A DNA stretch of 64,000 bases from Clostridiales bacterium (lineage in GTDB: Bacteria; Bacillota; Clostridia; Christensenellales; Aristaeellaceae). Location: assembly GCA_015056325.1 (NCBI GenBank), contig SVGL01000001.1, positions 62,001 through 126,000 on the forward strand, read 5' to 3'. Of this stretch, positions 1 through 64,000 are shown in pieces. A program made the position numbers and the translations under genes. Under the pieces are notes generated by a model. That model had not been told where the DNA came from and did no database searches. It saw only the letters and a list, made by a program, of their open reading frames with translations. Position 1 is the stretch's first letter, and each line of letters opens with the position of its first letter.

Positions 1-178
1 CGGCGACGCACTTGATCGTGCACCCGTCCAGGGAACCGGTGGCGACGATCTCGTCGTCCTCCATCATCACTGCGCTGAAGCGGATGCCGGGGTCGTATTC
101 CAGATGACATGCCAAAAGGAAGCTCTGCAGCTTCTTCAGCAGCGAACCCGTAAATGGCGCCCCGGTGCGCAGGTACAC
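1..178 (-). CDS. citC: [citrate (pro-3S)-lyase] ligase, 5' part only
   Basis: This is the N-terminal 59 codons of a minus-strand gene that runs off the window start. CitC acetylates the thiol of the citrate lyase prosthetic group, which activates the enzyme. The visible residues include EIVATGSLDGCTIKCVA, which matches the N-terminal acetyltransferase-like part of CitC (E. coli CitC has a comparable stretch ending in IIKCVAI). I chose the GTG at 176-178 because AGGTGGTGAT lies just upstream at normal spacing. In-frame ATGs at 196 and 205 have no good ribosome binding site. The gene is divergent from citD and shares a control region of about 140 bp with it. Only a fragment is visible, but the cit context makes the call firm. 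Confidence 0.8.
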   Translation of the reverse strand, partial: MYLRTGAPFTGSLLKKLQSFLLACHLEYDPGIRFSAVMMEDDEIVATGSLDGCTIKCVA

Positions 179-242
179 GATATCACCACCTGTCATTTCA
201 TACATTATACAACAAACATCGGAATGTGTAAACAATTCATGG

Positions 243-271
243 TTGCGATTAGCAAAAAAATGCTATATAAT
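243..271 (+). promoter_or_regulatory. Sigma-A-type promoter of the citD operon
   Basis: TTGCGA at 243-248 and TATAAT at 266-271 are separated by 17 bp. They lie 48 bp before citD in the citC-citD divergent region. Confidence 0.7.
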
Positions 272-277
272 ATAGCA
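261..277. promoter_or_regulatory. Perfect 17-bp palindrome over the citD -10 box
   Basis: TGCTATATAATATAGCA is a perfect inverted repeat (8-1-8) centred on the -10 hexamer of the citD promoter. Its position suggests an operator for a repressor of the cit genes. It could instead simply be AT-rich promoter symmetry. No regulator gene is visible in the window. Confidence 0.4.
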
Positions 278-318
278 AAATAGGCTCAGAAAAAATCCTT
301 TTCGGAGGAGTTTACGCG

Positions 319-588
319 ATGAATGATATCATTTGCCGTGCCACGGCTGGCACGCTGGAATCCAGTGACGTGTTTGTGACCCTGGAGCCCCATGCCCAGG
401 GCCTTGAAATCGAGATCGACTCGGTGGTGAAGAACCAGTTCGGCGACGCCATCCAGAAGACTGTAGAGGATGTGCTGGCGGAACTGGATGTGCGCAATGC
501 AAAGCTCTCCATCGTGGACCGCGGCGCGCTGGACTGCGTGATCCGTGCACGGGTGGAAACTGCCGTGATGCGCGGGAAAGGAGAATGA
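319..588 (+). CDS. citD: Citrate lyase acyl carrier protein (gamma subunit)
   Basis: CitD carries the phosphoribosyl-dephospho-CoA prosthetic group on which acetyl and citryl groups are moved between CitF and CitE. At 89 aa it has normal length. The N-terminal AGTLESSD motif contains the attachment serine (about Ser15), and GALDC in the second half is also family-typical. The start is set by GGAGGAG about 8 nt upstream. It is the first gene of the citrate lyase operon and sits 2 nt before citE. CitC (ligase), CitE, CitF and CitXG all lie beside it, so a complete lyase and its maturation set is present. Confidence 0.95.
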   Translation: MNDIICRATAGTLESSDVFVTLEPHAQGLEIEIDSVVKNQFGDAIQKTVEDVLAELDVRNAKLSIVDRGALDCVIRARVETAVMRGKGE

Positions 589-590
589 CG

Positions 591-1466
591 ATGCGACGCT
601 CCATGCTGTTCCTGCCGGGCAACACGCCCAATATCATCGTCAACGGCGAGATCCTCGGCGCGGATGCGGTGATCCTCGACCTGGAGGACGCTGTCGCCCC
701 TGCGGAGAAGGATTCCGCCCGTATTCTCGTGCGCAACGCCATCCGCTATATGGGCTTTGGCAAGTGCGAGGTGATCGTGCGCATCAACGCCATTGACACC
801 CTCTATTGGCAGAAGGATCTGGACGCCATCGTACCTGTGCGGCCCAGCCTGATCATGCCGCCCAAAACCGCCTGTGCGGCAGATGTGCTGGCGGTGGATG
901 CGTACATTACTCAACTGGAGGAAAAACTCGGCCTGGAGCCTGGCTCCGTGGGCCTGATTCCTCTGATCGAGACTGCCCTGGGCGTGGAGAACGCCTTCCA
1001 GATCGCATCAGCCTGCCCCCGGGTGAAGGCCATCTTCCTGGGCGGTGAGGATCTGACCGCCGACCTGCGCTGTAAGCGCACCAAGGAGGGACAGGAGATC
1101 TTCTATGCCCGCAGCCGCATGGTGGTGGCCGCCCGTGCCGCCGGGGTGGAGGTCTACGATACGCCCTTCACCGACGTCAATGATGACGAGGGCATCTACA
1201 CTGACGCCCAACTGGCCAAGAGCCTGGGCTTCACCGGCAAGGCGTCCATTTCTCCCCGCCATGTGAAGGCAATCAACGAGGTGTTCAGCCCATCCATGAA
1301 GGATATCGACTACGCCTACGAGGTGATGGAGGCCATCCGCATCGGCAAGGAGCAGGGCAAGGGCGCCGTGTCCCTCCGGGGCAAGATGATCGACGCGCCC
1401 ATCGTGGCCCGTGCACAGCAGACCATCGACGCAGCCATTGCGCTGGGTCTGGGAAGGGAGGCGTGA
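591..1466 (+). CDS. citE: Citrate lyase beta subunit (citryl-CoA lyase)
   Basis: CitE cleaves the citryl thioester on CitD into oxaloacetate and the acetyl thioester. The protein is 291 aa from the preferred start. It opens with RRSMLFLPGNTP, carries DAVILDLEDAVAPAEKD (acidic residues expected to bind Mg2+) and later LIPLIETALGVENA and FLGGEDLTADLR, all typical of the HpcH/HpaI-like CitE fold. I chose ATG 591 because GGAG lies 7 nt upstream. The in-frame ATG at 585 overlaps the citD stop and sits too close to that site. It ends 2 nt before citF, so the genes are probably translationally coupled. Confidence 0.95.
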   Translation: MRRSMLFLPGNTPNIIVNGEILGADAVILDLEDAVAPAEKDSARILVRNAIRYMGFGKCEVIVRINAIDTLYWQKDLDAIVPVRPSLIMPPKTACAADVLAVDAYITQLEEKLGLEPGSVGLIPLIETALGVENAFQIASACPRVKAIFLGGEDLTADLRCKRTKEGQEIFYARSRMVVAARAAGVEVYDTPFTDVNDDEGIYTDAQLAKSLGFTGKASISPRHVKAINEVFSPSMKDIDYAYEVMEAIRIGKEQGKGAVSLRGKMIDAPIVARAQQTIDAAIALGLGREA

Positions 1467-1468
1467 CC

Positions 1469-2875
1469 ATGGCAGGCAAGCTTGTGAAGACCCTCCGGGA
1501 GGCCATTGCGCTTTCTGGGCTGAAGAGCGGCATGTCCGTGTCGTTCCATCACCACCTGCGCAACGGCGACTATACCCTCAACATGGTCATGGATGAGATC
1601 GCCGCCCTGGGCATCCGGGATCTGACCCTGAACGCCAGCTCCCTCTTTGACACCCACATGCCGCTGGAGGAGCACATCCGCAGTCATGTGGTGCGCAAGA
1701 TCAACACCAACTACATGTCTGCCGGCCTGGGCCACCGTATCTCCGAGGGCCTGATGGAGGAGCCGGTGGATTTCCGCACCCACGGCGGCCGTCCGCGGGA
1801 CATTGCCCTGGGCACCACGCCCATCGATGTGGCATTTATCGCGGCTCCGGCGGCAGACTGTCAGGGCAACTGCACCGGCAAGATCGGCCCCTCTGCCTGC
1901 GGCAGCATGGGTTATGCCTTCCCGGATGCGATGTATGCCAGGAAGGTCATCGTCATCACTGACAACCTGGTGGATTACCCCCTGCAGGGCTGGTCCATCC
2001 CGGAGATCCATGTGGACTACGTCGTCACCGTGGACGCCATCGGCGATCCTCGCGGTATCGTCTCCGGTACGACGAAGATCACCCGCGACCCGGTGGGCCT
2101 CATCATGGCGGAAACCGCGGTGAAGGTGATCCAGCATTCCGGCCTTCTGAAGGACGGCTTCTCCTTCCAGACCGGCGCGGGCGGCGCGTCTCTGGCGGCG
2201 GCGAAGTTTCTGATGGACGTGATGGTGAAGGAGCAGATTCAGGGTTCCTTTGCCTCCGGCGGCATCACCGGCTACCTTGTGGATATGCTGGAGGCCGGGT
2301 GCTTCAAGTCACTGATGGACGTGCAGTGCTTTGACCTGAAGGCAGTGGAGTCCATCCGGAAGAACCCTGCCCACCAGGAGATTTCCGCCATGCAGTATGC
2401 GTCCCCCGCAGCGAAGAGCGCTGTGGTGGACAGCCTGGACGTAGTCATCCTTGGCGCCACGGAGATCGACACGGATTTCAACGTCAACGTGCATACCGAT
2501 TCCAACGGCTACATCATGGGCGGCAGCGGCGGACACAGCGACACGGCTGCCGGCGCCAAGCTGTCGATGATCATCGCGCCCCTGTTCCGCGCGCGTCTGC
2601 CCATCGTGACCGACCGGGTGCAGTGCATCTCCACCCCTGGCCGCGACATTGACGTGCTGGTGACCCAGCGGGGCGTGGCAGTCAACCCGAAGAACCAGGA
2701 GCTCATGGCGCGCCTCAAGGACGCCGGACTCCCGGTGATGGACATCCGCCAGCTCAAGGAGATCGCCGAGAACATCACCGGCACGCCGCAGCGCGTCCGC
2801 CGGGAGGGCCGCACTGTGGCCAATGTCATCTACCGCGATGGCAGCGTGATCGACACCATCCGCAGCGTGAAGTAA
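1469..2875 (+). CDS. citF: Citrate lyase alpha subunit (citrate CoA-transferase)
   Basis: CitF swaps the acetyl group on the CitD prosthetic group for citrate, giving citryl-ACP and acetate. The 468-aa protein is slightly shorter than E. coli CitF (about 510 aa), but it covers the family core from the N-terminal SFHHHLRNGDYTLN stretch to the C-terminal part. Family-typical stretches include SFQTGAGGASLAAA and HTDSNGYIMGGSGGHSD. ATG 1469 is preferred, with GGAGG 7 nt upstream; a GTG at 1463 overlapping the citE stop is the alternative. It completes the D-E-F core of the lyase. The next gene starts 9 nt downstream. Confidence 0.95.
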   Translation: MAGKLVKTLREAIALSGLKSGMSVSFHHHLRNGDYTLNMVMDEIAALGIRDLTLNASSLFDTHMPLEEHIRSHVVRKINTNYMSAGLGHRISEGLMEEPVDFRTHGGRPRDIALGTTPIDVAFIAAPAADCQGNCTGKIGPSACGSMGYAFPDAMYARKVIVITDNLVDYPLQGWSIPEIHVDYVVTVDAIGDPRGIVSGTTKITRDPVGLIMAETAVKVIQHSGLLKDGFSFQTGAGGASLAAAKFLMDVMVKEQIQGSFASGGITGYLVDMLEAGCFKSLMDVQCFDLKAVESIRKNPAHQEISAMQYASPAAKSAVVDSLDVVILGATEIDTDFNVNVHTDSNGYIMGGSGGHSDTAAGAKLSMIIAPLFRARLPIVTDRVQCISTPGRDIDVLVTQRGVAVNPKNQELMARLKDAGLPVMDIRQLKEIAENITGTPQRVRREGRTVANVIYRDGSVIDTIRSVK

Positions 2876-2884
2876 AGGACGAAA

Positions 2885-3730
2885 ATGCTTATGAGAATCA
2901 TTCAAGCCGCACAGGTGACCGACGTCGTGCGCCGGCTGTGCATCCAGGCTAACTGCCACCTGACCCGGGACGTGAAGGACTGCATCACCGCATGCCGCGC
3001 CTGCGAGACCTTCCCTGTGGCGCAAAGCATCCTGGATCAGATCATCGAGAACTACCAGATTGCCGACGAAAACGACGTGCCCGTCTGCCAGGACACCGGC
3101 ATGGCCTGCGTGTTTATCGACGTGGGCCAGGATGTGCATGTGGAGGGCTCCCTGGAGGAGGCCATCCATGAGGGTGTGCGCCAGGGATATGCGCAAGGGT
3201 ATCTGCGCAAGTCTGTGGTGGGGGATCCACTGGGCCGCGTCAATACCGGCGACAACACTCCTGCGATGATCTACTACAACATCGTCCCCGGTGACCGGGT
3301 GCATATCACCGTGGCGCCCAAGGGCTTTGGCAGCGAGAACATGAGCCAGATCAAGATGCTCAAGCCCTCCGATGGCGTGCAGGGCGTGAAGGATTTCGTG
3401 CTGCGCGTGGTGGAGGAGGCAGGCCCCAATCCCTGCCCGCCCATCGTGGTGGGGGTGGGCATCGGCGGCACCTTTGACAAGGCGGCGCTGCTGGCCAAGA
3501 AGGCGCTGCTCCGCCCGGTGGACGTCCGCCATGAGGAGGCCTTCTACGCTGAGCTGGAGGCTGAGCTGCTGGAGAAGATCAACCGGCTTGGCATCGGTCC
3601 CCAGGGCTTCGGCGGCAGAACCACCGCCCTGGCTGTCAACATCGAAAAGTGCCCCACCCACATTGCCGGTCTGCCTGTGGCGGTCAACATCAACTGCCAT
3701 GTGACCCGGCACCAGTCCGAGGTGATCTGA
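2885..3730 (+). CDS. Class I fumarate hydratase / L(+)-tartrate dehydratase, alpha subunit
   Basis: This is the 4Fe-4S hydro-lyase alpha subunit (281 aa), the usual length for a stand-alone FumA-N/TtdA chain. Cysteines that could bind the cluster lie in VPVCQDTGMACVF, GPNPCPPIVVGVGIGG and INCHVTRHQ. It pairs with the beta subunit encoded 1 nt downstream. Sequence alone does not separate fumarase from tartrate dehydratase. The citrate lyase neighbours favour fumarase, because oxaloacetate from citrate can be reduced to malate and dehydrated to fumarate; this is inference. An in-frame ATG at 2891 is an alternative start, but AAGGA is better spaced for 2885. Confidence 0.88.
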   Translation: MLMRIIQAAQVTDVVRRLCIQANCHLTRDVKDCITACRACETFPVAQSILDQIIENYQIADENDVPVCQDTGMACVFIDVGQDVHVEGSLEEAIHEGVRQGYAQGYLRKSVVGDPLGRVNTGDNTPAMIYYNIVPGDRVHITVAPKGFGSENMSQIKMLKPSDGVQGVKDFVLRVVEEAGPNPCPPIVVGVGIGGTFDKAALLAKKALLRPVDVRHEEAFYAELEAELLEKINRLGIGPQGFGGRTTALAVNIEKCPTHIAGLPVAVNINCHVTRHQSEVI

Positions 3731-3731
3731 T

Positions 3732-4286
3732 ATGATGAAGAAGATCCATACCCCCCTGACGCGGGAGGCGGTGCGCAACCTCAAAGCCGGCGACAGCTGC
3801 CTGATTACCGGCGTCATCTACACCGCCCGTGACGCCGCCCACAAGCGCCTGTGCGAGCTGCTGGACAAGGGACAGCCCCTGCCCGTGGACATGGAAAACG
3901 CCATCATCTATTTCGTGGGCCCCACGCCCGCCAAGCCCGGCCAGGCTATTGGCTCCGCCGGCCCCACCACCTCCTATCGCATGGACGCTTATTCTCCTGC
4001 GCTGATCGCTGCCGGACAGACTGGCATGATCGGCAAGGGCAAGCGCGGCCCTGAGGTCGTCGCGGCGATGAAGGAGCATGGCGCGGTGTATTTCGGCGCT
4101 ATCGGTGGCTGCGGTGCGCTGCTGTCGAAGTGCATCAAGAAGGCGGAGATCGTCGCCTATGAGGATCTGGGCGCGGAGGCCATCCGTCGCCTCGAGGTGG
4201 AGGATTTCCCCGTGGTGGTCATCATCGACAGCGAGGGCAACAACCTCTACGAGACCGGCCGCAAGGCCTACCTGGATTCCCAATGA
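3732..4286 (+). CDS. Class I fumarate hydratase / L(+)-tartrate dehydratase, beta subunit
   Basis: The 184-aa beta subunit forms the second half of the two-chain class I hydro-lyase. Family features are LTREAVRNLKAGD near the N-terminus, then YFVGPTPAKPGQAIGSAGPTTS with its PGxxxGSAGPTTS substrate-binding signature, MIGKGKRG, and GAIGGCGALLSKCIK. It starts 1 nt after the alpha subunit and its end overlaps the citXG start by 4 nt (ATGA). All these genes therefore appear to be one transcript from the citD promoter. Confidence 0.88.
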   Translation: MMKKIHTPLTREAVRNLKAGDSCLITGVIYTARDAAHKRLCELLDKGQPLPVDMENAIIYFVGPTPAKPGQAIGSAGPTTSYRMDAYSPALIAAGQTGMIGKGKRGPEVVAAMKEHGAVYFGAIGGCGALLSKCIKKAEIVAYEDLGAEAIRRLEVEDFPVVVIIDSEGNNLYETGRKAYLDSQ

Positions 4287-5596
4287 TCCGTCCTGTGACC
4301 GTGCAGGATATGCTCCGTGCCCGGGATGATCGGGTTGCCCGTCAGGCGGAATTCCTCCGCAGGCATGGGGCTGCGCTGATCTCCTTTACCATGAATATCG
4401 CCGGTGAAATCAAGGTGGACGACCAGATCCGCCGCGCTTTCCGTGAAGGGGAAAAGTGGATTAACGCTCATCTTTCCCGGCAGGCGGTGAAGGTGCTGGC
4501 GTATGAGCAGACCATGGCATTCACCGGCTGCGAGGCCCTTTGGGTGGTGGAGGCGGAGGCTTCCTGGCTCAAGGCGCAGATGACCGCCATTGAGGAGAGC
4601 TGCCCTCTGGGACGGCTGTTTGACATCGACGTCATTGCCGCGGACGGTACGCATCTGTCCCGGGGGACGGAGCGCACATGCCTGATCTGCGTCGGACCGG
4701 TTCGTGCCTGTGCCCGCAGCAGAGCGCACGCTGCGGAGGAGCTCTTCACCAAAGCGCAGGAGATCATCCGCGCGCATTTTGCGGATGCTTTTGCTCATCA
4801 GGTGGCCCAATATGCCCAGCGAGCGCTGCTGTACGAGGCCATCACCACCCCCAAGCCCGGCCTGGTGGACTGTGTGAATACCGGCGCCCATCAGGATATG
4901 GATCTGTTCAGTTTCGCGGCAAGTGCCAGCGTGCTGGGCAGTTACTTTGAGGACTGTGTGCGCATCGGCCAAAGGGGACAGCACCTGGCCCAGTTGCAGC
5001 ATGCCGGCATCCTGGCAGAGGAAGCCATGCTGGCCGCTGCCGGGGCCAACACCCACAAGGGCGCGATCTTCGCCCTGGGGATCCTCTGCTGTGCCATGGG
5101 CTTCTGCGGCGAAGGGGCTGCCTGGGACGATGTGCTTACGGAGGCTGCCGCCATCGGCCAAAGTTTCCTGCAGCAGATGGAAAATGGACAGCGCAGCGCT
5201 ACCGGCGGCGAACAGCAATACCGGCAGTACGGCCTGACTGGCGCAAGAGGGGAGGCGGCATCCGGCTTCCGAAGCGTGCGGGAGATCGCCCTGCCTGCGC
5301 TGGAGGAAGCGCTGTTGGGCGGTGCATCCGCCAATGAGGCGGGGCAGGCAGCCCTCCTGCATCTGATGGCGAAAGTGATGGACTCCAATATCGTCCGCCG
5401 TGCAGGCATGGAAGGCCAGCGCTGGGTCGCGGAGCAGGCAGTACGTCTGCTGCGCGATGGTTATACGGAGGAAGACCTGCGCGCCCTGGATGCGGAGATG
5501 ATCTGCCGCAACATCAGCCCCGGCGGCTGTGCCGATCTGCTGGCGGCGGCGTGGTTCCTGCATTTTGTCAAGGAGATGGGGAGGGAAGAAGCATGA
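4283..5596 (+). CDS. citXG: CitXG fusion: apo-citrate lyase phosphoribosyl-dephospho-CoA transferase and triphosphoribosyl-dephospho-CoA synthase
   Basis: One 437-aa protein joins the two enzymes that make and attach the citrate lyase prosthetic group. Residues 1-165 are CitX-like, with CPLGRLFDIDVI and RTCLICVGPVRACARSRAH. Residues from about 170 to the end are CitG-like, with EAITTPKPGLVDCVNTGAHQ and GANTHKGAIFALGIL. CitX and CitG are separate in many bacteria; fused forms are known, for example in Haemophilus. The start overlaps the preceding stop (ATGA), and the end overlaps the next gene in the same way. It is the dedicated maturation enzyme for the CitD encoded upstream. Confidence 0.92.
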   Translation: MIRPVTVQDMLRARDDRVARQAEFLRRHGAALISFTMNIAGEIKVDDQIRRAFREGEKWINAHLSRQAVKVLAYEQTMAFTGCEALWVVEAEASWLKAQMTAIEESCPLGRLFDIDVIAADGTHLSRGTERTCLICVGPVRACARSRAHAAEELFTKAQEIIRAHFADAFAHQVAQYAQRALLYEAITTPKPGLVDCVNTGAHQDMDLFSFAASASVLGSYFEDCVRIGQRGQHLAQLQHAGILAEEAMLAAAGANTHKGAIFALGILCCAMGFCGEGAAWDDVLTEAAAIGQSFLQQMENGQRSATGGEQQYRQYGLTGARGEAASGFRSVREIALPALEEALLGGASANEAGQAALLHLMAKVMDSNIVRRAGMEGQRWVAEQAVRLLRDGYTEEDLRALDAEMICRNISPGGCADLLAAAWFLHFVKEMGREEA

Positions 5597-5871
5597 GCGA
5601 AACGCGGCATTTCAGCTTTTTCCAGAATCGTGAATGTGAGTATTTCCCCTGCCATCAGGGTGTACCGGAGGAGGATTTCAACTGCCTGTTCTGCTTCTGT
5701 CCGCTGTATGCGCTGGGCAGAAAATGCGGCGGCGCCTGTGACTACACCGAGCAGGGCATAAAGGATTGCTCCCGGTGTGCGTTTCCCCATGTGCGCAGCA
5801 ACTACGACGCTGTGCTGGCTCGCTTTGAGCAGATTGCGGAGATGGTTAAGGCACACGATGGAAAAGCATAA
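5593..5871 (+). CDS. Cysteine-rich small domain protein (zf-like, PF04071 type)
   Basis: This is a 92-aa protein with ten cysteines, arranged as CEYFPC, NCLFCFCPLY, KCGGACDY and DCSRCAFPH. The pattern matches the cysteine-rich small domain (zf-like), thought to bind metal, which occurs as short stand-alone proteins in clostridia and methanogens. The true start is ATG 5593, overlapping the citXG stop; the longer upstream reading is inside citXG. Being last in the cit operon suggests co-expression, but I know of no proven role in citrate metabolism. A rho-independent terminator follows 20 nt later. Confidence 0.75.
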   Translation: MSETRHFSFFQNRECEYFPCHQGVPEEDFNCLFCFCPLYALGRKCGGACDYTEQGIKDCSRCAFPHVRSNYDAVLARFEQIAEMVKAHDGKA

Positions 5872-5891
5872 CCGAGACAAGGCACAAAAGA

Positions 5892-5919
5892 ATCCCCTGC
5901 AGCGATGCAGGGGATTTTT
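5892..5919 (+). terminator. Rho-independent terminator of the cit operon
   Basis: ATCCCCTGCA pairs with TGCAGGGGAT around a GCGA loop, followed by TTTTT. The mannosidase gene ends 10 nt downstream on the other strand, so the hairpin separates two convergent units. Confidence 0.85.
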
Positions 5920-5928
5920 GGTGACCGG

Positions 5929-8900
5929 TTATTTCCTGAGCCGCAGGGTCTTGACCTCAAAGCCTCGCAGGTGCAGCTTAACCTGGCCATTTTCCATCGT
6001 GAGGTTATGCTGCTTGTTTTCCAGCATGTCACAGAGGCAGACCTGACTGCAGGGCAGGTGCAGGGTCAGGATGGCGTCCGTATCGGCATGTTTGCACTCA
6101 TACAGGCGGATGATCACATCGCCGGAGCCATCCTCCGCGGCCTTCACAGTGTCGATGATGACATTGGGGGCGTCCACCGCCATCAGGGAGGCAGCATCTG
6201 CATGGCCTTCTGCCGTGCGGACGGGTACATTCAGCTCGTATCCCTGGCGGACTACATCGCTGTCCAGCAACGGCCCATTCCAGAGGTAGTAGCTGTAGGT
6301 GAAATCGTGGCTGCCCTGGTCGGCATGCAGATCAGGGGCCGTGGCGGCGCGCAGCAGCGTCAGGGCGATCTCGTCTCCCAGCATGCTTACGCCGTACTTG
6401 CAGTCGTTGAGTACCGCTGCGCCGCGGTTTTCATCGCACAGTGCGGTATAGCGGTGGTTGCAGACCTCGAAACGATCTGCGTCGTAGGGGCGGCTGCGAT
6501 GGGTCGGGCGTTTGACGTAGCCGAACTGAATCTCGTTCAGGCCCTCGTCCGCATGAATGCCGGTGGGGAAAGCAGTCTTGAGCAGCTTGTGCTTCTCCTG
6601 CCAGTCCACATGGGTGATGAAATCCACCCGGGAAGCGCCTGCCTCCAGCGCGATCTCCTGGCTCCAGACGGAGTTGGAGATGCTGCGAGTCACCCGTACG
6701 GCGCACCGCCAGGGGGTATTCTCGATGATCTCGATACGGCCCTCGTCATCCAGCGCCACAGGGGAAAGGTGGTACATGCTGTCGATGTCCCAGGCGTCAA
6801 AGAGGCGCGGAACATCCTTGTACATGTGCAGCACGTTGGCAGGGCCGGAGATGCGCTCATGGCCGGCGGCGTCCCTGCAGCTGAGTATCTCGCCGCGGAC
6901 GTTGATGCGCAGGGTCAGCGTGTCGTTGCTGAGAATGGCGTCGCGGCCCTCCATCCGGACGTGGACGGGGTGTTCCGGCGGCGCCATGTCCACCTGGCTG
7001 CTCCAGCCCATGGGGGGCAGGGTGACCATGCCGTAGCCTGATTCGGTTTTGACCAGGGCGCGGCGCTCCCAGGACAGGGCGTTGAACCAGGTCATGCCTT
7101 CGCCGGACGCAAGAGTAGAGACGGCGTTGCCTGTGATGGCCTCGGTTTCGCCCATCACGCGGGCATAGCGGGCTGCGGCCTCCTCGTACACCCTGGCGAT
7201 GGAGGAGCCGGGCAGAATGTCGTGGAACTGGTTGAGCAGCACGTCCTTCCAGCAACTGTCGAAAATCGCAAGCGGATAGGCTGCCTTGTCCATTGCTGCC
7301 ACGGACCATAGCTCTGCCTCCCGCAGCGCCAGCTCGGTCTTGCGGTTGCCCTTCTTGACAGCAGCCTGGCTGGTATAGGTGCCCCGATGGCATTGGAAGT
7401 AGAGCTCGCCCACATAGCGGTTAGCAGGTGCGCCGTCCTGGGCACAGGTCTCGAAGAAGGTCTGCGGGGCCGCTATCCGTACCTGGGGGATGCCCTCCAG
7501 GTTCTTCTCGCGCAGGGCGTATTCGATGTGGTCACGGCAGGGTCCGCCGCCGCCGTCACCGTAGCCGAAGGGCAGCAGGAAGCGGCGCAGGTCGCGCTTT
7601 TGCACCCGTTCCTTCCACCGGTTGTGGACGGTGGAGGCGTCAGTGCGGGAGGTATAATCCATGTGCAGGAAGGAGGTGACCTCGGTACCATCCATGCCCT
7701 GCCAGGTGAAATAATGGTAAGGGAATTTGTCCGAACCGTTGTAGGTCCAGAAGATCTTCTGGGTGGTGAGGTAATCCACGCCGCAGCCCTTAAGAATCTG
7801 GGGCAGCGCGGCGGAATAGCCGAAGGTGTCCGGCAGCCACAGGAGGTGTGCGTCCACGCCGAACTCCTCCTTGTAAAAGCGCTTGCCGTGGATGAGCTGA
7901 CGGATGAGGCTCTCACCGGAGGTCATGTTGGTGTCCGGCTCTACCCACATGCTGCCGTCGGCAATCCATTGCCCGGCGCGCACCTTCTCCCTGATGCGTT
8001 CGTAAAGCGCGGGGTAGAGCTCCCTGCAAATCAGGTAGGACTGAGGCTGGCTCTGGATGAACTTGTACTCCGGGTACATGTCCATCAGCCGCACCTGCTG
8101 AGCGAAGGTGCGGGCCACCTTGCGCTGGGTCTCCCGGTAGGGCCAGAGCCAGCTCAGATCCAGATGAGCATTGCCCACCGCCCACATTTCGGGCATGGTG
8201 GAGCCGTTGACGGCTTCCAGCACCGGGCGAAGGGCCTCCCGGGCGCGGACATAGTCCTGCAGGCGCTGCTGACGCGGCTGTTCAAAGTCCACCAGGAGTG
8301 TGAACTGTTCCAGCGCAGCTTCGATCTCCGCCGTGCGAAGGCTCGTGTCATCCAGCACATTCAGCATATCCAGGAGGGTAGTCACGTCCAGCCAGAGCTG
8401 GTAGGCCTCCTCGTGCCAGATGCCGTAGGTGGTTACGCTACAGGTTTGCCGGGGGACGTCGGGCGGGAGGGGCTCATAGTCACCCTCGCGCACCGGGCCG
8501 GTATCGCAGCGGTTGTCATGTCCGCCATAGGCCTCCAGCAGCAGGTGGAAAGCGTCCCCGGCCTGGCCGGAGGCAGTCAGCATCTGATCGCAGATATAGT
8601 GGTGGCGTTCGCTGACCCATTCTGCGCGGCGGGTGCCAAAGACCTCTCCGTTGACGAAGACCGTGGCCTCGCCGCCGGTGAGGATATCCAGTACGATGGG
8701 CTTGCCTTGGGCGCGCTCGTCCAGCACGATATCCCCGCGGAACCAGCCGTACTCCCAGGTGCGGCCCCAGCGCATGCCGGGTGTGGCAGGGAGATAGGCC
8801 TGATGCTCGGCGGCCTCGGGCTCGAGCATCTCATAGGTGGTGAAGTACTCCAGCGGGACGCTGCCCAGAGGCTCGTAAAATTCCTTTTTCAGCGTGTTGA

Positions 8901-8937
8901 TCCAGTGCTTTACGCGGTCATTCCATTCAGGGCGCAT
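5929..8937 (-). CDS. GH38 alpha-mannosidase
   Basis: A 1002-aa glycoside hydrolase that releases alpha-linked mannose. Residues 1-240 form the N-terminal accessory region. The catalytic domain begins at VGNAHLDLSWLWPYRET (zinc ligands His258 and Asp260), and Asp370 in LWLPDTFGYSAALPQ is the expected nucleophile. LPFGYGDGGGGP and GELYFQCHRGTYTSQ are further GH38 motifs. The C-terminal half is beta-rich. There is no signal peptide, so it should act in the cytosol on imported oligosaccharides. AAGGAGG precedes the start. It lies 27 nt after sbcC and is probably co-transcribed with sbcDC, although a functional link is doubtful. Confidence 0.93.
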   Translation of the reverse strand: MRPEWNDRVKHWINTLKKEFYEPLGSVPLEYFTTYEMLEPEAAEHQAYLPATPGMRWGRTWEYGWFRGDIVLDERAQGKPIVLDILTGGEATVFVNGEVFGTRRAEWVSERHHYICDQMLTASGQAGDAFHLLLEAYGGHDNRCDTGPVREGDYEPLPPDVPRQTCSVTTYGIWHEEAYQLWLDVTTLLDMLNVLDDTSLRTAEIEAALEQFTLLVDFEQPRQQRLQDYVRAREALRPVLEAVNGSTMPEMWAVGNAHLDLSWLWPYRETQRKVARTFAQQVRLMDMYPEYKFIQSQPQSYLICRELYPALYERIREKVRAGQWIADGSMWVEPDTNMTSGESLIRQLIHGKRFYKEEFGVDAHLLWLPDTFGYSAALPQILKGCGVDYLTTQKIFWTYNGSDKFPYHYFTWQGMDGTEVTSFLHMDYTSRTDASTVHNRWKERVQKRDLRRFLLPFGYGDGGGGPCRDHIEYALREKNLEGIPQVRIAAPQTFFETCAQDGAPANRYVGELYFQCHRGTYTSQAAVKKGNRKTELALREAELWSVAAMDKAAYPLAIFDSCWKDVLLNQFHDILPGSSIARVYEEAAARYARVMGETEAITGNAVSTLASGEGMTWFNALSWERRALVKTESGYGMVTLPPMGWSSQVDMAPPEHPVHVRMEGRDAILSNDTLTLRINVRGEILSCRDAAGHERISGPANVLHMYKDVPRLFDAWDIDSMYHLSPVALDDEGRIEIIENTPWRCAVRVTRSISNSVWSQEIALEAGASRVDFITHVDWQEKHKLLKTAFPTGIHADEGLNEIQFGYVKRPTHRSRPYDADRFEVCNHRYTALCDENRGAAVLNDCKYGVSMLGDEIALTLLRAATAPDLHADQGSHDFTYSYYLWNGPLLDSDVVRQGYELNVPVRTAEGHADAASLMAVDAPNVIIDTVKAAEDGSGDVIIRLYECKHADTDAILTLHLPCSQVCLCDMLENKQHNLTMENGQVKLHLRGFEVKTLRLRK

Positions 8938-8964
8938 AGTGGCCTCCTTTCAGTCATGAACAGG

Positions 8965-11598
8965 TCAGGACATCTGCAGGGAGATTTTTGAGCCATTGAG
9001 GGTTTTGGTGACAATGATCTGGTTATCGATGCGCTCCTCCAGCGCCGCGACGTGGGAGATGATGCCGATCAGCCGCTTCCCCTCTGCCAGGTCAGCAAGG
9101 ACCCGCAGGGAGCTGCGCAGCGCGTTTTCATCCAGGGTGCCGAAGCCCTCGTCGATGAACATTGCCTCCATGCGGATGGCGCCGCTCTGGCCCTGCACCA
9201 CGTCGGAGAGCCCAAGGGCCAGCGCCAGGCTGGCCAGGAAGGACTCGCCGCCAGACAGCGTTGAGACGTCGCGCCACTGCCCGGTGCTGCGGTCCAGCAC
9301 ATCCAGGTCAAGGCCGCTCTGGTGTACGCGGTCACGGGCATCCTCCTTGCAGCGCAGGGTGAACATGCCTTCTGTCAGTACGGTGAGGCGGCGGTTGGCG
9401 GCAGCTACCACCTGCTTGAAGTAATACTGCTGTACATAGGCCTCAAAGGTCAGCTTGGCGCGGCGGCTGGTGCCGGCCTTGCCCGCACAGCAGTCGTACA
9501 GGTCGCGGACGGTGGCCCAGTGCTCCTCGCGGCGGCGGAGCTGTTTCCAGGCGTTGGAGATGGCCTTATGAGCCGTCTCGTGGCGCTGAAGCGAGCTGGA
9601 TACGCGCTGAATATCGCTGTCTGCAGCATTTTTGCGGGCAGATGCGGCGGCAAGGTCAGCCTCCAGGGCGGAGATGTCTGACACAGCCTTGCCGGAGAGC
9701 TTCTCCCGAAGTGCAGCGGCCTGATCGCTTAGTGACTGGCGGCGCTCCCCGTAGGTACGCAGCTCCTTGTCCAGGCGGGCCATATCGCCCTCGCTCAGCC
9801 GGGCCAGGCGGTAGTCATTCTCGTCGGAAAAGCCGCATTCCGCCAACCGGAGGCGGAAGCTCTCCTGCAGCCGGAGTCCCTGCTGACGGGCTTCATCCAG
9901 GCGGCTGCGGCCCAGCTGGACGGCCTCGCGGCTCTTTTCCATGGCGATGGTGAGCCTCTCAAGGGCCTTGCGATTGTGTTCAAGTGCCTCTTGGATCTGC
10001 CGGACACGGCTCTGCATGCCCTCGATCCGCCGGCGCAGACCGGCCTCTGTTTCGTCGGCAGCGATGCCCTGGGCATCAAGCCGCATCCGGGCGTCGGCGA
10101 TGCGCTGGGTGAGGGTGGTGCGCTCCTTATCGGCTTCCGCCAGCCTGGATGCGGCGTCCCGATGACGGCGTTCTGCCTCTTCCAGTGCCTCACGGGTGAC
10201 GGCATTGTCGGTCAGCTGCGCTTTGGCTGGATGGCTCGTTGCGCCGCACACAGGACAGGGCTGTCCCTCCTCAAGCCCGGCGGCCAGCAGACCTGCCTGG
10301 CTGCGATAATAGCCGTCCTTGGCGGCGGTGTAGGCAGCATCAAAGCGTGCGCTGTCCTGCAAGAGAAGCTGCATACGCTTTTGCAATGATGAAAAGGACT
10401 TCTGCTGGGTTTCCAGGGTCTGCAACAGGGGCATGCAATCGCTGAGCAGCGGGATGGCGGATTGCAGTCTGGCGGCCTCCTCGGTATGGGATTCCGCTTC
10501 ATGGAGGGCCTGCTGTGCCTGGGGCAGGCTGGATTCCGCCTCCTGCAGCGCTTCTTCAGCGTGGGAGATATCCTTTGCCAGATTCTGCTGGTCCTTGATA
10601 TTCTGGGCGATCAGCGCTCCATCAGCCCGGAGCTCCAGAGCCTTGCGGGCGCGAGACAGCTGATGAGCTTTGTCATCCATGGTGGACTGCTGCTCCAGCA
10701 GACAGGTCAGGTCAGATTGCGCCTTATCAAGAGCGTTGAAGTCCGCATTGACGGTGCGGGCCTCGGTGATGCGAGCGACCAGCTGGCTCGCTTCTGCATC
10801 GGCAGCTTGACGGACAGTTCGGGCATCTGCAAGCGCTGTCTGCTCCTGGGTGATGCGGGCGTCCAGCCATTCCAGCAGGAGGGCACCATATTTGGGATCG
10901 GAGCAGTACAGGGAAAGCTGCTCCTGGTCGGCGGCATCTGCAGCAGGCGTGATGCTTCCCGCAGCGATGCGGATGCGGTTGTCCAGCTCCTCCTTCTCCT
11001 TGGTACAGGCGGCATTCATCTCCTGCAGACGCTTCTGCACGCCCTCGTACAGGGAGGTGTTGAACAGCCGCTGGAAAAGAGCCTTCCGTTCGTCGGAGGA
11101 GGCGTTGAGGATCTTGAGAAAGTCGCCCTGGGCGATCATGACCGTGCGGGTGAACTGATCCTGGGTGAGCCCCAGCAGCTCCTGCACCTTGTCGTCCACC
11201 GCCTTGAGGCCGGCGATCTCCTCGCACGAGTCCACATGGGTGATGGTTGCGCCGGCGGTCTGGGTGGTGGTGCCTTCGCCGGTGAGCTTGGGGCGGATGT
11301 ATTCCGGGTTGCGGCGGATGCGCCAGCTTTCGCCCCGGTGGAGGAAGGTGAATTCCACGAATGTTTCGGTGCGGGGGGAGGCATAATCGGAACGGAAGGA
11401 CTTGCTTTTGCGTCGCTCCCGTCCGCCGGAGGCCTCCCCGTACAGGGCGAAGGTGATGGCATCAAAGATGGTGGTCTTTCCTGCACCGGTATCACCCGCG
11501 ATGAGGAAGATTCCCGTCTCCCCAAAGGCGCCAAAGTCGATTTCCGTCTGCCCGGAGTAGGGCCCGAAGGCCGACATGACCAGCTTAACGGGCTTCAT
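8965..11598 (-). CDS. sbcC: Exonuclease subunit SbcC (SMC-like ATPase)
   Basis: SbcC is the ATPase arm of the SbcCD (Mre11-Rad50 type) nuclease, which opens DNA hairpins and processes blocked ends. The 877-aa chain starts MKPVKLVMSAFGPY and has Walker A GDTGAGKTT at about 35-43. Long coiled-coil arms flank a zinc-hook CPVC at about residue 448. The C-terminal half has the signature LSGGESFLASLALALGLS and a Walker B FIDEGFGTLD. It overlaps the end of sbcD by 14 nt. The length is somewhat shorter than the roughly 1050 aa of E. coli, reflecting shorter coils. Confidence 0.95.
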   Translation of the reverse strand: MKPVKLVMSAFGPYSGQTEIDFGAFGETGIFLIAGDTGAGKTTIFDAITFALYGEASGGRERRKSKSFRSDYASPRTETFVEFTFLHRGESWRIRRNPEYIRPKLTGEGTTTQTAGATITHVDSCEEIAGLKAVDDKVQELLGLTQDQFTRTVMIAQGDFLKILNASSDERKALFQRLFNTSLYEGVQKRLQEMNAACTKEKEELDNRIRIAAGSITPAADAADQEQLSLYCSDPKYGALLLEWLDARITQEQTALADARTVRQAADAEASQLVARITEARTVNADFNALDKAQSDLTCLLEQQSTMDDKAHQLSRARKALELRADGALIAQNIKDQQNLAKDISHAEEALQEAESSLPQAQQALHEAESHTEEAARLQSAIPLLSDCMPLLQTLETQQKSFSSLQKRMQLLLQDSARFDAAYTAAKDGYYRSQAGLLAAGLEEGQPCPVCGATSHPAKAQLTDNAVTREALEEAERRHRDAASRLAEADKERTTLTQRIADARMRLDAQGIAADETEAGLRRRIEGMQSRVRQIQEALEHNRKALERLTIAMEKSREAVQLGRSRLDEARQQGLRLQESFRLRLAECGFSDENDYRLARLSEGDMARLDKELRTYGERRQSLSDQAAALREKLSGKAVSDISALEADLAAASARKNAADSDIQRVSSSLQRHETAHKAISNAWKQLRRREEHWATVRDLYDCCAGKAGTSRRAKLTFEAYVQQYYFKQVVAAANRRLTVLTEGMFTLRCKEDARDRVHQSGLDLDVLDRSTGQWRDVSTLSGGESFLASLALALGLSDVVQGQSGAIRMEAMFIDEGFGTLDENALRSSLRVLADLAEGKRLIGIISHVAALEERIDNQIIVTKTLNGSKISLQMS

Positions 11599-12718
11599 AG
11601 GGCATTTCCTCCAATTCCTTGATGACCTTCTCCAAAACCTGCATGTGCTTTTCGCCGGGCGTCTGGTCGTTGTTCTGCAGGCGGTAGAAATCGCTGAAAA
11701 GCTCTGCCACGCTCTTGCTTTCCAGACTGCTGAGGTTCTGTACGTCCACGTCGACCTTGGTGCGGCTGTTGACGACGGAGAACTTGAGCATGTTGGGGAA
11801 GTTGACCGTCAGGCTGACTTTGGCGTCCGGCGGGGGCAGTTCATCGTGGATGGTGACCCACACATAGTCCTCGGAGTAGGGGGCAGCCAGCAGCTCCTCC
11901 AGCATACCCTCCACCAGGCGGACGTCTCGCCGGGGGGTGAGGGGAGTGGTGCGCACCTGAACGCAGCCCTTATCGGGCATGTCCACCAGGGTGACGCTCT
12001 TGACATGATCGGCCTCGGAGAAGGAGTACTTCAGCGGGGAACCGGCATAGCGCACCGTTTCCCGGCCGGCCTGCTGGGCGCGATGGATGTGGCCCAGGGC
12101 GACGTAGTCAAAGGCGTCGAAGACTTCGGCGGAAACGGCGTCCAGACCGCCCACGGACTGCTCCTCAGAACCGGTTATCTCGCAGCCCATGATAAACTGG
12201 TGGCACAAAAGGATGTTGCGCTTGGCAGGATCAATCTCCGCCTGGCGGATGACGGCGTCCACCGCATCCTGGATGGAAGCGATCTTTGCTTCCGGCAGAT
12301 ACCTGCGTACCTGGGAGGCACGCAGATAGGGCATCAGCCAAAGGTCGATATCGCCTGCTTCATCCTGGAGCGTAACATGCTGCAGCTGTCCCTCGAAGGC
12401 TTCAGACACATGTACGCCAGCACCGCGCACGAGCCGGCTGAAATAGGAGATGCGCAGTGCGGAATCATGGTTGCCGCTGATGATGAAGACCTTCCTGCCT
12501 GCCTCCGCCAGCTGGGACACAAAGCGGTCAAAGAGGGCCATGGCCTCCGCCTGGGGAGAGGATCGCTGGTACACGTCTCCGGCGATAAGCACCGCGTCTG
12601 CGTGTTCGGCGTCGGCAATGGAGACGATCTGGTCGAGAATGTGCGCCTGATCTTCCAGGAGGGAAAGGTCATTCATCTGCTTTCCCAGATGCAGGTCGGC
12701 GATATGGATGAATTTCAT
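11585..12718 (-). CDS. sbcD: Exonuclease subunit SbcD (metallophosphatase)
   Basis: SbcD is the Mre11-like nuclease subunit (377 aa). It has the phosphoesterase motifs FIHIADLHLGK, VLIAGDVYQRS and FIISGNHDS, then ALGHIHRAQ with the later metal-binding histidines. I prefer ATG 12718, where GAGG has 8-nt spacing, over ATG 12724, which almost touches the ribosome binding site. It is the first gene of a minus-strand unit sbcD-sbcC-mannosidase and has its own promoter 32 bp upstream. Confidence 0.95.
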   Translation of the reverse strand: MKFIHIADLHLGKQMNDLSLLEDQAHILDQIVSIADAEHADAVLIAGDVYQRSSPQAEAMALFDRFVSQLAEAGRKVFIISGNHDSALRISYFSRLVRGAGVHVSEAFEGQLQHVTLQDEAGDIDLWLMPYLRASQVRRYLPEAKIASIQDAVDAVIRQAEIDPAKRNILLCHQFIMGCEITGSEEQSVGGLDAVSAEVFDAFDYVALGHIHRAQQAGRETVRYAGSPLKYSFSEADHVKSVTLVDMPDKGCVQVRTTPLTPRRDVRLVEGMLEELLAAPYSEDYVWVTIHDELPPPDAKVSLTVNFPNMLKFSVVNSRTKVDVDVQNLSSLESKSVAELFSDFYRLQNNDQTPGEKHMQVLEKVIKELEEMPYEAR

Positions 12719-12749
12719 CGGCATTACCTCATCGCTGTGGTTTGATACT

Positions 12750-12778
12750 ATCTTACATCACATCCGCCAACAAATCAA
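12750..12778 (-). promoter_or_regulatory. Promoter of sbcD
   Basis: On the minus strand, TTGATT (12778-12773) and TAAGAT (12755-12750) are 17 bp apart, just upstream of sbcD. Confidence 0.5.
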
Positions 12779-12802
12779 GCTGCCGGAAAGAAGGAAAAGG
12801 TG

Positions 12803-12831
12803 TTGCCTTTAGTCGCATTTCGCGATATAAT
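12803..12831 (+). promoter_or_regulatory. Promoter of pullulanase gene
   Basis: TTGCCT at 12803-12808 and TATAAT at 12826-12831 are separated by exactly 17 bp. This places transcription start about 60 nt before the pullulanase ATG and shows that the upstream in-frame extension is not translated. Confidence 0.75.
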
Positions 12832-12900
12832 AGAAATGTTAGCGATCGGGGAAAAATCCGCCGGCATGGTGGACAGATAAGCAGTATTTGGAGGCACATG

Positions 12901-14859
12901 ATGGAAACACCGATGACCCCCGCCCAGCTGAAATGCTGGTTTGATTCCGAAGCATTTGAACAGCTTTATCATACCGACGCCCCCCTTGGCGCCTGGCTGG
13001 ATGAAAATGGCAGCCACTTTGCCCTGTGGGCCCCCACGGCCGGGAAGGTGGTTCTGAACCTTTATCCCGATGGCGGCGAAAGCGACGCACGGCGCGTGAT
13101 CAGCATGCGCAGGGGAGCCCGCGGCGTGTGGCAGCATGATGAGGTGGAAAATCTCAGCGGTGTATATTATGATTATGACGTCACCGTTGATGGTGAAACC
13201 ACCCGTACTCAGGATCCTTATGCCAAGACCAGCGGTGTGAACGGCCATCGCGGCATGATGGTGAATCTGGCGGATACCGATCCGCAGGGATGGGCTCAGG
13301 ACAAGGCGCCCGTCAAGCCTGCGGAGGACGTGATCTACGAGATCCATGTCAAGGACTTCTCCTGGGACGTCCACAGCGGCGTGCCGGAAAAGCTCCGCGG
13401 CAAGTTCAAGGCACTGACCCTCACCGATACCACCCTCGACGGCAAGGGCGAGATTCCCACCTGCCTCAACCACGCCAAACACCTGGGCGCCACCCACATC
13501 CAGCTGATGCCGGTGTACAACTACGGCTCCGTGGATGAAAGGAAGGATGATGACTCCTTCAACTGGGGTTACGATCCGGTGAACTACAACGTCCCTGAGG
13601 GCAGCTATGCCAGCGATCCCCATCATGGCGAGGTGCGCATCCGCGAGATGAAGGAAGCCATCATGGCCATGCACAAGGCGGGCTTCCGCGTCATCATGGA
13701 CGTGGTGTACAACCATACCTACTACCTCAAGGAGTGCTGCCTGTTCAAGGCTGCGCCCTGGTACTACTATCGTCAGAAGGCTGACGGCAGCGCCTCCAAT
13801 GGTTCCGGCTGCGGCACGGAGATCGCCTCCGAACGCAGCATGGTCAGCCGCTATATCCTGGATTCTCTGCTGTACTGGGCGGAGGAATACCACATCGACG
13901 GCTTCCGCTTCGACCTGATGGGCATGCTGGACGTACCGCTGATGAACCGCATTCAGCAGGAAATGGACAAGCGCTTCGGCAAGGGCGAGAAGCTCCTCTA
14001 CGGCGAGCCCTGGGCCGGCGGCGAGTGCAGCACCCGCAAGGGTACCGAGCTGGCCCACAAGGGAAACATGAAGGCCCTGCACCCATCCATCGGCGCCTTC
14101 TGTGACGATACCCGCGATGCCATCAAGGGCAGCGTGATGGACGAGATGTCCCGGGGATTCGTCAACGGCGGCGGACTGGAAGCCCACAAGCTGGAGCACT
14201 GCATCCGCGCCTGGGCAGGGGAGTGGGGCGAGTTCAAGGTGCCCTTCCAGACCATCACCTACCTGTCCTCCCATGACGACTGGACGCTGTGGGACAAGCT
14301 GGTCTGCACCCTGGACGCCAAGCGGAATTTCACCGGATGCTGCGAGGCGGTCATCCGCGCCAACAAGCTGGCCTTCGCCATGCTGACGGGCTGCCAGGGG
14401 CACCTGTTCCTGCTCTCCGGCGAGGAATTCGGGCGCACCAAGGAGGGCGTGAAGAACTCCTACAATGTGACGGTGAAGATCAACCGCATGGATTGGCAGC
14501 GGCTGAAGAAGAATCATGACTTGTCGGAATACTACCGCGGCCTGATCGCCCTGCGCAAGGGCCAGCCGGGCCTGTGTGACAAGTCCGACAAGGCGGGGGA
14601 ACGCGTGCTGGAATCCCGCCAGATGGCCAAGGACGTGGCAGCTGTCCTCCTGGACAACGGCCGCCACAGCCGGTATCCCGAGCTGCTGATGATCTTCAAC
14701 GCTTCGGATGACGAGCACGCTGCCATCCTGCCCCGGGGCCAATGGGCCGTCCTCGCCGACGGCGAGAGCAGCTTCCTGTGGGAAAAGCCTGCGACCATCA
14801 GCGATACCGCAGAGGTTCCCGCGATGTCTGCGCTCATCCTGGGCCGTATCAAAGCATAA
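12901..14859 (+). CDS. pulA: Type I pullulanase (GH13)
   Basis: A debranching enzyme that hydrolyses alpha-1,6 links in pullulan, glycogen or limit dextrins. The 652-aa protein has an N-terminal CBM48 domain (about 25-130, GAWLDENGSHFALWAPTA) followed by a GH13 barrel. FNWGYDPVNYNVPEGSY at about 220 is a variant of the type I signature YNWGYDP. DGFRFDLMG carries nucleophile Asp338, LLYGEPWAGG the acid/base Glu369, and SSHDDWTLWD the third acidic residue. There is no signal peptide, so it acts inside the cell, probably on glycogen or imported maltodextrin. GGAGG lies 6 nt before ATG 12901; ATG 12898 is the alternative. It is a single-gene unit with its own promoter and terminator. Confidence 0.93.
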   Translation: METPMTPAQLKCWFDSEAFEQLYHTDAPLGAWLDENGSHFALWAPTAGKVVLNLYPDGGESDARRVISMRRGARGVWQHDEVENLSGVYYDYDVTVDGETTRTQDPYAKTSGVNGHRGMMVNLADTDPQGWAQDKAPVKPAEDVIYEIHVKDFSWDVHSGVPEKLRGKFKALTLTDTTLDGKGEIPTCLNHAKHLGATHIQLMPVYNYGSVDERKDDDSFNWGYDPVNYNVPEGSYASDPHHGEVRIREMKEAIMAMHKAGFRVIMDVVYNHTYYLKECCLFKAAPWYYYRQKADGSASNGSGCGTEIASERSMVSRYILDSLLYWAEEYHIDGFRFDLMGMLDVPLMNRIQQEMDKRFGKGEKLLYGEPWAGGECSTRKGTELAHKGNMKALHPSIGAFCDDTRDAIKGSVMDEMSRGFVNGGGLEAHKLEHCIRAWAGEWGEFKVPFQTITYLSSHDDWTLWDKLVCTLDAKRNFTGCCEAVIRANKLAFAMLTGCQGHLFLLSGEEFGRTKEGVKNSYNVTVKINRMDWQRLKKNHDLSEYYRGLIALRKGQPGLCDKSDKAGERVLESRQMAKDVAAVLLDNGRHSRYPELLMIFNASDDEHAAILPRGQWAVLADGESSFLWEKPATISDTAEVPAMSALILGRIKA

Positions 14860-14862
14860 AGA

Positions 14863-14898
14863 AACGGCAGACTGCAATGCTGCAGCCTGCCGTTTTTG
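14863..14898 (+). terminator. Terminator after pullulanase
   Basis: AACGGCAG (14863-14870) pairs with CTGCCGTT (14887-14894) and is followed by a T-run. It lies between two convergent genes. Confidence 0.75.
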
Positions 14899-14905
14899 CG
14901 TGTCA

Positions 14906-16933
14906 TCACAGCACCTTGATCTCATAAATGAAGGGCGTGTGCCCGGTGATGCGGTCGATGCGCACCCGGATGCTTTCCGCCTCGCCAGGGTGGAAGGTAA
15001 AGGCAAATTCTGTCTTCTCAGGGGAGAGGGTGCGCACCTCGTGCGTGCATTCGCCGATGGTCAGGTCGAAGTCGATGTGTCCCTCGCTGCCGTTTGCAGT
15101 CACGATCAGGGTGTTGAGTACGCCCGGCTTCACCTTCAACTCATAGCTGAACCAGCCATGAGCGTTGACGGTGCTGAAGGACTTGCCGCGGTAGGTGCCG
15201 GGGATGCGGCAGATGCCGTCGGGCCGTAAATAGGTGTCGGAGAAGTTGACCTCCTTCATGATCCTGTGGCCCTCATAACCGCCGCCGCAGATGATGAAGT
15301 CGGTGAGATTCTCCGCTGCCAGGCGGGTGTGGAGGGCCTTTTCCAGCCGGAAGCTCTCCTGTACATCCTGCACGAAGGATTGCACAGGCTCCTTCGCGGT
15401 GGTGTAGGAGGCGTTGGGGTTGTGGCTCAGCTGCCAGACGTAGAAGTGCTCGCCCAACACCTTGCGGGCCTCCTCATCCAGGCGAAGCAGCCGGTCAAGG
15501 GCAGCCTCCAGCTTGGCGGCGTGATCTTCGTTTCGCAGCTCGAAATGCTTGGTGTAGTGCACGAACACGTCCAGCAGCGCCTGCCAAAGCTTCGCCACAT
15601 AGCTCAGGTTGAGGAATTTCTTCAGCAGTGCGTCGTAGTCTTCTGCGTTCAGCTGGTCTTCCAGGCTGCGGCACTCATTCAGAAGAGTGTCCGTGTCGGC
15701 CACGGCCTGAGCCTTCTCTGCCAGCAGCTCGCTGAGCTCGCCCCGCTGCCAGCCTAGGGGGATGAACCACTCACCGGAGACCAGGTGGTGCTCTTCCTTC
15801 ATCATCTCGAAGTAGAAGTGGTTCTTGCAGTGGTTGATGGCCGGGAAGCGGCTGCCCTCGGAGAAGTAGTAATCCCGCAGGTTGAAAATGTGGCGTTGGA
15901 TGTCCTCCGTGCGCTCCATCAGCGCACGAACGGCAGGGCCGGCCTGCCCGTAACGCTCCTGGAAGAATGCGTCGATGGCGTCATCCACGTCGCGGCTCTC
16001 CAGGCAGGCTTCCATGATGCGGTAGTTGACCTCGTTCACGTCCCCGAAGGCGTGGTAGCCGGCGCGGTCAATGCGGGAGACATACCCCACGGGACTGAAG
16101 CCCTCGCAGTAGACGAAGTTTGTCAGGATGTGATCCCTCAGCATGATGGGCAGGATGCCCAGACCGAAGTACTCGCCGAAGATGTCCGTCTCCACCAGCA
16201 GGGGATTGCCCTTGATCTTGTGGAAAAAAGCGTTCACCGGCAGCGTCAGCGACCAGTCGAACTGCGTCCACTTGTCCATGATGACCATGTCGGGCGAGAT
16301 CTGCTCATAGGCCCGGGTCATCATTTCGTAGTCCTCCTCGATGCTGGCGAAGGGGCGCACGATCAGCTCCTTGCCCAGCCGCTTGCAGGTGTCGTGGAGG
16401 ATGGCGGTGATATACTTCACCCGCTCAATCTTGTCAAGCTTCTGGTGCTTGAGCTTCAGCAGGGGAATGCGGGTCTCGTGCAGGGTCAGGATAAGGCCGT
16501 CCATATTCGGGTAGGCAGCGAAGAAATCCGCCAGCTTGTTCTCCAGGAAGTCGCGGATGATGGGGTGGGTAATCTCCACATCGCCGTAATCGTTGAGGAT
16601 TTCCGGGTAGGCGTCCCGGAAGCCTTCGGGCACCTCCAGCTCGTGGTGCCACATGTAGCACTTTATCCCGGCGGCGGAGAGCTTCTCGCAGACCTCGTTG
16701 ACGACTTTCTCGCAGAAACGGATGTAGTCGGCGTTTTTTTCGTCGTTGAAGCGGGCGTACTTGCGGCAGCTGACCATGCCGTCCACATTGCCGATCTCCG
16801 GGTTGTGGATCGGGCCGATGAACTGGTAGTGCTTCACGCCGTGCTGGATGGCATAGTCCGCCGTGCGCAGCAGGTGCTCCCGGTCGAGCACCACCGGGTT
16901 GCACACGGAGATGCCGTTGATTCGCTGTGCCAT
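14906..16933 (-). CDS. Putative glycoside hydrolase, distantly GH67/GH20-like barrel with C-terminal beta domain
   Basis: A 675-aa cytosolic-looking protein without a signal peptide, not assigned to a family with confidence. The N-terminal 330 residues read like a TIM barrel, with WHHELEVPEGF, LTLHETRIPLLK, DMVIMDKWTQFDW and GFSPVGYVSRIDRAGYHAFG. The last stretch, and the helical region after it (DAIDAFFQERYGQ), resemble the layout of alpha-glucuronidases of family GH67. The final 130 residues look like a beta-sandwich carbohydrate-binding or lid domain. It is the last gene of an operon after a glycyl radical enzyme and its activase (18 nt gap, AAGGAG before the ATG). A glycosidase supplying the radical enzyme's substrate is a plausible but unproven role. 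Confidence 0.5.
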   Translation of the reverse strand: MAQRINGISVCNPVVLDREHLLRTADYAIQHGVKHYQFIGPIHNPEIGNVDGMVSCRKYARFNDEKNADYIRFCEKVVNEVCEKLSAAGIKCYMWHHELEVPEGFRDAYPEILNDYGDVEITHPIIRDFLENKLADFFAAYPNMDGLILTLHETRIPLLKLKHQKLDKIERVKYITAILHDTCKRLGKELIVRPFASIEEDYEMMTRAYEQISPDMVIMDKWTQFDWSLTLPVNAFFHKIKGNPLLVETDIFGEYFGLGILPIMLRDHILTNFVYCEGFSPVGYVSRIDRAGYHAFGDVNEVNYRIMEACLESRDVDDAIDAFFQERYGQAGPAVRALMERTEDIQRHIFNLRDYYFSEGSRFPAINHCKNHFYFEMMKEEHHLVSGEWFIPLGWQRGELSELLAEKAQAVADTDTLLNECRSLEDQLNAEDYDALLKKFLNLSYVAKLWQALLDVFVHYTKHFELRNEDHAAKLEAALDRLLRLDEEARKVLGEHFYVWQLSHNPNASYTTAKEPVQSFVQDVQESFRLEKALHTRLAAENLTDFIICGGGYEGHRIMKEVNFSDTYLRPDGICRIPGTYRGKSFSTVNAHGWFSYELKVKPGVLNTLIVTANGSEGHIDFDLTIGECTHEVRTLSPEKTEFAFTFHPGEAESIRVRIDRITGHTPFIYEIKVL

Positions 16934-16951
16934 GTTGTCTCCTTGTGGACA

Positions 16952-17839
16952 TCAGCCGCGGATGAGCACGGCGTGTCGGTCGATGTAGCCGCGGGCGAAG
17001 GCGAGCTGCGCCTCAGTGGGGATCCACTCCGGGTGAGCGGCAAGGGGCCTGCCCAGCTGGGTGTTCTTGCTGTCGCCGTAGGTATGATAGGGCAGAAGCT
17101 CAATGCCCTCGCAGTGGCGGAGGCTGTGGAAAAGCTCGCACAGCGCCGCCAGGTGGGGTTCATTCAGGTTTACGCCGTTCAGCAGGATGCAGCGCAGCCG
17201 CGTCCTTGCTCCCAGGCAGTCGGCGCGGCGGAGGTTCACCAGCACAGTCTGCAGGGAGCCGCCGGTGTTCGCCTGATGGCGAGCAGGATTGGTGTCCTTC
17301 ACGTCCCAAAGGAAGAGGTCTGTCAGTGGGACGAGCTCCTCCAGCAAAGAAGCGTCAAACACGCCGCAGGTCTCGATGACGGTGGTGATTCCCGCAGCTT
17401 TTGCGCCCTGTAAAAGGGGAAGAATCGCCCGCCCGTGCAGCAGCGGCTCGCCGCCGGAGAGCGTCAGCCCGCCCCGCTCGCCGTAGAAGGCGCGATCCTT
17501 CATGACCTCCTGCAGGATGGCCTGGGGGGACATCATGGCTGCACAGGCCTCCAGCGCGCCAGAGGGGCAGACGGAGGTGCAGGCCATGCAGCCTGTGCAG
17601 CGGCTGCGGTCCATCTCATGTGCTGGGGTGAAGCGGTGTGCGCCTTGTGGGCACGCGTCTGCGCATGCGCCGCAGCCCAGGCAGAACTGGGGCGAGTGGA
17701 AGTATTCCATCCGGGAGGACTGGGTCTCCGGGTTGTGGCACCAGACGCAGCGCAGCGGGCAGCCCTTGAGGAACACCGTCGTCCGGATGCCCGGGCCGTC
17801 GTGGGTGCAGAATTTCTGAATCTTCGTGACGGGCAGCAT
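16952..17839 (-). CDS. Glycyl radical enzyme activating protein (radical SAM)
   Basis: A 295-aa activase that uses S-adenosylmethionine and a 4Fe-4S cluster to place the glycyl radical on its partner enzyme. The CxxxCxxC motif is Cys27, Cys31 and Cys34 in KGCPLRCVWCHNPE. It is followed by a ferredoxin-like insert with two more cluster motifs, CLGCGACADACPQGA and CTGCMACTSVCPSGA, as in activases of the non-PFL glycyl radical enzymes. LTLSGGEPLL is the SAM-binding GGE motif. It starts 4 nt after the glycyl radical enzyme gene, so the pair is certain to be functionally coupled. Confidence 0.93.
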   Translation of the reverse strand: MLPVTKIQKFCTHDGPGIRTTVFLKGCPLRCVWCHNPETQSSRMEYFHSPQFCLGCGACADACPQGAHRFTPAHEMDRSRCTGCMACTSVCPSGALEACAAMMSPQAILQEVMKDRAFYGERGGLTLSGGEPLLHGRAILPLLQGAKAAGITTVIETCGVFDASLLEELVPLTDLFLWDVKDTNPARHQANTGGSLQTVLVNLRRADCLGARTRLRCILLNGVNLNEPHLAALCELFHSLRHCEGIELLPYHTYGDSKNTQLGRPLAAHPEWIPTEAQLAFARGYIDRHAVLIRG

Positions 17840-17843
17840 GGCG

Positions 17844-19991
17844 TCACACTCCCCGGGCCTGAGCGTTGCGCTCGATGATCATGTCCTGCCACTCCCGGTT
17901 AAGGGTGACGAAGCGGGCGTTCCAGCCGGACACGCGCACCGACAGGGTCTTGTAATCCTGGGGACGCTCGCGGGCCTCCAGGAGGGTCTTGACGTCCACC
18001 GCATCCAGCTGGAGGAAGAAGCCGTCCAGTGCGAGGAAGCCGCGCATCAGCCCCATGAGGGCGTCCACGCCGTTCTCGCCGGAAAGGGTGGCGGGGAGGA
18101 TCTTCACATCCAGCGCCGCCCCGCAGGACTGGCGCACCAGATCCGCCTTGCAGTGGGACTTGATCATCGCTGTCGCGCCGGCGCAGTCGGTGCCGGGGGT
18201 GGGGGAGTCATTGCCGGAGAGGATATCGCCCTTGCGGTATCCAAAGGCAGTGGCGGTGCGGTTGGGCAGCCAGTCGATCTGCCGCCCGAAGGTGCTCACA
18301 CCCGGCACGAACTTGACCGGATGTGCACGATTCTCAGCGCATTTGTGGACAATGTCCGCAAAATCATTCAGCAACCGAGAATGCCACAGGTCGGCGACGT
18401 CATCATCGTTGCCGTAGTAGGCGTACTTGGTGCGCACGTACTGGCGCAGGACTTCCTCGCCCTCCCAGTTGCGGCGGAGGATTTCCACCAGCTGGGGCAA
18501 CGTGAGCTTCTTTTCTACATAAACAAGCTGCTGGATGGCGTGCAGGGAGTTGGCCACGTCCGGCGCGCCGCCGATGTGGGGGGAGCGCAGCGTGTAGTCC
18601 GGGCCGAGGTCATCGTAGAACTGGGCCTTCTCCAGGCAGCCGTCCATAAAGAGGCTGATGACGCTGGTGGGCTTCACCGGCTGGATAGCGCGCCAGCGGC
18701 CCTCGCGCAGCTCATACACATCGGCGATCCGCTTTTTGTACAGGCCGTCGATGACCTTTGAAAGCTCGGTGAGATAGGCCTGGTAGAGGCTCTCTGCGTC
18801 GGGGAAATCAGGCGCAGGGCCGTCGCTGTTCAGGCCAAGCACCTCGTTGAGGATCTGCAGTCCATCAAAGGGCGAATAGCTGAAGTTGGTGCGGCCGGGC
18901 ATCTGGATCTCCCAGCAGCCGTCGTTGGCGAAATTCAGGGCCTCCAGCTTGCTGTAGCCCTCCCTTTCCAGGGAGCGGAGGATCAGCGGCTCGTTATAGA
19001 TGGCCACGATGCCGCCGCCATGGCGCATCACCTCGGCGATCTTCCGCAGCAGCTTTTCCGGGGAGTTTTCATTCAGCCGCACGGTGATGGGGTAGTCGGA
19101 GATGCCCAGCTCCTCCACCACCTCCAGGGCCAGGTAGGTGAGGCTGCACGTGACCTCGCGGCATTCTTCGTCCAGACCGCCGAGCACCAGGTTCTGATAA
19201 TGCTGGGCGTCGCCGGTCTTCTGGGGCGTGTCGGACTGGATCCACTCGCAGCCCTTGATGAAGAAGGACGCCATGATATCGCGGGCTTCTTCCATCGTGA
19301 TGCGGCCCGCGGCCAGATCATTTTCCAGGTAGGAACCTGCCAGCCAGTCCAGGCGGCCGATGCCGGGCCAGTTGCCGCACAGCCGGGTAAAGGCGAAGAT
19401 GAACCAGATGGTCTGCATGGCCTCGCGATAGGTGGTGGCGGGGCCGAAGGGCACCTGTTGCAGCACGGCATGCATATCCGGGCGGGCGATGCGGGTGGCT
19501 TCCAGGTAGCGTGTATGCCAGATGCGGATGGCTTCGATAGCATTATCCAGGCTCAGCACCATGCGGCGCTGCTCGTCGGTGAGGGCAGGGTCCGTCAGGC
19601 GGGCGGTGATGTCGGCCTTGTAGGCGTCCAGGCCTTCGCGGACGACTTTATCCAGCTTCAGCGTCAGGTGGGAACGGCACTCGTAGGTTGACACGCCGTG
19701 ATAGGTGGCCAGGCCATAGTGACGGATGCCGCTGCCCAGCGTCGCGGCGCCGCAAAGGAGCTCCTCCTCACAGATGCGCAGGGGAGCGTTTTCGGCAATG
19801 CGGCGGATCGCGATGTCCTGCCGGTCGATTTCCGGAAGCTGATCGAAGCCCTCGATGTCATCCAGAGAGACGGACATGTGGCGCATCGCGTCATCGCCGT
19901 ATTCGCCGTGCATGGAACGCCAGGCCCAGTTGCGGATACGGTCATTCAGGCGGATCGGGCGGGGCGTCAGGGATGCGGTGGGGAAAATCAT
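17844..19991 (-). CDS. Glycyl radical enzyme, substrate unknown (pyruvate formate-lyase family)
   Basis: A 715-aa glycyl radical enzyme. The radical Gly689 lies in VRVSGWNARF, 26 residues before the C-terminus. The thiyl Cys359 lies in FANDGCWEIQ, with Glu361 two residues later. The CxE arrangement is that of dehydratases, lyases and decarboxylases rather than true pyruvate formate-lyase, which has Cys-Cys. Trp between Cys and Glu, and Trp after the radical Gly where Tyr is usual, set it apart from the characterised diol dehydratase, CutC and HypD types. The start is fixed by GAGGTGATC 8 nt before ATG. The operon continues with its activase and a glycosidase-like protein; an amidohydrolase is divergent. 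The substrate is not predictable from sequence alone. Confidence 0.88.
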   Translation of the reverse strand: MIFPTASLTPRPIRLNDRIRNWAWRSMHGEYGDDAMRHMSVSLDDIEGFDQLPEIDRQDIAIRRIAENAPLRICEEELLCGAATLGSGIRHYGLATYHGVSTYECRSHLTLKLDKVVREGLDAYKADITARLTDPALTDEQRRMVLSLDNAIEAIRIWHTRYLEATRIARPDMHAVLQQVPFGPATTYREAMQTIWFIFAFTRLCGNWPGIGRLDWLAGSYLENDLAAGRITMEEARDIMASFFIKGCEWIQSDTPQKTGDAQHYQNLVLGGLDEECREVTCSLTYLALEVVEELGISDYPITVRLNENSPEKLLRKIAEVMRHGGGIVAIYNEPLILRSLEREGYSKLEALNFANDGCWEIQMPGRTNFSYSPFDGLQILNEVLGLNSDGPAPDFPDAESLYQAYLTELSKVIDGLYKKRIADVYELREGRWRAIQPVKPTSVISLFMDGCLEKAQFYDDLGPDYTLRSPHIGGAPDVANSLHAIQQLVYVEKKLTLPQLVEILRRNWEGEEVLRQYVRTKYAYYGNDDDVADLWHSRLLNDFADIVHKCAENRAHPVKFVPGVSTFGRQIDWLPNRTATAFGYRKGDILSGNDSPTPGTDCAGATAMIKSHCKADLVRQSCGAALDVKILPATLSGENGVDALMGLMRGFLALDGFFLQLDAVDVKTLLEARERPQDYKTLSVRVSGWNARFVTLNREWQDMIIERNAQARGV

Positions 19992-20015
19992 ATGGATCAC
20001 CTCGTTTGTAAGTAT

Positions 20016-20044
20016 AGAATACCATATCGCGTAAGTATTTTCAA
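20016..20044 (-). promoter_or_regulatory. Promoter of the glycyl radical enzyme operon
   Basis: On the minus strand, TTGAAA (20044-20039) and TATTCT (20021-20016) are 17 bp apart, just upstream of the GRE ribosome binding site. Confidence 0.65.
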
Positions 20045-20073
20045 TACGGAGAGTCGAAGATTGTCTGCGATGA

Positions 20074-20102
20074 TTGACTCCGTGGGGAAGTTGGCGTATA
20101 AT
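20074..20102 (+). promoter_or_regulatory. Promoter of the amidohydrolase gene
   Basis: TTGACT at 20074-20079 and TATAAT at 20097-20102 are 17 bp apart. It is back-to-back with the GRE promoter, with 29 bp between the two -35 boxes, so one regulator could control both. Confidence 0.75.
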
Positions 20103-20138
20103 GAAAGACAAAACAGACACGGTATCACGGAGGACAAC

Positions 20139-20900
20139 ATGAAGATCATCGATTTTCACATGCATCCCTACCTGAACGAGACGGAAAACATGCGTTTCTA
20201 CCCCGGCGGCGACAAGCCGGAGGAGATCCGCCCCCGCCTGGAGCAGAGCGGCATTACCCATATCTGCGGCAGCATCTGCAGCAAGGATGAAAGTGTTTCC
20301 ATCTGGCAGCTCAACGACATCGCCCTGCAGATCTGGGAGAAGCTGGGAGATTACTATACCCCCGGTTTCCACGTGCATCCGGCGGAGGTGGAACGCTCGC
20401 TGGAGGAGATCCGCCGCATGGATGGCCTGGGCGTGCGTCTGATGGGCGAGGTCGTGCCCTACATGCATGGCTGGAACGATTTCCGGAACACAAACTATTT
20501 CGACCAGATGGACGGAATCTTCGCTGAGGCGGAGAAGCGGGGCATGGTCTTCAGCTACCACACCGACTGGGGCTGGAAGCTGGAGGACATGATCCAGGGG
20601 CATCCCGACCTGCCCTTTGTGGCGGCTCACCCCGGCGAGCGCGAGAGCGTTGCGAACCACATCGCCCGCATGCGCAAGTATGAGAACTGTTACCTGGATA
20701 TCTCCGGTACCGGCATCCTGCGCCTGGGTGCCCTGGAGCACCTGGTCAACAACGTGGGCGCGGACCGCATTCTCTTCGGCACCGATTACCCCATCTCCAA
20801 CCACGACCTGTACGTGCACTGTGTGAAGGTGGCCCGCATCTCTGACAGCGACAAGGAGAAGATTTTCCACCTGAACGCCGAGCGTCTGCTGGGCCTGTGA
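20139..20900 (+). CDS. Amidohydrolase-2 family metal-dependent hydrolase
   Basis: A 253-aa metal-dependent hydrolase or decarboxylase of the amidohydrolase-2 (PF04909) type. The HxH motif is in IIDFHMHPY, further ligands are in FSYHTDWGW and AAHPGERES, and the catalytic Asp lies in LFGTDYP near the C-terminus. The start is set by CGGAGG 5 nt upstream and by the promoter at 20074-20102. The family covers lactonases, uronate isomerase relatives and decarboxylases, so the substrate is open. Divergent placement beside the glycyl radical enzyme operon suggests a shared pathway. A terminator follows closely, so it is monocistronic. Confidence 0.82.
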   Translation: MKIIDFHMHPYLNETENMRFYPGGDKPEEIRPRLEQSGITHICGSICSKDESVSIWQLNDIALQIWEKLGDYYTPGFHVHPAEVERSLEEIRRMDGLGVRLMGEVVPYMHGWNDFRNTNYFDQMDGIFAEAEKRGMVFSYHTDWGWKLEDMIQGHPDLPFVAAHPGERESVANHIARMRKYENCYLDISGTGILRLGALEHLVNNVGADRILFGTDYPISNHDLYVHCVKVARISDSDKEKIFHLNAERLLGL

Positions 20901-20908
20901 TATATTGG

Positions 20909-20935
20909 ACTCCCTCGTTTCGGGGGAGTTCTTTT
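20909..20935 (+). terminator. Terminator after the amidohydrolase
   Basis: ACTCCC pairs with GGGAGT across a short loop, followed by TCTTTTT. Confidence 0.75.
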
Positions 20936-20997
20936 TGTTCGCGCTCAAAAAATGACGCAAGCGGCATTTGAATGGCGTGCGTCCTGCGCTGCGGCTC

Positions 20998-21027
20998 TTG
21001 AAACCGGAAATAAATCTGTGGTATCAT
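20998..21027 (+). promoter_or_regulatory. Probable promoter of fbp
   Basis: TTGAAA at 20998-21003 and TATCAT at 21022-21027 are 18 bp apart and lie 60 nt before the fbp start. Confidence 0.5.
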
Positions 21028-21086
21028 GTTTCTAACGGAAACGTTCTGTCCCGATTTGCACAGGTGTATCCTGGGAGGGAAGTCAT

Positions 21087-23069
21087 ATGAATACCGCATT
21101 CACGCCGGAAAAGCTGCGTTACCTGATGCTGCTGGCCCGGCAGTACCCCACTGTACAGGCAGCCAGCACGGAGATCATCCGCCTGCAGGCCATCCTCCAT
21201 CTGCCCAAGGGAACCGAGCATTTCATGTCCGACATCCATGGCGAGCATGAGGCTTTTTTGCATATTCTGAATTCCAGCTCCGGCGAGGTCCGGGCGAAGA
21301 TCAACGACTGCTTTGCCTCCTCCCTGACGGAGATGGAACGGGGGGATCTGGCGGCGCTGGTCCATTATCCCACGGAGAAGCTGGCCCTGGCGGCGGACGC
21401 CATGTCTGACATGGAGGCATGGTATCGCGCAACCCTCGGCCGTCTGGTGGAGCTGTGCCGGTTTGTGTCGGTGAAGCACACACGAAACAAAGTGCGTACC
21501 TACATGCCTGCCGAATACGCGGAAATTCTGGATGAGATGGTCTACCTCCAGCACAGCGATGAGACCCGGCAGGCGCAGTATCGCAGCATCATTGACGCCA
21601 TTATCAGCATTGGTCAGGCCCCCCAGGTGATTGAGGCCTTCTGCGGCGTGATCAAAGCGCTGACCTGCGATCATCTGCACATCGTGGGCGATATCTTTGA
21701 CCGCGGCCCCCGGGCTGACATCGTCATGGACTCCCTGATGAGATGCCACAATGTGGATATCCAGTGGGGGAATCACGATGTGCTGTGGATGGGCGCGGCA
21801 TCCGGTTCCCGCACGATGGTGGCGACGGTGCTGTCCAATTCCATCCACTATAACAACCTGGATGTGATCGAGACCGGCTACGGGATTTCCCTGCGGCCTC
21901 TGTCCGTCTTTGCCAACGAGGTTTACAAGCGGTCGGACCTCCATTGCTTCCATGTCAAACTCACTGGCGACGCTGCCAGCCGCTACACCGAGAAGGACAA
22001 GCTGCTCTCCGCCCGGATGTACAAGGCCATCACCATCATCCTGTTCAAGCTGGAAGGCCAGAAGGTTCAGCGCTGCCCGGAATTCGGCATGGAGGATCGC
22101 CTGCTGCTGGACAAGATCGACTATGCCAACAAGACCATTACCATTGAAGATCAGGTCTACCCTCTGGAGGACTGCGATTTCCCCACGGTAGATCCGCAGA
22201 ATCCCTACGAGCTGACCCCGGAGGAAGCCCAGGTCATCCAGCAGCTGACAGAGTCCTTCCGCCATTCAGAGAAGCTGCAGCGGCAGATCCGCTTCCTGTA
22301 CTCCAATGGCAGCCTGTACAAAGTTCACAACGGCAATCTGCTCTTCCATGGCTGCATCCCCATGAACCCTGACGGCAGCCTGATGACCTTCTGCATTGGC
22401 GGAAAGGCGCGCAGCGGCCGTGCCTTCATGGACTATGCGGACCGACTGGCCCGCAAGGCGTACTATGACAAGCGCGGTACTCCGGAAAGGCGATTTGGTC
22501 TGGATTTCCTGTGGTGGCTCTGGGCGGGCAGAAACAGCCCCATCTACGGCCGAGACAGGATGACCACCTTTGAACGCCGGTTTATCAAGGATGAAAGCAC
22601 CTGGCTGGAGCCCAAAAACGCTTATTACGAGCACTATAATGATCCCGCCATGTGTGAATGGCTGCTGCAGGAGTTCGGCCTTCATGGCGTGCACAGTCAT
22701 ATCATCAACGGGCATGTGCCAGTCCGGGCAGGGAAGGGCGAGAGCCCCATCAAGGGCGGCGGCAAGCTGCTGGTCATTGACGGCGGCTTCTCCAAGGCAT
22801 ATCAGCCCACATCGGGTATTGCGGGGTATACGCTGCTGTTCAACTCGCGCCATTACCGCATGGTATCCCACCAGCCCTTCCCGGGGAAGTGGAATGCTAT
22901 CCACCGCAATGATGACATCGAGAGCGATTCCGTCATTTTCGAGGCACTGACGGAGCGCATGCATGTCGCTCATACGGACGAGGGCCGCGAGCTGCAGGCC
23001 CATGTGGACGACCTGATGGATCTGCTCAGAGCCTACCGCACGGGCGCGGTAACGGAGGCTCACCGTTGA
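21087..23069 (+). CDS. fbp: Fructose-1,6-bisphosphatase class III
   Basis: A gluconeogenic phosphatase that converts fructose-1,6-bisphosphate to fructose-6-phosphate. At 660 aa it has the typical length of the Firmicutes-specific class III enzyme. Calcineurin-type metal motifs are MSDIHGEHE (about 48-55), VGDIFDRGP and QWGNHD, with FGLDFLWWLW and VRAGKGESPIKGGGKLLVIDGGFS further on. GGAGG precedes the ATG. Placed before uxuA and uxuB, it fits growth on uronates, where hexoses must be made from pyruvate and triose phosphates; the link is inferred. Confidence 0.95.
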   Translation: MNTAFTPEKLRYLMLLARQYPTVQAASTEIIRLQAILHLPKGTEHFMSDIHGEHEAFLHILNSSSGEVRAKINDCFASSLTEMERGDLAALVHYPTEKLALAADAMSDMEAWYRATLGRLVELCRFVSVKHTRNKVRTYMPAEYAEILDEMVYLQHSDETRQAQYRSIIDAIISIGQAPQVIEAFCGVIKALTCDHLHIVGDIFDRGPRADIVMDSLMRCHNVDIQWGNHDVLWMGAASGSRTMVATVLSNSIHYNNLDVIETGYGISLRPLSVFANEVYKRSDLHCFHVKLTGDAASRYTEKDKLLSARMYKAITIILFKLEGQKVQRCPEFGMEDRLLLDKIDYANKTITIEDQVYPLEDCDFPTVDPQNPYELTPEEAQVIQQLTESFRHSEKLQRQIRFLYSNGSLYKVHNGNLLFHGCIPMNPDGSLMTFCIGGKARSGRAFMDYADRLARKAYYDKRGTPERRFGLDFLWWLWAGRNSPIYGRDRMTTFERRFIKDESTWLEPKNAYYEHYNDPAMCEWLLQEFGLHGVHSHIINGHVPVRAGKGESPIKGGGKLLVIDGGFSKAYQPTSGIAGYTLLFNSRHYRMVSHQPFPGKWNAIHRNDDIESDSVIFEALTERMHVAHTDEGRELQAHVDDLMDLLRAYRTGAVTEAHR

Positions 23070-23151
23070 TACGGCTGTCATGGATGGGAAAGAAAAATCC
23101 ATTCGCGACACACATTCGCCGCGAAATGGCACGCTTTTTGGCCTGGAGTGG

Positions 23152-23181
23152 TTTACAACAGATGGCCGGGCATGCTATAAT
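23152..23181 (+). promoter_or_regulatory. Promoter of uxuA
   Basis: TTTACA at 23152-23157 and TATAAT at 23176-23181 are 18 bp apart. An imperfect hairpin (CCATTCGCG with CGCGAAATGG, 23098-23128) followed by CACGCTTTTT may end the fbp transcript just before it. Confidence 0.6.
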
Positions 23182-23276
23182 AGACATGATGTGAGCGTAT
23201 GCTGCAAGGCCGCTCCGCATGGTTACAATCAAAGGGGGAGGCGCATTGCAGCCCCGAAGATAAGGAGAGAACGACT

Positions 23277-24356
23277 ATGAAAATGACCTTCCGCTGGTAT
23301 GGCAAGGAAATCGACCCCATTCAGCTCAAGTACGTCAAGCAGATTCCCGGCATGTCCGGTCTGATGGGCCTGCTGGACAAGCCCGCCGGCGTTGACTGGC
23401 CTGAAGAGGAAGTCAAGGAGCTGGTGGATTACGTCCACTCCTGCGGTCTGGAGCTGGAAGTGATCGAGTCCGTCAACGTCCATGAGGACATCAAGATGGG
23501 CCTGCCCACCCGTGATGAGTACATCAAGAATTACTGCTCCACCATCCGCACCCTGGCCAAGTACGGCGTGAAGGTCATCGTGTACAACTTCATGCCCATT
23601 TTTGACTGGCTGCGTACCGACCTGGCCCGCGAGATTCCCGAGGATGGCTCCAACTCCCTGTACTTCAACGAGGAAGACCTGGGCGAAATGGGCCCCATGG
23701 AGATCGTCCGCCGTACCGCCGAGGATTCCAAGGGCTTCACCCTGCCCGGCTGGGAGCCTGAGCGTCTGGCCCTGCTGGAGACCACCCTCAAGCAGTACGA
23801 GGGCATCACCCCCGACATGCTGCGCGAGAACTACAAGTACTTCCTGGAGCGCGTGTGCCCCGTGTGTGAGGAAGTCGGCGTGAAGCTGGCCTGCCATCCC
23901 GACGATCCCGCCTGGCCCATCTTCGGCCTGCCCCGCATCGCCCACAGCCAGGAGGATTACGACAAGATCGTCAACCTGTACAACAGCCCCGCCAACACCC
24001 TGTGCCTGTGCACCGGCTCTCTGGGCTCCAACCCCGAGAACGATATCCCTGCCATCATCCGTCACTTCGGCGAGATGGACCGCATCGGCGCCATGCACGT
24101 GCGCAACGTGAAGTATCTGGGCTACCGTCACTTCCGTGAGGCTGCTCACCTGTCTTCCACCGGCGATCTGGACATGTTCGAGATCATGAAGGCGATCTAC
24201 GACACCTGCCCCGACACCTACATCCGCCCCGACCATGGCCGCATGATCTGGGACGAGGAAGGCCGTCCCGGCTATGGCCTGTACGACCGTGCCCTGGGCG
24301 CCACCTACATCAACGGCATCTGGGAAGCGCTGTGCAAGATTTACGGCGACAAGTAA
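23277..24356 (+). CDS. uxuA: Mannonate dehydratase
   Basis: UxuA dehydrates D-mannonate to 2-keto-3-deoxygluconate in glucuronate catabolism. The 359-aa protein is the usual length and opens with [20 protein letters not shown]. Family stretches include [28 protein letters not shown] and [10 protein letters not shown]-like [10 protein letters not shown], then [10 protein letters not shown] and [13 protein letters not shown], which provide the Cys/His metal ligands. The start has AAGGAGAG 7 nt upstream. The base composition (strongly C-ending codons) suggests high expression. UxuB follows 222 nt downstream under a separate promoter. Confidence 0.95.
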
Positions 24357-24500
24357 GCAGCGTTGACGCTGCACCCAACGCGCGATTGAGTAGTCTGCTA
24401 TTGCGTGACCTACCGCGTGTGAGTTGGGACTGTGCCTGCAGTTGACTTTCCGCGCCCTCATGGCGCGGGAAAAGAGATTGACTTAGGTGCATAATATGAA
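24357..24500 (+). other. Structured non-coding stretch between uxuA and uxuB
   Basis: I see no gene here. Two perfect-stem hairpins are present: GCAGCG/CGCTGC (24357-24372) and CCGCGCC/GGCGCGG (24450-24468, extended by TTT/AAA). Neither has a clear T-run, so they are weak as terminators. They may stabilise the uxuA mRNA end or form a small RNA. Confidence 0.4.
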
Positions 24501-24529
24501 TTGACGAAAATCGTGGTCAGTGGTATAGT
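24501..24529 (+). promoter_or_regulatory. Promoter of uxuB
   Basis: TTGACG at 24501-24506 and TATAGT at 24524-24529 are 17 bp apart. Confidence 0.7.
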
Positions 24530-24556
24530 GAGTATAACCTCACAGCCACTGACCAC
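24513..24556. promoter_or_regulatory. Perfect 11-bp inverted repeat spanning the uxuB promoter
   Basis: GTGGTCAGTGG (24513-24523) fills the spacer between the -35 and -10 boxes. Its exact reverse complement CCACTGACCAC lies at 24546-24556, downstream of the start point. An inner GTGAG/CTCAC pair is nested at 24528-24543. Because the left arm is upstream of transcription start, this is more likely a DNA operator than an RNA hairpin. Confidence 0.6.
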
Positions 24557-24578
24557 TTTATTGAGGAGGAATACCACC

Positions 24579-26192
24579 ATGAAGCTGACTTACCAGGGCA
24601 TCCAGGACAAGGCTGCCTTCGAGGCCGCCGGCATCGCCCTGCCCAAGTTCGACTGGCAGGACATGTGCGCTGAAACCGAGAAGGCTCCCGTGTGGGTGCA
24701 TTTCGGCGCGGGCAATATCTTCCGTGGATTTATCGCTGTGCTGCAGCAGCGCCTGCTGAACGAGGGCCTGGCCACCAGCGGTATCGTCGCGGCGGAAACC
24801 TTCGACTACGACATCATCAACAAGATCTACGATCCCTTCGATTCCATGACCCTGATGGTGACGCTTAAGCCCGACGGCTCCACCGAGAAGGAAGTCATCG
24901 CTTCCATCGCCAAGGGCATCCGCGCGGATTCCTCCAATGCGGCCGAGTGGGCAGCGCTGAAAGCCTGCTTCGTGAATCCCGCGCTGCAGATGGCGTCCTT
25001 CACCATCACCGAGAAGGGCTATGCGCTGACCAACGTCAAGGGCGAAGTGATGCCCGTCGTCACCGAGGACATCGCGAATGGCCCAGACAAGGCCCGCCAT
25101 GCCATGGCTGTCGTGGCAGCGATGCTCTACGCCCGCTATCAGGCCGGCGCGCAGCCCATCGCCATGGTGTCCATGGATAACTGCAGCCACAATGGCGCGA
25201 AGCTGAAGGAATCTGTCACCACTATTGTGGACGGCTGGGTTGCGAATGGCTTCTGCCCGACAGGCTTTGCGGAGTGGGTAAAGAACGAGACGAATGTCTC
25301 CTTCCCCTGGAGCATGATCGACAAGATCACCCCCCGTCCTGCTGATGCGATCCGTGATCAGCTGGCCGAGCTCGGCGTGGAGGACATGGCACCCGTTGTC
25401 ACCACCCGCAACACCTACATTGCGCCCTTCGTCAACGCTGAGGCTCCCCAGTACCTGGTGGTGGAGGATCGCTTCCCCAACGGCCGCCCCGCCCTGGAGA
25501 AGGCTGGCGTGTACCTGACCGACCGCGATACCGTCAACATGACCGAGCGCATGAAGGTTACCACCTGCCTCAATCCCCTGCACACTGCCCTGGCGGTCTA
25601 CGGCTGCCTGCTGGGCTACACCTCCATCGCTGCGGAAATGAAGGATGAGCAGCTGGTCAAGCTGGTCAGAACCATCGGCTATGCGGAAGGCCTGCCCGTG
25701 GTGGTCGATCCAAAGATCATCGACCCCAAGGCCTTCATCGACGAGGTGGTTGAACAGCGCCTGCCCAACCCCTTCATCCCCGATATGCCCCAGCGCATTG
25801 CCACTGACACCTCTCTGAAGGTGCCGATCCGCTTCGGCGAGACCATCAAGTCCTACATCGCGGATCCCGAGAAGGACGTGACCTCCCTGACCGCCATTCC
25901 CCTGGCAATCGCTGGCTGGCTGCGCTACCTGCTGGCTGTGGATGACGAGGGCAAGGAGATGCCCGTCTCCGCCGATCCCATGCTGCCCGCGCTGCAGGCT
26001 GAACTGGCTGGCGTAGAGCTGGGTAAGCCCGAGAGCTGCATCGGCAAGCTGGATGCTATCCTGACCAACGAGGTGATCTTCGCTGTTGACCTGAAGAGGA
26101 CTGGTCTGGCGGAGAAGGTGGAGGGCTTCCTGCGCGAGATGCTCGCTGGCCCCGGCGCCGTCCGCGCGACCCTGGTCAAGTATCTGGGCTGA
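24579..26192 (+). CDS. uxuB: D-fructuronate reductase (mannitol dehydrogenase family)
   Basis: UxuB interconverts fructuronate and mannonate with NAD(H), the step before UxuA. The 537-aa protein is the long-chain mannitol dehydrogenase type. An N-terminal NAD-binding fold (WVHFGAGNIFRGFIA) is followed by the catalytic domain with KVTTCLNPLHTALA, which holds the KxxxxNxxH active-site motif. GAGGAGG precedes ATG 24579. No uronate isomerase (UxaC), KDG kinase or aldolase is in this window, so the pathway must be completed elsewhere. A terminator follows. Confidence 0.93.
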   Translation: MKLTYQGIQDKAAFEAAGIALPKFDWQDMCAETEKAPVWVHFGAGNIFRGFIAVLQQRLLNEGLATSGIVAAETFDYDIINKIYDPFDSMTLMVTLKPDGSTEKEVIASIAKGIRADSSNAAEWAALKACFVNPALQMASFTITEKGYALTNVKGEVMPVVTEDIANGPDKARHAMAVVAAMLYARYQAGAQPIAMVSMDNCSHNGAKLKESVTTIVDGWVANGFCPTGFAEWVKNETNVSFPWSMIDKITPRPADAIRDQLAELGVEDMAPVVTTRNTYIAPFVNAEAPQYLVVEDRFPNGRPALEKAGVYLTDRDTVNMTERMKVTTCLNPLHTALAVYGCLLGYTSIAAEMKDEQLVKLVRTIGYAEGLPVVVDPKIIDPKAFIDEVVEQRLPNPFIPDMPQRIATDTSLKVPIRFGETIKSYIADPEKDVTSLTAIPLAIAGWLRYLLAVDDEGKEMPVSADPMLPALQAELAGVELGKPESCIGKLDAILTNEVIFAVDLKRTGLAEKVEGFLREMLAGPGAVRATLVKYLG

Positions 26193-26209
26193 TCAATAAG
26201 AAAAAGATA

Positions 26210-26248
26210 GAGCCGCATTCCCAGTGGGGGAGTGCGGCTCCTTGTTGT
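26210..26248 (+). terminator. Terminator after uxuB
   Basis: GAGCCGCATTCCC pairs with GGGGAGTGCGGCTC around AGTG, then CTTGTTGTT. It lies between convergent genes. Confidence 0.75.
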
Positions 26249-26668
26249 TCAGATGTAATGAAGCAGCTTAAGGGCGTCATAGAGGCCGTCCAGCGAGATG
26301 CAGAGGCCGATCACGATCACCAGCATGCAGATGGAAAATGTCATGCCGTCATCCCGCAGGTCCTCCCAGTATGTGGTGATGGCGTATCCCAGGCCCAGAG
26401 ACAGATTCTGAAAGAACTCGCTGATGCGGAATTTCAAGGCGCTCCAGCCCTGGCGGAAGGAGCCGCCCACAAAGCACATCATATGGAAGATGAAGCCCAG
26501 CCCGAAACCGATCCCCTGGGCGGAGGCCGCATGCAGCGCTTTGGTGCCGGTGGTGTAGGCCGAAATGAAGAGATAGAGCAAAACGGCAAAGGTGATGGGG
26601 ACAAGGATCATAATCAGCAAGATGACCCAAAAGCCGCGATAGGGAGGCTGATGCTTCTGTTTGTGCAT
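26249..26668 (-). CDS. Small membrane protein of unknown function
   Basis: A 139-aa protein I do not recognise. Hydropathy by eye gives three membrane segments at about 13-37, 46-69 and 111-136. A basic N-terminus (HKQKHQ) and an amphipathic stretch around 75-100 are also visible. AAGGAG lies 7 nt before ATG 26668, and a good promoter (TTGACG-17-TAGAAT) is just upstream, so it is a real single-gene unit. No catalytic motif is visible. The neighbours (uxuB, Tat-exported protein) give no clear clue. Confidence 0.65.
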   Translation of the reverse strand: MHKQKHQPPYRGFWVILLIMILVPITFAVLLYLFISAYTTGTKALHAASAQGIGFGLGFIFHMMCFVGGSFRQGWSALKFRISEFFQNLSLGLGYAITTYWEDLRDDGMTFSICMLVIVIGLCISLDGLYDALKLLHYI

Positions 26669-26698
26669 GGCCAGGCTCCTTTGACAATGGAATGCCCT

Positions 26699-26727
26699 AT
26701 TCTATCATTTTCGGCAGAAAACGTCAA
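26699..26727 (-). promoter_or_regulatory. Promoter of the small membrane protein gene
   Basis: On the minus strand, TTGACG (26727-26722) and TAGAAT (26704-26699) are 17 bp apart. Confidence 0.65.
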
Positions 26728-26740
26728 TCTTGCAGCAATA

Positions 26741-26765
26741 GAAAACTCCCCGGCGAACCGGGGAG
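26741..26765 (-). terminator. Terminator of the Tat-substrate gene
   Basis: CTCCCCGG and CCGGGGAG form a perfect 8-bp stem with a four-base loop, followed on the minus strand by TTTTC. Confidence 0.8.
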
Positions 26766-26778
26766 CGAGTGTGTGATA

Positions 26779-27720
26779 TTACTTCACCTTGGACAGGGCG
26801 TCCTGCACAGCCTCGATCAGGCCGTTGGAGGAGAAGGTGGCGCCAGCGACGGCGTCGATGCCCTCAACACCGTTGGCAGCGACGATGGCGTCGGTCACGG
26901 TGGGGTAAGCCTTGTCGAAGATACCGGCGGTCTCGGCATGCTCCAGCACTTCGATCTTGGCGATCTTGTTGCCGTCCATGGTCACCTTGACCTTGATGTC
27001 GCCGCCGAAGCCCTTGCCAACGCCGATGTACTCGTTCGCGGCCAGAGCGGGCTCTTCAACAGCCTCAGCATCGATGGAGGGAGCGGTCTCATAGCCAAAG
27101 TGGATATTCAGCAGCTCGATGGCCTTTGCAGCGACGTCAGCGGACAGGGAGGCACAGCGGGCGCGGCGCTCAGCGCTGCCGAAATCAAAGCCGCTCAGAG
27201 CCATCCAGTTGTTGACGGAATCCTTGCACAGTTCGCTGCCGGACACAGAGTGGACGTTCAGCGCCTCAAGGTTTTCGGGGTTGTAAATCGGGAACGCGGT
27301 GGTCTCATACCAGGCGTACAGCTGATTGCGCAGGGAGCCGGAATCAGAGCTGGTCAGGAACAGGCCGAGGATAGCGAAAGCGCCGCCCAGGGCACCGCAC
27401 AGGTTCTGACGACCATAGCCGCCACCACCGTTGGCAAACATGCGGCCATCGATCTGGTTGTAGGGATAGCCGTACTTCTCGGCCAGCAGCTCCAGAATGC
27501 CGGAAGACACGCCGGCACAGCAGCCGCCATGGGTGGAGAAGTTGGCGTACACGCGAGCCTTAACCTCTTCCTTATCCAGAGGCTTGTAGGTCCAGGGCCA
27601 AGCGGGAGCAGCGATCTCAGCCTCAGCGGAAGCAGCAGCGGGGATAGCAGCGACGGCGGCAGCACCCAGGGTCACCTTGCCAGCCAGCTTCAGGAAATCG
27701 CGGCGATTCAGATTGCTCAT
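26779..27720 (-). CDS. Tat-exported protein with C_GCAxxG_C_C-type and FMN-binding domains
   Basis: A 313-aa exported protein. The N-terminus NRRDFLKLAGKVTLGAAAVA is a clear twin-arginine signal (Arg6-Arg7), with likely cleavage near ASAEA. Residues about 45-200 carry HGGCCAGVSSGILELL plus later cysteines (NLCGALGG, SELCKD, ARCAS), matching the C_GCAxxG_C_C redox-type family. The C-terminal 90 residues are an FMN-binding domain (PF04205 type), ending with DAVAGATFSSNGLIEA; the Thr/Ser-rich site is where FMN attaches in RnfG/NqrC-like proteins. It is divergent from the tat translocase genes and has its own promoter and terminator. A cell-surface electron-transfer role is likely but unproven. 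Confidence 0.85.
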   Translation of the reverse strand: MSNLNRRDFLKLAGKVTLGAAAVAAIPAAASAEAEIAAPAWPWTYKPLDKEEVKARVYANFSTHGGCCAGVSSGILELLAEKYGYPYNQIDGRMFANGGGGYGRQNLCGALGGAFAILGLFLTSSDSGSLRNQLYAWYETTAFPIYNPENLEALNVHSVSGSELCKDSVNNWMALSGFDFGSAERRARCASLSADVAAKAIELLNIHFGYETAPSIDAEAVEEPALAANEYIGVGKGFGGDIKVKVTMDGNKIAKIEVLEHAETAGIFDKAYPTVTDAIVAANGVEGIDAVAGATFSSNGLIEAVQDALSKVK

Positions 27721-27748
27721 TGTTTTATCCTCCTATTCGGAATCTCAT

Positions 27749-27762
27749 CGTGCATATGCACG
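27749..27762. promoter_or_regulatory. Perfect 14-bp palindrome near the start point of the Tat-substrate gene
   Basis: CGTGCATATGCACG is fully symmetric. It lies between the minus-strand -10 box and the ribosome binding site, at roughly +3 to +16, a typical repressor position. Confidence 0.45.
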
Positions 27763-27771
27763 GTTACAGTT

Positions 27772-27801
27772 ATTATACATCATAACAAACTGTTTTTGCA
27801 A
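27772..27801 (-). promoter_or_regulatory. Promoter of the Tat-substrate gene
   Basis: On the minus strand, TTGCAA (27801-27796) and TATAAT (27777-27772) are 18 bp apart. Confidence 0.65.
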
Positions 27802-27870
27802 GAGTATTTTGATAAAAAAACCACAAATGAAAGGACTTAGTGGAAGGTGGTTTTCAACTGCCGAAATGGC

Positions 27871-27899
27871 TTTACTTTTGGAGCCTGTTGTTGTATAAT
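27871..27899 (+). promoter_or_regulatory. Promoter of the tat operon
   Basis: TTTACT at 27871-27876 and TATAAT at 27894-27899 are 17 bp apart. It is divergent from the Tat-substrate promoter, with about 70 bp between the two -35 boxes. Confidence 0.65.
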
Positions 27900-27945
27900 T
27901 ATCCTTAGCGAATTTGGCAAAACACCGTGAGGGGAGGCGGCGGAC

Positions 27946-28278
27946 ATGTTCAATCTGGGCATGATGGAGATTGTTGTTGTGCTGGCAGTAGCGTTCCTGA
28001 TCGTCGGCCCCAAGGATCTGCCCAAGGTCGCCCGGTGGATCGCGCGGCAGCTCAAGAGCATCAAGAAGCTCATCCGCCAGATCAAGCAGGAGACGGGTTG
28101 GGACGAGTTCGCCAAGGAGTTTCAGGATACCGCTGAGGATATCAAATCCAGCGTGAAGGATGCAGATATCCGCCAGGAGATTCAAATGTCAGCCGACGAA
28201 CTGCGGGCCGAAATGGACGGCGTTCGGGAGGACGTTGACCGGGTATCCAAACAACTTGAAAAAGAGATAGAGGCATAA
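27946..28278 (+). CDS. Twin-arginine translocase subunit, TatB/TatA-like
   Basis: A 110-aa protein with one N-terminal membrane helix (MEIVVVLAVAFLIVG). The hinge GPKDLPKVARWIARQLKSI is followed by an amphipathic helix and a long, charged coiled tail to the end. The GPxxLP hinge and the longer tail are more TatB-like than TatA-like, although many Firmicutes have only TatA forms. GGGGAGG precedes ATG. It is the first gene of the operon; a shorter TatA follows 20 nt later and TatC after that, so this locus may encode a three-part translocase. Confidence 0.85.
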   Translation: MFNLGMMEIVVVLAVAFLIVGPKDLPKVARWIARQLKSIKKLIRQIKQETGWDEFAKEFQDTAEDIKSSVKDADIRQEIQMSADELRAEMDGVREDVDRVSKQLEKEIEA

Positions 28279-28298
28279 TTGATCAGGAGGTATTTGGC

Positions 28299-28478
28299 AT
28301 GGGTAAGCTGGGTATTTGGGAGATTCTGCTGATTTTGATCGTGGTTCTGCTGGTGTTCGGCGGCAGCAAGCTGAGCGGCGTGGGCAAGGCGCTGGGCCAG
28401 AGCATCCGTGAGTTCAAGAAGGAAATCAAGTCCGACGACGATAAGGCTGAGGCTAAGGAAGAGCAGAAGGCGGAATAA
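28299..28478 (+). CDS. tatA: Twin-arginine translocase subunit TatA
   Basis: A 59-aa protein, the normal size of a minimal TatA. It has a short N-terminal helix (IWEILLILIVVLLVFGG), a hinge, and the amphipathic helix LSGVGKALGQSIREFKKEI, then a charged tail rich in Lys, Asp and Glu. The hinge is FGGSKLS rather than the common FGPKKLP. AGGAGG lies 8 nt before ATG 28299. TatA forms the pore-like assembly with TatC. It is followed by a structured element that separates it from tatC. Confidence 0.9.
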   Translation: MGKLGIWEILLILIVVLLVFGGSKLSGVGKALGQSIREFKKEIKSDDDKAEAKEEQKAE

Positions 28479-28483
28479 GTCTT

Positions 28484-28648
28484 ATAAGGAGGTCGGGCTT
28501 GCCCGACTAGCGATAGCCAATGCTTGCATTGGCAGAGCGAACCGGCTCCACAGTGTGGAGTTGTCCCGGAGGGACAAAGGTTCCGAAGCGCAGCGTAGGA
28601 GTATGCCAGCACGGCCTTGGCGCCGGGTGATGGCCGAATAAGGAGGTC
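28484..28648 (+). repeat. Structured insertion-like element flanked by an 11-bp direct repeat
   Basis: ATAAGGAGGTC occurs at 28484-28494 and again at 28638-28648, flanking 143 bp with no credible gene. Inside are tight hairpins: GTCGGGC/GCCCGAC (28492-28507), GCCAATGC/GCATTGGC (28516-28533), CTCCA/TGGAG (28546-28560) and TTGTCCC/GGGACAA (28561-28577). An outer GAACC/GGTTC stem closes the last two. The repeat copies carry the ribosome binding site of tatC, so it looks like insertion of a small non-coding element with target duplication that kept the tatC start functional. It could instead be a fixed regulatory RNA. Confidence 0.55.
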
Positions 28649-28653
28649 TTCCC

Positions 28654-29385
28654 TTGGCTCAGGAACAGAATATGCAGTCGCTGGGGGAGCACCTGATTGC
28701 GCTGCGAAGGATTTTGCTGCGAAGCGCGGCGGCTATCGCCATCGCTTTTGTGGCTGTGTTTTATGTCGCCATTGAACAGCTGATGGGGTTCATCACCGGC
28801 CCGATCGTGGAGCGCGGCATCGTGGTGATCTATACGGAAATGTCCGCAGCGCTGATGACGAAGATGAAGGTAGCTTTCATTGCCGGCGTGGTGGTGGCCA
28901 GCCCCTATGTTTTCTGGCAGATCTGGGCGTTCATCAAATCTGCGCTGTACGACCATGAACGGCGGATGTTCCGTGTGACCTTTGCGGCCACGGTGTTCCT
29001 CTTCCTGCTGGGCGTGGCGTTCTGCTATGCGGCGGTGTATTTCCTGGCGGTGGATTTCTTCCTCGTCGCCGGCGAAAACCTTGCGACGCCCATGCTGGCG
29101 ATTGACAAGTATGTCAGCTTCCTCTTCGGCTTTGTGCTGCCCTTTGGCCTGGCATTCGAGTTGCCGGTGGCGCTGTACATGACCACCAGGATGGGTTTGA
29201 CCGACTACAAGATGCTGGCCAGCAAGCGCAAGTTTGTGATCCTTGCGGTGGTGGTGATCGCTGCATTTCTTACCCCGCCGGATGTGGTCAGCCAGGTCAT
29301 GCTGTCCATCCCGATCCTGCTGCTGTTTGAGATCTCGCTGATGATCTGTAAGGTTGTCAAGCCTTCCGGTAAGACAGCGGAATAA
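28654..29385 (+). CDS. tatC: Twin-arginine translocase subunit TatC
   Basis: TatC recognises twin-arginine signal peptides. The 243-aa protein has six expected membrane segments. Family motifs are SLGEHLIALRRILLR at the N-terminus (the HLxELR region, with conserved Glu), ASPYVFWQIWAFIKSALYDHERR, and LPFGLAFELPV with the conserved Glu. It starts with TTG at 28654, supported by AGGAGGTC 7 nt upstream; the first internal ATG at 28672 has no such site and would remove part of the N-terminus. It is the last gene of the operon, followed by a terminator. Confidence 0.93.
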   Translation: MAQEQNMQSLGEHLIALRRILLRSAAAIAIAFVAVFYVAIEQLMGFITGPIVERGIVVIYTEMSAALMTKMKVAFIAGVVVASPYVFWQIWAFIKSALYDHERRMFRVTFAATVFLFLLGVAFCYAAVYFLAVDFFLVAGENLATPMLAIDKYVSFLFGFVLPFGLAFELPVALYMTTRMGLTDYKMLASKRKFVILAVVVIAAFLTPPDVVSQVMLSIPILLLFEISLMICKVVKPSGKTAE

Positions 29386-29391
29386 AATCGA

Positions 29392-29420
29392 CCCACCCTG
29401 CAATGGGGTGGGCCGTTTTT
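29392..29420 (+). terminator. Terminator of the tat operon
   Basis: CCCACCC pairs with GGGTGGG, followed by CCGTTTTTG. The next gene ends on the opposite strand 2 nt later. Confidence 0.8.
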
Positions 29421-29421
29421 G

Positions 29422-30435
29422 TTATGCGGATGTGGTGGCGGAAGCAGCTGCGGACTTCGCATCCCGGCGCTGCAGCCATGCGGAGAGGACGATCAACATT
29501 CCAAGGAGCACCCAGGGCAGGGCTGTGAGCGCGTATGCGCCGATGACGGGCAGCAGGCCTTTCGTCACCAGGGAGACGACCACGATGGACATCGCGGCGG
29601 GGCAGATGTAGACGTCACCGTGGACGTGGAACACCCGGCCCAGGAAGTCGCCCAGGATGTGTACGGCAACACCCGCCAGCACGCCCCAGCCGATGTTTCC
29701 GCCGGCAGCCATGGCATAGGCTGCGCACACAGTGATGTGGTGAGTAGTGGGCACCTGCGTCTTGCCCTGGCCCAGCACCAGCACCACGCAGCTGACGGTG
29801 AAGGGCAGGAAAATGCCGTACTGGCGAACCATCTCGTTCTCCGAGGCGAGCACTTCCTGCGTGCAGCAGGCGGCGAAGCCTGCGATCACCCCGGCATAGA
29901 GCACCATGTCGAAGGGGCGGGTCATATGGGGCTGCCAGGACTTGGCGCGGCGATGGAAGCGACCCAGCCGGGCGGATTCCTCATCCATCTTGCTGAAAAC
30001 CTCCCGATCGAGGACGATCTTCAGCGTCAGGGTGATGAACCAGATATACGCGGCGCTGGTGTCCATGATGGCGCCCAGGCCGATTTTGCCCATCAGACTG
30101 TTGAGCACCCAGCCCAGCGCGCCCACGCAGCCGCCGAAGAGGATCACGTCCGGTTTACCCAGCGTCCACAGGGCGCGGTCGGTGTTGCGGCCTTCACCCC
30201 AGGGGAGGTAACCTCTCCAGCGGGCGTAGTGGGCGGAGGTGGCGCCAGCAGCATAGGACACGGCAGGCAGCATCATCGGGCCGAAGGCGACGGCGGTGTG
30301 CAGGAAGGGTGCATCGACGCCACCAAAGAGTGCAGCCATCGAGATTGCGCAGAACACGCCCGTCAGCGCGAAGGCAGCCGAGCCGCCCAGCATCGCGCCG
30401 AAGGCTCCGCCGCAGAAAGCGAAAAACACATGCAT
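29422..30435 (-). CDS. Polytopic membrane protein of unknown function
   Basis: A 337-aa protein with about eight to ten hydrophobic segments spread along its length, which I do not recognise. Glycine-rich helices ([30 protein letters not shown]), a loop [16 protein letters not shown], and a histidine-rich [19 protein letters not shown] near the C-terminus are the only notable stretches. The paired histidines could bind metal or substrate. ATG 30435 is preceded by AGGAGA. No partner genes flank it; the gene is convergent with tatC and divergent from trpB. Confidence 0.6.
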
Positions 30436-30553
30436 CGTGTGGATTCTCCTGTGTGTTGGATTCTCCAGCATGATAAGGCAAGCGACGACCTTTGTCAACC
30501 GATTATTTTCACATAAATACGCAGGAAGTACTGTCAAAATCAAAAAAGTGTGC

Positions 30554-30559
30554 TATAAT
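30554..30559 (+). promoter_or_regulatory. -10 box upstream of trpB
   Basis: TATAAT lies 33 nt before the trpB ATG. The -35 region is weak (CTGTCA-like), which suggests activator dependence or low basal activity. Confidence 0.45.
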
Positions 30560-30592
30560 GGGAAAAATGTCGTTCAAACAGGAGGATGCGTG

Positions 30593-31810
30593 ATGGATTA
30601 CCGTACCTATCTCCGTTATAACCCCACCCAGGAGGGCTTCTTTGGCGAGTACGGCGGCGCGGAGCTGCCGGATGAATTGAAGGCCGCCTTTGCAGAGATC
30701 ACCGAGGCGTATCAGCATATCTGCCACAGCGCTCAGTTCATCAGCGAGCTGCGCCGCATCCGCAAGGATTTCCAGGGCCGTCCCACGCCGGTATATCACT
30801 GCGAGCGCCTGAGCCGTAAGGTCGGCGGCGCGCAGATTTACCTCAAGCGTGAGGACCTCAACCACACCGGCGCCCACAAGCTCAACCACTGCATGGGCGA
30901 GGGCCTGCTGGCCAAGTACATGGGCAAGAAGAAGATCATCGCGGAGACCGGCGCGGGCCAGCATGGCGTGGCACTGGCGACGGCGGCTGCCTTCTTTGGC
31001 CTGGAGTGCGATATCTACATGGGCGAGGTGGACATCGCCAAGCAGGCGCCCAACGTCACCCGCATGAAGATACTGGGCGCCAACGTCGTGCCCGTCACCC
31101 ATGGCCTGAAGACCCTGAAGGAAGCAGTCGATGCGGCCTTCGAGGCCTATGCCAAGGAGTACAAGGATGCCGTCTACTGCATCGGTTCCTGCCTGGGTCC
31201 CCATCCCTTCCCGATGATGGTGCGCGACTTCCAGATGGTCGTGGGCCAGGAGATGCGCGAGCAGTTCAAGGAAATGACCGGCCTGGAGCCGGACGTGGTC
31301 TGCGCCTGCGTGGGCGGCGGATCCAACAGCCTGGGTACCTTCGTGCCCTTCCTGGACAGCGCGGTGGAGCTCTACGGCATCGAGCCCCTGGGCAAGGGCG
31401 ATAAGCTGGGCGATCATGCCGCTTCCATGAAGCACGGCACTCCCGGCGTGATGCACGGCTTCAAGTCCATCATGCTCAAGGACGAAAACGGCGAGCCCGC
31501 GCCGGTGTATTCCATCGCCTCCGGCCTGGATTACCCCTCCGTTGGCCCCGAGCATGCGTACCTTCGTGACCTGGGCCGCGTCACCTACGACTGCGTCACT
31601 GACGAGGAAGCGGTGGAGGCCTTCTTCGCCCTGTCGAAGTACGAGGGCATCATCCCTGCGCTGGAATCCAGCCATGCGGTGGCTTTCGCTATGAAGAAGG
31701 CAAAGGAAATGAAGACGGGATCCATCCTCGTGACCCTCTCCGGCCGCGGCGACAAGGATGTCGATTATATCGTTGAGCATTATGGCTATGGCGAGCAGTT
31801 CACGCTGTGA
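30593..31810 (+). CDS. trpB: Tryptophan synthase beta chain, solitary
   Basis: A PLP enzyme that joins indole and serine to give tryptophan. The 405-aa sequence is TrpB1-like: [12 protein letters not shown] near the N-terminus, the PLP lysine Lys96 in [21 protein letters not shown] with the catalytic Glu, GGGSNS for phosphate binding, and [20 protein letters not shown] precedes the ATG. No trpA, trpC or other trp gene is nearby, and a terminator follows directly, so it is a single-gene unit. It may salvage indole or act with a TrpA encoded elsewhere. Confidence 0.9.
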
Positions 31811-31830
31811 TCATCTTGAATACAAATAGA

Positions 31831-31866
31831 TGCGGTACACTCTGGCGGCAGGGTGTACCGCATTTT
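31831..31866 (+). terminator. Terminator after trpB
   Basis: TGCGGTACAC pairs with GTGTACCGCA, a 10-bp perfect stem, followed by TTTTG. Confidence 0.85.
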
Positions 31867-31923
31867 GTGAATAGTTAAAAAATTATCTTTGCTGTATTCT
31901 GACTAAATAGCGCATGTAAGCCC

Positions 31924-31952
31924 TTGCAAAAACAACCAAAATCAATTATAAT
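31924..31952 (+). promoter_or_regulatory. Promoter of the ATP synthase operon
   Basis: TTGCAA at 31924-31929 and TATAAT at 31947-31952 are 17 bp apart, 58 nt before the first gene of the operon. Confidence 0.75.
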
Positions 31953-32010
31953 AGGTAGAAAGTCAGTGCACCGGGTATGCTATACGCGCTGGCGGGAGGT
32001 AAACAACGGC

Positions 32011-32397
32011 TTGTTCAAAAAAGTTGACCCCACGGTCCTCAAGGAAACCCTCTACATTGCCCTGTCGGTGCTGATTCTCTCGGTGCTGATGCAGGCGGTG
32101 TTCCTGGTAATCGGGCGGTGGGATTATTCCGTCCTGCTGGGCAACCTGTATGGCGCGGCTGTCGCGGTGGGCAACTTCTTCCTCATGGGTCTGACGGTGC
32201 AGGTTTGCCTGACCCTGGACCCTGACGAGGCCAAGAAGCGCATGAAGCTTTCCCAGCAGGGGAGAATGCTCATGCTGCTGGTGCTCTGTGTGATCGGCGG
32301 CGTGCTGCCCTTCATGAATACCATTGCAGTGCTGATCCCCCAGCTTTTCCCGCGTATTGGCGTGACCATCCGCGGGCTGACCATGAAAGATCAATAA
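32011..32397 (+). CDS. ATP synthase-associated membrane protein, AtpI-like
   Basis: A 128-aa membrane protein at the head of the ATP synthase operon, the usual place of AtpI, which helps assemble the c ring in some bacteria. Four hydrophobic segments are visible: LYIALSVLILSVLMQAVFLV, LLGNLYGAAVAVGNFFLMGL, MLMLLVLCVIGGVLPFM and TIAVLIPQLF. I start it at TTG 32011, which has GGGAGGT about 10 nt upstream; an upstream in-frame extension would overlap the promoter. Similarity to AtpI is by layout and position rather than by a clear motif. Confidence 0.7.
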   Translation: MFKKVDPTVLKETLYIALSVLILSVLMQAVFLVIGRWDYSVLLGNLYGAAVAVGNFFLMGLTVQVCLTLDPDEAKKRMKLSQQGRMLMLLVLCVIGGVLPFMNTIAVLIPQLFPRIGVTIRGLTMKDQ

Positions 32398-32442
32398 ACC
32401 CAATTCACCCTCAACCTTTGCAGAAAAGGAGGTGAAACAACT

Positions 32443-33360
32443 GTGCAAGAAAAAAACAGAAAATTCCGCATCGTGGACGCGCTGCTCATCCTGATGATGG
32501 TGCTGCCCCTGGTGGCGGCGATGGTCATCAAGATCCTCACCAATGAGCCTGACCTGACCGGCGGCGTTTCCATCGCCGGTGCGCGCATCTTCTTCACCGT
32601 TCCCATGCCCATTCAGGACCTGATCATCACCGAGGCGCAGATCAATGCCTGGCTGATCCTGATCACCATCCTGGGCGCCTGCCTCTTCTTCACCCATGGC
32701 CTCAAGGAGGACAAGCGTGACTGGCGGCAGATGGCGGCAGAATGGGTGGTCGAGAAGGTGGACGGTCTGGTGGAGGCCTCCATGGAGGATATCTTCCGCA
32801 AGAGCTACGCGCCCTTCATTGCAGCCATCCTGGCCTACTCGGCCTGCTCGAGCCTGATGTCCCTGATCGGCGTGTTCCCGCCCACAAGCGACGTGAACGT
32901 CATCGCCGGCTGGTCCATCCTGGTGTTCGGCCTGATCACCAAGAACAAGCTCAAGGCTGGCTTTGGCAACTATGCCAAGGGCTTCCTGGAGCCCATCCCG
33001 GTGATGCTGCCCATGAACATCCTGGGCGAAGTCGCCACCCCCATCTCGATGACCTTCCGTCATTTCGGCAACGTGATGTCCGGCTCGGTTATCGCGACGC
33101 TGATCGCCTGGGCCCTGCAGAACCTGTCCCACATGGTGTTGGGCTGGCTGCCCGGTCTCCTGGGTGACATTCCCTTCCTGCAGATCGGTCTGCCGGCTGT
33201 GCTGAGCGTCTACTTCGACGTCTTCAGCGGCTGCATCCAGGCCTACATCTTTGCCATGCTGACGATGCTGAACATCTCCGGTGCATACCCGGCGGATGCC
33301 ATCGCAGAGCGGCTGGCAAAACGCGAGGCCCGCAAGGCCAAGAAGGTCAAGGCGGCCTGA
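32443..33360 (+). CDS. atpB: ATP synthase F0 subunit a
   Basis: Subunit a forms the ion half-channels facing the c ring. The 305-aa protein has five to six membrane helices, and the essential arginine is Arg206 in MTFRHFGNVMSG. A GTG start at 32443 is preceded by AAAGGAGGTGA. The C-terminus ends in a strongly basic tail (RLAKREARKAKKVK). It starts 45 nt after the AtpI-like gene. Ion specificity is decided together with the c subunit, which here has Na+-type residues. Confidence 0.93.
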   Translation: MQEKNRKFRIVDALLILMMVLPLVAAMVIKILTNEPDLTGGVSIAGARIFFTVPMPIQDLIITEAQINAWLILITILGACLFFTHGLKEDKRDWRQMAAEWVVEKVDGLVEASMEDIFRKSYAPFIAAILAYSACSSLMSLIGVFPPTSDVNVIAGWSILVFGLITKNKLKAGFGNYAKGFLEPIPVMLPMNILGEVATPISMTFRHFGNVMSGSVIATLIAWALQNLSHMVLGWLPGLLGDIPFLQIGLPAVLSVYFDVFSGCIQAYIFAMLTMLNISGAYPADAIAERLAKREARKAKKVKAA

Positions 33361-33435
33361 TCCCTCATTACACCGTAACTCTGCCGCAGGTGCGGCTCAC
33401 ATTACAACACACATTTTGAACGGAGGAAACTTACT

Positions 33436-33723
33436 ATGATGGAAATCGCTATCGGTATCATTCTTGGCTGCTGCGCGCTGGGCGCTGGCATCTGCATGGG
33501 CATTGGCGCTATCGGCCCCGGCGTCGGCGAAGGTCACGCTGTTGCGAACGCTTGTGAAGCCATCGGCCGTCAGCCTGAAGCCAAGGGCGCTGTCACCTCT
33601 ACCATGATCATGGGCTGTGCTATCTCTGAGACCACCGGTATTTACGCCCTGGTTATCGCCATCCTGCTGATCTTCGTTGCCCCCGGCATGCTGGTGAACA
33701 CCCTGGTCAACGCCATCAAGTAA
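33436..33723 (+). CDS. atpE: ATP synthase F0 subunit c, two-carboxylate Na+-type
   Basis: A 95-aa hairpin protein that forms the rotor ring. Helix 1 carries GAIGPGVGEG with Glu32. The loop is GRQPEAKG. Helix 2 carries CAISETTGIY with the essential Glu65, then Thr66, Thr67 and Tyr70. In Ilyobacter the Na+ ligands are Gln32, Glu65, Ser66 and Tyr70. Here Gln32 is Glu, the two-carboxylate arrangement described for the Na+-driven ring of Fusobacterium nucleatum. Na+ coupling is therefore likely. GGAGG precedes ATG 33436. Confidence 0.93.
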   Translation: MMEIAIGIILGCCALGAGICMGIGAIGPGVGEGHAVANACEAIGRQPEAKGAVTSTMIMGCAISETTGIYALVIAILLIFVAPGMLVNTLVNAIK

Positions 33724-33736
33724 AGCAGGTGACAGA

Positions 33737-34237
33737 ATGGGTAATCTGCAAATCGTATCCTTCAACCTGTGGCAGGTGCTCATTTCCCTGGCGAATCTGA
33801 CCATCCTGTACCTGGGTTTGAAGAAGTTCCTGTACAAGCCGGTGAAGGCCGTGCTGGAGAACCGCAAGGCTGCCATCGCCAAGGAGTATGCTGAGGCGGA
33901 AGAAGCCCGCACCAGCGCCAACGCCGCCCGTGACGAGTACGCCGCCAAGCTGGCTACTGCCCATACCACCGCGGATGAGATCATCCACGACGCCACCGTC
34001 CTGGCGAACCGCCGCGGTGAAAAGATCGTGGCCGACGCCCATCAGAAGGCTGACGAGATCGTCCGTCAGGGCGAGCTGGAAGCCTCCATGGAGAAGAAGA
34101 AGGCCATGGAGACCATCCGTCAGGATATCACCGATGTGTCCGCTGCCATGACAGAGAAGCTGCTGGGCCGCGAGATGTCCGCCGAGGATCATCGCAGCAT
34201 GATCGACGAGTTCCTGAAGGGCGTGGGTGAAGGCTGA
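33737..34237 (+). CDS. atpF: ATP synthase F0 subunit b
   Basis: The 166-aa stator arm has one N-terminal membrane helix (LWQVLISLANLTILYLGL) followed by FLYKPVKAVLENRK and a long Ala/Glu/Lys-rich coiled coil to the end. Only one b gene is present, so the arm should be a homodimer. The start lies 13 nt after atpE with AGGTGA upstream. Its stop overlaps the atpH start by 1 nt (TGATG). Confidence 0.92.
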   Translation: MGNLQIVSFNLWQVLISLANLTILYLGLKKFLYKPVKAVLENRKAAIAKEYAEAEEARTSANAARDEYAAKLATAHTTADEIIHDATVLANRRGEKIVADAHQKADEIVRQGELEASMEKKKAMETIRQDITDVSAAMTEKLLGREMSAEDHRSMIDEFLKGVGEG

Positions 34238-34763
34238 TGACTGAAATGAGCAAGTCTTACGCCGACGCGCTGTTCTCCCTGGCATTGGAGACAAACACCG
34301 TCTTTGAGACGCTGATGACGCTCAAAGCCATGCGCGACGGCCTCTACGGCACCGAAGGCGCGCTGGATCTGCTGGCGTCCCCCTCCATCCCCAAGGATGA
34401 GCGCTGCGCCGTGCTGGAAAAGGCGTTTGGCGACGTGAGACCCGAGCATGTGCTGAGCTTTGTGGGCGTGCTGGTGCAGCATGGCCACATCCGCGAACTG
34501 AATGACTGCGTGGAGGCCTACACGGCCCTGCACGACGAGCATTCCCGCCTGTCCACCGCCTATGTGACCAGCGCTGTGGAGCTGACCAAGGCCGAGCAGG
34601 CTGCGCTGACGGAGAAGCTGGGCAAAAAGCTTGGCCGCACCATCCACCTGGAATGCAGCGTGGATCCCACGCTCCTGGGCGGCCTGGTCGTGAATGTGGA
34701 CGGCAAGGTCATTGACGGCAGCCTGAAGCACAAGCTGCAAGAAATCAAGGAAGTGATGACAAA

Positions 34764-34767
<4 letters not shown>
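34237..34767 (+). CDS. atpH: ATP synthase F1 subunit delta
   Basis: The 176-aa subunit connects the stator arm to the top of the alpha3-beta3 head. It begins with [14 protein letters not shown], the usual N-terminal helix. The C-terminal part includes [26 protein letters not shown], matching the delta/OSCP signature. It overlaps atpF at its start and atpA by 4 nt (ATGA) at its end, indicating tight translational coupling. Confidence 0.93.
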
Positions 34768-36257
<1,490 letters not shown>

Positions 36258-36262
36258 CGGGC

Positions 36263-37063
36263 ATGGGAGCCAACACCAAAGCCCTGAAAAACCGCATTCG
36301 TTCCGTTGATTCCACGCTGCATACCACCAGCGCCATGGGCCTGGTCGCGTCCTCCAAGATGCGCCGCGCCAATCAGGCGATGCATGCCGGCAAGCAGTAC
36401 GTCGGCGCCTTCGACCGTGTGGTGAGCGTGCTTGCCACCGTCAGCGAGTGCCAGCGCAGCCCCTACATGCGTGTCGCCGGCGAGCGTACCAAGCTGATCG
36501 TCATCGCGGGTGACCGCGGCCTTGCGGGCGGCTACAACGCCAACATCTTCCGTCTGGTGGCTACCATGCAGTACGATGATATTATCCCCATCGGCAAGCG
36601 CGCCTGTGACCGCTACAAGGGGGAGTTCCACTCCTCTGAGAAGTACACCGGCGCTGAAGCCACCGCGCTGGCCCGCAAGCTCTGCAAGGAGTTCGTGGAC
36701 GGCGAATATGACCGTTTGGGCATCGTGTACACCCGCTATGTGTCCATGATGAGCCAGGAAGCGGACGTGAAGTGGGTGCTGCCTCTTCAGCGGCCCGAGA
36801 ACGTGGAGCCCATCTCCGCCATCTTCGAGCCGGACGAGGAAACCATCCTCAACGCTACCGTGCCGGATTACGTCGCCGGCATTCTGATGGCCTGCATCCG
36901 CGAATCCTTCGCCAGCGAGGTCACTGCCCGCCGCATGGCTATGGACTCCGCCGGCAAGAACGCCCGCGCGATGATCGACGACCTGCAGCTGCAGTACAAC
37001 CGCGCGCGTCAGAGCGCCATCACCCAGGAAATCACGGAGATCGTTGCGGGCAGCGGCAGCTGA
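36263..37063 (+). CDS. atpG: ATP synthase F1 subunit gamma
   Basis: The 266-aa central shaft. It starts with KALKNRIRSVDSTLHTTSAMGLVASSK-type helices and ends with ASEVTARRMAMDSAGKNA and LQYNRARQSAITQEITEIV, the paired coiled-coil termini that enter the head. IVIAGDRGLAGGYNANIF is the family middle motif. ATG 36263 has GGAGG 8 nt upstream; a GTG at 36254 overlapping the atpA stop is less likely. At 266 aa it is a little shorter than the usual 285 aa. Confidence 0.95.
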   Translation: MGANTKALKNRIRSVDSTLHTTSAMGLVASSKMRRANQAMHAGKQYVGAFDRVVSVLATVSECQRSPYMRVAGERTKLIVIAGDRGLAGGYNANIFRLVATMQYDDIIPIGKRACDRYKGEFHSSEKYTGAEATALARKLCKEFVDGEYDRLGIVYTRYVSMMSQEADVKWVLPLQRPENVEPISAIFEPDEETILNATVPDYVAGILMACIRESFASEVTARRMAMDSAGKNARAMIDDLQLQYNRARQSAITQEITEIVAGSGS

Positions 37064-37075
37064 TTCCGCAGATGA

Positions 37076-38763
<1,688 letters not shown>

Positions 38764-38771
38764 GCATTTCG

Positions 38772-38804
38772 CCCCTGCTGCAATTTCTGCGGCAGGGGAT
38801 TTTT
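38772..38804 (+). terminator. Terminator of the ATP synthase operon
   Basis: CCCCTGC pairs with GCAGGGG, followed by ATTTTT. Confidence 0.8.
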
Positions 38805-38809
38805 CATGC

Positions 38810-38838
38810 TTGCAAAGCGGATGTTATTCATTTATAAT
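38810..38838 (+). promoter_or_regulatory. Promoter of the GH26-alcohol dehydrogenase unit
   Basis: TTGCAA at 38810-38815 and TATAAT at 38833-38838 are 17 bp apart. It starts 6 nt after the atp terminator. Confidence 0.7.
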
Positions 38839-38868
38839 GGAAGCACCATGATCGTTTCGGAGGTGCGT

Positions 38869-39834
38869 ATGCTGACCAAGCCCTGCGATCCACGGGCGCT
38901 GCCCTGTGTGCTTCGACTGCTGGAATATTTGTCCTCCATCGAAGGTAAGGCTATTCTGACTGGCCAGCACACCCAGTCCATGGCACAGGAGGAGCTTCAC
39001 CGCATCGCTGAAGTGACGGGCAAACGTCCGGCACTGCTGGGTTTTGAGCTGCTGGGGTATTCGCCCAACATCCGCCTGGAAACAGGCGATGAAGCCTGCG
39101 TGACTGAGGTGCTGGAGAACCGCGGCACCCTTGAGCGCGCCTGGGAATGGGCGAGGGAAGGCGGAATCATCACCTTCACCTGGCACTGGTTTTCGCCCTT
39201 GGGCGGCCGGGACAAGAGCTTCTATATGAAGAATACGGACTTCGACGCCAGCCGCGTGCTCGTTGAGGGCACGCCGGAGCGGGAGGCTTTCTTCCACGAC
39301 ATGGATCACATGGCGGAGTTGCTGCGCCCCTTCTGCAAGGCCGGCGTGCCCATCCTGTGGCGGCCCTTCCATGAGTGCGACGGCAAATGGTTCTGGTGGG
39401 GCGCACAGGGCCAGGATGTGGCACGGGAGCTCTTCCGCCTGATGTATCGCCATTACACCCAGGTACACCACCTGCATAACCTTGTCTGGGTATGGAACAA
39501 TCCGCAGCCCGAGGGCTATGTGGGGGACGAATACTGCGATCTCATCAGCCGGGATTTCTACCCGCCGGCTCATGCTCACAGCGCCTTTGAGGACAAGTGG
39601 AAGGAACTCAAGCGCATCACCCCGGCGGAGAAGGGCTGCGCGATTGCCGAGACCGGCGTCATCCCCGACGGAGACGACTTGGCTGACAAGATGACCCCCT
39701 GGCTGTGGTACATGACCTGGAGCCACGGCTTCTGCCTGACGGAGGATTGGAACAGCTTCGACGCGCTGCGCAGGCTGTACAATCATCCCTGGGCCATCAC
39801 CTTGGATAAACTGCCGCAAGGCATCAATGGATAA
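38869..39834 (+). CDS. GH26 beta-mannanase, cytoplasmic
   Basis: A 321-aa family GH26 hydrolase, expected to cut beta-1,4-mannan or manno-oligosaccharides. Early features are ILTGQHTQ and FTWHWFSPLGG. The acid/base is Glu169 in LWRPFHECDGKWFWWG, and the nucleophile is Glu261 in CAIAETGVIP. There is no signal peptide, unlike most secreted mannanases, so it should act on imported oligomers. GGAGG lies 5 nt before ATG 38869, and the upstream promoter rules out longer starts. The alcohol dehydrogenase gene follows 12 nt later. The GH38 mannosidase at 5.9 kb is a possible metabolic partner. Confidence 0.9.
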   Translation: MLTKPCDPRALPCVLRLLEYLSSIEGKAILTGQHTQSMAQEELHRIAEVTGKRPALLGFELLGYSPNIRLETGDEACVTEVLENRGTLERAWEWAREGGIITFTWHWFSPLGGRDKSFYMKNTDFDASRVLVEGTPEREAFFHDMDHMAELLRPFCKAGVPILWRPFHECDGKWFWWGAQGQDVARELFRLMYRHYTQVHHLHNLVWVWNNPQPEGYVGDEYCDLISRDFYPPAHAHSAFEDKWKELKRITPAEKGCAIAETGVIPDGDDLADKMTPWLWYMTWSHGFCLTEDWNSFDALRRLYNHPWAITLDKLPQGING

Positions 39835-39846
39835 AGGAGTATTACG

Positions 39847-41028
39847 ATGGATAATTTCAATTTCTACAGCCCCACAGAATTTGTGTTTGGCAAGGGCCGC
39901 GAGAATGAGGCCGGCCAGCTGGTCAAGAAGTACGGCGGCACCAAGGTGCTGGTGCACTTTGGCGGCGGCAGCGCGGTCAAGAGCGGCCTGCTGGGCCGGG
40001 TGACGGCTTCTCTGGAGGCAGCCAACGTGCCCTATGTGTCCCTGGGCGGCGTGAAGCCCAACCCTCGCGACACCCTGGTGTACGAGGGCATCGACCTGTG
40101 CAAGAAGGAAAATGTGGACTTCATCCTGTGCGTGGGCGGCGGCTCGGTCATCGACTCCGCCAAGGCCATTGCGGCAGGCGTGGTGTATGAGGGTGATTTC
40201 TGGGACTTCTACTCCGGTAAGGCTGCGGTGGAAAAGGCGCTCCCTGTTGCGACGGTGCTGACCATTGCGGCGGCCGGCAGCGAGGGCAGCGGCGATACCG
40301 TCGTCACCCAGGAATCCACCGGCCTCAAGCGCGGCGCTGGCAGCAACGCCCTGCGTCCCCGCTTCTCCATCATGAATCCTGAGCTGACCATGACCCTGCC
40401 GGCTTACCAGACGGCCTGCGGCGCCTGCGACATCATGGCCCATGTCTTTGAGCGCTACTTTACCAACACTCCCGAGGTGGAGATCACCGACCGCCTGTGC
40501 GAGGCTGTCCTGACTACGATGGTCAAGGAAACGCCTCGCGTCATCGCTGATCCCTTCAACTACGAGGCTCGCGCGAACATCATGTGGGCAGGTACGGTAG
40601 CGCATACCAACATCGTGGGCGTTGGCCGTAGCCAGGACTGGAACAGCCACAACCTGGAGCACGAGCTCTCTGGCCTGTACGATGTGGCCCACGGCGCCGG
40701 CCTTGCGGTTGTGATGCCCGCGTGGATGGAGTTCGTCATGTCCCACAACCCGATGCGCTTTGCCCAGATGGCGACCCGCGTCTTTGGCTGCGCGATGAAC
40801 TTCGAGAACCCTGAAGCTACAGCCAAGGAAGGCATCCGCTGCTTCCGCCGGTTCCTGAAGGAAATCGGCCTGCCCATCAACTTCGCTGAACTGGGCGCGA
40901 AGGAAGAGGACATCCCCGTGCTGGTGGAGAAGCTGGGCCTGGGCGATGGCCGTACCTGGGGCTTCGTCCGGCTGTCCTCCGAGGACGCCGCGGAAATCTA
41001 CCGCATTGCTGCCAAGGCCACCCTGTAA
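39847..41028 (+). CDS. Iron-containing alcohol dehydrogenase (butanol dehydrogenase/YqhD type)
   Basis: A 393-aa group III alcohol dehydrogenase that reduces aldehydes with NAD(P)H. The cofactor motif is LCVGGGSVIDSAKAIA. Metal ligands are expected in CGACDIMAHVFERYF and in the later HNLEHELSGLYDVAHGAGLA. The N-terminal FNFYSPTEFVFGKGRE is typical of the YqhD/BdhA subgroup. It is co-transcribed with the GH26 gene. The substrate is not set by sequence; fermentation end-product formation or aldehyde detoxification are both possible. Confidence 0.9.
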   Translation: MDNFNFYSPTEFVFGKGRENEAGQLVKKYGGTKVLVHFGGGSAVKSGLLGRVTASLEAANVPYVSLGGVKPNPRDTLVYEGIDLCKKENVDFILCVGGGSVIDSAKAIAAGVVYEGDFWDFYSGKAAVEKALPVATVLTIAAAGSEGSGDTVVTQESTGLKRGAGSNALRPRFSIMNPELTMTLPAYQTACGACDIMAHVFERYFTNTPEVEITDRLCEAVLTTMVKETPRVIADPFNYEARANIMWAGTVAHTNIVGVGRSQDWNSHNLEHELSGLYDVAHGAGLAVVMPAWMEFVMSHNPMRFAQMATRVFGCAMNFENPEATAKEGIRCFRRFLKEIGLPINFAELGAKEEDIPVLVEKLGLGDGRTWGFVRLSSEDAAEIYRIAAKATL

Positions 41029-41038
41029 GACAAAAATG

Positions 41039-41071
41039 CACCCTGCTGACGCATGTCAGCAGGGTGTTTTG
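41039..41071. terminator. Bidirectional terminator between convergent genes
   Basis: CACCCTGCTGAC and GTCAGCAGGGTG form a perfect 12-bp stem with a GCAT loop. TTTT follows on the plus strand and ATTTTTG on the minus strand. Confidence 0.85.
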
Positions 41072-41078
41072 TGTGCAA

Positions 41079-41750
41079 TTACAGTTCGTCCATGCCGCCC
41101 ATGACTTCCGCCAGGGAGATTTCAAGGTTGCCGTTGCGGCAGCGCAGCTCGTCGATGAAGGCCTGGCCTTGCTTGGCGTCCTTCATCTCCACCCGGTAGT
41201 GCAGCTTGTAGAGGCTCCCCATGTTGGTGGTCTTGGCCTGAAGGAGACGGTGGGACTTGGTGAACCGTGCGAACACCTCGTCAAACTCATTCACATAGCG
41301 CAGGCTCTCCGGGATGGTGATGTGCAAATCCATGCAGCGCTCGTTGCCCATGGGGACGAGGGCGACGGCGATCATGCCAAGGCTGACGATCACCGTGAAA
41401 AGCAGCGCGATAGCAATGTAGCCGCCTGCGCAGGCCAGACCCGCCGTCATGGCCAGGAAGATGACCACGATGTCCCGAGCCTTGCCGGGCACGGAGCGGA
41501 AGCGGATCAGCGAGAATGCGCCCATGACCGCGATGCCGGTGCCCACATTGCCGTTGACCATGGCGATCACGGTACAGACGATCATCGGCAGCAGGATCAG
41601 GCTGCTGAGGAAGGACTTGCTGGCGTGATTGCGGAAGGCAGCTGCCAGCGCCGTCACCACGCCGCAAAGTCCCGCAGCCAGCAGGCAGATCAGGTAGGTG
41701 CCGATGGAGATGTCGCTGCCGACGAGGATGGTATCAAACAGTTCATACAT
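41079..41750 (-). CDS. DUF4956 membrane protein
   Basis: A 223-aa protein with four hydrophobic segments in the first 130 residues (including IGTYLICLLAAGLCGVVTAL and YIAIALLFTVIVSLGMIAVA) and a soluble C-terminal domain of about 90 residues. GIAVMGAFSLIRFRS is a hallmark stretch of the DUF4956 family. Its start overlaps the end of the VTC-domain gene by 8 nt. DUF4956 proteins often sit beside VTC-domain proteins in clostridia, which suggests they form a membrane complex making or moving polyphosphate. Confidence 0.85.
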   Translation of the reverse strand: MYELFDTILVGSDISIGTYLICLLAAGLCGVVTALAAAFRNHASKSFLSSLILLPMIVCTVIAMVNGNVGTGIAVMGAFSLIRFRSVPGKARDIVVIFLAMTAGLACAGGYIAIALLFTVIVSLGMIAVALVPMGNERCMDLHITIPESLRYVNEFDEVFARFTKSHRLLQAKTTNMGSLYKLHYRVEMKDAKQGQAFIDELRCRNGNLEISLAEVMGGMDEL

Positions 41751-42489
41751 GGATGGTCACGTCTCCTTTCACATGGCTGCGGATGTACACAGGCGCCTCG
41801 ATCAGCCCTGCATTGCGCAGGTAGGCGGTGCCGTATTTGGAGAAGCGCCCGGGCCGGATGCCGCACTGGCTCAGGGCCTGAGCAAGCCATACGGGCATTG
41901 CGCCGCTGGTCTTGATCTCCATGAGGATAGCGTCCTCGGGGAGGAGATACTCCCCGTTGGAGCCGTTTTCCAATCGGCAGTCGGTATCGCGTGCACGGAC
42001 ATTGGTGTCGAAGGTGATGCGCAGGTCTGGGTTCTCCGCGTCGAAATAAGCCTCACGCTCATAGGCAATGAGCATCATGGGTTTGGGGTTGCGGTAGAAG
42101 TGCATCGCGTAGTCGATCTCCCGCATGATCTGGCTGTCGCAGGGCTTCTGCCCATCCTCGATGTAGGTCATGGCCTCGCGGAGCGTCATGATTTCGCGGC
42201 GCTTGTAAACAACGCCCTTGTACTTCTTCTTGATCTCCAGGAAAACCTGGTCGTCCATCGTGGGTGTACCATAGGAGCGCAGTCGCAGCTTCTCCTTATA
42301 GGCGCGGGCAATGATGGAATTGCGGATGATGAGGTGATCCGGCGTATCCAGATACAGGCTGCAGATGGTGTTGCGCCCGTGGGCGTCCGGGGTCAGATGT
42401 GCCCCGATGGCGGCCAGCAGGGCATCCTTCTGTGCTGGATTCAGCCGGTATTTCTTCTCCACCCGCCGGAAGGTCATGATGTCTTTCAT
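41743..42489 (-). CDS. VTC-domain protein, likely polyphosphate polymerase
   Basis: A 248-aa protein that is essentially one VTC (triphosphate tunnel) domain. Basic and acidic tunnel residues appear in FRRVEKKYRL, SLYLDTPDHLIIRNSI, KLRLRSYG, VFLEIKKKYKGVVYKRR and ILMEIKTSGAMP. In yeast Vtc4 this fold polymerises phosphate from ATP. AAGGAG precedes ATG 42489; an upstream in-frame stretch lacks a ribosome binding site. The 8-nt overlap with the DUF4956 gene indicates a coupled pair. No CotH gene, another common partner, is in view. Confidence 0.85.
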   Translation of the reverse strand: MKDIMTFRRVEKKYRLNPAQKDALLAAIGAHLTPDAHGRNTICSLYLDTPDHLIIRNSIIARAYKEKLRLRSYGTPTMDDQVFLEIKKKYKGVVYKRREIMTLREAMTYIEDGQKPCDSQIMREIDYAMHFYRNPKPMMLIAYEREAYFDAENPDLRITFDTNVRARDTDCRLENGSNGEYLLPEDAILMEIKTSGAMPVWLAQALSQCGIRPGRFSKYGTAYLRNAGLIEAPVYIRSHVKGDVTIHV

Positions 42490-42581
42490 AGGCTCTCCTT
42501 GGCTGGGATGATCCAATTCTCCCATATGTTTGCCGTGAATGCGTGAGCAACCTTTGCCGATCTGCAAATTCTGTTGGGAGA

Positions 42582-44081
42582 TTACAGATTGTACAGCGCA
42601 GCGAACTTCCGCTTCAGATAGCTGACATAGCAGGTGGGATCAAAGTCCTGCCCGATGGCGTTCTTGAGCAGCTGGGGCGGGGTGAGGAGCTTGCCGTGGC
42701 GGTGGATCTTCTCGCCCAGCCAGGCGGTTACGCGGCTGAGGTCGGCTTTCTCCACGTCTGCCCAGGGGTCGAAGTCTTTTTCCATTGCGGCGAGCATCTG
42801 TACGCCGTATGCGCTGCCCAGCGCGTAGGAGGGAAAGTAGCCGATCATGCCGCCGGACCAGTGCACGTCCTGCAGGATGCCCTCCCGATCGTTGGGAACG
42901 GTCACGCCCAGGTACTCCTTGTACATCTGGTTCCACAGGGCGGGGAGCTCGTCCACCTTGGCATCGCCGCCGATCATCAGCTTCTCCATCTCGTAGCGGA
43001 TGGCGATGTGCTGCCCGTAGGTCAGCTCGTCTGCTTGGGTGCGGATCAGGCTGGGCCCGGATTTATTCACGGCTGCGTAGAGGGCTTCTGCGGTCACGCC
43101 CTTCATCTGGGCGGGGAAACATTCCTGCATCACGGGCAGCAACGCGCGGCAGAAGGGGAGGCTGCGGCCGATAATGTTCTCATAAAAGCGGCTCTGGCTC
43201 TCATGCAGGCCCATGGAGGCGCCGCTGGCCAGGTTGGTGAACTGGATCTCGTCCGCCGTGCCAAGCTCGTAGAGGGCGTGGCCACCCTCGTGGATGACAG
43301 AGTACATGCTGTCCGCCACGTCCGTCTCGGAATAGTTGGTGGTGATGCGCACGTCCCACTTGTTGAAGTTGGTGGTGAAGGGATGCTCGGTTTCCGCGAT
43401 GCCGCAGCGGTCGCGGGGGATGCCCATCATCTGCATCAGGCGGTCGGAGAAGATACGCTGATCGTTGATGGGGAAGCGCTGCTGCAGGAAGGCGGCATCG
43501 GGGGCAGGCTTCTCTGCCACGGCCTTGATGATGGGGGAGAGCTCCGTGCGCAGCAGGGCAAAGAAAGGATCCAGCGTGGCGGTGGAGGCCCCCTTCTCGA
43601 AGCCATCCAGCAGCACGTCATAGGCAGGGCGCTTGTCGTCCTTGTAGGCGGCAAACTTGCGGTTGAAGGTAATGATCTTCTCCAGGTAGGGCGCGAAAGA
43701 GGCGTAGTCGTTCTTTTCCTTGGCCTCGTGCCACACAGCGTTGGAATTGGTGATCAGCGTGGAGTACTCCACGTATTCCTCCATCGGGATGCGCACGGAG
43801 TCGTCATAGTCCTCCTTGAACAGTTCCGCCTGGCGGTACTGCACAGGGGTTACGGCGTTCTTGTTGGCGATGATGGTCTCCAGGGCTTCTTTGACCGTGT
43901 CATTCACCAGCAGCTGGTAGGTTACGCCGGAGAGATAGCCCATGGTTTCTGCGCGCCCCTTGGCGGAAGCTGAGGGCGCGGCGGTATCGCCGTCCAGGGA
44001 TAATACGCCCATTGCGTGGCCGTAGGCATGCTGGGCGGTTTGCAGCTCATTCAGTTTGGCAAGGGCTTGTTCAAGGGTCAT
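42582..44081 (-). CDS. Metallocarboxypeptidase, M32 family
   Basis: A 499-aa zinc carboxypeptidase of the Taq/PfuCP type, cytosolic and mostly alpha-helical. The zinc site is His264-Glu265-Gly-Gly-His268 in SVIHEGGHALYELG, and the third ligand lies in LHESQSRFYENIIG. DVRITTNYSETD and VHWSGGMIGYFPSYALG are further family motifs. GGAGG precedes the start. It lies 57 nt after the MATE gene, on the same strand, and is probably co-transcribed with it. Confidence 0.93.
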   Translation of the reverse strand: MTLEQALAKLNELQTAQHAYGHAMGVLSLDGDTAAPSASAKGRAETMGYLSGVTYQLLVNDTVKEALETIIANKNAVTPVQYRQAELFKEDYDDSVRIPMEEYVEYSTLITNSNAVWHEAKEKNDYASFAPYLEKIITFNRKFAAYKDDKRPAYDVLLDGFEKGASTATLDPFFALLRTELSPIIKAVAEKPAPDAAFLQQRFPINDQRIFSDRLMQMMGIPRDRCGIAETEHPFTTNFNKWDVRITTNYSETDVADSMYSVIHEGGHALYELGTADEIQFTNLASGASMGLHESQSRFYENIIGRSLPFCRALLPVMQECFPAQMKGVTAEALYAAVNKSGPSLIRTQADELTYGQHIAIRYEMEKLMIGGDAKVDELPALWNQMYKEYLGVTVPNDREGILQDVHWSGGMIGYFPSYALGSAYGVQMLAAMEKDFDPWADVEKADLSRVTAWLGEKIHRHGKLLTPPQLLKNAIGQDFDPTCYVSYLKRKFAALYNL

Positions 44082-44138
44082 GGGGAAGCCTCCTTCTCAA
44101 AAGGCGTGTCATGTTGCATAGCACGCGCGGTGTGTTAT

Positions 44139-45545
44139 TTACAGATCATCGCCCAGGCTGCCCAGCTTACGCCGCCAGAACTTCATCCGGTAGGACGCGA
44201 TGGTCATCAGCATGGAGAGCACCCAGGAGATCAGCAGTGAGCCGAAGAGTGCGATGGGCTGACCGTTGGGCCACTGTTCGTTGCGGGTGAGGAAGGCCAT
44301 CAGGTAGGCCAGGGGCATGCGGAGGATAACGGTGCCGATGATGGAGATGTACATGGGCACCTGGGTCTCGCCGGCGCCGCGCATGGTGCCCTGCAGCACT
44401 TGGGTCACGCTGAAGCAGATATAGCCGAAGGCCAGCGTCTGCAGGCCCTGCACGCCCAGCTGAATGGTCAGTTCAGTCTGGGTGAACCAGCCGATGATGT
44501 TGGTGCCAAAGAGCAGGATCGCGCTAACCAGCACGGTGGAGGAGATCAGGCCCAGCAGCAGCATGGCCTTGAGGCCGGGCTTGAGGCGCTCGGCGCGGCC
44601 TGCACCTACGTTCTGACCGATATAGGTGGTGGCGGCGGTACCGAAGGTGAAGTTGGGCATCATGGCAAAGCCATCTACACGCATGATGGCGGTGTTGGCG
44701 GCGACCATCGCTGCGCCGAGGTCATTGGCCAGCTTCTGCACAATGATAGCGGAGGTGGAGAAGATGGCCTGAGTGATGCCGGAGGGCAAGCCCAGCGCGC
44801 CGATCTTGAGCATTAGCGTCTTATCAGGATGGATGACGTGCTTCATCTCAACATCACAGATGTGACGGATATGGCACACGCGCCACAGGCACAGCATCGC
44901 GGACACGCCCTGAGCAATAATGGTGGCCAGTGCCACGCCGGCAACGCCCATGTTGTCCACAAAGGTCAGGTCCAGGAAGATGTTCAGCACACAGGCGATC
45001 ACCAGGAACAGCAGGGGCATCATGCTGTCGCCCAGGCCACGCAGGATGCCGGAAATGATGTTGTACATGCCGCTGCCGATGATGCCCAGGAAGAAAATCT
45101 GCAGATAGGCAGTAGCGCCTTCGCCGACCTCGGGGTTGGGCGGAGTGGTCAGGCCGATCAGCCAGGGAGACAGGAAGTAGCCTGCGGCCATCATGATCAA
45201 GCCGGACGCAGCGATCAGGAACAGGGATGCGCCGACGCAGCGGTTGAGAGTGGGCCGATCTTTTGCGCCGAAATACTGGGCGGACAGGATGGAAGCGCCG
45301 GTGGAAATACCCATGAACAGCACCAGTAGCAGGTTCACGATGGGGCCGGCCAGACCGACGGCAGCCAGGCCGTTGTCTCCCCAGGCGGACTGGCCGATGA
45401 CCATTGCGTCCACGGTGTTGTACATCTGCTGAGCCAGGTTGCCGATCAGCAGGGGAATGGAGAATTTCAGCAGGCAGGACATGGGTGAACCGACAGTCAT
45501 GTCCTGGGCGCCAAAGAGGTCGCGCAGCTTCTTCATCAGCGTCAT
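44139..45545 (-). CDS. MATE-family efflux transporter
   Basis: A 468-aa exporter with twelve expected membrane helices in two repeats. MATE-like features are FSIPLLIGNLAQQMYNTVDAMVIGQ at the N-terminus (split here over the first helix), GISTGASILSAQYFGAKD, and GLGDSMMPLLFLVIACVLNIFLD in the first half. The second half has TYIGQNVGAGR and RGAGETQVPMYISI. ATG 45545 is preferred, with AAAGGAG 7 nt upstream; ATG 45569 is upstream of that site. The substrate is unknown. It has its own promoter. Confidence 0.92.
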   Translation of the reverse strand: MTLMKKLRDLFGAQDMTVGSPMSCLLKFSIPLLIGNLAQQMYNTVDAMVIGQSAWGDNGLAAVGLAGPIVNLLLVLFMGISTGASILSAQYFGAKDRPTLNRCVGASLFLIAASGLIMMAAGYFLSPWLIGLTTPPNPEVGEGATAYLQIFFLGIIGSGMYNIISGILRGLGDSMMPLLFLVIACVLNIFLDLTFVDNMGVAGVALATIIAQGVSAMLCLWRVCHIRHICDVEMKHVIHPDKTLMLKIGALGLPSGITQAIFSTSAIIVQKLANDLGAAMVAANTAIMRVDGFAMMPNFTFGTAATTYIGQNVGAGRAERLKPGLKAMLLLGLISSTVLVSAILLFGTNIIGWFTQTELTIQLGVQGLQTLAFGYICFSVTQVLQGTMRGAGETQVPMYISIIGTVILRMPLAYLMAFLTRNEQWPNGQPIALFGSLLISWVLSMLMTIASYRMKFWRRKLGSLGDDL

Positions 45546-45578
45546 AACAGGGCTCCTTTGTGTTTTCATATCATTTCT

Positions 45579-45607
45579 ATTTTACCATTATTGCAGGAAG
45601 ATTGCAA
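45579..45607 (-). promoter_or_regulatory. Promoter of the MATE gene
   Basis: On the minus strand, TTGCAA (45607-45602) and TAAAAT (45584-45579) are 17 bp apart. Confidence 0.6.
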
Positions 45608-45631
45608 CACAAAACGGTTGTTTTCCGTATG

Positions 45632-45659
45632 AAAAGACCTTCCCCGTGAAGGGGAAGGC
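45632..45659 (-). terminator. Terminator of the ArsR-DUF2087 unit
   Basis: CCTTCCCC and GGGGAAGG pair around a short loop, followed on the minus strand by TCTTTTC. Confidence 0.75.
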
Positions 45660-45664
45660 ATTGT

Positions 45665-46225
45665 TCATTTGTCCTGGTCAACACGCCAGTATATCTGATG
45701 ATCGCGGGCGAGGAGCTTCTCGCCAATCATGTCGCGGCGCAGGGTGCAGAAGTCATCATGGAAGTCTGCCAGGATGATATTGATCTCCCGTTCGGTATAT
45801 TGGCGGCCGGGCTCGAAAGACTTGACCATCTCTTCCAGTACGATGCGTTCCTTCTTCTTCTGGGTGGGGATGGACTTGAGCTTGCCGTACTCAAAGAAGG
45901 TGTCGATGACCTTCCTGCGGTACGCTTCGTCACGCTGCTTCTGCAGCTCTGCGTCGTCGCTCTTTTCCTGAATGAGGTCGAGGATGGAGGGCATGAACAC
46001 GCTCTTTTCCAGGGCGTACATGGTGTAGTACTGGGTCTTGTAGCTCCTGACTGCACCGGCGTCAGAAAGTTTCTTCAGGTGGAAGGAGATGGTGGGCGGG
46101 GTCAGTCCGAGGCGCTCGGCCAGGCGCTCCACATACATATCTTCGATGGCCAGGGACTTCAGAATCTGCAGCCGGGAGCGGTCTGCCAGGCATTTGAACA
46201 GCGCAAGGGCTTGGATTTCGGTCAT
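45665..46225 (-). CDS. ArsR-family regulator with C-terminal DUF2087 domain
   Basis: A 186-aa regulator. Residues 1-75 form an ArsR-type winged helix (LFKCLADRSRLQILKSLA, then LGLTPPTISFHLKKLSDAG as the recognition helix). The last 75 residues are a DUF2087 domain (EEMVKSFEPGRQYTEREINI and LRRDMIGEKLLARD). There is no ArsR cysteine metal box. ATG 46225 overlaps the stop of the upstream coiled-coil gene by 4 nt, so the pair is translated together. The signal sensed is unknown; the adjacent MATE exporter is a possible target. Confidence 0.88.
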   Translation of the reverse strand: MTEIQALALFKCLADRSRLQILKSLAIEDMYVERLAERLGLTPPTISFHLKKLSDAGAVRSYKTQYYTMYALEKSVFMPSILDLIQEKSDDAELQKQRDEAYRRKVIDTFFEYGKLKSIPTQKKKERIVLEEMVKSFEPGRQYTEREINIILADFHDDFCTLRRDMIGEKLLARDHQIYWRVDQDK

Positions 46226-46554
46226 GAGTGTGCCTCCATTTCCTTCGAGCGGCGGAGCAGCTCCATTGCCCGGGCAAGCTTGATCTCCTCGATCAGCCGT
46301 TTTTCGTCGTCTCCGTGTTCGCAGGCGCGCTTGCGGCTCTCGTCCCAGCTGCTGATGATGCCGCTGAAACGCTTGACAGTTTCGTTCAGATCGTACTTCA
46401 TGGCCTGGTAGGTGGTCCGGAAGATATTGTACACATTGATCGCAATCTGCACATGTGCGGCCTCGTCCTGGCGGTATTCCGCCTTCAAGCGGGCCTGCTC
46501 CCCTTTGTGCCAGGCAATGCGTTCGTCGATATAGCTGAGCAATTCTTCTTTCAT
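46222..46554 (-). CDS. Small coiled-coil protein of unknown function
   Basis: A 110-aa soluble, charged, helical protein that I do not recognise. Sequences such as MKEELLSYIDERIAWHKGEQARLKAE-type helices and a C-terminal KRLIEEIKLARAMELLRRSKE suggest a coiled coil. I prefer ATG 46554, because GGAGGG lies directly against the alternative ATG 46563. It is the first gene of a two-gene unit with the ArsR/DUF2087 regulator and overlaps it by 4 nt. It may be a partner or antagonist of the regulator; this is inference from linkage only. Confidence 0.7.
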   Translation of the reverse strand: MKEELLSYIDERIAWHKGEQARLKAEYRQDEAAHVQIAINVYNIFRTTYQAMKYDLNETVKRFSGIISSWDESRKRACEHGDDEKRLIEEIKLARAMELLRRSKEMEAHS

Positions 46555-46581
46555 GGAAATCATCCCTCCTTTGCAAGAACG

Positions 46582-46610
46582 ATTCTATCACGATGGACTG
46601 AAAATGTCAA
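46582..46610 (-). promoter_or_regulatory. Promoter of the coiled-coil/ArsR unit
   Basis: On the minus strand, TTGACA (46610-46605) and TAGAAT (46587-46582) are 17 bp apart. An imperfect TAATCGGTTA symmetry just upstream of the -35 box could be an autoregulatory site. Confidence 0.7.
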
Positions 46611-46650
46611 TAACCGATTAGATAAATATAAAATAAAAGAACGAAATGAC

Positions 46651-46675
46651 GGCCTGCATCCCCTTGATGCAGGCC
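46651..46675 (-). terminator. Terminator-like hairpin after the histidine phosphatase gene
   Basis: GGCCTGCAT and ATGCAGGCC form a perfect 9-bp stem. The minus-strand tail is only moderately T-rich, so termination strength is uncertain. Confidence 0.55.
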
Positions 46676-46680
46676 ATTGT

Positions 46681-47247
46681 TCATTCCATGATATTGATTT
46701 TCTCCATCCTCAGGAAGGTATCCCCCTCAAAGTCAAGGCGGACAATCCAGGGCATCAGGCGCCGGATGCTTTCAAACCCCTCATACCCAAAGGATGGGTC
46801 GAAATAGTTCAGTACCGTGGAAATGGAGGTGCCGTGGCCGCCGATGACCACCCGCTGGCCCTCATATTCCCTGAGGACCCGCATGATGCCGGCGATGTTG
46901 CGCGCCTGTACCTCGCGCAGGCACTCGCCGCCGGGAAGATGATAATCGAAGTCTGCCCACTGCTGGCGGCAGAAGGAGTCAAAATCGTCAATCCACTCGC
47001 CAGCCACCAGGCGCTCCCGGAAATCGGGAATGTGGATGATGGGCATGCGCACAGTATCCGCAAAGTGTCGGACCGTATCCACTGCACGGGCGTAAGGGGA
47101 GGAGAGGACTGCGTCAATGCCCTTGTCCATCAGGAAAGCGGTGACAAGCTTTCGATCTTCCATGCCCTTGAAGGACAGTTCGCGGCCAGCATCGTCGTGG
47201 TTGCGGTACAGCGGGTGCGCATGGCGCACAAAGTACAGTTGGGTCAT
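46681..47247 (-). CDS. Histidine phosphatase (phosphoglycerate mutase-like)
   Basis: A 188-aa histidine phosphatase. The N-terminal YFVRHAHPLY carries the phospho-accepting histidine (RHA rather than the commoner RHG). LSSPYARAVDTV holds the second arginine, and VVIGGHGTSIS the later histidine. It lies at the end of the minus-strand row from xpaC, 30 nt after the binding-protein gene. The substrate is unknown; such proteins dephosphorylate varied small molecules. Confidence 0.87.
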   Translation of the reverse strand: MTQLYFVRHAHPLYRNHDDAGRELSFKGMEDRKLVTAFLMDKGIDAVLSSPYARAVDTVRHFADTVRMPIIHIPDFRERLVAGEWIDDFDSFCRQQWADFDYHLPGGECLREVQARNIAGIMRVLREYEGQRVVIGGHGTSISTVLNYFDPSFGYEGFESIRRLMPWIVRLDFEGDTFLRMEKINIME

Positions 47248-47277
47248 GGCAGCCGCCTCCTTTTGTGGTGTGTGAAA

Positions 47278-48900
47278 TCAGTTGCGGAAGTCTTCGATGC
47301 CTTTGAGCAGCTCCAGCTCGCGTACGTCGCGCACGGTGGTGTACATCTTGCGGGTCAGCACCGTGCCGGAGCGGTAGAACATGCAGATGAAGGGGCAGTC
47401 CTTGGCAAACTGCTCCTGGATGGCATGCAGGGTGTACTGGTACTCGGGCTGCTCCATTTTGGTGCGAAGCTCGGAGCACAGATCGGTCATCGCGCTGGAG
47501 CGATAGCGGGAATAGTTGCCCGTGTTGCCGGCAATGAGCATGAAGCCCGCATCGGGGCAGACGTCCATGGCGTAGGAAGCCAGGGCAAGCTCATAGGCGC
47601 CGACAGAAAGCTTCTGCACTGCCTGGGCATAGGACACGGTTATGATGTTCACCGCGAAGCCGTAGTTTTCGAGGGTGTCCTTGATGTAGTTGGCGGTCTC
47701 CAGGCGGACGTCGTTGTCAGGCTCTTCGTAGACATACAGGTCCAGCTCCAGCTTGACGGAGTCGCCCTTGTCGTTGGGCTTGTCCAGGATGCCGTCGTCG
47801 TTGGTGTCGCTCCAGCCGTCCTCATCCAGCAGGGCCATAGCCTTCGTCGGGTCCTGCCGGAAGTAGGCGCCCAGCTTGTCATTGTACATCCAGGAACCAG
47901 CCACGAAGGGGGTGTTTGTGCGTTCCACCATGCCATTGTAGATCTGCTGGGCGATGTAGTCCACATTGACCAGATATCGGATGGCTTCACGAACGTTCTT
48001 GGAGTTCAGCGGGAAGGCGGAGTGATTCATCAGCAGGCATTCCAGCTGATTGGTGCGATAGTCCAGTGCCAGGGATGCGGTGCCGGACTTGTACTGCGCG
48101 GAGGCAATCTGCCTTGTAAAAGCAGCGTCCACGCGGGCGTACTCGTAGGCCTCGATGACCTGGGCGGGCAGCTGGTGCATCACGAAGAGGATGCTCTTGA
48201 CCTGGGGCGGCGTGCGCCACCAATGGGGATTGGCGACCAGCTGCAGGCTGTTGCCAGGCATGAAGGATTCCATCATGTAGGCTCCGGTACCGGGAGGATT
48301 ATCCATCTCCAGTGCCCCGGCGGGAAGAACGGGGAAGGTCAGCGCGTACAGGAGGCCGAAGTAGTTGCGGTCCACCTTGAAGACGACGGTGAGGTCATCC
48401 CGGGCGCTCACCGAGGAGACAAAGTACTTCAGGTTCATGTAGTAACCCTTGTCCACAACAACGGCCTCATTGCGGGCCTTGGCTTCTTTTTCGGCGGCCT
48501 CGGCGTTCTTGACCTTGTTGATGATCCAGTTGGCGGTGGCCACCACGTCGTCTGCGGTTACGGGAGAGCCATCGGAGAAGAAGAGGTCATCGCGCAGCTT
48601 GAAGGTCCAGGTCTTGCCGGAGTGGGAGTAGCTTTCCGCCAGGGCGCACTCGGGCAGGTAGTCATCGTTGATGACCATGAGGCCGTCGTACATCAGGTCG
48701 TAGATGCTCATGAAGTCCCGCTCGATGGGTTCCAGCGGGCGGATGGCCATGGTCCTGGAAGACTGGATGCCCACCACCAGATCATCCTCCACGTTGGAGG
48801 CTTCAGCGGGCAGGGGAAGCAGCAGTACTGCTGAGAGCAGGCACAGCATCCGGAGCGCCAAAGGCTTCATCCGGATACAGAAGCGACTGATAAATGCCAT
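47278..48900 (-). CDS. Solute-binding protein family 5 (oligopeptide type), orphan
   Basis: A 540-aa exported protein of the DppA/OppA class. A basic N-terminus and a hydrophobic stretch (LRMLCLLSAVLLLPLPAEAS) form a signal peptide without a clear lipobox cysteine. WTFKLRDDLFFSDGSPVTADDVV is the family signature. WSDTNDDGILDKPND is a Ca2+-loop-like segment seen in this family. No permease or ATPase genes are linked. The ATG lies 98 nt inside the end of the transglycosylase gene, in another frame. Internal ATGs at 48870 and 48849 would shorten the signal peptide, but none has a good ribosome binding site, so the start is uncertain. Confidence 0.83.
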   Translation of the reverse strand: MAFISRFCIRMKPLALRMLCLLSAVLLLPLPAEASNVEDDLVVGIQSSRTMAIRPLEPIERDFMSIYDLMYDGLMVINDDYLPECALAESYSHSGKTWTFKLRDDLFFSDGSPVTADDVVATANWIINKVKNAEAAEKEAKARNEAVVVDKGYYMNLKYFVSSVSARDDLTVVFKVDRNYFGLLYALTFPVLPAGALEMDNPPGTGAYMMESFMPGNSLQLVANPHWWRTPPQVKSILFVMHQLPAQVIEAYEYARVDAAFTRQIASAQYKSGTASLALDYRTNQLECLLMNHSAFPLNSKNVREAIRYLVNVDYIAQQIYNGMVERTNTPFVAGSWMYNDKLGAYFRQDPTKAMALLDEDGWSDTNDDGILDKPNDKGDSVKLELDLYVYEEPDNDVRLETANYIKDTLENYGFAVNIITVSYAQAVQKLSVGAYELALASYAMDVCPDAGFMLIAGNTGNYSRYRSSAMTDLCSELRTKMEQPEYQYTLHAIQEQFAKDCPFICMFYRSGTVLTRKMYTTVRDVRELELLKGIEDFRN

Positions 48901-50092
48901 AGGTCTGGGTCACTCTCCCTATATATTGCTTGGTGGGGCCGTCGGTCAGGCGGTCAACGTCCAGGGTGATGCCGTCGGAGGAACGGGCCGGGTCGCTCAG
49001 CCATTGGGTAACGGTGGTCTGGCCGGCATGGTAGGCGGCACTGACCAGCTGGGCGTCCCCCCTGAAGAGCCGGGACAGGTAGCCCAGGTACCAGCAGCCG
49101 TAGCGGATGTTGGTTTCCGCGTCCCACATGCGGTCGAAGGTATAGGCGTCGTCGTCCAGCTTATCAGCGATCCACTCTGCGGTGTCGGGCATCATCTGCA
49201 TGAGGCCCCGGGCGCCCACGTTGGACTCCGCATTCGTGCGGAAGGAACTCTCGTTGCGGATGATGGCCATCACAAAGGCGGGCTGCAGGTTGTACTGGGC
49301 GGCGTATTTTTCGATATGCTCCTGCCATGTGACACGCAGCGTACCGTCGGCTGCCTCGGTCACATGGTAGTTGCTGAGCACCGCTTCGTAGGCGGCAATG
49401 CGCTTGTTTTCCTGGGTGACAAGGTATGCCTGCATCAGGTAGAATGCGGCCACCAGCGCGCAAACAGCGATGAGACTCAGGCTGATGGCGGTGGACAGCC
49501 AGCCGGGGACTGCTTTGCGGGGTTTGGCATCAGCGGAGGCAGCTTTCTCCTCGGCACGGCGAGCCTTTTCCGCTTGCTTCTCCGCCTGGGCCTTGGCTTC
49601 CTGGCGGGCCTTTTTGTCGGCCTCACGCTGGGCGAGTTTTTCCTCCCGGGCGACTTCCCGGTTCAGGCTGCGGCTGGCCCGGGCCTGCGGAACGGCCATT
49701 GGTTCCCGGGGTACGGCGGTACGGTTCACATACTGCACCTGGGAATGTTGGGTCTGCCGGACGGGCTGCTGTTGATATCCCGCCTGGGGATAGACCTGCT
49801 GCTGCATGGGCTGCTGGTACATTGTCATCGGGGACTGGGGATAGCCCTGCTGGGGAATGTAGCCCTGGCGCGTCGGCTGAGCCGGAGCCACCGGTTGAAT
49901 CGGAGGCTGTGGGGTATAGCGCTGCTGCACCTGTGGCATCGGCTGTACCGGGACCTGCTGGGGCATCGGACGCGTCTGTTGTACCGGAGCCTGCGGCTGT
50001 GGGGTGTAGCCCTGCTGCATCGGCGGCAGCTGGGTTGCCTGCCTATCTGCTCGTCGGTTGCGCTGGCGCGGCGCGAGGGGGGTGTTCTCCAT
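48803..50092 (-). CDS. Membrane-anchored lytic transglycosylase (SLT domain) with Pro/Gln-rich N-terminus
   Basis: A 429-aa protein with four parts. Residues 1-140 are a low-complexity Pro/Gln/Tyr-rich cytosolic region. Residues 140-192 are a charged Ala/Lys/Glu coiled coil. There is one membrane helix at about 199-222, then an extracellular SLT domain from about 255. The catalytic Glu281 is in IIRNESSFRTNAESNVGARGLMQMMPDTAEW, followed by GCWYLGYLSRLF and SAAYHAGQTTV. It should cleave peptidoglycan glycan strands, making 1,6-anhydro ends. The long intracellular arm is unusual for this class. It lies 15 nt after coaE and overlaps the binding-protein gene. Confidence 0.9.
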   Translation of the reverse strand: MENTPLAPRQRNRRADRQATQLPPMQQGYTPQPQAPVQQTRPMPQQVPVQPMPQVQQRYTPQPPIQPVAPAQPTRQGYIPQQGYPQSPMTMYQQPMQQQVYPQAGYQQQPVRQTQHSQVQYVNRTAVPREPMAVPQARASRSLNREVAREEKLAQREADKKARQEAKAQAEKQAEKARRAEEKAASADAKPRKAVPGWLSTAISLSLIAVCALVAAFYLMQAYLVTQENKRIAAYEAVLSNYHVTEAADGTLRVTWQEHIEKYAAQYNLQPAFVMAIIRNESSFRTNAESNVGARGLMQMMPDTAEWIADKLDDDAYTFDRMWDAETNIRYGCWYLGYLSRLFRGDAQLVSAAYHAGQTTVTQWLSDPARSSDGITLDVDRLTDGPTKQYIGRVTQTYGIYQSLLYPDEAFGAPDAVPALSSTAASPAR

Positions 50093-50107
50093 AGAAAAAC
50101 CTCCTTG

Positions 50108-50713
50108 TCAGCCGGCGCTGCTGCCGACCTCCTGGGTATAAAGGGAAATCACGCTCTCTTTAGTGTAATCCATCGGGCCGCTTGTGTCAATGACCACATC
50201 GGCACGGGCTGCTTTTTCCTCCGCCGGGAGTTGGCTGCGAAGGCGGGCTTCTGCCTCTTCACGGGTGAAGCCGTCCCGCTCCATCAGCCTGGTAAGCTGT
50301 ACTTCCCGCGGAACATAGGCGCACCAGATCCGGTCGCAGAGCCGGTCGATGTCCTTCTCGTACAAGAGGGGCATGTCCAGCACACAAACGGGGGTACTGG
50401 TTTGACGGGCATCCTCGATATCGCGGAGGATCAGCGTCAGCAGAAGAGGCTGCATGATGCCGTCCAGGGTATCGCGGGCCTTGTCATTTGCAAAGACGAT
50501 GCTGCCCAGCGCCCGTCGGTTCAGCGTGCCGTCGGGATGGAACACGCCGTCACCGAAGGCTGCGCGGATGTCTGTGAGGGCTGCGCCGCCAGGAACCGTC
50601 AGCTCCCGGGAGAGCATATCGCCGTCCACGATGACCGCGCCCAGCTCCCGCAGCGTCTGGCTGATGTTGGACTTGCCGCAGGCGATTCCGCCTGTTAAGC
50701 CAAGCACGAGCAT
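50108..50713 (-). CDS. coaE: Dephospho-CoA kinase
   Basis: CoaE phosphorylates dephospho-CoA in the last step of CoA synthesis. The 201-aa protein has Walker A LTGGIACGKSNIS at its N-terminus, VIVDGDMLSRELTVPGG with the catalytic Asp, and CVLDMPLLYE. ARADVVIDTSG near the end is the usual C-terminal motif. ATG 50713 is preceded by GGAGGATG. An upstream in-frame stretch overlaps the preceding gene and is not used. The neighbours are cell-envelope genes, a common arrangement in Firmicutes. Confidence 0.93.
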   Translation of the reverse strand: MLVLGLTGGIACGKSNISQTLRELGAVIVDGDMLSRELTVPGGAALTDIRAAFGDGVFHPDGTLNRRALGSIVFANDKARDTLDGIMQPLLLTLILRDIEDARQTSTPVCVLDMPLLYEKDIDRLCDRIWCAYVPREVQLTRLMERDGFTREEAEARLRSQLPAEEKAARADVVIDTSGPMDYTKESVISLYTQEVGSSAG

Positions 50714-50760
50714 CGCGCATCCTCCTTCATACAACGAATCAGCATGGGATATCCCTGCAA

Positions 50761-51285
50761 TTACTTCTTCTTCCATATGTTGAACAGGCCAAATCCGGCA
50801 AAAAGCTTGCCGAGCGTGAAGCCCTTGCGGCGCGCCTTCTTGCCAAAGAGGATGTAGAGGCACACCAAGGTCCAGAAAATCTTACCCAGCGAAAGCTTGC
50901 TGTCGATGTTGTCCTCCAGCAGCTCGCTGACCTGGCTGCCAAGCTGGCTGAGCAAATCCGGGGTTTGCGTAATGACATTAGACTCTCTGGTTAACTGAGC
51001 ATGCAGGGCAGAAACGCTTTCTGTGACAGGCTCCACCCCGAAGGAAGCTGCGACCTTGCCCATCATCTTGTACTTGAGGCGAGCATCGAAATCGGCGGCG
51101 TCCTCCTCGCATGCTTCAATGCTGCGGGCGAGGTTCACACCTGCACGGGAGTGCTGTTCCATGCAGGTCAGCAGCAGCTCCTCGCGTTCCTCCTTGTAGC
51201 CCTTTACGCCGCCGATACACACGGCGCCCGCGATGAGGGCGACAACCAGGAGCACGGTCAGGATGGTGGAAAGACAATTCTTCAT
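50761..51285 (-). CDS. Small envelope protein of unknown function
   Basis: A 174-aa protein with an N-terminal membrane helix or signal (LSTILTVLLVVALIAGAVCIGG) followed by a helical, charged domain (about 28-125). A second hydrophobic segment (LGKIFWTLVCLYILF) and a basic C-terminus (KKARRKGFTLGKLFAGF) follow. I do not recognise the family. GGAGG about 10 nt upstream supports ATG 51285 rather than a longer in-frame reading. It lies between telA and coaE in a minus-strand row, so it may belong with the XpaC-TelA pair. Confidence 0.65.
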   Translation of the reverse strand: MKNCLSTILTVLLVVALIAGAVCIGGVKGYKEEREELLLTCMEQHSRAGVNLARSIEACEEDAADFDARLKYKMMGKVAASFGVEPVTESVSALHAQLTRESNVITQTPDLLSQLGSQVSELLEDNIDSKLSLGKIFWTLVCLYILFGKKARRKGFTLGKLFAGFGLFNIWKKK

Positions 51286-51363
51286 GAATGGGCATCCTCC
51301 ATTGGTACATGTCATAGGAAGAGGGCACGCCCCGTCCGGAAGCGCGCCCTTCATGGGGAATAT

Positions 51364-52539
51364 TTAGCCCAGATTGGTCTCCAGCAGCTTCTGCTTGAGC
51401 TCCTGCTCCATGCTCAGCAGGGTGTGCTCGGCCTCGCGGCGAGCCTTGCGGCCGTTCTCCTGAATGACCAGTACCTCGTTGATGGTATCGATCAGATCCT
51501 GGTTGGTCTTCACCAGGGTCTCCAGATCGATGATGCCGCGCTCGGCTTCCTTCGCGGTGCCGATGGTGCCCATCTTGAGCGTCTCGGAGTTCTTCTTCAG
51601 CAGCTCATTGGTCATGTCGGTCACAGCCTGCTGAGCCTTGAGGGCCTGCTGGCTGTTGTGCAGGCCCAGGGCAAGCACCATCTGGTTCTTCCACAGGGGA
51701 AGGGTGTTGGCGATGGTGGACTGGATGCGCTCCACCAGGAGGCTGTCGTTGTTCTGCAGCAGACGGATCTGCGGGGCGGTCTGCAGCGCCACATGGCGGG
51801 TGAGCATCAGGTCGTTGAGCTTCTTTTCGAAGCGATCACACTGGGCAGCCAGGTCATTGGCGGCCTGGGCATCCATGGCGTCGCCGCTCTGGGCAGCCTT
51901 CTGATAAAGGGCGGCCAGCTCGCCGCTGCGGACGCGGTCCAGCTTCTCCTGGCCGGCGATGATGTACAGCGTCAGCTGGCGGAAGTAGGCTGCGTTCTTG
52001 TCATACATGCGGTCAAACATGGCCACATCCTTGAGCAGCTGCACCTGATGGCCCTCCAGGCTGGTCTGAATGGCGTCCACATTGACGGAGACCTTGTTGT
52101 AGCTGGCCTTCATGCGTTCGATGCGGCTCTCCGCCTTGGAGAAGAGCTTGCGCAGGCCCTTGGGCTCCTCGGTTTCCTTCTCGAAGTCCTTCAGTTCAAC
52201 CACCAGATTCTCCAGCATATCGCCTACAGCGCCGGTATCCTGGCTGCGGACAGCTTCCAGCGCGCTGTCGGCAAATTCGCCAAGCTGCTTCTGGGCGTCA
52301 GCTCCGAACATCAGCACATGGTCGGGATTAGTGACGTCCACCTTGCCGATGAAGTCTTCGATGGCCTTCCTTTCTGCCTCGGTCAGCTGGCTCTTGTCCA
52401 GGCGGGCAGGCTCCTTCTTCTCCTCTACGGGTTCGGGCTGAGGAGCGGGCTCCTGAATGCTCTTGACGGGCTCGGCAGCGGGCGCTTCGGCTTCGGGGAG
52501 ATCGAGGCTCAGAGAAAGCATGGGATTCTGCTCAGTCAT
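51364..52539 (-). CDS. Toxic anion resistance protein, TelA family
   Basis: A 391-aa soluble helical protein of the TelA/KlaA family (PF05816). The first 45 residues are a Pro/Glu-rich variable stretch. The helical body includes GLRKLFSKAESRIERMKASYNKV, DVAMFDRMYDKNAAYFRQLTLYI and LLQNNDSLLVERIQSTIANTLPLWK, which are typical of the family. Its biochemical role is not established; it is linked to tellurite and antimicrobial tolerance. It sits 39 nt after xpaC, a partnership seen in many Firmicutes. Confidence 0.92.
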   Translation of the reverse strand: MTEQNPMLSLSLDLPEAEAPAAEPVKSIQEPAPQPEPVEEKKEPARLDKSQLTEAERKAIEDFIGKVDVTNPDHVLMFGADAQKQLGEFADSALEAVRSQDTGAVGDMLENLVVELKDFEKETEEPKGLRKLFSKAESRIERMKASYNKVSVNVDAIQTSLEGHQVQLLKDVAMFDRMYDKNAAYFRQLTLYIIAGQEKLDRVRSGELAALYQKAAQSGDAMDAQAANDLAAQCDRFEKKLNDLMLTRHVALQTAPQIRLLQNNDSLLVERIQSTIANTLPLWKNQMVLALGLHNSQQALKAQQAVTDMTNELLKKNSETLKMGTIGTAKEAERGIIDLETLVKTNQDLIDTINEVLVIQENGRKARREAEHTLLSMEQELKQKLLETNLG

Positions 52540-52578
52540 GATGGAGTTCCTCCTTCAAATATTTGTCGTTAATTCAGA

Positions 52579-53478
52579 TCAATTGCGCTGTTTTTCATTC
52601 AGTTCACGGGTGAAGTCGGGCGCGACGGGGGCGTCCGGCACGTTCAGCACCGGCGCTCCCTGCTGCAGCTGCCGGGCGGATGCTGTAGCGGGCATCTGCA
52701 TCGTTGGCGCTGTCGGAGCAGATTGCGTCGAAGGGGTGGCCTTTGCGGCAGGCGCCTGGGAAATGGGAATTTCCCGTGCGGCGGCGTGGGCGCTCTGGCG
52801 CATCTGTGCGGCGGCGGCGTCCTCCGCGAAGCCGTCAGCCTTGAGCATCTGATCAAATACGTCAATCTCGATTTCCATGCTTTCCAGGTCGTTTTTCAGC
52901 ATGGTGTCCAGGGTACGGGCGAGGGCTTCATTCAGTTTGTCAAGCATGTCCAGCACGCTTTGGCGGGTCTGGGAGACCGCCAGATAGGATGCTCCCTGGG
53001 ACTTGGTGCTCTGGTAGCTCTCCAGCAGCTTCAGGGTGGTTGGCAGATAGTAGCTGTTGATTTTGCGCAGGTATCGGGCTTCTTCGGGCTGCTCAATCAC
53101 ATTGCGCAGCACCTTGTCAAGGTTCTGGCGCAGCTCGTCAAGGCGGCGGGTAAAGACGGACTCGTTGATTCTGTCCCGGGCGGCCTTGAAGGCATCGAGC
53201 ATCTCGACGCCCTTTTCGACCATGGCGCGTGCGTAGTCATCCTCAATGACGGTCACATTCAGCTTCTCTTTGGATTTGGCGTTTTTGTCCAGCCCTTTGA
53301 GCGGGGTGGCCATCGTCTTGATGATCCAGCCTGCCAGCAGGGACAATCCGCCGCCGAGCAGAAAATCCGAAGGCTTGTGCAGGCTGAAGATCAGGGCATA
53401 GAGCAGCAGCGTGGCGCCGAAGCCAATCAGGCCTGCCAGCATGCTGTTGTCCGTTTTTTTTGTGGGCTTCCTGGCCAT
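52579..53478 (-). CDS. XpaC-like protein (5-bromo-4-chloroindolyl phosphate hydrolysis family)
   Basis: A 299-aa membrane protein. Two hydrophobic segments at about 14-33 and 38-54 are followed by a helical soluble domain (about 75-220) with YARAMVEKGVEMLDAFKAARDRI and YYLPTTLKLLESYQS. The last 80 residues are a low-complexity Ala/Pro/Gln tail. This matches the XpaC/PF10112 layout apart from the extended tail. A TATAAT-like box (53526-53521 on the minus strand) lies upstream. It starts the minus-strand row that includes telA. The function is unknown, and the named hydrolysis activity is indirect. Confidence 0.87.
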   Translation of the reverse strand: MARKPTKKTDNSMLAGLIGFGATLLLYALIFSLHKPSDFLLGGGLSLLAGWIIKTMATPLKGLDKNAKSKEKLNVTVIEDDYARAMVEKGVEMLDAFKAARDRINESVFTRRLDELRQNLDKVLRNVIEQPEEARYLRKINSYYLPTTLKLLESYQSTKSQGASYLAVSQTRQSVLDMLDKLNEALARTLDTMLKNDLESMEIEIDVFDQMLKADGFAEDAAAAQMRQSAHAAAREIPISQAPAAKATPSTQSAPTAPTMQMPATASARQLQQGAPVLNVPDAPVAPDFTRELNEKQRN

Positions 53479-53652
53479 AGATCAGGCTCCTTTGACGGCT
53501 AGTTCATATTCAGTCAGCCTATTATATCACAGATCCCCCGCAGAGAAAAGAAGAGAATGGTGAGAAAATGATAAAAGTTCAGGTCGTGGACGGGCATGCG
53601 CTGTTTTTTTTCTGCATATCATCCGGCAGACGAAAACACAGGAGGGATCCAT

Positions 53653-55182
53653 ATGGACATGCGTTTGCAGCATACCGAAATGATGCCGGAGATGCCCAGC
53701 CGCGTCGGGCAGTGCCAGATCAATGTCGAAGGAGAAGTGCCGATAGCGGGCAGCCTCAGGGAGACGACCCATGTCCTGTACGCTTCGGCGATGGCTGTGG
53801 TGGAGCGTGCCGAAGCGATGCAGGATCGTGCGTCGATCACCGGACGGGTGACATTCTGTGTCCTGTATACCCAAGGGGATAAAACCCAGGTGGAATCCAT
53901 TGAGGCGACGGCGGAGTTTTCCCATCTGTGCGATCTGCCAGGGGCCACGCCCCATGCTGCGGTATTCGCCTGTGCACAGGCAGCGCATGCCCAGGCACAC
54001 GTCCAGAATGGGCGGATGACCATGCGGGCTGTTGTGAAGCTCCAGTCCCGTGCAGATGTCTGCGAACCGGTGGAGATAGTCGCCCGCGTGGAGGCGTCTG
54101 GCGCTCAGATGCGCACAGAGGAAATCGCCCTTCGCCGCACGGTGGGTCGTGGCAGTCAGGATGTGCTGCTGCGGGAAGAATTTGCCCTGCCCGCAGACCT
54201 TAACATCACCGATACCCTGGGAGCCTGGGCCACGGCGTCCTTTCAAGACACGGCCGGCGGACAGGGACGCATCGGGTTGGCGGGAGAGGTAACCATCGAG
54301 GCCATTCATGCCTCCGGGCTGCCGGGCAAGCCTCTTGTGGTGACACGGCATACCGTACCGGTCAGCCAGAGTGTGGAGATTGCCGGCGAGGGCGGCGACA
54401 TGCTGGATGGACGTATCGTGGTCAAGGATGTTGCCGTGGCCAGTCAGGATATAGGTGATGGGGAGCGTACCCTGCGTGCAGAGGTGCTGCTGGGGTTATC
54501 TGCATGGGCCGACCGAGAGGAAACCGTCACTGTGTTGACCGACGCCTACACCACCGCCAATGACGACCTGAAGCTGACCCGTACGCCCGTGGTCATCCGG
54601 ACCGGTGATAACCGCACCTATGCGGCGGAATCCGGCAAAGCGGCGCTGATGCTGCCCGAGGGTGCGCAACCCATCCGCACCATGCTGGCGGCTTTTGCAA
54701 AACCGGTGATGACGGCCTTCATCCAGCAGGGCAGCCGTCTGGTTGCCGAGGGCTCATTGGACACGACGCTGCTTTACCTGACCGGGGACGGCGGAGCCCC
54801 TGTTTCCGCCAGGATTGAGGCGCCCTTCCGCGCAGCCTTTGCGGCAGAGGCGGCCCCGGAGGACATCGTGCTGCTGAGCTCCTCCAACGTGGAGGCCGTG
54901 CCGATCACTTCCGACCGGGTGGAGCTGCGTTACATCCTGCATGCCCAGGTGGAGGGCCTGCGCACGAGTGAAGTCACCGTCACTACGGATGTTGCCTCTG
55001 TCCCCGCTGCTGCTGTAACGCGGGACATCGCGCTCTACTTCGTTCAGCCTGGAGAAACAGCCTGGGATATCGCCCGACACTATCGCATCCCGGAGGGAGA
55101 GCTGAGAAAACTCAACCCCGACCTTTCTGGCGAGCCCAAGGCTGGTCAGGGTCTTGTGGTGTGGAACAGAGGCGCGGTATAA
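53653..55182 (+). CDS. SPOCS (DUF3794) and LysM protein, SipL-like spore coat assembly factor
   Basis: A 509-aa protein with repeated SPOCS/DUF3794 units across about residues 20-440 and a C-terminal LysM domain (about 460-505, YFVQPGETAWDIARHYRIPEGELRKLN). This layout and length match SipL of Clostridioides difficile, which binds SpoIVA and is needed for spore coat attachment. GGAGGG precedes ATG 53653. No signal peptide is seen, as expected for a mother-cell protein. It implies that the organism makes endospores. No clear sigma-A promoter is visible upstream; a sporulation sigma factor may be used. Confidence 0.85.
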   Translation: MDMRLQHTEMMPEMPSRVGQCQINVEGEVPIAGSLRETTHVLYASAMAVVERAEAMQDRASITGRVTFCVLYTQGDKTQVESIEATAEFSHLCDLPGATPHAAVFACAQAAHAQAHVQNGRMTMRAVVKLQSRADVCEPVEIVARVEASGAQMRTEEIALRRTVGRGSQDVLLREEFALPADLNITDTLGAWATASFQDTAGGQGRIGLAGEVTIEAIHASGLPGKPLVVTRHTVPVSQSVEIAGEGGDMLDGRIVVKDVAVASQDIGDGERTLRAEVLLGLSAWADREETVTVLTDAYTTANDDLKLTRTPVVIRTGDNRTYAAESGKAALMLPEGAQPIRTMLAAFAKPVMTAFIQQGSRLVAEGSLDTTLLYLTGDGGAPVSARIEAPFRAAFAAEAAPEDIVLLSSSNVEAVPITSDRVELRYILHAQVEGLRTSEVTVTTDVASVPAAAVTRDIALYFVQPGETAWDIARHYRIPEGELRKLNPDLSGEPKAGQGLVVWNRGAV

Positions 55183-55225
55183 CAGAAAATCTGGACGAAA
55201 ATTTCCCGAATTGTTAAAATTCCCC

Positions 55226-55254
55226 TTGACGGATGGGGTTCAAGGGTATATACT
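55226..55254 (+). promoter_or_regulatory. Promoter of the ABC exporter operon leader
   Basis: TTGACG at 55226-55231 and TATACT at 55249-55254 are exactly 17 bp apart. Transcription would start near 55261. Confidence 0.75.
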
Positions 55255-55262
55255 TGACATCG

Positions 55263-55277
55263 TTGTGAACTTCACAA
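55263..55277. promoter_or_regulatory. Perfect 15-bp palindrome at the transcription start
   Basis: TTGTGAACTTCACAA (7-1-7) lies at about +3 to +17. It fits a dimeric repressor operator, such as a MarR- or TetR-type site. It could instead form a short hairpin at the 5' end of the leader RNA. Confidence 0.5.
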
Positions 55278-55305
55278 ACACATTTTGCAGAAAGGAGGCC
55301 CCAAC

Positions 55306-55377
55306 ATGTTCATGATCAACCGAGTGAATGCCATGACCCTGATGACGGCTCTTTCTGCCTTTGTGCTTCTGCGGTAA
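55306..55377 (+). CDS. 23-residue leader peptide upstream of a drug-exporter operon
   Basis: A very short gene with a near-ideal AAAGGAGG 7 nt before its ATG. It encodes a Met- and Leu-rich hydrophobic peptide beginning MFMINRVNAM and ending FVLLR. The stop is 36 nt before a strong terminator. The layout of promoter, strongly translated mini-gene, terminator and ABC exporter pair is that of ribosome-mediated attenuation, as known for BmrB upstream of BmrCD in Bacillus subtilis. Ten bases at its 3' end (55354-55363) are perfectly complementary to 55470-55479 beyond the terminator. Homology to BmrB is not claimed. Confidence 0.65.
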   Translation: MFMINRVNAMTLMTALSAFVLLR

Positions 55378-55413
55378 AGGGATGCCCTTGACCGCGTCTG
55401 GAACGCTTTGTGC

Positions 55414-55451
55414 AGCACCGGCCGTCCATAAGGATGGTGCGGTGCTTTTTT
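55414..55451 (+). terminator. Attenuator terminator between leader peptide and ABC exporter
   Basis: AGCACCG (55414-55420) pairs with CGGTGCT (55440-55446), with an inner GTCC/GGAT pairing and a following run of six T. It lies inside the leader region, so transcripts must read through it to express the exporter. The rest of 55183-55538 holds the promoter, palindrome, leader gene and a small CCCC/GGGG hairpin before the exporter start. Confidence 0.8.
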
Positions 55452-55538
55452 CATATCATGAAGCGTCCGCAAAGGCAGAGGAACCCCACCTGAACGACCC
55501 TCTTGTTATCCCCGTGAGAAGGGGAAAAGGAGACTCCC

Positions 55539-57377
55539 ATGCACAAGAAAACCAACAAACCCCAAGCATTCCCGGCGATGCTCAGGCTGATTCGGGAGAA
55601 CTGGACCAGCTACCTGGGCGCGATGATCGCCACGGTGATGATCGTCATCATTGGCTTCATTACGCCCCTGGTGCTGGCAGAGACCATCGACTTTGTCCTG
55701 GGCACCAAGCCCTCCACGCTGCCCGCGTTTGCCATTTCTGCCATTGAGCAGCTGGGCGGGCGCGAGTTTCTGCGGGCCAACCTGTGGGTGATGGGCCTGG
55801 CGCTGATCCTTCTGAATCTGGTGAACGGCGTATTCACCTATATGAAGGGCCGGTTGTCTGCTGTGGCCAGCGAGAATATCTCCCAGTCCCTGCGTGAGCG
55901 CCTTTATGCTCACCTGCAGCGCCTGCCCTTTGCCTACCACGTCAAGGCAGAGACCGGCGACCTCATCCAGCGCTGCACCTCTGATGTGGACACCATCCGC
56001 CGCTTCCTCTCCGTGCAGGTGATGGAGGTGGTCAATTCGGTGCTGATGATCGTCATTGCCCTGGTGATCCTCCTTCAGCGCAATGTGCAGATCACGCTGC
56101 TCTCCATGGTGCTGGTGCCGCCGCTGTTCGTGTTTGCGACCTGGTTCTTCTCCATGGTGCACAAGTCCTTCAAGGAGGCAGACGAGTGTGAGGGCAAGAT
56201 GTCCGCCGCACTGCAGGAGAACCTCTCCGGTGTGCGCGTGGTGCGCGCCTTTGGCCAGCAGCAGCGCGAAGTGGAGAAGTTCGACGAGAAGAACGCCACC
56301 CTGCGTAAGCGCTGGCTGAAGCTGAACGTCCTCAGCGCCATCTACTGGTCCGGCGGCGATCTGTTCTCTATGCTGCAGAGCATGATCACCCTGCTGGTGT
56401 GCATTGTTTTTGCCGTGCGCGGGGAGATCACCGCGGGCGAACTGATTATCTTCACCAGCTACATCGGCATGCTGCTGTGGCCGGTGCGCTCCCTGGGCCG
56501 TACCCTCAGCGACATGGGCAAGTCCATGGTAGCTATGGGCCGCATCCAGGATATTCTCCATGCCGAGCCCGAACCTGCCGAGCCCGACGCCATCAAGCCC
56601 GACCTCCATGGCGACATCGTCTTTGACCATGTGTCCTTCGCCTATCCGGACGACGGCGTGCCCGTTCTCAAGGACGTGAGCTTCACCATCCCGGCGGGTT
56701 CCACGGCGGCAGTGCTGGGAGGAACGGGCAGCGGCAAATCCACCATGATGTACCTGCTCCAGCGGCTGTATGAACCGACTGCCGGTCGGATTACTATCGG
56801 CGGCGTGGACATCAAAACCATCGACCGCAGTCACCTGCGCAGCCATGTGGGCCTGATCCTGCAGGAGCCCTTCCTGTACTCCAAGACCATCTATGATAAC
56901 GTGGGCATCATCGGTAACCGTGATGAAAAGGGCATCCGCCACGCTGCAGACGTCGCCCGCGCATCCGGCTTCATTGCTAAGGCGGACAAGGGCTGGGAGA
57001 CCCTGGTGGGCGAGCGCGGTGTGACCCTCTCCGGCGGCCAGAAGCAGCGCATTGCCATTGCTCGCACGCTCCTTAAGGACAACCATGTCCTGATTTTCGA
57101 CGACTCCCTCTCCGCGGTGGACACCGAGACCGACGCCCAGATCCGCGCTGCCCTCAAGGGAGAAAAATCCGGTGTGACCACGCTGATTATCTCCCACCGC
57201 GTGACCACTCTGTCCCAGGCGGATATGATTCTTGTGCTGGAGGATGGCCGCATCACCCAGCAGGGTACCCATGAGGAGCTCTGCCGTGAGGAAGGCCTCT
57301 ACCGCCGCATCAACGCCATCCAGAACACCCTTGAAGAAGAACTGACCCAGGCCATCCAGGCCGAGGGAGGTGTGTAA
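55539..57377 (+). CDS. Heterodimeric ABC exporter, subunit with degenerate ATP site
   Basis: A 612-aa half-transporter with six membrane helices (about 1-320) and a nucleotide-binding domain. Walker A is VLGGTGSGKSTMM, the Q-loop GLILQEPFLYS, and the signature VTLSGGQKQR. Walker B is VLIFDDSLSAVDTETD, where the catalytic Glu is replaced by Asp. This substitution marks one partner of asymmetric heterodimers such as BmrC/BmrD, LmrC/LmrD and TM287/288. AAAAGGAG lies 8 nt before the ATG. The partner gene follows after 1 nt. It is expected to export drugs or lipophilic compounds. Confidence 0.92.
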   Translation: MHKKTNKPQAFPAMLRLIRENWTSYLGAMIATVMIVIIGFITPLVLAETIDFVLGTKPSTLPAFAISAIEQLGGREFLRANLWVMGLALILLNLVNGVFTYMKGRLSAVASENISQSLRERLYAHLQRLPFAYHVKAETGDLIQRCTSDVDTIRRFLSVQVMEVVNSVLMIVIALVILLQRNVQITLLSMVLVPPLFVFATWFFSMVHKSFKEADECEGKMSAALQENLSGVRVVRAFGQQQREVEKFDEKNATLRKRWLKLNVLSAIYWSGGDLFSMLQSMITLLVCIVFAVRGEITAGELIIFTSYIGMLLWPVRSLGRTLSDMGKSMVAMGRIQDILHAEPEPAEPDAIKPDLHGDIVFDHVSFAYPDDGVPVLKDVSFTIPAGSTAAVLGGTGSGKSTMMYLLQRLYEPTAGRITIGGVDIKTIDRSHLRSHVGLILQEPFLYSKTIYDNVGIIGNRDEKGIRHAADVARASGFIAKADKGWETLVGERGVTLSGGQKQRIAIARTLLKDNHVLIFDDSLSAVDTETDAQIRAALKGEKSGVTTLIISHRVTTLSQADMILVLEDGRITQQGTHEELCREEGLYRRINAIQNTLEEELTQAIQAEGGV

Positions 57378-57378
57378 T

Positions 57379-59229
57379 ATGCAGTCCTTTCAGGAAGAAG
57401 ACTATACCAAACGGTTTGACCTGTCCCTTTGGAAGAAGATTATCAAGCTGGCCAAGCCCTACCACAAGAACCTGCTGCTGACGATGATCTACATGGCCAT
57501 CTGCGCCGTGATTGACGTCATTCATCCCCGCATGACCGGCTACGCCATGGATACCTTCATCGCAGACGGCACCACGGATGGGCTTGTGGGGTTCTCGATA
57601 GCCTACATCGCCATGGTGGCGGTGCAGGTGTTTGCCATCTACAAGTTCCAGATTCACAGCGGCCGCACCGAGACCGGCACCTGCTATACCATCCGCAAGC
57701 TGGGTTTCCAGAAGCTGCAGGAGCTGCCCTTTTCCTACTATGACCGCATGCCTGTTGGCTATCTCATGTCCCGACTGACCAACGACACCCAGCGCCTGGG
57801 CGATACCATCGGCTGGTCCATTCTGGATCTGTGCTGGGGCATGGTGTTTCTGGTGAGCTGTACAGTCCAGATGCTGCTGCTCAACTGGAAGCTGACGCTG
57901 GTCATCCTGCTCATCCTGCCGCCCCTGGCTATCATCAGCTGGAAGTTCCAGAAGGGCATCCTGGAAAGCTACCGGCAGGTGCGCAAGCGCAATTCCCAGA
58001 TCACCGCCGGCTTCAACGAGGGCATCAACGGCGCAAAGACGACCAAGACCCTGGTGAGAGAGGAGCTCAACATCCAGGAGTTCAACACCGTTTCTGCTGA
58101 CATGAAGAAGGCCTCCGTCCGCGCGGCTACCCTGAGCGCGTTGTTCCTGCCCATCGTGGTGAGCATTGGCTCCATTGGCACGGCATGGGCGCTGTGGCAG
58201 GGCGGATCCTCCATCATCAAGGGCGTGGAGATCATGGGCACGGTGATGACCATCGGCACCCTGCAGGTGTTTGTAAACTACACCGTATCCTTTTTCCAGC
58301 CCGTGCGCGATATTGCCCGAATGTTTGCTGAAATGCAGTCCGCCCAGGCAGCGGCGGAGCGCGTTGTGTCCCTGCTGGAGACCGAGCCGGACATCATTGA
58401 TACCCCCGAGGTGGAGGCCGTCTTCGGCGACAACTTCCATCCCAAGAAGGAAAACTGGCCTGCTCTCATCGGCGACATCGACTTTGAGGACGTGACCTTC
58501 CGCTACAAGGACGGCGAGAAGGTGCTGGAGCACTTCAACCTTCACGTGGAGCATGGCCAGACCATCGCCCTCGTGGGTGAAACAGGCTCCGGCAAGTCCA
58601 CCATCGTCAACCTGATCTGTCGCTTCTATGAACCGACTTCCGGTCGGATTCTGATCGATGGCGCGGACTACCGCACCCGCAGCCAGCTGTGGCTCCAGTC
58701 GAATCTGGGCTATGTGCTGCAGTCGCCCCATCTGTTCTCGGGCACCGTTGCGGACAACATCCGCTACGGCCGTCCGGACGCGACCATTGAGGAAGTCCAT
58801 GCTGCTGCCCGAATGGTCGGCGCGGAGGAGTTCATCCTTGCCATGAAGGACGGCTTTGACGCCAATGTGGGCGAGGGCGGAAACCGCCTCTCCACCGGCC
58901 AGAAGCAGCTGGTCTCCTTTGCCCGCGCGATCCTGACCAACCCGTCCATCTTCGTCCTGGACGAGGCCACCTCCTCCGTTGATACTGAGACCGAGCAGCT
59001 CATCCAGAACGCCATCCAGACCGTGCTCAGCGGGCGCACCAGCTTCATCATTGCCCACCGCCTGTCCACCATCCGCAGCGCTGACCGCATCCTGGTCATC
59101 CAGAACGGGGCAATTACCGAGGACGGCACCCACCGCCAGCTGATCGCCAAGCAGGGCTACTACTACCAGCTCTACACCAACCAGTTCCAGGAAGAGCAGG
59201 GGCTGGATATTCTGGATGGAAAGGCGTAA
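57379..59229 (+). CDS. Heterodimeric ABC exporter, catalytic partner
   Basis: A 616-aa half-transporter. The membrane domain covers about 1-330. The nucleotide-binding domain has Walker A VGETGSGKSTIVN, Q-loop GYVLQSPHLFS, and Walker B IFVLDEATSSVDTETE with the normal catalytic Glu. The signature is the non-consensus RLSTGQKQL instead of LSGGQ. The normal Walker B here and the Asp in the partner, with opposite signature quality, predict one active and one degenerate ATP site in the dimer. GGGAGG lies 8 nt before ATG 57379. A GNAT gene follows after 1 nt. Confidence 0.92.
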   Translation: MQSFQEEDYTKRFDLSLWKKIIKLAKPYHKNLLLTMIYMAICAVIDVIHPRMTGYAMDTFIADGTTDGLVGFSIAYIAMVAVQVFAIYKFQIHSGRTETGTCYTIRKLGFQKLQELPFSYYDRMPVGYLMSRLTNDTQRLGDTIGWSILDLCWGMVFLVSCTVQMLLLNWKLTLVILLILPPLAIISWKFQKGILESYRQVRKRNSQITAGFNEGINGAKTTKTLVREELNIQEFNTVSADMKKASVRAATLSALFLPIVVSIGSIGTAWALWQGGSSIIKGVEIMGTVMTIGTLQVFVNYTVSFFQPVRDIARMFAEMQSAQAAAERVVSLLETEPDIIDTPEVEAVFGDNFHPKKENWPALIGDIDFEDVTFRYKDGEKVLEHFNLHVEHGQTIALVGETGSGKSTIVNLICRFYEPTSGRILIDGADYRTRSQLWLQSNLGYVLQSPHLFSGTVADNIRYGRPDATIEEVHAAARMVGAEEFILAMKDGFDANVGEGGNRLSTGQKQLVSFARAILTNPSIFVLDEATSSVDTETEQLIQNAIQTVLSGRTSFIIAHRLSTIRSADRILVIQNGAITEDGTHRQLIAKQGYYYQLYTNQFQEEQGLDILDGKA

Positions 59230-59230
59230 C

Positions 59231-59674
59231 ATGCAGATCATCGACTACTTCGCCTGTAACGATCAGCCCCACTGGCGCGCCGCCATCGCTGATAACGAGT
59301 GGCGCGCTGCCAAGTACCTCGCCCGGCTGCTGACAAATAGCCAATTTCACCAGGAAGTGGGCGAGGGAACCGTCTACCTGCTGACGGACGGGGACAAGCT
59401 GGTTTCTTTCCTGACCCTCGCTGAGCGCGACTGCGTGGACGTGCCCTACACCCCCTGGATCGGCTTTGTCCACACTGCGCCGGAATACCGCGGCCACCGC
59501 CATGTCGGCAAGCTCATCGACCATGCCTGCGCTGTTGCCCGCGAACATGGCGCAGTACGGGTTTACCTCGCCACCGACCATGTGGGGCTGTATGAGAAGT
59601 ACGGCTTTACCTACCTGGAGAACCGCGTGAGTGTGTATGGGGAGGAAAGCCGCATCTACATCCGCGACCTGTGA
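59231..59674 (+). CDS. GNAT-family N-acetyltransferase
   Basis: A 147-aa acetyltransferase. VYLLTDGDKLVSFLTLAERD is the central beta hairpin. FVHTAPEYRGHRHVGKLIDHA carries the acetyl-CoA loop (variant of RGxGxG), and LYEKYGFTYLEN is the usual C-terminal strand-helix. It starts 1 nt after the ABC partner gene with no separate promoter, so expression depends on the attenuator. The substrate is unknown. Linkage to an exporter suggests detoxification, but this is inference. Confidence 0.85.
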   Translation: MQIIDYFACNDQPHWRAAIADNEWRAAKYLARLLTNSQFHQEVGEGTVYLLTDGDKLVSFLTLAERDCVDVPYTPWIGFVHTAPEYRGHRHVGKLIDHACAVAREHGAVRVYLATDHVGLYEKYGFTYLENRVSVYGEESRIYIRDL

Positions 59675-59686
59675 GAAAGGAATTAC

Positions 59687-60682
59687 ATGCATCATAAATC
59701 CTGGTCAAACCTGAGAAAAAGCCTGGAAGAAGACCGTCTCTGCCCGGCCCTTCGTGGGCGGGTGCAGTACTTCCTGACTCGCTACCATGACGCCCATGAC
59801 GACGAAGGTCGCCTGTGCATCCGGGTGGACGGGAAGGAATACCTGAGTTCGCACCAATGGAACCATCATGAATGGTATCATGATGGTAAGTACCGACGGC
59901 GTACAAGAGAAGAACAGAATCAGAAGGGTCTGTTCTGTTACTGCCAAGTCCTACAGGCCATCGACGCCTACATGGACGAGCTGACCATCGACGAAGCGCT
60001 GTCCTCTGAGGATCCACTCATCCGTCTGTTCGCCGTGCTTGACCGCCGCGTGGGCAAACGCCGTCTGTCTTCGCTTGCTTCCGCCATGGAGAACGAGCCG
60101 GAATGGCTGCAGTTCTTCTACCGGCTGCGGCTGGAGGCGGAGGGGTACAAGCTGCCAATCAGAATTGTGCCGTTGACTTGCGATAACTTCCGTGCTGACT
60201 CGCTGGATGGCTTTATCCGCCATCAGGAGGTCACTGAATGCTGGCGCTGCGTGAACGGCGAATGGCAGCTGCTGCCCATTGCTTTCACCGAGGATTGGGA
60301 TCTTTCGCGCCTGCAGGCGGAAGCCGCTGACGTCCTGCGAGCCATTGCGGCTGGTATTCCTGCCATTGGCGCCTTTGACGGAGAAAAGTTAGTAGGCTTC
60401 GCCCAGCTGGGCGAACATCTTGGCAGCCGTGGACAGTATATCGAGCTGGTCAACTATCATGTGTCTGCACCGTATCGGGGGCAGGGGATCGGCAGGAGGC
60501 TGTTCGCAGCCATCTGTGACGCAGCCCGCAGCCTTAGCGCGGAGAAGCTGTACATCTCGGCCCATTCCTCGAAGGAATCCCAGACGGCGTATCAGGCGCT
60601 TGGCTGCGTGCTGGCGCAGGAGGTCGATGCAAAGCGTGCGGCCAACGAACCCTGCGATGTGCAGATGGAATACGACTTGTAG
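59687..60682 (+). CDS. Fusion of SF0329-like domain and GNAT acetyltransferase
   Basis: A 331-aa two-part protein. Residues 1-150 resemble SF0329-family proteins (SWSNLRKSLEEDRLCPALRGR, QYFLTRYHDAHDDEGR and IRVDGKEYLSSH), a small family of unknown function. Residues about 165-331 are a GNAT domain, with AFDGEKLVGFAQLGEHL, NYHVSAPYRGQGIGRRLFAAI for acetyl-CoA, and YISAHSSKESQTAYQALGCVLA. AAAGGA precedes the ATG. The join seems natural, with no frameshift. The first domain may choose the substrate. It is in the exporter operon, 12 nt after the first GNAT gene. Confidence 0.82.
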   Translation: MHHKSWSNLRKSLEEDRLCPALRGRVQYFLTRYHDAHDDEGRLCIRVDGKEYLSSHQWNHHEWYHDGKYRRRTREEQNQKGLFCYCQVLQAIDAYMDELTIDEALSSEDPLIRLFAVLDRRVGKRRLSSLASAMENEPEWLQFFYRLRLEAEGYKLPIRIVPLTCDNFRADSLDGFIRHQEVTECWRCVNGEWQLLPIAFTEDWDLSRLQAEAADVLRAIAAGIPAIGAFDGEKLVGFAQLGEHLGSRGQYIELVNYHVSAPYRGQGIGRRLFAAICDAARSLSAEKLYISAHSSKESQTAYQALGCVLAQEVDAKRAANEPCDVQMEYDL

Positions 60683-60695
60683 GAGGTTACCGAAC

Positions 60696-61208
60696 ATGAA
60701 TAAGGGACGCATCATCTTCCTTAACGGCGTGACCTCCTCTGGTAAGACCTCTATCGTGGAGGCGCTGCAAAACCGGGATGACTGCTATTTCTATGTTGTC
60801 GCTAACGATCTGTTTGAGCAGATGATCGGTGACAAATTCCTCCAGGAGGATTACTGGCAGCACCTCAGCCGGGTCATTCTGCTGATGTACCACACCGCCA
60901 AGCTGTTCTCCGACATGGGGCATGATGTGCTGATTGATGGTATCCTGGTAGAGCGAACGGAAATCGCGCCTCATTATCAGCAGATGATGGACATCCTTGC
61001 AAACAGTCCGCTACACATAGTTGAGGTGGCCTGTCCGCTGGACATCTGCCGGGCGCGCAACATCGCCCGCAGTGACCGGTACGAGAACCAGTCCGCCGAG
61101 CAAGCCGAACTCATGGCAAAGGACATCCACTATGTCATGACCGTCCATACTGACCAAAATACCCCGGAGGAGTGTGCCGAGGCAATCGTCCGGACGATTA
61201 TGAAATAG
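60696..61208 (+). CDS. Chloramphenicol phosphotransferase-like kinase
   Basis: A 170-aa P-loop kinase. Walker A is NGVTSSGKTSI (about 10-20), and Asp38 in VVANDLFEQM is at the position of the catalytic base in the Streptomyces chloramphenicol 3-O-phosphotransferase. VACPLDICRARNIARSDRYENQS and the C-terminal HTDQNTPEECAEAIV also match that family. TAGGAGG precedes the ATG. Many relatives act on other small molecules, so chloramphenicol is not certain. It is the last gene of the exporter operon and is followed by a terminator. Confidence 0.83.
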   Translation: MNKGRIIFLNGVTSSGKTSIVEALQNRDDCYFYVVANDLFEQMIGDKFLQEDYWQHLSRVILLMYHTAKLFSDMGHDVLIDGILVERTEIAPHYQQMMDILANSPLHIVEVACPLDICRARNIARSDRYENQSAEQAELMAKDIHYVMTVHTDQNTPEECAEAIVRTIMK

Positions 61209-61223
61209 GGACGTAATGCGACA

Positions 61224-61251
61224 AGCCCGGAAGCACTGCTTCCGGGCTATT
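61224..61251 (+). terminator. Terminator of the exporter operon
   Basis: AGCCCGGAAGC and GCTTCCGGGCT form a perfect 11-bp stem with a 3-base loop, followed by ATTTC. It separates the operon from the convergent dacF-like gene. Confidence 0.75.
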
Positions 61252-62373
61252 TCATGCTTGCGGCGTTCCCAGCCAGTTCCGCCAGTACATCAGCCACCGG
61301 GCCGGAAAGTCATCCCGCGCAACGTCTGTTGATGCCACCAGCGGCGTCTCTGCAATGACTACGCCGCCAGCTGTCAGCCGTGCCGTGCCGATGATCTGCC
61401 CGGCCTGAATGGGCGCATCCAGCGTATCGGGCAGGTCGATCTCCACTTGGGGGAGGGTGCCCTTGGGCATTACGCCTGTCAGGTCGGCAGTCAGGATTGC
61501 CTCAACTGATGCGCCGTCTGCGTGGGCAACGGGTATGCTGCCGACGCTTTCGTCCGCGTGCAGCATCGTGACGGCCTCGTACCGTTCGAAGGCCCTGTCC
61601 ATCAGCCGGGCGGCCTCGTTGAACCAGTCGGAGCAGTTCAGCACTACGCCGATGATGCGCATGCCCTCCCGCTCCGCACCGAACACCAGGCAGCGGCCGG
61701 CCTTCTTGGTGTAGCCGGTTTTGATGCCCGTTGCGCCCTCATAGGTGGTTAGCAGCTTGTTCTTGTTGTTGAGCACCCGGTCGTACTCGCGGCCCTCCCA
61801 GGGAATGGTGGCGCGGCTTGTACCGACGATTTCGCGAAATTCCGGGTGGGTCATGGCTTCCCGGGCGATGAGCGCCAGATCGTGAGCGGTGGTGTAATGG
61901 CCTTCACAGGGCAGTCCATGAGGCGTGAGAAACACTGTGTTCTTGCAGCCCAGCTCTGCGGCTCGGGCGGTCATCATGCGGCAGAAGTCCTCCACGGTGC
62001 CGCCGATATGCTCTGCAATGGCGGTGGCTGCGTCGTTGCCGGAGGCCATCATCAGCCCGTAGAGCATCTCCCGCAGAGTGAGGGTCTCGCCCTCCGCCAG
62101 GTAGATGCTGGTGCCCGGCACGCCAAAGGCATTGCGGCTGCAGGTGACAGGTGCGTCCAGGTCGCCATTTTCCAGGGCGAGGAGAGCCGTCATCACCTTG
62201 GTGGTGGAGGCCATGGGCAGTGTCGTTTCCGCGTTGTGTGAGAGCAGCACCCGCCCGCTGGCCTCGTCGATGATCACGCAGGCCTTCGCGCTGGTGCCAA
62301 CCTCTTCGGCGGAGGCGGGGAGGATAGCAAGCAGGCACATCGCGGCCAGCAGCAGGGCACCCAGCCGGCGCAT
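61252..62373 (-). CDS. D-alanyl-D-alanine carboxypeptidase, DacF type
   Basis: A 373-aa penicillin-binding protein of the S11 family that trims the terminal D-Ala of peptidoglycan stems. It has an N-terminal signal peptide (RRLGALLLAAMCLLAILPASA). The active-site Ser56-x-x-Lys59 is in MASTTK, the SxN motif in MMASGNDAA, and the KTG motif in GIKTGYTKKAG. A C-terminal PBP5-like beta domain follows. Start ATG 62373 overlaps the stop of the GerW/YtfJ gene. Placement after sporulation genes suggests the spore-related DacF rather than vegetative DacA. Confidence 0.9.
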   Translation of the reverse strand: MRRLGALLLAAMCLLAILPASAEEVGTSAKACVIIDEASGRVLLSHNAETTLPMASTTKVMTALLALENGDLDAPVTCSRNAFGVPGTSIYLAEGETLTLREMLYGLMMASGNDAATAIAEHIGGTVEDFCRMMTARAAELGCKNTVFLTPHGLPCEGHYTTAHDLALIAREAMTHPEFREIVGTSRATIPWEGREYDRVLNNKNKLLTTYEGATGIKTGYTKKAGRCLVFGAEREGMRIIGVVLNCSDWFNEAARLMDRAFERYEAVTMLHADESVGSIPVAHADGASVEAILTADLTGVMPKGTLPQVEIDLPDTLDAPIQAGQIIGTARLTAGGVVIAETPLVASTDVARDDFPARWLMYWRNWLGTPQA

Positions 62374-62774
62374 CACATCATCCCCGCAGAGCCGGACTTG
62401 TCAAAGATATTCTTTACGTCCTCCATGACGGTGGGGATGAGCTCCACCACCCGGTCTGCCACGGTAGAACAGGTGGCGGGCAGCATGCGGACGCTGCCGT
62501 CCTGCACCACCAGGAAGCCCACCGGCTGCACCGATACACCCGCGCCGCTGCCGCCGGCAAAGGGAAAATCGACGGGCTCGACGGGGTGCTTTGCCTTCTC
62601 CGTGGTGGTCAGATCACCGCCGGCGGTCACATAGCCGAAGGAAACCTTGCTGATGGGGATAATCGTTGCGCCGCCGTGTGCCTCAACAGGATCGCCGACG
62701 ACGGTGTTCACGTCCACCATGTCCTTGATGGATGTCATGGCGGTCTGCATCAGTTCACCAATGGGATGTTCCAT
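62373..62774 (-). CDS. ytfJ: GerW/YtfJ-family sporulation protein
   Basis: A 133-aa protein of the spore-protein family GerW (YtfJ in Bacillus). Typical stretches are NTVVGDPVEAHGGATIIPISKVSFGYVTAGG-like beta segments (about 23-53), a glycine-rich GGSGAGVSVQPVGFLVV, and a C-terminal helix with VMEDVKNIF. It is needed for normal spore germination in Bacillus. It overlaps the preceding DUF2953 gene by 20 nt and the next gene by 1 nt; this three-gene order is common in Clostridia. Confidence 0.92.
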   Translation of the reverse strand: MEHPIGELMQTAMTSIKDMVDVNTVVGDPVEAHGGATIIPISKVSFGYVTAGGDLTTTEKAKHPVEPVDFPFAGGSGAGVSVQPVGFLVVQDGSVRMLPATCSTVADRVVELIPTVMEDVKNIFDKSGSAGMM

Positions 62775-63282
62775 ATGCTGTCCTCGCTTTCTGCCGCAGG
62801 CGGAAGGCCAGCAGCCTCAATATTGTCAGGAGGAGTGTGCCCAGGGTCAGGCGGATTATGCAATGGAGCTGGATGGTGGAATGGGGGCGAAAGAAATCCG
62901 GCTGCACACGGATGCGTATATGACGCCGGTGCAGCTGAGGAATGCAGCACAGTAGTCCCCGCAGGCTGCCGGTCAGCAAGGAGGTGGCAGCAGCATCTCC
63001 GGCACGCAGGAGGAGGAGTGCATCCAGCCTGTCCAGGTGAATGTGCCGCAGAAAGAAACGCCGCGCCTCAGCAGATTCCCGCAGGGCGGTGAAGAGCTTG
63101 CTGCCCCGGTGGAGGCGCTTTTCCCCCGGGGATTGGTTTGCGGACGGCCAGGTGTGACGAAGGAAGGCATACTTCAGCATCACGCGGACCTTGGTGCTGC
63201 CTTGATGGCGCAGATCTGCCTGAAGGGTCAAGGGCAGCAGGAGTACCTCCAGCAACAGCAGCACAGCGAGCAACAGCAGCAT
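62755..63282 (-). CDS. DUF2953-type membrane-associated protein
   Basis: A 175-aa protein with an N-terminal hydrophobic helix (MLLLLAVLLLLEVLLLPLTL) and a basic body. A family-like LRAGDAAATSLLTGSLRGLL is in the middle, and a second hydrophobic segment near residue 145 (LTLGTLLLTILRLLAF) follows. Its position directly before ytfJ/gerW, with a 20-nt overlap, is the usual DUF2953 place. CAAGGAGG precedes ATG 63282. Length is shorter than many relatives. The function is unknown but probably linked to sporulation. Confidence 0.75.
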   Translation of the reverse strand: MLLLLAVLLLLEVLLLPLTLQADLRHQGSTKVRVMLKYAFLRHTWPSANQSPGEKRLHRGSKLFTALRESAEARRFFLRHIHLDRLDALLLLRAGDAAATSLLTGSLRGLLCCIPQLHRRHIRIRVQPDFFRPHSTIQLHCIIRLTLGTLLLTILRLLAFRLRQKARTAYGTSHW

Positions 63283-63339
63283 GGCAGTACCTCCTTGGCT
63301 ATTCTGAACCGGAAAAAACAATGAAACCCATAAACATGA

Positions 63340-63368
63340 TTGACGAAATGGGCGAAAAAAGATATAAT
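63340..63368 (+). promoter_or_regulatory. Promoter of the nucleosidase gene
   Basis: TTGACG at 63340-63345 and TATAAT at 63363-63368 are 17 bp apart. Confidence 0.75.
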
Positions 63369-63403
63369 ATATGCGTATGCCTTTCAGTAAGAGGAGGTAC
63401 CTC

Positions 63404-64000
63404 ATGTACGGATTGATCGGAGCCATGTCCCTGGAGGTCGAGGCGCTGATGGCGCAGGTGGAAGACCGAGAGGAAAAGAAAGTTGGCATGGACGTGTTTG
63501 TCAGCGGCAGGCTCTTTGGCCAGGAAGCCGTGCTGGCCGTTTGCGGGCCGGGCAAGGTGAACGCTGCCCTGTGCGCCCAGAGCATGATTCTGCATTATCA
63601 GCCGGAATGGATTCTGAACCTCGGCGTGGCCGGGGCGGGTGATGCAACAGTCTCCATCGGCGATATGGTTGTCGCTACCGCTGCCGTGCAGCATGATATG
63701 GACACTTCTCCCATTGGCGATCCCGTGGGTCTGGTGAGCAAGATCAACCTGGTGGAGATTCCCTGCGACGATGCGCTGCGTGCGAAGCTGGTGAAGGCTG
63801 CCTCCCAGGTAGAGGGCGTCAATGTCCACGAGGGTATTATTGCTACCGGCGATCAGTTTATTCACTCCGGCGATGTACGCAGCCGCATTCACGGCCTGTT
63901 CCACGCCAAGGCGGTGGAAATGGAAGGCGGCGCGGTGGCCCATGCCTGCTATGTGCATGGCGTGCCCTGCGGTGTGCTGCGCTCCATCTCTGACCAGGCC
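63404..64000 (+). CDS. mtnN: 5'-methylthioadenosine/S-adenosylhomocysteine nucleosidase, 3' end missing
   Basis: This enzyme cleaves MTA and SAH to adenine and the thioribose products, in methyl-cycle salvage and AI-2 precursor formation. The 199 visible codons start GLIGAMSLEVEAL, with the catalytic acid Glu11. VCGPGKVNAA, LNLGVAGAGDATVSIGDMV, IATGDQFIHSG and AVEMEGGAVAHAC are the family motifs, and SISDQA at the window edge includes the catalytic Asp. Only about 30 residues are missing. GAGGAGG lies 7 nt before the ATG, with a good promoter 35 nt upstream. Confidence 0.93.
   Translation, partial: MYGLIGAMSLEVEALMAQVEDREEKKVGMDVFVSGRLFGQEAVLAVCGPGKVNAALCAQSMILHYQPEWILNLGVAGAGDATVSIGDMVVATAAVQHDMDTSPIGDPVGLVSKINLVEIPCDDALRAKLVKAASQVEGVNVHEGIIATGDQFIHSGDVRSRIHGLFHAKAVEMEGGAVAHACYVHGVPCGVLRSISDQA

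Follow-up and report, generated by a model that had tools for sequence, protein, structure and literature searches.

For vmlR of Bacillus subtilis, the Shine-Dalgarno (SD) sequence and start codon of an upstream ORF (uORF) are required, and lincomycin and retapamulin stall initiating ribosomes (PMC9226507). For bmrBCD of the same species, AbrB acts together with attenuation (PMC4191407), so the double control by operator and attenuator that a preliminary description of the present locus had thought new already has a precedent. The locus lies in what is here termed the window, the whole 64,000-nucleotide stretch of clostridial DNA that was analysed. Its leader (55261-55450) is, on the strength of modelled folding, quite probably a transcription attenuator that senses ribosome position and opens when a ribosome is stuck at about codons 1-4. 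It looks like an attenuator governed by start-parked ribosomes, as in vmlR and rli53, because of the pairing statistics across related leaders and the position-dependent occupancy of its antiterminator.

The operon and its exporter pair

All features lie on the forward strand, apart from one hairpin listed without strand. A -35 element, TTGACG (55226-55231), a 17-nt spacer and a -10 element, TATACT (55249-55254), give 10 of 12 consensus matches. Because seven promoter-like sites were present in the 8.5 kb scanned as against 2.5 expected, the promoter call is weak on its own; the promoter is also conserved in an alignment of the four closest genomes. Downstream are five close-packed genes with gaps of 1, 1, 12 and 13 nt when the second gene is taken to begin at 57379 and the third at 59231. 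The first two encode ABC exporter halves, as judged by Pfam and by matches to YheI/YheH chains, one BmrC-like with D-D after Walker B (DDS, a degenerate site; 55539-57377) and one BmrD-like with D-E at that place (DEA; 57379-59229). Two half-transporters with one degenerate catalytic site are as in the BmrCD/TM287-288 type, and the pair is a putative BmrCD-like heterodimer. Pfam then identifies a GNAT acetyltransferase (59231-59674), a fusion of SF0329 and GNAT domains (59687-60682) and a putative P-loop kinase resembling chloramphenicol phosphotransferase (CPT; 60696-61208). The promoter, gene order and gene identities originally proposed are all borne out. After the last gene, an 11-bp hairpin (AGCCCGGAAGC-ACT-GCTTCCGGGCT; 61224-61248, the feature without strand) separates the operon from a convergent D-Ala-D-Ala carboxypeptidase gene.

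The kinase passed the Pfam superfamily model (81.3 against 22 bits), and with the curated CPT model it scored 51 bits, the cut-off of 250 not being reached. Its best match among solved structures covers 61 residues only, and PADLOC gave a single weak match, mad8 (E 0.0026), also to this protein. A CPT-like kinase is present in 10 of 18 genomes of the genus, being near the exporter pair in 6 of those 10. At 55 of 80 outside loci, 39 of the 55 having at least 500 bases of contig remaining, the 80 nt downstream of the second exporter gene contain no start of an ORF of at least 80 codons. The three enzymes, putatively modifying ones, are a genus-level addition, and the idea of an 'export-plus-inactivation cassette' lacks support as a general rule.

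Leader sequence, alternative pairings and their conservation

The leader ORF (55306-55377) encodes MFMINRVNAMTLMTALSAFVLLR, 23 codons followed by a stop, and, to judge only by its SD sequence, is presumably strongly translated. Its ribosome-binding site, with AGGAGG at 55293-55298, constitutes segment 1 (55286-55301), the predicted anti-antiterminator strand that pairs with segment 2 (55343-55359). The latter consists of late leader codons and has as its alternative partner the 5' arm of the terminator. A further hairpin (55370-55396) spans the leader stop codon inside the predicted antiterminator loop, and its stem ends, UGCGGU...ACCGC(A), are readable in two other leaders as well (L051 and L005). 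Segments 3 and 4 form the intrinsic terminator hairpin (55414-55446), which begins 36 nt past the stop codon and is followed by a U-run to 55450. Folding of 55400-55460 yields -24.8 kcal/mol (z -3.53), with none of 200 shuffles as good; the 5' arm is identical in all four close genomes and the 3' arm is variable.

Leaders upstream of related exporters were compared, as suggested in the preliminary description. Of 161 unique upstream regions, 122 have a leader ORF and terminator ahead of the exporter gene, as do all seven of the same-genus genomes in which a window-type exporter was found, so that a putatively translated leader, with its SD sequence, ahead of an intrinsic terminator appears to be conserved; for 42 of the 161 a usable leader was not found. 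The exporter was matched in at least 239 of 300 genomes of the family among the matches listed, and 80 new upstream regions were taken from these; 2 loci in a set of 80 were too short. In all, 187 upstream regions reduced to 161 unique ones, 119 leaders (ORF of at least 14 codons, 10-110 nt before the terminator) and 84 representatives, or 85 with the window. In regions with several candidate ORFs or terminators, the selection rested on SD strength, ATG start and terminator energy and took no account of pairing.

In the window the 1:2 duplex (55286-55301 with 55343-55359) is computed at -17.2 kcal/mol and the 2:3 duplex (55343-55359 with 55411-55427) at -17.9 kcal/mol. Mutually exclusive anti-antiterminator, antiterminator and terminator are thus predicted, in line with the alternative hairpins that had been anticipated. 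Since neither pairing of the window is by itself significant against shuffles (z -1.2 and -0.8 in two computations for 1:2, -1.3 for 2:3), the case for them is comparative. Of 119 leaders, 116 have a duplex between ORF and SD that is better than in their dinucleotide-shuffled versions (mean z -2.39), as against a mean z of 0.02 for 300 ordinary gene starts with GGAGG; z is below -2 for 68 of the 119 but for only 16 of the 300 (p 1.8e-41). Exchanging partners among the 84 representatives points the same way. Matched ORF and SD give -20.9 kcal/mol versus -15.6 when swapped, the matched pair being better in 82 of 84; for ORF and terminator arm the figures are -13.1 versus -11.9 and 54 of 84, and neither result was equalled in any of 5000 permutations. 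Both pairings therefore co-vary, to very different degrees. Over all 119 leaders the terminator-arm effect is modest (-12.66 versus -11.82 swapped, p 0.002) and beats both swap means in 56 of 119, the SD pairing being far stronger; likewise, the 2:3 signal against shuffles is much weaker than that for 1:2 (z negative in 82 of 119 and averaging -0.67). The two pairing sites within a leader overlap by 10.8 nt, compared with 6.5 in shuffles (p 6.6e-14).

When 98 loci (1.36 Mb), all selected for carrying the exporter, were scanned blind, z fell below -2 for 42 of the 66 candidates that precede genes matching the window's proteins, against 2 of the 13 that precede other genes. Exceptions exist, as with a leader from Candidatus Faecaligallichristensenella (z 0.7), which lacks the 1:2 signal. 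When the window was scanned for other leaders of the same design, AGGAGG occurred in the known leader only (z12 -0.8) among the 10 rows obtained, the other 9 having z12 between -0.6 and 1.1. In an Rfam search no family reached its gathering score, the one match being to a snoRNA (E 0.34).

Ribosome position and competing explanations

In the proposed scheme, segment 1 would pair with segment 2 when the leader has no ribosome or one has already passed, and the terminator (3:4) would form; a ribosome translating to the leader end would cover segment 2, again with termination. Only a ribosome on about codons 1-4 would cover segment 1 and free segment 2 to catch segment 3 as it emerges, and with the antiterminator (2:3) in place RNA polymerase would continue into the exporter operon. 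For the window, the predicted occupancy of the antiterminator is 0.004 without a ribosome, reaches 0.66 with a ribosome on codons 1-3 and is about 0.01 or less with one near the leader end. Across the 85 leaders the mean fraction is 0.255 without a ribosome, 0.62 for codons 1-4, 0.28 for codons 7-10 and 0.09 for the last three. The rise exceeds 0.05 in 67 of the 85, a fall of that size occurs in none, and the change is 0.05 or less in 18. Shuffled ORFs rise by 0.12 versus the 0.37 observed (p 5.5e-10), and rises above 0.2 are found for 55 of 85 real leaders versus 229 of 850 shuffled ones; ribosome footprint size makes little difference. Individual leaders differ, with one from the genus having strong 1:2 pairing and no predicted response (G015, 0.00 to 0.00), another from the genus only a small one (G008, 0.33 to 0.44) and that of Tissierella pigra being nearly flat (0.66 to 0.74). 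In Lutispora saccharofermentans, a cultured carrier of such a leader, the predicted change is from 0.02 to 0.67. With equilibrium folding of the full leader the terminator prevails in every state tried, and the switch must therefore be kinetic; in cells it would act co-transcriptionally.

An attenuator like that of bmrB, in which slowing of translation anywhere before segment 2 yields the antiterminator without start-codon preference, is unlikely, though less so than the other alternatives. bmrB answers lincomycin, erythromycin and chloramphenicol (PMC4191407), and the modelled mean at codons 7-10 is above zero. Against this, the window's predicted antiterminator drops from 0.66 to 0.08 once the ribosome is at codon 5, because a ribosome that has moved beyond codon 4 uncovers the SD sequence again and lets it pair with segment 2.

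The sequence RLR is a '+X+' macrolide arrest motif, as in erm and mef leaders, and three of the four closest leaders (those of G017, G005 and G002) end in FVRLR, with a hairpin over the stop codon that drug-dependent arrest of the nascent chain at the leader C-terminus might break so as to open the operon. This is improbable, and was set aside, as the window's leader ends in LLR rather than RLR and modelled late stalls leave the switch shut, a ribosome on the penultimate codon giving an antiterminator fraction of 0.01 in the window and a mean of 0.09 over 85 leaders. The C-termini are otherwise diverse, those of other leaders being unrelated, and a conserved arrest motif of the ermC/ermD/mef kind was sought among the leaders and not found. 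In the four close leaders, two of the final 11 codons (counting the stop) vary; both change the amino acid and no synonymous site varies, as expected of constraint on RNA rather than on peptide. What is conserved in the leader is not the peptide. That antibiotic stalling on the leader opens the operon, as the preliminary description had it, gains support from prediction and comparison insofar as ribosome-mediated attenuation of a BmrCD-like exporter is concerned, and is narrowed to a stall on codons 1-4.

A regulator protein could instead control the promoter from the palindrome TTGTGAA-C-TTCACAA (55263-55277), with the terminator a fixed damper only. The palindrome is perfect, as first described, and adjoins the predicted transcript start; we nevertheless give little credence to this possibility. 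Its loop measures 3 nt in three of the four closest genomes and 4 nt in the other, hairpins of other sequence take its place in G015, G008 and others, and the neighbour upstream of the operon is, by Pfam, a SipL/LysM protein and not a regulator. The operator interpretation was dropped because of this variation in loop length and stem sequence, and most likely the element is a 5'-terminal RNA hairpin (UUGUGA-N3-UCACAA), the better fit. Such a hairpin is a trait of a subset only, since the 5'-UTR stem over the 103 leaders with a promoter found (G003 left out) exceeds that of shuffled sequences by only a little (3.07 against 2.67, p 0.003). Amino acid-starvation attenuation via leader codons is very improbable, for while Met accounts for 4 of the 23 codons, start included, the window's leader has no run of one codon and, judged by eye, the other leaders listed share no evident enrichment in any amino acid.

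Relation to described attenuators

The attenuator opened by a ribosome on about codons 1-4 appears to represent control of a known kind, here in a distinct and widely conserved form. We lean, if only slightly, towards an uncatalogued class across Clostridia whose long leader ORF carries, in its C-terminal codons, the antisense of the ribosome-binding site of that same ORF. The gate would fire only with a ribosome on the first four codons and be off both in the absence of a ribosome and once the ribosome has advanced; the diverse leader 'motifs' (RPP, GRL, AQPP, CRRRG, RLR) would then be one RNA complement in different frames. Drugs that trap ribosomes at or soon after initiation (lincosamides, pleuromutilins, perhaps tetracyclines) may be the inducers, and may also be what the pump exports. 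If so, the control of exporter operons in a large group of mostly uncultured gut and rumen Clostridia would be predictable from sequence, and these operons should respond to start-trapping ribosome drugs but not to drugs that stall late. A leader-peptide end that recurs would then not have to imply a nascent-chain sensor, and the design would offer a clean test of how RNA folding reads early-codon occupancy.

The arrangement shares with vmlR a uORF within an anti-antiterminator, an antiterminator and an intrinsic terminator, but the vmlR uORF has three codons and its gene encodes an ABCF ribosome-protection factor (PMC9226507), whereas here there are 23 codons (at least 14 in the other leaders counted, a bound set by the filter) and an ABC exporter pair; a three-codon uORF before an ABCF gene, as in vmlR and cplR, is not what the window has. 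As the competing strand is inside the late leader codons, a ribosome that goes full length is also predicted to block the antiterminator, unlike the situation described for vmlR. With bmrB-bmrCD there are in common a leader ORF, a terminator, a predicted antiterminator and anti-antiterminator and a heterodimeric ABC exporter, the distinctions, drawn from description and not bmrB sequence, being that the bmrB terminator is within a 53-codon ORF, with the promoter under AbrB (PMC4191407), and not 36 nt past the stop. Rli53 (lmo0919) and Rli59 (lmo1652) of Listeria, with lincomycin-driven, translation-coupled attenuation of ABC genes and an anti-antiterminator/antiterminator over a small ORF, are alike by description rather than sequence, though the Rli53 ORF has three codons (PMC8079631). 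In Clostridioides difficile, cplR provides uORF control in a clostridial lineage, with both transcription and translation attenuation, but with an MR[I/M] uORF and an ABCF gene (PMC10201436). The toiL uORF of Escherichia coli likewise senses ribosomes stuck at the start codon, with tetracycline and retapamulin there, but is proposed to answer stalls anywhere, via a ribosome-binding site and Rho (PMC12121999), whereas for the leaders described here late stalls are predicted to be non-inducing.

Predicted alternative pairings in the leader

The promoter, palindrome, leader ORF and terminator are all present in the window as the preliminary description had them, as are the five genes with intergenic gaps of 1, 1, 12 and 13 nt, and an 11-bp hairpin lies downstream of the last gene. 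The genome holding them (G000) is a metagenome-assembled genome with a completeness of 85% and a size of 3.06 Mb, spread over 63 contigs. A SipL/SPOCS plus LysM protein, spore-coat type by family name, adjoins the operon upstream (53596-55182).

The palindrome does lie at the expected transcript start. Its proposed role as a protein operator fares less well, since three of the four closest genomes (the window's own, G017 and G005) have a loop of 3 nt and the fourth, G002, has one of 4 nt, and the stem sequence differs between genomes. Hairpins of different sequence occupy the same position in G015, G008, upstream regions L053, L149, L171 and L179, and others, and the palindrome is read here as a 5'-end RNA hairpin, with a protein operator as the less likely alternative.

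Mutually exclusive hairpins had been anticipated in the folded leader. In the window the ribosome-binding site (55286-55301) can pair with late leader codons (55346-55359; -17.2 kcal/mol), and these (55343-55359) with the terminator 5' arm (55411-55427; -17.9 kcal/mol). For the window alone neither pairing stands out from shuffles (z -1.2 and -1.3), and it is comparison of 119 leaders that supports the expectation. Measured against shuffles, the first pairing is better than their mean in 116 leaders (mean z -2.39; 0.02 for 300 ordinary GGAGG gene starts) and the second pairing in 82 leaders (mean z -0.67), with 10.8 nt of the codons shared by the two versus 6.5 by chance. Among 84 representatives, late codons pair at -20.9 with their own ribosome-binding site versus -15.6 with that of another genome (own better in 82, and in 77 when the pairing is limited to the SD-to-start-codon stretch), and at -13.1 with their own terminator arm versus -11.9 with a foreign one (better in 54); for either swap, none of 5000 permutations was as good as observed. 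This fit to own partners is co-variation across genomes whose peptides differ considerably. In the four closest genomes the terminator 5' arm is identical and the 3' arm differs, and the last 11 leader codons (stop counted) differ in two places, both of which change the amino acid, with no silent difference, which points to RNA rather than peptide as the probable conserved element.

The effect of ribosome position was modelled by masking the ribosome footprint and folding the RNA as far as the terminator loop, the readout being the fraction of the terminator 5' arm paired with leader codons. For the window the predicted fraction without a ribosome is 0.004. A P site at codons 1-3 brings it to 0.66, one at codon 4 to 0.42 and one at codon 5 to 0.08; towards the leader end it is no more than about 0.01. 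Across 85 leaders the means are 0.255 without a ribosome, 0.62 at codons 1-4, 0.28 at codons 7-10 and 0.09 at the last three. An early ribosome brings a predicted gain above 0.05 in 67 of the 85 and as large a loss in none; with late codons shuffled the rise is 0.12 versus 0.37 in real leaders, and exceeds 0.2 in 229/850 shuffles versus 55/85. Among the exceptions, G015 stays at 0.00 with and without an early ribosome, L067, a Candidatus Faecaligallichristensenella record, goes from 0.01 only to 0.17, and Tissierella pigra from 0.66 to 0.74. Once the leader is complete, folding favours the terminator in all states modelled, so that the antiterminator would have to prevail by forming first, kinetics being something of which the folding model takes no account.

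Two further elements may be mentioned. A hairpin (UCCCC...GGGGA, 55509-55525) immediately 5' of the SD of the first exporter gene is kept in the four closest genomes, and translation-level control of that gene is possible. The stretch 3' of the terminator at 55468-55481 is complementary to leader codons (UCUGCCUUUGUG), as judged by eye also in three close relatives, where the match is shorter or contains a bulge or G-U pairs; an extra long-range helix could form in read-through RNA.

Distribution of the leader

Leader ORF and terminator precede the exporter gene in 56 of 78 usable outside loci. In an enlarged set of 161 unique upstream regions (the first outside loci, 80 further regions and relatives from a 60-genome search) both are found in 122, and a terminator in 138. 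All seven genus genomes in which that search detected the window-type pair (the window's own, G017, G005, G002, G015, G008 and G003) have both. Specificity is also relevant: 98 loci selected for containing the exporter (1.36 Mb) were scanned blind on both strands for mini-ORFs of 14-50 codons with a strong SD and a terminator behind them, and 86 candidates emerged. Sixty-six precede a gene that matches any of six query proteins taken from the window (z < -2 in 42), 13 precede other genes (z < -2 in 2) and 7 are without a downstream gene of 120 codons.

The exporter pair itself, for whose first half 37 of the 60 genomes searched (the window's own counted) have a homologue at E <= 1e-100, is asymmetric, as had been described, given D-D after Walker B in half 1 and D-E in half 2. 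Solved relatives of the halves include YheI (BmrC) and YheH (BmrD) of B. subtilis, outranked by eukaryotic ABCB proteins because the latter have two halves in one protein. Records labelled Cloacimonadota (L096, L116, L123; MAGs) also hold the exporter, through either transfer or binning error; leader ORF and terminator are present in L096 and L123, the L116 sequence being too short to judge. Two Halanaerobiales MAG records (L099, L104) have exporter, leader ORF and terminator.

Accompanying enzymes

Genes 3-5 encode, as first identified, a plain GNAT, an SF0329-GNAT fusion and a CPT-like kinase. Their designation as drug-modifying is a guess, since the kinase scores just 51 bits where the curated model for chloramphenicol phosphotransferase sets its cut-off at 250. 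A second, separate SF0329-type match in G000 (C12:68506-68964) is 41% identical to the fused domain.

The proposal of an export-plus-inactivation cassette is not borne out as a general rule. G017, the closest genome, has all five genes in unchanged order followed by the same convergent carboxypeptidase gene; G015 has exporter pair and CPT, G013 and G016 a divergent exporter pair (41-46% identical) with GNAT and CPT, and G006 such a pair with GNAT. CPT, present in 10 of the 18 genus genomes, is close to the exporter pair in G000, G017, G015, G013, G016 and, by coordinates only, G004, and on a different contig in G012, G001 and G007 (in G002, the tenth, the pair runs off the contig end). A full-length match to the SF0329 fusion occurs just in the window and G017, at least one part being matched in 9 of the 18. 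Among 80 outside loci, relatives of CPT and SF0329-GNAT above 60 bits occur solely in L050, the same G017 contig, and L052 has a GNAT at 41%; in 55 no ORF of at least 80 codons starts within 80 nt past the second exporter gene, at least 500 bases of contig remaining in 39 of these. On this distribution the leader goes with the exporter pair, and the three enzymes are a genus-level addition.

In G006, G013 and G016 (L044, L045, L046) the divergent pair, also preceded by leader ORF and terminator, stands beside the same carboxypeptidase gene; GNAT and DacF, and CPT in G013 and G016, are 67-75% identical, unlike the pair, as if the pair had been exchanged at this locus.

Relation to known attenuators

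The mechanism is of a kind already published. In its published account vmlR has a three-codon uORF inside its anti-antiterminator, with cognate drugs stalling initiating ribosomes (PMC9226507), and attenuators of the same mechanism kind are Rli53 and Rli59 in Listeria (PMC8079631), bmrB (PMC4191407), cplR (PMC10201436) and toiL (PMC12121999); 'ABC-leaders' predicted in 2010 include one preceding a lactobacilli multidrug exporter (PMC2965389). By analogy with these, antibiotics may trigger the switch, and the leader model clearly predicts which drugs should open the attenuator. Rfam has no match for the leader, and searches of open-licence literature listed no description of its design. The leader here is set apart by its length, by late codons that are the predicted switching strand and by its spread before BmrCD-like exporters in Clostridia; it looks like an attenuator whose kind is known and whose form is distinct and conserved widely.
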